Shown: positions 1 through 11,472 of the stretch, one piece after another
How the letters are laid out: each line of letters starts with the position of its first letter
Numbering within the stretch: position 1 is the first letter of the stretch
NCBI GenBank assembly: GCA_902797705.1
Contig: CADBTX010000299.1
Coordinates: forward strand, 1-11,472
Length of the DNA: 11,472 bases
Origin: an uncultured Lachnospiraceae bacterium
GTDB lineage: Bacteria > Bacillota > Clostridia > Lachnospirales > Lachnospiraceae
Reading direction: 5' to 3'
Made by a program: the position numbers and the translations under genes
Notes under the pieces: generated by a model
The model's database searches: none
Told to the model about the DNA's origin: nothing
The model's input: only the letters and a program-made list of their open reading frames with translations

Positions 1-235
1 CCCAGGGCCTGTACACACAGGCTGTGAGCTTTATGATGGAATTAACGGCGACACTTACAACTGATGAAGATAGGATGAACAGCCCCTTTTTTTTATCGAT
101 GCACCAGTAGATAAAGGCGGGGAACACCATGAGATAAGCTGTGGCAAAGTGTGATATCCACAGCATGAAAGGTGTCCATGCATCACCAATGGAGTTTCTG
201 AAATCCTGAAGGAAAAGTAAGTAATCGATGTCCAT
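1..235 (-). CDS. PAP2-family membrane phosphatase, N-terminal part (cut by window edge)
   Basis: Read from an ATG at 235-233 on the minus strand, the frame stays open to the window edge (78 codons). An AGGAG ribosome binding site lies at 246-242, six bases before the start. The peptide begins MDIDYLLFLQDFRNS and has hydrophobic segments at about residues 22-45 and 51-68. It ends in K-L-T-A-C-V-Y-R-P (residues 69-77), which fits the first PAP2 phosphatase signature, K-x6-R-P. Family members are integral membrane phosphatases acting on lipid phosphates or pyrophosphates such as undecaprenyl pyrophosphate. The later PSGH and SRxxxxxHxxxD motifs would lie outside the window, so activity and substrate cannot be judged. 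The gene starts 11 bases after the potassium channel gene and is probably co-transcribed with it. Confidence 0.8.
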   Translation of the reverse strand, partial: MDIDYLLFLQDFRNSIGDAWTPFMLWISHFATAYLMVFPAFIYWCIDKKKGLFILSSSVVSVAVNSIIKLTACVYRPW

Positions 236-246
236 ATCCTGCTCCT

Positions 247-666
247 TTATTTGAACCTGTAATTCTGAACCTTTTCGGACAGATCCCTAAGCTCCTCCGG
301 AGTAAGCTCCGGAAGCCGTTCCAGTTTGTCAAAAAAAGCCGAGAGTGTTTCCTGCTGCCTTATGGACAGGATCTCGTTATAATAATTAACCACTACCGCT
401 GTGAGCATTGCTATGATTATGGAGGAATAGATGGTCACCACAACGGAGATCAGCTTCGCCAGCGGCGTATGGACCACGATATCCCCGAATCCTGCGGTGG
501 ATACAACTGCGTAGCAGTACCAGATGGCATCTTCGAAGGTTGTTATCCCGGGTTCAAAAATAAGTATCAGAAGGGCGCAGATGAAAACGAAGATAAGATA
601 GGAATACAGCAGTCTGTTTGCGCCTGTTTCCCTGAAAATAAAGCGAAGTGTTTTTATCTTTAACAT
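247..666 (-). CDS. Two-TM potassium channel (ion channel pore domain protein)
   Basis: This 139-residue protein has the layout of a minimal K+ channel. TM1 is at about residues 20-37, then a pore helix with the filter T57-A-G-F-G-D62, then TM2 at about 71-95. A charged, partly helical C-terminal tail (about 97-139) follows, too short for an RCK/TrkA domain. The filter differs from canonical TVGYGD at the second and fourth positions. The Tyr-to-Phe change is common in bacterial channels; Ala at the second position is less usual. The ATG (666-664) has an upstream GGGGGA that can serve as ribosome binding site. The PAP2 phosphatase gene follows 11 bases downstream, and its ribosome binding site abuts this gene's stop, which suggests translational coupling. 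The family call is firm; ion selectivity is inferred. Confidence 0.85.
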   Translation of the reverse strand: MLKIKTLRFIFRETGANRLLYSYLIFVFICALLILIFEPGITTFEDAIWYCYAVVSTAGFGDIVVHTPLAKLISVVVTIYSSIIIAMLTAVVVNYYNEILSIRQQETLSAFFDKLERLPELTPEELRDLSEKVQNYRFK

Positions 667-705
667 GATTCCCCCTTATGCTGCCTTTTTTGGCGCTTTT
701 AATCC

Positions 706-711
706 ATTATA
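706..711 (-). promoter_or_regulatory. Candidate -10 box for the potassium channel / PAP2 operon
   Basis: On the minus strand the sequence reads TATAAT, a perfect -10 hexamer 39 bases before the channel ATG. There is no good -35 hexamer 16-18 bases upstream (TGAAAT is the best at 17). A small CCCC-CGGT-GGGG hairpin directly upstream lies between this promoter and the divergent one of the chloride channel gene. Confidence 0.4.
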
Positions 712-751
712 GCCCCCGGTGGGGATTATTTCATTTATTTCGGGTGTTATT

Positions 752-781
752 TTGGATTTTTTTGCTGTCATTAAGTATAAT
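752..781 (+). promoter_or_regulatory. Candidate promoter of the ClC gene
   Basis: A perfect TATAAT (776-781) lies 67 bases before the ClC start. A weak -35 (TTGGAT, 752-757) sits 18 bases upstream of it. The -10 is convincing; the -35 matches only half the consensus. Confidence 0.45.
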
Positions 782-848
782 CCCTGTCAGAGGGAGTTTT
801 TGCCGGATACTTTAGACAGGGAAGACCGGTTCTTTTGGAGGAAAAGAA

Positions 849-2093
849 ATGACCAGGATAGTGAACGATGCGAAAATAATGGTTCTTACCGCACTGCTTG
901 GCAGTGCAGCGGGTCTTGTTATATGGTGCTTTCTTAAGGCGGTGAGCATATGTTCCGTTTTTTTATGGGAAAAGATACCGGATATCACCGGAATATCCTT
1001 CATTCCGCTGGTTTTCTGCGTGCTTTTCGGGCTGGCGGTAGGTGTGCTCCACCGGAAATACGGAGATTATCCCGAGGAATTAAGCGAGGTGATGGGAAAG
1101 ATCAAAAAGGACAAGTATTACGATTATCATCCGATAGCCGTCATGATGATCTGCGCCTTTTTCCCTCTTGTTCTCGGTGCGAGTGTGGGCCCCGAGGCGG
1201 GACTCACCGGTATTGTGGCAGCTCTCTGTTACTGGATCGGAGACAACGTATCATTTGCGAAGAGTAACGCAGCGATGTTTTCGGAGATAGGCGAAACCGT
1301 TACTCTGGGACAGCTTTTCCATTCGCCTCTTTTCGGTATCCTGGCTGTGGAGGAGGGAGATGAGGGATCGGATGAAGGGGGCAAAGCATCCCTGTCCCGG
1401 GGAAATAAGCTCCTTCTTTACGGTATTTCAGCGGGAACCGGTTTCCTCGTCGTGGGCCTTATGAATCGTTTGCTCGGACCCGCAATGGAGGGATTTCCGT
1501 CGTTTTCGGGGGTAGCTCCGGTGAAGGAGGACTATTTCTCCGCATTGATCTATATCCCTGTGGGACTGATAGTATTTCTTTTCTTTGAGCTCTGTGAAAA
1601 GCTCACGGCGAAGATCGCCGGGAAAACCCCTGTGGTCATAAGGGAAGTGATCTCCGGAACCCTGGCAGGCATTATGGTGCTTATCTTTCCTGTTGCAATG
1701 TTCTCAGGGGAAGAGGAGATGGCGGAGATGATGGGGACCTTTACTGCTTATACTCCCCTGTTTCTCGCCGGCATTTGTATCGTAAAGATCCTTATGACCA
1801 CTTTCTGCATCAATTTCGGGATGAAGGGGGGACATTTCTTCCCTCTGATATTCTCCTGCACCTCCATGGGAATGGCTCTGTCAACACTTATCTTCACTTC
1901 GGATCCTATGTCGCATGCGGCTTTTGCCGCTGCAACAGTGACGGCCACGGTTCTTGGAGCCCAGATCAAAAAGCCCTTTGCAGTGTCCTTGCTGCTTCTT
2001 CTCTGTTTCCCCTTAAATACCCTTTTCTGGATATTCTTCTGCGCTGCTGTGGGTGCCCGGGTTATGAAGCCCCGCCCCTCTGACGCAGCATGA
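849..2093 (+). CDS. ClC-family chloride channel/transporter
   Basis: This is a 414-residue polytopic membrane protein with many hydrophobic segments. Two ClC signatures are visible. G110-A-S-V-G-P-E-A-G118 corresponds to the GxxGPEGP-type selectivity segment, with Glu116 at about the position of the gating/proton-coupling glutamate. G324-M-K-G-G-H-F-F-P332 corresponds to the second anion-binding segment (GGxFxP). The signatures are divergent (GPEAG rather than GREGP), as in the 'ion channel protein' branch of the family, so transporter versus channel and chloride versus fluoride preference cannot be settled here. No cytoplasmic CBS domains are present. An acidic, Gly-rich loop (about 168-178) looks species-specific. 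A GGAGG ribosome binding site (837-841) precedes the ATG by 7 bases. The TetR gene follows after 153 bases with its own operators, so co-transcription is not implied. Confidence 0.85.
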   Translation: MTRIVNDAKIMVLTALLGSAAGLVIWCFLKAVSICSVFLWEKIPDITGISFIPLVFCVLFGLAVGVLHRKYGDYPEELSEVMGKIKKDKYYDYHPIAVMMICAFFPLVLGASVGPEAGLTGIVAALCYWIGDNVSFAKSNAAMFSEIGETVTLGQLFHSPLFGILAVEEGDEGSDEGGKASLSRGNKLLLYGISAGTGFLVVGLMNRLLGPAMEGFPSFSGVAPVKEDYFSALIYIPVGLIVFLFFELCEKLTAKIAGKTPVVIREVISGTLAGIMVLIFPVAMFSGEEEMAEMMGTFTAYTPLFLAGICIVKILMTTFCINFGMKGGHFFPLIFSCTSMGMALSTLIFTSDPMSHAAFAAATVTATVLGAQIKKPFAVSLLLLLCFPLNTLFWIFFCAAVGARVMKPRPSDAA

Positions 2094-2169
2094 TCTGTGG
2101 TGGTGACAAGATCTTTTGACCCCAAATCATGGAATAAGACACGTAAAATCCCTGATATATTGACAGAAA

Positions 2170-2185
2170 GTAAACAATCGTTTAC
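2170..2185. promoter_or_regulatory. Palindromic operator 1 upstream of tetR-like gene
   Basis: GTAAACAATCGTTTAC is a near-perfect 16-bp palindrome (7-bp arms GTAAACA/CGTTTAC, one central mismatch pair). Its exact reverse complement recurs at 2215-2230, with centres 45 bp apart. Paired palindromes flanking a TetR gene's promoter are the usual sign of autoregulation. Confidence 0.75.
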
Positions 2186-2207
2186 TCTAATTTGAGACAC
2201 GGATCTG

Positions 2208-2213
2208 TATACT
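2208..2213 (+). promoter_or_regulatory. Candidate -10 box of tetR-like gene
   Basis: TATACT sits between the two palindromes, so that transcription would start at about 2220, inside operator 2. There is no good -35 at 16-18 bp. A TTGACA occurs at 2160-2165, but it is too far from this box and its own -10 position reads only TACTCT. The exact promoter is therefore uncertain. Confidence 0.35.
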
Positions 2214-2214
2214 C

Positions 2215-2230
2215 GTAAACGATTGTTTAC
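2215..2230. promoter_or_regulatory. Palindromic operator 2 upstream of tetR-like gene
   Basis: GTAAACGATTGTTTAC is the exact reverse complement of the element at 2170-2185. It ends 16 bases before the TTG start codon and would overlap the transcription start, so bound repressor should block initiation. Confidence 0.75.
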
Positions 2231-2246
2231 TTTTCTGGGGGATGGC

Positions 2247-2840
2247 TTGAATAACACGAAGGAAAGGATACTGATGGTCTCTCTTAAGCTTTTTGCAGAG
2301 AGGGGCTTTGATGCGGTAAGTACCGGCATTATCGCGGAAAAACTGGGTATAACCAAGGGCGCGCTTTACAGGCACTTCCGGAGTAAAAGAGAGATATTTG
2401 ACTCCATAGTGGAGAGAATGTATGAGTACGACAGCGGCAGAAGATGGCAGGATGATCTGAAGCCGGAGGGAAGTGCCGGGGTCCCGGGGTTCGCAGCATA
2501 TGTGCTCCGCCAGTTTGATTTCTGGACGGAGGACGAATTTGCTCTCTATTTTAGAAGGATGGTTTCCTTAGAGCAGTTCAAGAGCCCGGAGATGACGAAG
2601 ATGTATCAGGATGTTATAGCTATGGGCCCGTTTAAGTATCTGTCCTTCCTAATTTCCGACATGATAAAGAGCGGCCGGATGAATAAGAGGGCGAGAGATA
2701 TGGGGGCCCCGGCCCTTGCACTGGAATTATATTCCCCGCTTTTTCTATCCATCAGCCTTTCCGACGGAGGAGGGGACAGGGAAAAGCTGAAAGAGGATCT
2801 TATTATTACGGTAAGGGGATTTCAGCAGAGATACAGCTGA
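2247..2840 (+). CDS. TetR/AcrR-family transcriptional repressor
   Basis: A 197-residue protein with a canonical N-terminal TetR helix-turn-helix. The first helix begins at NNTKERIL, and the recognition region is about residues 24-42 (GIIAEKLGITKGALYRHF). The variable C-terminal ligand domain gives no hint of effector. I chose the TTG at 2247 because a GGGGGA (2237-2242) precedes it and it keeps the whole first helix. An in-frame TTG further upstream (2223) lies inside operator 2, and the first ATG (2274) would cut into helix 1. Two 16-bp palindromes directly upstream point to autorepression. Neighbours are a ClC channel upstream and a secreted protein downstream. No copy of the palindrome was seen at the microcompartment promoters, so this is probably not the pathway regulator. 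Confidence 0.88.
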   Translation: MNNTKERILMVSLKLFAERGFDAVSTGIIAEKLGITKGALYRHFRSKREIFDSIVERMYEYDSGRRWQDDLKPEGSAGVPGFAAYVLRQFDFWTEDEFALYFRRMVSLEQFKSPEMTKMYQDVIAMGPFKYLSFLISDMIKSGRMNKRARDMGAPALALELYSPLFLSISLSDGGGDREKLKEDLIITVRGFQQRYS

Positions 2841-2849
2841 TCCCTCAGG

Positions 2850-2886
2850 TTAAGGAAATCTTCCGTCTCCCTTTTTGTTTCCTTAA
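2850..2886. repeat. Inverted repeat between tetR-like gene and secreted protein gene
   Basis: TTAAGGAAA (2850-2858) and TTTCCTTAA (2878-2886) form a perfect 9-bp inverted repeat with a 19-base loop, starting 10 bases after the tetR stop. No T-run follows, so it is a poor intrinsic terminator. The right arm overlaps the putative -35 of the next gene. Confidence 0.4.
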
Positions 2887-2903
2887 TGAAAAAATGTTAT
2901 TAT
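2875..2903 (+). promoter_or_regulatory. Candidate promoter of the secreted-protein gene
   Basis: TTGTTT (2875-2880), a 17-base spacer and TATTAT (2898-2903) form a plausible sigma-A promoter. It would place the transcription start at about 2910, on or next to the second ATG of the gene, giving little or no leader. Confidence 0.35.
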
Positions 2904-2910
2904 GGGTTCT

Positions 2911-3459
2911 ATGAAAAAATGGACAGGGTTAAAAAGAATATTGCCTCTTCTTTTAAGCTGCACCCTTGTGTTTTCCACACCGGTGTATGCTTCTTCTGAC
3001 AGGTTTACCATTTTCAGGGTTCCCTGTTATGACGGTTTCAAGTCATATGAGAGGGGTATCCTTGAAAACGGAAGATGTATCTTTCATAAGAATACCAGGC
3101 AGTATGAACTTCAGAAAATGGCCCAGTCCACAAAGACCGGTTTCCGGATGGTAAACCGGCGCTATCTTGTTGCCGTGGGTTCCCGTTTTACCGAAGATAT
3201 AGGGCAGTATGTCACCATAGTACTAAAGAACGGAAAGAGGATACCCTGCATCGTTGGGGATCTGAAGGCCGATAAGGACACCGATGAGTCCAATACCTTC
3301 ACAAAAAACGGCTGCTGCTCCGAATTTATCGTAGATATAAGAAGACTCGGTGAAGACCTGAAGGATGGAGGGGATATCTCCGAGTACAAGCAGTCATGGG
3401 ATTCTCCCGTGTCCGCCATCATAGTTCACGATCAGAACGTCTTTTCCGACACCGAATAA
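2911..3459 (+). CDS. Small secreted protein of unknown function
   Basis: From the ATG at 2911 the product is 182 residues. A second in-frame ATG at 2902 would add three residues; neither start has a good Shine-Dalgarno sequence. MKKWTGLKRI plus a hydrophobic core (11-22) and V-Y-A (25-27) is a classic Sec signal peptide, with cleavage expected after Ala27. The mature part is about 155 residues with five cysteines. Its central part (about 85-150) reads like a beta-rich domain: YLVAVGSRF, VTIVLKNGKRIPCIVGD, then a polar DKDTDESN turn and EFIVDI. I have an impression of similarity to uncharacterised double-psi-barrel-like secreted domains in clostridia, but I cannot name a family. No catalytic motif is evident. 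It lies alone between the tetR-like gene and a hairpin-rich intergenic region. Confidence 0.65.
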   Translation: MKKWTGLKRILPLLLSCTLVFSTPVYASSDRFTIFRVPCYDGFKSYERGILENGRCIFHKNTRQYELQKMAQSTKTGFRMVNRRYLVAVGSRFTEDIGQYVTIVLKNGKRIPCIVGDLKADKDTDESNTFTKNGCCSEFIVDIRRLGEDLKDGGDISEYKQSWDSPVSAIIVHDQNVFSDTE

Positions 3460-3475
3460 ATCCCTACATAGGCTT

Positions 3476-3602
3476 CCCCCTTTTTGGGGCAAAACATTCC
3501 GGTGGAATGTTTTGAATGGCGTTTAGCAGTGCTATGCACTGCTGCCATCGGTAAGCTGTCAGCCCGAAGGGCTGACTGATGAGGGTTAGAACTCATCCCC
3601 TC
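3476..3602. repeat. Cluster of five hairpins, possible dispersed intergenic repeat
   Basis: Five short inverted repeats lie in a row. They are CCCC/GGGG around 3476-3489; AAAACATTCC-GGT-GGAATGTTTT at 3491-3513 (10-bp perfect stem); AGCAGTGC-TAT-GCACTGCT at 3525-3543 (8 bp); GTCAGCCC-GAA-GGGCTGAC at 3558-3576 (8 bp); and GATGAG/CTCATC at 3578-3597. Loops of three bases in the middle stems make them very stable. There is no tRNA or rRNA signature and no gene on either strand that I would defend. The second hairpin ends in TTTT and may terminate the secreted-protein transcript. The modular structure is like that of REP/MITE-type dispersed repeats or a structured RNA. I see no terminal inverted repeats. 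Confidence 0.6.
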
Positions 3603-3624
3603 AAAATTAAAGCACAGAACAAAA

Positions 3625-3665
3625 CCACAAAATCCCACAAAATTCTCCTTGACAAACCACATAAT
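3625..3665. promoter_or_regulatory. Phased CCACAWAAT direct repeats at the dehydratase promoter
   Basis: CCACAAAAT at 3625-3633, CCACAAAAT at 3635-3643 and CCACATAAT at 3657-3665 start 10 and then 22 bases apart, roughly one and two helical turns. The third copy lies in the promoter spacer. Same-face direct repeats abutting the -35 suggest a regulator site, but the A-rich context lowers confidence. Confidence 0.4.
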
Positions 3666-3677
3666 ATCAAATATAAT
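3649..3677 (+). promoter_or_regulatory. Perfect consensus sigma-A promoter of the dehydratase/activase unit
   Basis: TTGACA (3649-3654), a 17-base spacer and TATAAT (3672-3677) match the consensus at all twelve positions. The start would be at about 3684, leaving a ~98-base leader. That leader contains the shared element at 3698-3712 and a GC-rich 7-bp hairpin (3733-3750, two wobble pairs). Such a strong promoter on a catabolic operon implies control by repression or by the leader. Confidence 0.85.
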
Positions 3678-3697
3678 CCAACAGAAAGCATTTTTGG

Positions 3698-3712
3698 TGG
3701 ACTTATACCTGT
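3698..3712. promoter_or_regulatory. Shared operator-like element, copy 1
   Basis: TGGACTTATACCTGT matches the reverse complement of 7218-7232 at 14 of 15 positions. It begins 20 bases after the -10 box, so about +14 to +28. Its equivalent at the aldolase promoter has the same relative position but opposite orientation. That favours a DNA-binding site over an RNA structure. Confidence 0.6.
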
Positions 3713-3782
3713 TTGATGACCTGGATGTTTGGGGCTGCCCTTTGGCGGCTTCTTAAGAGATGCAAGCATTTGAAAGGATCAA

Positions 3783-6323
3783 ATGAGGGATATGAGTACA
3801 TTCAATACCACGCGTACCGCGAAATCTCCGCGTATAGACGGTCTTATTAAGGAACTGTATGCAAAGATGCCTGAAGTAGAGGCTGCAAGAGCGGTTCTTA
3901 TCACTGAAAGCTACAAAGAGACCGAAAATGAGCCTATGGTGATGCGGAGGGCACATGCTTTCGAGCACATCCTCGATAATATTCCCATAATAATCAGAGA
4001 TAACGAGCTTATAGTCGGTTCCACCACCATTGCCCCCAGGGGCTGCCAGACTTACCCGGAATTTTCCTATGCCTGGCTGGAGCCGGAGTTCGAGACTCTT
4101 GACAGCCGTGAAGCAGATCCCTTTTACATTTCCGATGAAACAAAGGAGACCCTTAAAAAGGTGCATCCTTACTGGAAGGGGAAGACCAGCAGCGAGCTTG
4201 CGGAGTATTACATGACTCCTGAGACCAGGATGGCCATAAAGCACAATGTTTTCACCACGGGTAATTATTTTTACAACGGGGTGGGACATATCACGGTTAA
4301 ATACTGGGAGATCCTTGAAAAGGGCTTTGAGGGTAAGATCCGCGACATAGAGGAGGAACTCTCAAAGTGTGAGATCACCGACGGAGACTATGAGAGGAAG
4401 CACTACCTTCTCAGCGCCATGATCATAAGCTGCAGGGCTGTGATCCGCTATGCGGAGCGATACGCTGCCCTTGCGGAGGAAATGGCTGCAAAGGAAGGGA
4501 ACGAGACTAGACGTAAGGAACTTAAGGCCATAGCCGCAAACTGCAGGAATGTGCCGAGAAAGGGTGCGGGGAGCTTCTATGAAGCCTGCCAGTCATTCTG
4601 GTTCCTTCAGCAGCTGATACAGCTGGAATCCAGCGGACACTCCATATCTCCCGGACGTTTTGACCAGTATATGTATCCCTATTACAAAAAGGATCTTGAG
4701 GAAGGAAGGATAACAAGGGACCAGGCCCAGGAATACCTTGACTGTGTATGGGTCAAGTTCAATGACCTGAATAAGTGCCGTGACGCGGCTTCGGCCAAGG
4801 GCTTTGCCGGTTATTCACTTTTCCAGAATCTGACTGTCGGCGGTATGACGGTGGACGGAAAGGACTCCAGCAACGATCTGACCCTCATGTGCATCTGGGC
4901 TGAGGACAATGTCCATCTTCCGGCGCCCTCCCTGTCCTTAAGGGTGTGGAATCTCACTCCCGCTGAGGTTATGAGGGAAGCTGCGGCTCTCACCAGGACC
5001 GGAATGGGAATGCCTGCATACTATAACGACGAGGTGATAATCCCCTCCATGATGGCAAGGGGCATCAGCGAAGCGGATGCCAGGGATTATGACATCATAG
5101 GCTGTGTTGAGCCCCAGAAGGGCGGAAAGACCATGGGCTGGCATGACGCCGCTTTCTTCAATATGTGCAGGCCCCTGGAATTTGTCTTCTCAAACGGCTA
5201 TGAGGATGGAGAAAGGGTCAGCATACAGACCGGGGAATTAAATGAGCTCAAAACCTTTGAGGATTTCTGGGACGCCTATAAAAAGCAGATGGATTATCAG
5301 ATAAAACTTCTGGTGAATTCCGATAATTCCATAGATCAGGCCCATGCGGAAAGAGTGCCCCTGCCATGGCTGTCCTGTATGGTGGATGACTGTATAAAGA
5401 GAGGACTTACCACGGAGCAGGGCGGAGCCGTGTATAACTTTACCGGGCCCCAGTGCTTCGGTATCGCGAATGCGGCGGATTCTCTCTACGCCATAAGGGA
5501 GCTCGTGTATAACAGGCGTTACATAACTCTTGAAGAGTACAGAAGGGCCATGGTCCTTAATTTCGGCAAAGGCCTTGACGCCGTGTCCACAGCCAATATT
5601 GCTTCGGCGGTGGCAAGGGAGATGACAAGAGACGGGAAAACGCTTTCTGAAGATGAGATCGCCCTGATAATAGCTAATGTCCGGAAGTCTGTTACGGATG
5701 AGGACAGGAGGAAGTTCCAGGCTCTTCTGGATGAGATAGATGCTCTTCCGAAGTACGGAAATGACATTGAGGAGGTGGATTTCTTTGCCAGGGAGACGGC
5801 GTATCTATATACAAAGCCGCTTAACACCTATAAGAATCCGAGAGGCGGAGTTTTCCAGGCCGGTATCTACCCTGTTTCCGCAAATGTGCCTCTGGGAGAG
5901 CAGACCGGAGCCACTCCTGACGGGCGTCTGGCCCACACTCCGGTGGCGGACGGCATAGGCCCCATGGCGGGGCGCGATGTGAACGGCCCCACGGCCACGG
6001 CTAATTCGGTGGCCCGCATAGACCACGGCATTGCCTCCAACGGGACCCTTTTGAACCAGAAATTCCATCCCTCCGCACTGCAGGGGGAGAAGGGACTTGC
6101 GGACTTTGGAAATCTAATACGGACCTATTTTGACAATAAGGGCATGCATATGCAGTTCAATGTCATCGATAGGGAGACCCTTATTGACGCCCAGAAGAAT
6201 CCCGATAAATACAGGGCTCTGGTGGTGAGGGTGGCCGGATATTCCGCTCTTTTCACAACCCTGTCAAAGAATCTTCAGGACGACATCATAAGGCGTACCG
6301 AGCAGACCGCTATTCTGGAGTGA
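3783..6323 (+). CDS. B12-independent propanediol/glycerol dehydratase, glycyl radical enzyme
   Basis: An 846-residue glycyl radical enzyme, expected to dehydrate 1,2-propanediol to propionaldehyde. The thiyl-radical cysteine is C441 in I-I-G-C-V-E-P, with the dehydratase-type E443 two residues on. The glycyl radical site is G819 in RVAGYSALF. Other residues line up with those known from the Clostridium butyricum glycerol dehydratase: H169, H286 (GHSISPGRFDQY) and D455. The GCVEP motif argues against pyruvate formate-lyase (paired Cys). The gene context favours propanediol over choline or glycerol. AAAGGA precedes the ATG at 3783; an in-frame ATG at 3792 is an alternative. No terminal encapsulation peptide is evident. 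The stop overlaps the GGAG of the activase gene's ribosome binding region, so the two are probably translationally coupled. Confidence 0.93.
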   Translation: MRDMSTFNTTRTAKSPRIDGLIKELYAKMPEVEAARAVLITESYKETENEPMVMRRAHAFEHILDNIPIIIRDNELIVGSTTIAPRGCQTYPEFSYAWLEPEFETLDSREADPFYISDETKETLKKVHPYWKGKTSSELAEYYMTPETRMAIKHNVFTTGNYFYNGVGHITVKYWEILEKGFEGKIRDIEEELSKCEITDGDYERKHYLLSAMIISCRAVIRYAERYAALAEEMAAKEGNETRRKELKAIAANCRNVPRKGAGSFYEACQSFWFLQQLIQLESSGHSISPGRFDQYMYPYYKKDLEEGRITRDQAQEYLDCVWVKFNDLNKCRDAASAKGFAGYSLFQNLTVGGMTVDGKDSSNDLTLMCIWAEDNVHLPAPSLSLRVWNLTPAEVMREAAALTRTGMGMPAYYNDEVIIPSMMARGISEADARDYDIIGCVEPQKGGKTMGWHDAAFFNMCRPLEFVFSNGYEDGERVSIQTGELNELKTFEDFWDAYKKQMDYQIKLLVNSDNSIDQAHAERVPLPWLSCMVDDCIKRGLTTEQGGAVYNFTGPQCFGIANAADSLYAIRELVYNRRYITLEEYRRAMVLNFGKGLDAVSTANIASAVAREMTRDGKTLSEDEIALIIANVRKSVTDEDRRKFQALLDEIDALPKYGNDIEEVDFFARETAYLYTKPLNTYKNPRGGVFQAGIYPVSANVPLGEQTGATPDGRLAHTPVADGIGPMAGRDVNGPTATANSVARIDHGIASNGTLLNQKFHPSALQGEKGLADFGNLIRTYFDNKGMHMQFNVIDRETLIDAQKNPDKYRALVVRVAGYSALFTTLSKNLQDDIIRRTEQTAILE

Positions 6324-6325
6324 GT

Positions 6326-7120
6326 ATGGAAAACTATCTTGATACAAAGGGAAGGATATTTGATATACAGAGATATTCCGTCCATGACGGCAGAGGGATA
6401 AGGACCATAGTATTCCTCAAGGGATGCATACTCCGCTGCCGCTGGTGCTGCAATCCTGAATCCCAGAGCTACGAGATCCAGGAGATGAAAAGCCCCGACG
6501 GAAAGATAAAGGTCATGGGAAAGGATGTGACGGTCCGGGAGGTGATGGAGACCGTTAATAAGGATTCCAGATACTATTTCAGGAGCGGCGGCGGCATCAC
6601 CCTGTCGGGGGGAGAAAGCCTGCTGCAGCCTGAATTCGCGAGAGATCTTTTCCGGGCCGCAAAGGACAGGGGATACACCACGGCTCTTGAGAGCATGGCG
6701 GGAGTCAGCTATGACCGGATAGAGATGGTGCTTCCCTACCTTGACCAGTATCTTATGGATATCAAGCACACGGATCCTGAGAAACACCGGAAATTCACCG
6801 GGAAGGAAAACAGCCTGATGCTTGAGAACGCAAAGAAGGTGGCCTCTTCCGGACAGACGGAGCTCATAATCCGCACTCCGGTCATTCCGGGCTTTAATGA
6901 TACCCCGGAGGAGATAAGAGGGATAGCTTCGTTTGCGGCGACGCTTCCCGGAGTAAAGATCATGCATATACTTCCCTATCATCGTCTGGGCTACGACAAG
7001 TACATCGGACTCGGTCGGGAATACACAATGGGGAATGCAGAACCTCCAAATCAACAAAAAATGGAAATCTTAAAATCTATTGTTGAATCATGTGGTTTAA
7101 CGTGTGTAATCGGAGGATAA
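6326..7120 (+). CDS. Glycyl radical enzyme activating enzyme (radical SAM)
   Basis: A 264-residue radical-SAM activase that installs the glycyl radical on the dehydratase encoded just upstream. C34-x3-C38-x2-C41 binds the SAM [4Fe-4S] cluster. T92-L-S-G-G-E-S98 is the SAM-binding GGE motif, and DIKHTDPEKH (145-154) and VIPGFND are typical of GRE activases. I chose the ATG at 6326 because GGAG (6317-6320) precedes it by 5 bases. A GTG at 6320, overlapping the dehydratase stop, would add two residues. Between C41 and the GGE motif there is no ferredoxin-like cysteine insert, unlike many diol-dehydratase activases, so it resembles the pyruvate formate-lyase activase layout. The last ~85 bases are distinctly A+T-richer (about one third G+C by hand count) and contain a promoter-like repeat. 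Confidence 0.92.
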   Translation: MENYLDTKGRIFDIQRYSVHDGRGIRTIVFLKGCILRCRWCCNPESQSYEIQEMKSPDGKIKVMGKDVTVREVMETVNKDSRYYFRSGGGITLSGGESLLQPEFARDLFRAAKDRGYTTALESMAGVSYDRIEMVLPYLDQYLMDIKHTDPEKHRKFTGKENSLMLENAKKVASSGQTELIIRTPVIPGFNDTPEEIRGIASFAATLPGVKIMHILPYHRLGYDKYIGLGREYTMGNAEPPNQQKMEILKSIVESCGLTCVIGG

Positions 7121-7123
7121 GGT

Positions 7124-7156
7124 AACGGCAGCTGTTTTACGGCTGCCGTTCTTTTT
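7124..7156 (+). terminator. Intrinsic terminator after dehydratase/activase unit
   Basis: AACGGCAGC (7124-7132) and GCTGCCGTT (7142-7150) form a perfect 9-bp GC-rich stem with a 9-base loop, followed by CTTTTT. It starts 4 bases after the activase stop and separates unit 1 from the aldolase-shell unit. Confidence 0.9.
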
Positions 7157-7166
7157 AAATTACCTG

Positions 7167-7195
7167 TTGACAGATGTGGTTTTATGATCTATAAT
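7167..7195 (+). promoter_or_regulatory. Perfect consensus sigma-A promoter of the aldolase-shell unit
   Basis: TTGACA (7167-7172), a 17-base spacer and TATAAT (7190-7195) match the consensus fully, as at the dehydratase promoter. The start is expected at about 7202. The spacer holds ATGTGGTTT (7174-7182), the reverse complement of AAACCACAT at 3654-3662 in the other promoter. The ~80-base leader is A/C-rich and looks unstructured. Confidence 0.88.
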
Positions 7196-7217
7196 CGGTC
7201 ACAAAACAACATACATC

Positions 7218-7232
7218 ACAGGTAAAAGTCCA
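7218..7232. promoter_or_regulatory. Shared operator-like element, copy 2
   Basis: ACAGGTAAAAGTCCA is the reverse complement of 3698-3712 at 14 of 15 positions. It begins 22 bases after the -10 box, in the early transcribed region, as in copy 1. Together with the ATGTGGTTT in the spacer it reproduces the 47-bp centre-to-centre spacing of the dehydratase promoter. Confidence 0.6.
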
Positions 7233-7283
7233 AAAAATCAAACAAATAACACATCAGACATTGCATATAAGGAGGCTTATCTT

Positions 7284-8096
7284 ATGCAGAACGAGTTTGA
7301 AATCAAGAAACAGATCCTGGATATAGGAAAAAGGATCTATAACAGGGGGATGGTTGCGGCCAATGACGGTAATATCTCCGTTAAGCTCAATGACCACGAG
7401 TTCTTATGTACTCCCACAGGCGTATCAAAGGGATTTATGACCCCTGAGATGATCTGCAAGGTTAATGAAAAGGGTGAGGTCATTCAGGCTACAGCTCCCT
7501 ACCGTCCTTCATCAGAGATAAAGATGCACATGAGGGTTTATGAAAAGAGGCCCGATGTAGGTGCAGTGGTGCATGCGCATCCCACCTTCGCTACCAGCTT
7601 TGCAATAGCGGGGATACCTCTTACACAGCCCATAATGCCCGAAGCTGTGATCTCTCTTGGCTGCGTTCCCATCGCCAAGTACGGCACGCCTTCGACAAAT
7701 GAGATCCCCGATGCGGTAGAGGAATATCTTCCCTACTTTGACGCGGTTCTTTTGGAGAGCCACGGAGCCCTTTCCTATTCGGTAGATCTTACTCAGGCAT
7801 ACTACAAGATGGAATCCCTTGAGTTCTACGCAGAGCTTCTCTATAAGTCAAGGATGCTTGGCGGTCCCAAGGAATTCGATCAGAAGACGGTTGAAAAGCT
7901 TTATGAGATCAGAAGGAAGATGGGTCTTCCCGGAAAGCATCCCGCTAACCTCTGCCAGAATAAGGGTGGCAGCAACTGCCATAACTGCGGTAACGGCTGC
8001 GGCAGCGTTTCAACAGGTGGAAGCAGCGAGGCAAATGCAGATCCCGCACTTATTGCAGAGATAACCAGAAAGGTTATGGAACAGTTAGGGAAATAA
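7284..8096 (+). CDS. Class II aldolase (L-fuculose-1-phosphate aldolase type) with C-terminal encapsulation peptide
   Basis: A 270-residue zinc-dependent class II aldolase. Expected reaction: fuculose-1-P or rhamnulose-1-P to DHAP plus L-lactaldehyde. Candidate ligands are H97 and H99 (V-H-A-H-P) and H160 (ESHGA), with E78 (PSSE) as catalytic acid/base. All are offset by +5 from E. coli FucA E73/H92/H94/H155, so numbering supports the family. The catalytic domain ends near residue 218. A linker follows with four cysteines, C224-x7-C232-x2-C235-x3-C239, and a Gly/Ser-rich stretch. The final helix (about 252-270, DPALIAEITRKVMEQLGK) fits a microcompartment encapsulation peptide. AGGAGG (7270-7275) precedes the ATG. 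First gene of unit 2; the aldehyde dehydrogenase gene follows after 11 bases. Confidence 0.92.
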   Translation: MQNEFEIKKQILDIGKRIYNRGMVAANDGNISVKLNDHEFLCTPTGVSKGFMTPEMICKVNEKGEVIQATAPYRPSSEIKMHMRVYEKRPDVGAVVHAHPTFATSFAIAGIPLTQPIMPEAVISLGCVPIAKYGTPSTNEIPDAVEEYLPYFDAVLLESHGALSYSVDLTQAYYKMESLEFYAELLYKSRMLGGPKEFDQKTVEKLYEIRRKMGLPGKHPANLCQNKGGSNCHNCGNGCGSVSTGGSSEANADPALIAEITRKVMEQLGK

Positions 8097-8107
8097 AGAA
8101 AGGAAGC

Positions 8108-9502
8108 ATGATGGCAGTAGACGAAAGAATGGTCCGTGACATCGTGCAGGAGGTCGTGGCAAAAATGCAGATCTCCGGAGATGCGGGAAAGATGCACGGT
8201 GTATTCGCCGACATGAACGAATGCATCAGCGCCGCGAAGGAAGCGCAGAAAAAGATCCGCGTCATGTCACTGGATCAGAGAGAAAAGATCATCTCCATCA
8301 TAAGGAGAAAGATAAGAGAAAACGCAGAAACCCTGGCCCGTATGGGAGTTTCGGAGACGGGAATGGGAAATGTGGGGGATAAGATCTTAAAGCACCATCT
8401 GGTAGCCGACAAGTGTCCCGGAACAGAGGACATCACTACGGTGGCCTGGAGCGGCGACAGAGGACTGTCCCTTACGGAAATGGGACCCTTCGGGGTGATA
8501 GGAGCCATCACACCCTGCACCAACCCTTCGGAAACGGTGCTCTGCAATGTGATAGGCATGCTGGCCGGAGGGAATACGGTGGTGTTCAATCCCCATCCCA
8601 AGGCCGTGAAGACCTCCATTTTCGCCATAAACCTCTGCAACGAGGCTTCCCTTGAAGGGGGCGGACCGGACAATATAGCCTGCACCTGCGAAAAACCCAC
8701 TATGGACAGCAGTGCGGTAATGATGAAACATCCGGACATCTCACTGATAGCCGCTACCGGAGGCCCCGGAGTGGTGACGGCGGTGCTCTCCTCCGGAAAG
8801 AGAGGCATCGGCGCCGGAGCCGGAAATCCTCCCGCCCTTGTGGATGAGACCGCGGACGTGAGACATGCGGCAGAAGCCATAGTAAACGGCTGTACCTTTG
8901 ACAACAATCTTCCCTGCATAGCAGAAAAGGAGATCGTCTGTGTAGAGTCGGTGGCTGATGAACTGATGCACTACATGCTGACCGAGCAGGGCTGTTACCT
9001 TGCCAGCGAGGCCGAGCAGCAGGCCCTTATAAAGAGGGTAATAGATGAAAAGGGTTCACCCATGAGGGACTGCGTCGGAAGAAGCGCAAAGGTCCTTCTC
9101 GGAATGATCGGGGTAACGGTGCCGGAGGATATCCGCTGCATAACCTTCTTCGGTGAAAAGGAGAATCCGCTTATCAGTACGGAACTCATGATGCCGATCC
9201 TCGGAGTGGTAAAGGCAAAGGATTTTGATGACGCCGTGGAAAAGGCCGTGTGGCTTGAGCATGGCAACAGGCATTCGGCACATATCCATTCAAAGAACGT
9301 GGACCATATAACACAGTACGCCAGAGCGATCGATACGGCCATACTTGTAAAGAACGGCCCCAGTTACTCGGCGATAGGGTTCGGAGGAGAGGGCTATTGC
9401 ACCTTCACCATAGCAAGCCGGACCGGAGAGGGACTGACAAGCGCTTCCAGCTTCACAAAGAGAAGAAGATGCGTGATGGTTGACAGTCTCTGCATACGAT
9501 AA
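8108..9502 (+). CDS. CoA-acylating propionaldehyde dehydrogenase (PduP-like), microcompartment-targeted
   Basis: A 464-residue aldehyde dehydrogenase of the PduP/EutE type that converts propionaldehyde plus CoA and NAD+ to propionyl-CoA. The nucleophile is C270 in F-D-N-N-L-P-C. Family signatures include GPFGVIGAITPCTNPSET (126-143) and a nucleotide-binding TGGPGVV (217-223). Residues 4-22 (VDERMVRDIVQEVVAKMQI) form an amphipathic helix like the encapsulation peptide of PduP, separated from the catalytic domain by a short linker. Two tandem ATGs start the frame (8108 and 8111), with AAAGGA just upstream. The alcohol dehydrogenase gene follows after 21 bases. The reductive partner regenerates NAD+ inside the shell. 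The substrate is inferred from the dehydratase; longer or other aldehydes are possible. Confidence 0.92.
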   Translation: MMAVDERMVRDIVQEVVAKMQISGDAGKMHGVFADMNECISAAKEAQKKIRVMSLDQREKIISIIRRKIRENAETLARMGVSETGMGNVGDKILKHHLVADKCPGTEDITTVAWSGDRGLSLTEMGPFGVIGAITPCTNPSETVLCNVIGMLAGGNTVVFNPHPKAVKTSIFAINLCNEASLEGGGPDNIACTCEKPTMDSSAVMMKHPDISLIAATGGPGVVTAVLSSGKRGIGAGAGNPPALVDETADVRHAAEAIVNGCTFDNNLPCIAEKEIVCVESVADELMHYMLTEQGCYLASEAEQQALIKRVIDEKGSPMRDCVGRSAKVLLGMIGVTVPEDIRCITFFGEKENPLISTELMMPILGVVKAKDFDDAVEKAVWLEHGNRHSAHIHSKNVDHITQYARAIDTAILVKNGPSYSAIGFGGEGYCTFTIASRTGEGLTSASSFTKRRRCVMVDSLCIR

Positions 9503-9523
9503 AAGAAAGGAGAGACAACTTTA

Positions 9524-10750
9524 ATGTCAGTTAATGCCAATGATATAGAAGCCATAGTCCGTCAGGTATTGAGCACCATGGACGGCAAGGGAACCGCATC
9601 TCCGGCTCCCTATGTATCCGGCGGAAACGGCGGCGGATATGATATCCCGAAGACCGCCCACTGTGCATTCCTCACAGACTTAAAGCACTTTGAGATAAAA
9701 GAATTCCCCATGCCTGAAGTGGGAGATGATGACATCCTGGTGAAGGTGGAAGGCACAGGTATCTGCGGAACGGATGCAGCTGAGTACAAATTCGATCCCT
9801 TTAAGTACATCCCCATCAATCTCGGACACGAGGGAACGGGAACGGTAGTAAAGGTCGGAAAGAATGTAAGCCGTGATTCTGCAGGAAAGCCCTTAGGCTT
9901 AGGAGATAAGGTCGTTACCTGCATGATCTTCAAGGATGATCCCTCGATCACCATGTTCGACTTAAATAAGCAGAACGTGGGCGAGGCAGATGTATACGGT
10001 CTTATACCGGATGACGAGAGACATCTCACAGGATGGTTTTCCGATTACATCCTGATCCGGGGCGGATCCACAGTATTCAACGTATCCGATATGGATCTTG
10101 ATTCCAGGATACTGATCGAGCCCAGCGCGGTACTGATCCACGCGGTAGAAAGGGCGAAGAGTACCGGAATACTCAGGTTCAATTCAAAGGTTGTGGTCCA
10201 GGGCTGCGGTCCCATCGGTCTTATCTGCGTAGCGGTACTCCGGACCATGGGTATCACAAATATCGTAACGGTGGACGGAAATGACCAGAGACTGGAGTTC
10301 TCCCATGAGATGGGTGCCACAGGTCACGTAAACTTCATGAACCATAAGGGTATCGAAGCCCTTACGGAAGCAGTGAAGAAGGAGTTTGGCGGAGATCTGG
10401 CGGATTTCGCATTCCAGTGTACAGGTTCACCTGCCGGACACAGCAATATCTATAAATTCATAAGGAACGGCGGCGGGCTTTGCGAGCTTGGATTCTTTAT
10501 AAACGGCGGTGACGCCACCATAAATCCTCACTTCGATATCTGCTCAAAGGAGATCACAACGGTAGGCTCCTGGGTTTACACCTTAAGAGATTACGCTACC
10601 ACCTTTGAATTCCTGAAGGCAGCGAAGAGGGACGGGATCCCCATGAGCAAGCTTATAACACACAGGTTCGATCTCAAGGATATCAACGAAGCCTTTGAGA
10701 CAAATATAGCCCAGAAGGGTCTGAAGATCGCCGTAATGAGCGGCAGATGA
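9524..10750 (+). CDS. Zinc-type alcohol dehydrogenase with N-terminal encapsulation peptide
   Basis: A 408-residue medium-chain (MDR) dehydrogenase. In this pathway it would reduce propionaldehyde to 1-propanol and/or lactaldehyde to 1,2-propanediol with NADH. Catalytic zinc candidates are C81 (G-I-C-G-T-D), H102 and E103 (G-H-E-G-T-G), with E199 a possible fourth ligand. The Rossmann motif G227-C-G-P-I-G232 and D251 at the end of the second strand point to NAD rather than NADP. The four-cysteine structural zinc lobe is absent. An N-terminal amphipathic helix (about 5-19, ANDIEAIVRQVLSTM) plus a Gly-rich linker (32-38) look like an encapsulation peptide. Classical PduQ is an iron-type enzyme, so this is a different family in the same role. 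An AAAGGAGAG ribosome binding site lies about 11 bases before the ATG. Confidence 0.9.
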   Translation: MSVNANDIEAIVRQVLSTMDGKGTASPAPYVSGGNGGGYDIPKTAHCAFLTDLKHFEIKEFPMPEVGDDDILVKVEGTGICGTDAAEYKFDPFKYIPINLGHEGTGTVVKVGKNVSRDSAGKPLGLGDKVVTCMIFKDDPSITMFDLNKQNVGEADVYGLIPDDERHLTGWFSDYILIRGGSTVFNVSDMDLDSRILIEPSAVLIHAVERAKSTGILRFNSKVVVQGCGPIGLICVAVLRTMGITNIVTVDGNDQRLEFSHEMGATGHVNFMNHKGIEALTEAVKKEFGGDLADFAFQCTGSPAGHSNIYKFIRNGGGLCELGFFINGGDATINPHFDICSKEITTVGSWVYTLRDYATTFEFLKAAKRDGIPMSKLITHRFDLKDINEAFETNIAQKGLKIAVMSGR

Positions 10751-10796
10751 CAGCGGATAGGTAACCATCGGAAGAGAAAGGGAAGACAGGAAAGAT

Positions 10797-11111
10797 ATGG
10801 AAGAAGCAGTAGGGATTTTAGAAGTATTCGGTCTCGTAACTGCATTTATGGCGGCTGATGCCGGATGCAAGGCGGGCAGAGTATGGCTGGAACCTTTTGA
10901 TAAGAATAAGCCGGCAAATGCCGATGCCCTTCCGGTCCCGCTTCTCGTCACCATCAAGTTCAGAGGCAGCGTTTCGGATGTGGAGGCTGCCATGGCAGCG
11001 GGAGTTGAGGTGGCAGAGTCCTTAACCGGGATAGTGCAGAAGCATATAATTCCGAGACCTACCGGCGATACAGAAAAGATGCTTAAGATCAATTGTTTTG
11101 ATAAGAATTAA
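10797..11111 (+). CDS. BMC-domain hexameric shell protein with lengthened pore region
   Basis: A 104-residue single-domain BMC (Pfam BMC fold) shell protein: N-terminal EAVGILEVFGLVTAFMAADA, strand LLVTIKFRGSV (49-59), and the H-x-I-P-R-P signature (83-88). Compared with the next gene product, the segment between the first helix and that strand is about 9 residues longer (W30 to L50). It reads EPFDKNKPANADALPVP, at the place where a standard pore loop (K-I-G-S-G) would sit. The domain is not circularly permuted, unlike PduU/EutS. Cys24 and Cys100 are additional oddities. AGGAAAGAT precedes the ATG. It is followed after 14 bases by a canonical BMC-H gene. Hexameric assembly is inferred from the family. 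Confidence 0.9.
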   Translation: MEEAVGILEVFGLVTAFMAADAGCKAGRVWLEPFDKNKPANADALPVPLLVTIKFRGSVSDVEAAMAAGVEVAESLTGIVQKHIIPRPTGDTEKMLKINCFDKN

Positions 11112-11125
11112 GGAGGTAAAAAGTT

Positions 11126-11401
11126 ATGTCACAGGAAGCACTGGGAATGGTTGAGACCAGAGGTCTTACCGCAGCCATTGAGGCAGCTGATGCAATGACA
11201 AAGGCAGCTGAGGTCAGCCTCATAGGAACGGAGAAGATCGGTTCAGGTCTTGTAACCGTTATGGTCCGCGGAGATGTAGGAGCAGTTAAGGCATCTGTTG
11301 AAGCCGGAGCAGCAAACGCATCGAGACTTGGAGAACTGGTAGCGAGCCATGTAATTCCCCGTCCTCATAACGACGTGGAAAAGATCCTGCCGAAGATCTG
11401 A
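11126..11401 (+). CDS. Canonical BMC-H shell protein (PduA/CcmK-like)
   Basis: A 91-residue BMC-domain protein of the usual length for a hexameric shell tile. It begins [20 protein letters not shown] and has the pore motif K37-I-G-S-G41, strand [13 protein letters not shown] (42-54), and H75-V-I-P-R-P80. It likely forms the bulk facet and the pore for propanediol and other small substrates. AAGGAGG (11109-11115) precedes the ATG by 10 bases and starts on the last base of the preceding stop codon. The clean, standard sequence contrasts with the preceding shell protein. Confidence 0.95.
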
Positions 11402-11416
11402 TAAAGGAAGAAGCAA

Positions 11417-11472
11417 ATGGGGAAAGCATACGGATTGATTGAAATAACAGGAGTGGTAGCCGCCATGGACGC
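11417..11472 (+). CDS. Third BMC-domain shell protein, N-terminal fragment (cut by window end)
   Basis: An ATG at 11417, preceded by AAAGGAAG (11403-11410), opens a frame running to the window end. It reads MGKAYGLIEITGVVAAMD, the typical first strand and helix start of a BMC domain (compare [16 protein letters not shown] in the preceding gene). Whether it is a single-domain hexamer or a tandem-domain trimer cannot be seen from 18 residues. It starts 15 bases after the preceding stop and belongs to the same operon. Confidence 0.85.
   Translation, partial: MGKAYGLIEITGVVAAMD

Follow-up and report, generated by a model that had tools for sequence, protein, structure and literature searches.

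The question raised by this locus is which factor reads the short sequence elements that are shared, in opposite orientations, by two promoters of a bacterial microcompartment cluster. The window, which is the whole stretch of 11,472 nucleotides analysed from an uncultured Lachnospiraceae bacterium, was found to contain the following features of the cluster.

3783..6323, plus strand: glycyl-radical diol dehydratase gene (PF02901, PF01228)
6326..7120, plus strand: radical-SAM activase gene of the dehydratase
7284..8096, plus strand: class II (fuculose/rhamnulose-phosphate type) aldolase gene of the microcompartment, with no NCBIfam model above cut-off
8108..9502, plus strand: CoA-acylating type aldehyde dehydrogenase gene (NF011927 above cut-off)
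9524..10750, plus strand: zinc-type alcohol dehydrogenase gene
10797-11111 and 11126-11401, plus strand: two BMC shell protein genes, with a third starting at about 11417
11386..11472, plus strand: exact 87-bp overlap of the window's contig with the start of contig C227

Contig C227, which is joined to the window by this overlap, holds the remainder of the cluster, where PduL and PduS-like protein genes and a gene for a DeoR-family regulator were found. The GRM5 gene set is thus present (dehydratase and activase, aldolase, aldehyde dehydrogenase, alcohol dehydrogenase, shell genes, PduL, PduS-like protein and DeoR-family regulator) and by its gene content the locus is a GRM5-type (rhamnose/fucose) microcompartment cluster. 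It resembles the GRM5 locus of Clostridium phytofermentans and Roseburia inulinivorans as described in PMC3557285 and PMC4207490, which also combines dehydratase, activase, class II aldolase, zinc-type alcohol dehydrogenase, PduL, PduS-like and shell proteins with a DeoR-family regulator; a DUF336 protein and a hydrolase are named as ancillary GRM5 genes in PMC4207490. The arrangement differs, as the C. phytofermentans genes are described as one long operon with a separate regulator transcript whereas two promoters were observed here. Here the dehydratase and activase genes make up a separate unit that ends in a terminator-like hairpin, and an FGGY kinase gene comes after the regulator gene, unlike in the two described GRM5 loci. 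No Rfam match above the gathering score was obtained in the window.

The elements at the two promoters, as read from the sequence, are as follows.

3649..3677, plus strand: dehydratase promoter, TTGACA-17-TATAAT
7167..7195, plus strand: aldolase promoter, TTGACA-17-TATAAT
3622..3629, plus strand: putative upstream repressor half-site AAACCACA of the dehydratase promoter, 32 bp 5' of the spacer copy
3654..3662, plus strand: putative spacer repressor half-site AAACCACAT of the dehydratase promoter
7174..7182, minus strand: putative spacer repressor half-site of the aldolase promoter, reversed, ATGTGGTTT
7203..7212, plus strand: putative leader repressor half-site AAAACAACAT of the aldolase promoter (core AAACAACA at 7204-7211)
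3698..3712, plus strand: lineage-specific leader element TGGACTTATACCTGT in the dehydratase leader
7218..7232, minus strand: leader element ACAGGTAAAAGTCCA in the aldolase leader, a 14/15 reverse complement of 3698-3712
7090..7098, minus strand: extra reversed copy of the 9-mer AAACCACAT within the 3' end of the activase gene
7124..7150, plus strand: intrinsic-terminator-like hairpin between the activase gene and the aldolase promoter (fold -20.5 kcal/mol, in a scan with a background of 3.5 such sites per shuffle)

The two promoters are the sole perfect TTGACA/TATAAT promoters of the window when both strands are scanned at spacings of 16-18. The original prediction had described them as perfect, with a 9-mer in one spacer and its exact reverse complement in the other, with 15-mers related as reverse complements in the leaders and with a centre-to-centre distance of 47 bp at each promoter. 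All of this was confirmed from the letters of the window, the 15-mers agreeing at 14/15 positions. The 9-mer copy at 7090-7098, AAACCACA at 3622-3629 and AAACAACA at 7204-7211 had been overlooked; the first of these is probably set by the coding of Cys-Gly codons.

A motif search in related loci found the spacer element to be conserved at both promoters in either orientation. Judged from these sequences, it is one copy of a half-site of about 10 bp, AAAACMACAT, which in most relatives examined is found at both promoters, usually more than once and facing either way. NNCCACA was observed immediately 3' of TTGACA in 11/13 dehydratase promoters, and TGTGG at the position of the reversed spacer site in 12/14 aldolase promoters. 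In loci passing our filters, the pattern AA[ACG]C[AC]ACA was counted on both strands within 260 bp upstream, giving 63 occurrences in 58 dehydratase regions (6.75 expected) and 53 in 30 aldolase regions (5.75 expected), counts that treat related sequences as independent. The half-site is present in 66 of 110 distinct 200-bp upstream regions. Among 44 filter-passing loci with at least 7 kb of downstream sequence, two or more half-sites lie upstream of the dehydratase in 19/22 loci with the aldolase (the exceptions with fewer than two being L087, L103 and L110) and in 0/22 without it. Among L139-L156, six of 18 regions upstream of the aldolase have no strict half-site (L144, L148, L149, L151, L155 and L156), and L053 and L054 have no spacer site at either promoter as called, their half-sites being located elsewhere.

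The spacings between half-sites step by about one helical turn in these sequences. In raw tallies, all same-strand pairs within 60 bp (n=52) were observed to be 9-11, 19-23, 30-34, 40-43 or 52-55 bp apart, all converging pairs (n=29) 16, 25-26, 36-37, 46-49 or 57-58 bp apart, and nine of ten diverging pairs 29 bp apart. The aldolase promoter of a distant congener (G020) reads AAAACAACAT-AAAACCACAT-N6-ATGTGGTTTT-ATGTTGAC, with tandem 10-bp units.

Within the bacterium's own genome (2.29 Mb of sequence, 80% complete) the bare 9-mer is uninformative, because AAACCACAT occurs 17 times, near the expectation from length alone (4 for the reversed-pattern control), and 13 of these copies lie within likely coding frames according to mechanical ORF calls and manual reading. 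Another two copies, which fall outside likely genes (L009, L012), lack this geometry as judged by eye. Pairs of half-sites behave differently from the bare 9-mer. The direct pair AAMCMACA-N0-28-AAMCMACA occurs once in the genome, at 3622-3661, and the diverging pair (N15-30) once, at the aldolase promoter, where 7203-7212 is the diverging partner of 7174-7182 at 29 bp start to start; each control gave 0. A converging pair (N8-30) was found nowhere in this genome. Since the direct and diverging pairs are unique to these promoters, the conserved partners of the spacer sites are 3622-3629 and 7203-7212 and not the leader elements.

The original prediction found no gene for a binding protein in the window. 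This is correct for the window itself, and a candidate was found further along the same cluster, starting about 3.5 kb beyond the window end.

C227:3611-4384, about 14,996-15,769 in window coordinates: DeoR-family repressor gene, placed by domain search and contig overlap

Its product carries HTH_DeoR (PF08220, 2.3e-15) and DeoRC (PF00455, 2e-48) domains, and the gene lies directly 5' of the FGGY kinase gene, which is read as a rhamnulokinase. The repressor gene sits with its putative targets in its own cluster, in L052, L048, L096 and L114 and, by coordinates, in distant congeners. An ortholog (E <= 1e-60) was found in 30/33 genomes with an aldolase match <1e-124 (own genome and one genome at 2.1e-125 included) compared with 11/84 others, and eight genomes have the ortholog without an aldolase match at 1e-30. 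Motif and regulator were found in the same locus among nine loci reaching the regulator gene, which come from related genomes and are not independent; L057 is contrary, with a repressor gene of 57% identity and no half-site upstream of the dehydratase. A TetR gene in the window (2223-2840) was considered as the regulator and set aside, as inverted repeats of its own accompany it and inspection by eye of the loci of five relatives revealed no comparable gene.

From the observed sites, their conservation and phasing, their uniqueness in the genome and their co-occurrence with the repressor gene, we infer binding, repression and an inducer. The spacer elements very probably belong, as half-sites, to a single operator system read by the cluster's DeoR-family repressor. 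This protein would bind several AAAACMACAT half-sites of about 10 bp spaced at roughly whole helical turns. It may occupy 3622-3629 and 3654-3661 at the dehydratase promoter, in direct orientation 32 bp apart; its sites at the aldolase promoter would be 7174-7182 and 7203-7212, which diverge at 29 bp start to start. Because one half-site of each set lies between the -35 and -10 boxes, bound repressor would block RNA polymerase, and the two otherwise perfect promoters would stay silent unless the cell meets rhamnose or fucose, when a sugar-phosphate or related metabolite might release the repressor. The flipped orientation would follow from half-sites that function either way round. The homologous C. 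phytofermentans locus, which also has a DeoR-family regulator, is induced 15-87 fold by fucose/rhamnose according to PMC3557285. The regulator gene itself is described there as rising only about twofold, which was counted against the repressor model.

The leader elements stand apart from this system. TGGACTTWTACCTG and its complement were found in two of 13 dehydratase/aldolase promoter pairs, those of the own genome (G000) and of G040, G043 having been left out of the pair tests with 14 bp upstream of its dehydratase. With the middle base free, the 15-mer has exactly two exact matches in the own genome, both at these promoters; with up to three mismatches it has 176, compared with 343 for the control. 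The other 11 promoter pairs lack the leader element. As a family-wide motif it was rejected as being no more than background, since 34 exact matches, two of them the window's own, were found in 31/397 genomes and the reversed-pattern control gave more (about 75 by our own count). Judged from its distribution, the leader element is a real but young, lineage-specific addition separate from the half-sites.

The original prediction combined spacer and leader elements into a single two-site operator read by one looping or two-headed protein. The distance of 47 bp is equal at both promoters of the own genome and both elements flip together, also in G040, but this reading is very unlikely. The two elements have no sequence in common, and the leader element is missing from most pairs while the spacer site persists in most. 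At the G040 dehydratase promoter they are 44 bp apart, the leader element lying at position 18 rather than 21; this shift of roughly a third of a helical turn speaks against a rigid two-headed protein. Neither the pair of sites nor its spacing is thus conserved as a unit, and the spacer sites have other half-sites as partners. Even more improbable is that the 15-mers serve as sites for recombination that inverts the segment between them. They do form inverted repeats around the 3.5-kb dehydratase and activase unit, but gene order and orientation are identical in the window, L048, L049, L050, L052 and L096, and of these five relatives only L052 has the repeats. The ten window proteins scanned contain no recombinase domain, and the order of spacer and leader elements does not make one nested inverted repeat. 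A second, unnamed regulator that binds the leader elements, with these two promoters as its regulon, is a tentative reading with a little less than an even chance. Such a site would have been gained by the common ancestor of G000 and G040 and might serve a roadblock or co-regulator. The exact 14-mer is kept at both promoters of the two species although the surrounding dehydratase leader largely differs in the alignment, and of five exact copies among 48 congeneric genomes, four are at these promoters. There is however no candidate gene, the element is not recurrent across the family, and in the four other species whose dehydratase shares about 90% identity both promoters lack an exact copy.

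The flip had also been taken as an argument for protein-DNA binding over RNA. The spacer element does behave as a conserved, orientation-free DNA site for a protein, but the flip does not speak against RNA, because reversed copies in two transcripts are complementary, as RNA-RNA pairing needs. The leader elements lie at about +15 to +31 of each transcript, assuming that +1 is 7 bases after the -10 box, and they resemble known trans pairing between mRNAs in having 13-16 nt of predicted complementarity between two transcripts. Pairing through these elements might tie together the fate of the core-enzyme and shell mRNAs. Complementarity is 14/15 in G000 and 15/16 in G040, and another complementary 13-15-mer was observed near the same dehydratase-leader slot in G030, G014, G009 and G039. 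Of 3000 dinucleotide-shuffled leader pairs each, the observed score was reached by 7 (G000), 1 (G040), 0 (G030) and 0 (G039), and one position per clade seems, by eye, to be altered on both sides. The cofold gain was -16.9 to -19.0 kcal/mol in the six complementary pairs compared with -3.8 to -7.8 in the other seven; the own partner leader was the best of 13 for G000, G040, G009 and G039 but not for G014 and G030. Against this, complementarity is kept in only 6/13 pairs across relatives, and the seven pairs without it include the four species closest to G000 and G040. The clade-B pairing sequence AAAGCAACA matches the repressor half-site, both G000 and G040 have an A-A mismatch in the middle of the element, and the co-varying positions fall at the ends of the match or close to them, where a match is easily extended by chance. 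Cross-clade mismatched leaders reach -15.2 kcal/mol, the duplexfold energies of matched pairs are unremarkable and their ranking is not discriminating, and in G030, G014 and G039 the element in the dehydratase leader is less unpaired (0.29-0.38) than its leader on average (0.48-0.53). When the 260-bp upstream regions of 41 pairs were compared whole, mismatched pairs scored as high, partly because the repressor half-sites themselves match. Leader-leader pairing is therefore unlikely and is rated below a second DNA-binding site, the remainder being left to a neutral or unknown role. Still more doubtful is the fuller proposal that the dehydratase and aldolase/shell leaders base-pair in trans to couple core-enzyme and shell amounts or translation places, with the pairing sequence entirely replaced from one clade to the other and complementarity preserved.

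Repressors that loop between spaced operators, such as E. coli DeoR and LacI, are well known, and the predicted sites resemble theirs in that several lie around one promoter. DeoR-type RhaR motifs are described as imperfect direct repeats with a 10-11 bp period (PMC3870299, Rodionova et al. 2013), in four groups each with its own sequences, and Clostridia are not among the lineages named in the figure legend there. The present system is like RhaR-type repressors (PMC3870299) in its DeoR-family regulator, local regulon and repeated half-sites of about 10-11 bp period, and differs in its half-site AAAACMACAT, in the direct, converging and diverging arrangements and in its location at microcompartment genes. 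No operator for the GRM5 DeoR-family regulator was found in the literature searched, and PMC3557285 does not contain the words 'promoter', 'motif' or 'operator'.

The locus is most likely a GRM5-type microcompartment regulon under a DeoR-type repressor, plus one lineage-specific accessory element. Should the complementary leader element prove to couple enzyme and shell at the RNA level, its interest would reach beyond this locus. The AAAACMACAT half-sites provide a concrete candidate operator for the regulator of a microcompartment type that takes rhamnose and fucose to 1,2-propanediol and onwards.

The window, a complete contig (C299) of an assembly (G000) of 2.29 Mb and 80% completeness, covers the first half of a microcompartment cluster of the glycyl-radical type, and both of its microcompartment promoters are perfect.

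3783-6323, glycyl-radical dehydratase
6326-7120, activase
7124-7150, terminator-like hairpin between the two units
after the activase, second unit: class II aldolase, aldehyde dehydrogenase, alcohol dehydrogenase and shell genes

All coordinates and letters of the original prediction were correct when re-checked against the window sequence. Its spacer element, a 9-mer between the -35 and -10 boxes of the dehydratase promoter (3654-3662) that is reversed in the aldolase promoter (7174-7182), was found to be conserved in orthologous loci and is retained where the remaining promoter sequence has diverged. In 11 of 13 dehydratase promoters TTGACA runs straight into NNCCACA, and 12 of 14 aldolase promoters have TGTGG at the corresponding spacer position, with L053 and L054 being exceptions at both. 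The site is kept in opposite orientation at the two promoters and therefore the flip itself is conserved. An interspersed repeat of about 120 bp (3470-3588) lies immediately 5' of the dehydratase promoter; it has 35 full or partial matches in G000, its own copy counted, one of them (94%) past the end of the microcompartment cluster on a second contig, C227 (7613-7724). In addition, GTAAACAATCGTTTAC and its exact reverse complement form two near-palindromes (2170-2185 and 2215-2230) at the start of a TetR-family gene, which are likely to be operators of that gene itself.

The spacer element is one copy of a half-site of about 10 bp, AAAACMACAT. The strict form AA[ACG]C[AC]ACA was observed 63 times in 58 dehydratase upstream regions and 53 times in 30 aldolase upstream regions, where dinucleotide shuffles predict 6.75 and 5.75, and the raw distances within pairs form bands that are roughly a helical turn apart, with no pair falling between the bands. 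Six strict half-sites occur in the window, four in the two promoters and two within genes (7091 and 9249). The direct pair (3622-3661) and the diverging pair (7175-7211) are each the single occurrence in the G000 genome, where a genome-wide pattern scan found no converging pair. Among 44 loci passing filters, at least two half-sites were found 5' of the dehydratase in 19 of the 22 with the aldolase vs none of the 22 without it; L057, L087, L103 and L110 are counter-examples to the pattern. The loci without the aldolase may be regulated differently; L067 and L090 have one half-site before the dehydratase, and only L057 has a DeoR-family ortholog (tblastn, within 10-kb flanks). In a further set, L139-L156, 12 of 18 aldolase regions contain at least one strict half-site, which is absent from L144, L148, L149, L151, L155 and L156. 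In our reading, the stretch upstream of the aldolase in L148, L149, L155 and L156 resembles the tail of a different gene, and the promoter may therefore be located elsewhere.

C227 begins with exactly the 87 bases with which the window ends, and therefore most likely continues the cluster. It carries a shell gene, PduL (PF06130), a PduS-like protein (Complex1_51K, RnfC_N) and a further shell gene, followed by a DeoR-family gene and an FGGY kinase, which we read as rhamnulokinase. In L052, L048, L096 and L114, each on a single contig, a DeoR-family gene directly follows the last shell gene, and the L052 protein has one match in G000. Orthologs (E <= 1e-60) were found in 41 of 117 genomes: of the 33 genomes whose aldolase match is below 1e-124, 30 have one, vs 11 of the 84 others. 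In five more distant congeners (G019, G020, G021, G023 and G024) the repressor gene is immediately 5' of the dehydratase gene, while the aldolase, read in the same direction, lies several kb upstream, and the units have therefore been rearranged. In distant congeners such as G020, the aldolase promoter contains a pair of direct 10-bp units and after it a pair of inverted ones. Furthermore, L051 has a dCache-domain methyl-accepting chemotaxis receptor (7782-9842) between the activase and aldolase genes, and the gap between these genes is about as large in L109 and L123; the position of the receptor hints that chemotaxis is linked to the microcompartment.

The leader element (3698-3712, and 7218-7232 as reverse complement), predicted to form one operator with the spacer site, did not prove to be its conserved partner. 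Across 48 congeneric genomes there are five exact copies of TGGACTTNTACCTG (two in G000, two in G040 and one in G035), and they lie at these promoters only in G000 and G040, which has one at both, flipped as in G000. The element is not above background in the family sample; an alignment shows an apparent shortened relative in G006 and G025, in the dehydratase leader only. A rigid two-headed protein on both elements is disfavoured because their spacing at the dehydratase promoter changes from 47 bp in G000 to 44 bp in G040. Since reversed copies in two transcripts are complementary, we also examined whether the dehydratase and aldolase mRNA leaders pair as RNA. A complement of 13-16 bases is present in 6 of 13 leader pairs, with unrelated sequences in two clades, but absent from the other seven, in which cofold gains are smaller. 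Shuffled pairs seldom match the observed (7, 1, 0 and 0 of 3000 for G000, G040, G030 and G039). However, the complementary sequence of the second clade (G030, G014, G009 and G039) overlaps the half-site consensus, mismatched cross-clade leaders come within a few kcal/mol of matched ones (to -15.2), and a single position per clade covaries. Leader pairing is a candidate reading of the element. An exact reverse complement of 13-15 bases (TTTCTGTTGCTTT), unrelated to the leader element of the window, is common to the dehydratase and aldolase leaders of the clade of L051, L109, L114 and L183/L133.

Most likely, polymerase is blocked at both promoters by a DeoR-type repressor that occupies the half-sites between the -35 and -10 boxes. 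A neighbouring half-site would assist it; at the dehydratase promoter this lies 32 bp upstream, and at the aldolase promoter it lies 29 bp downstream and points away. As suggested by gene order, the repressor gene may belong to the aldolase/shell transcript, in which case the repressor would control itself. A rhamnose- or fucose-derived metabolite would release it, judging from the DeoRC sensor domain and the C. phytofermentans expression data, with 15-87 fold induction (PMC3557285). DeoR-family RhaR motifs elsewhere are likewise direct repeats, with a 10-11 bp period (PMC3870299), and among the DeoR-family sugar-use regulators of C. bescii is one whose site is a tandem repeat (PMC8579813). 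The rhamnose/fucose (GRM5) locus type and its DeoR-family regulator are already described (PMC4207490, PMC3557285), and no description of the operator was found in the literature searched. What is apparently new is the proposed operator of this kind of regulator, together with a leader element that could be more.
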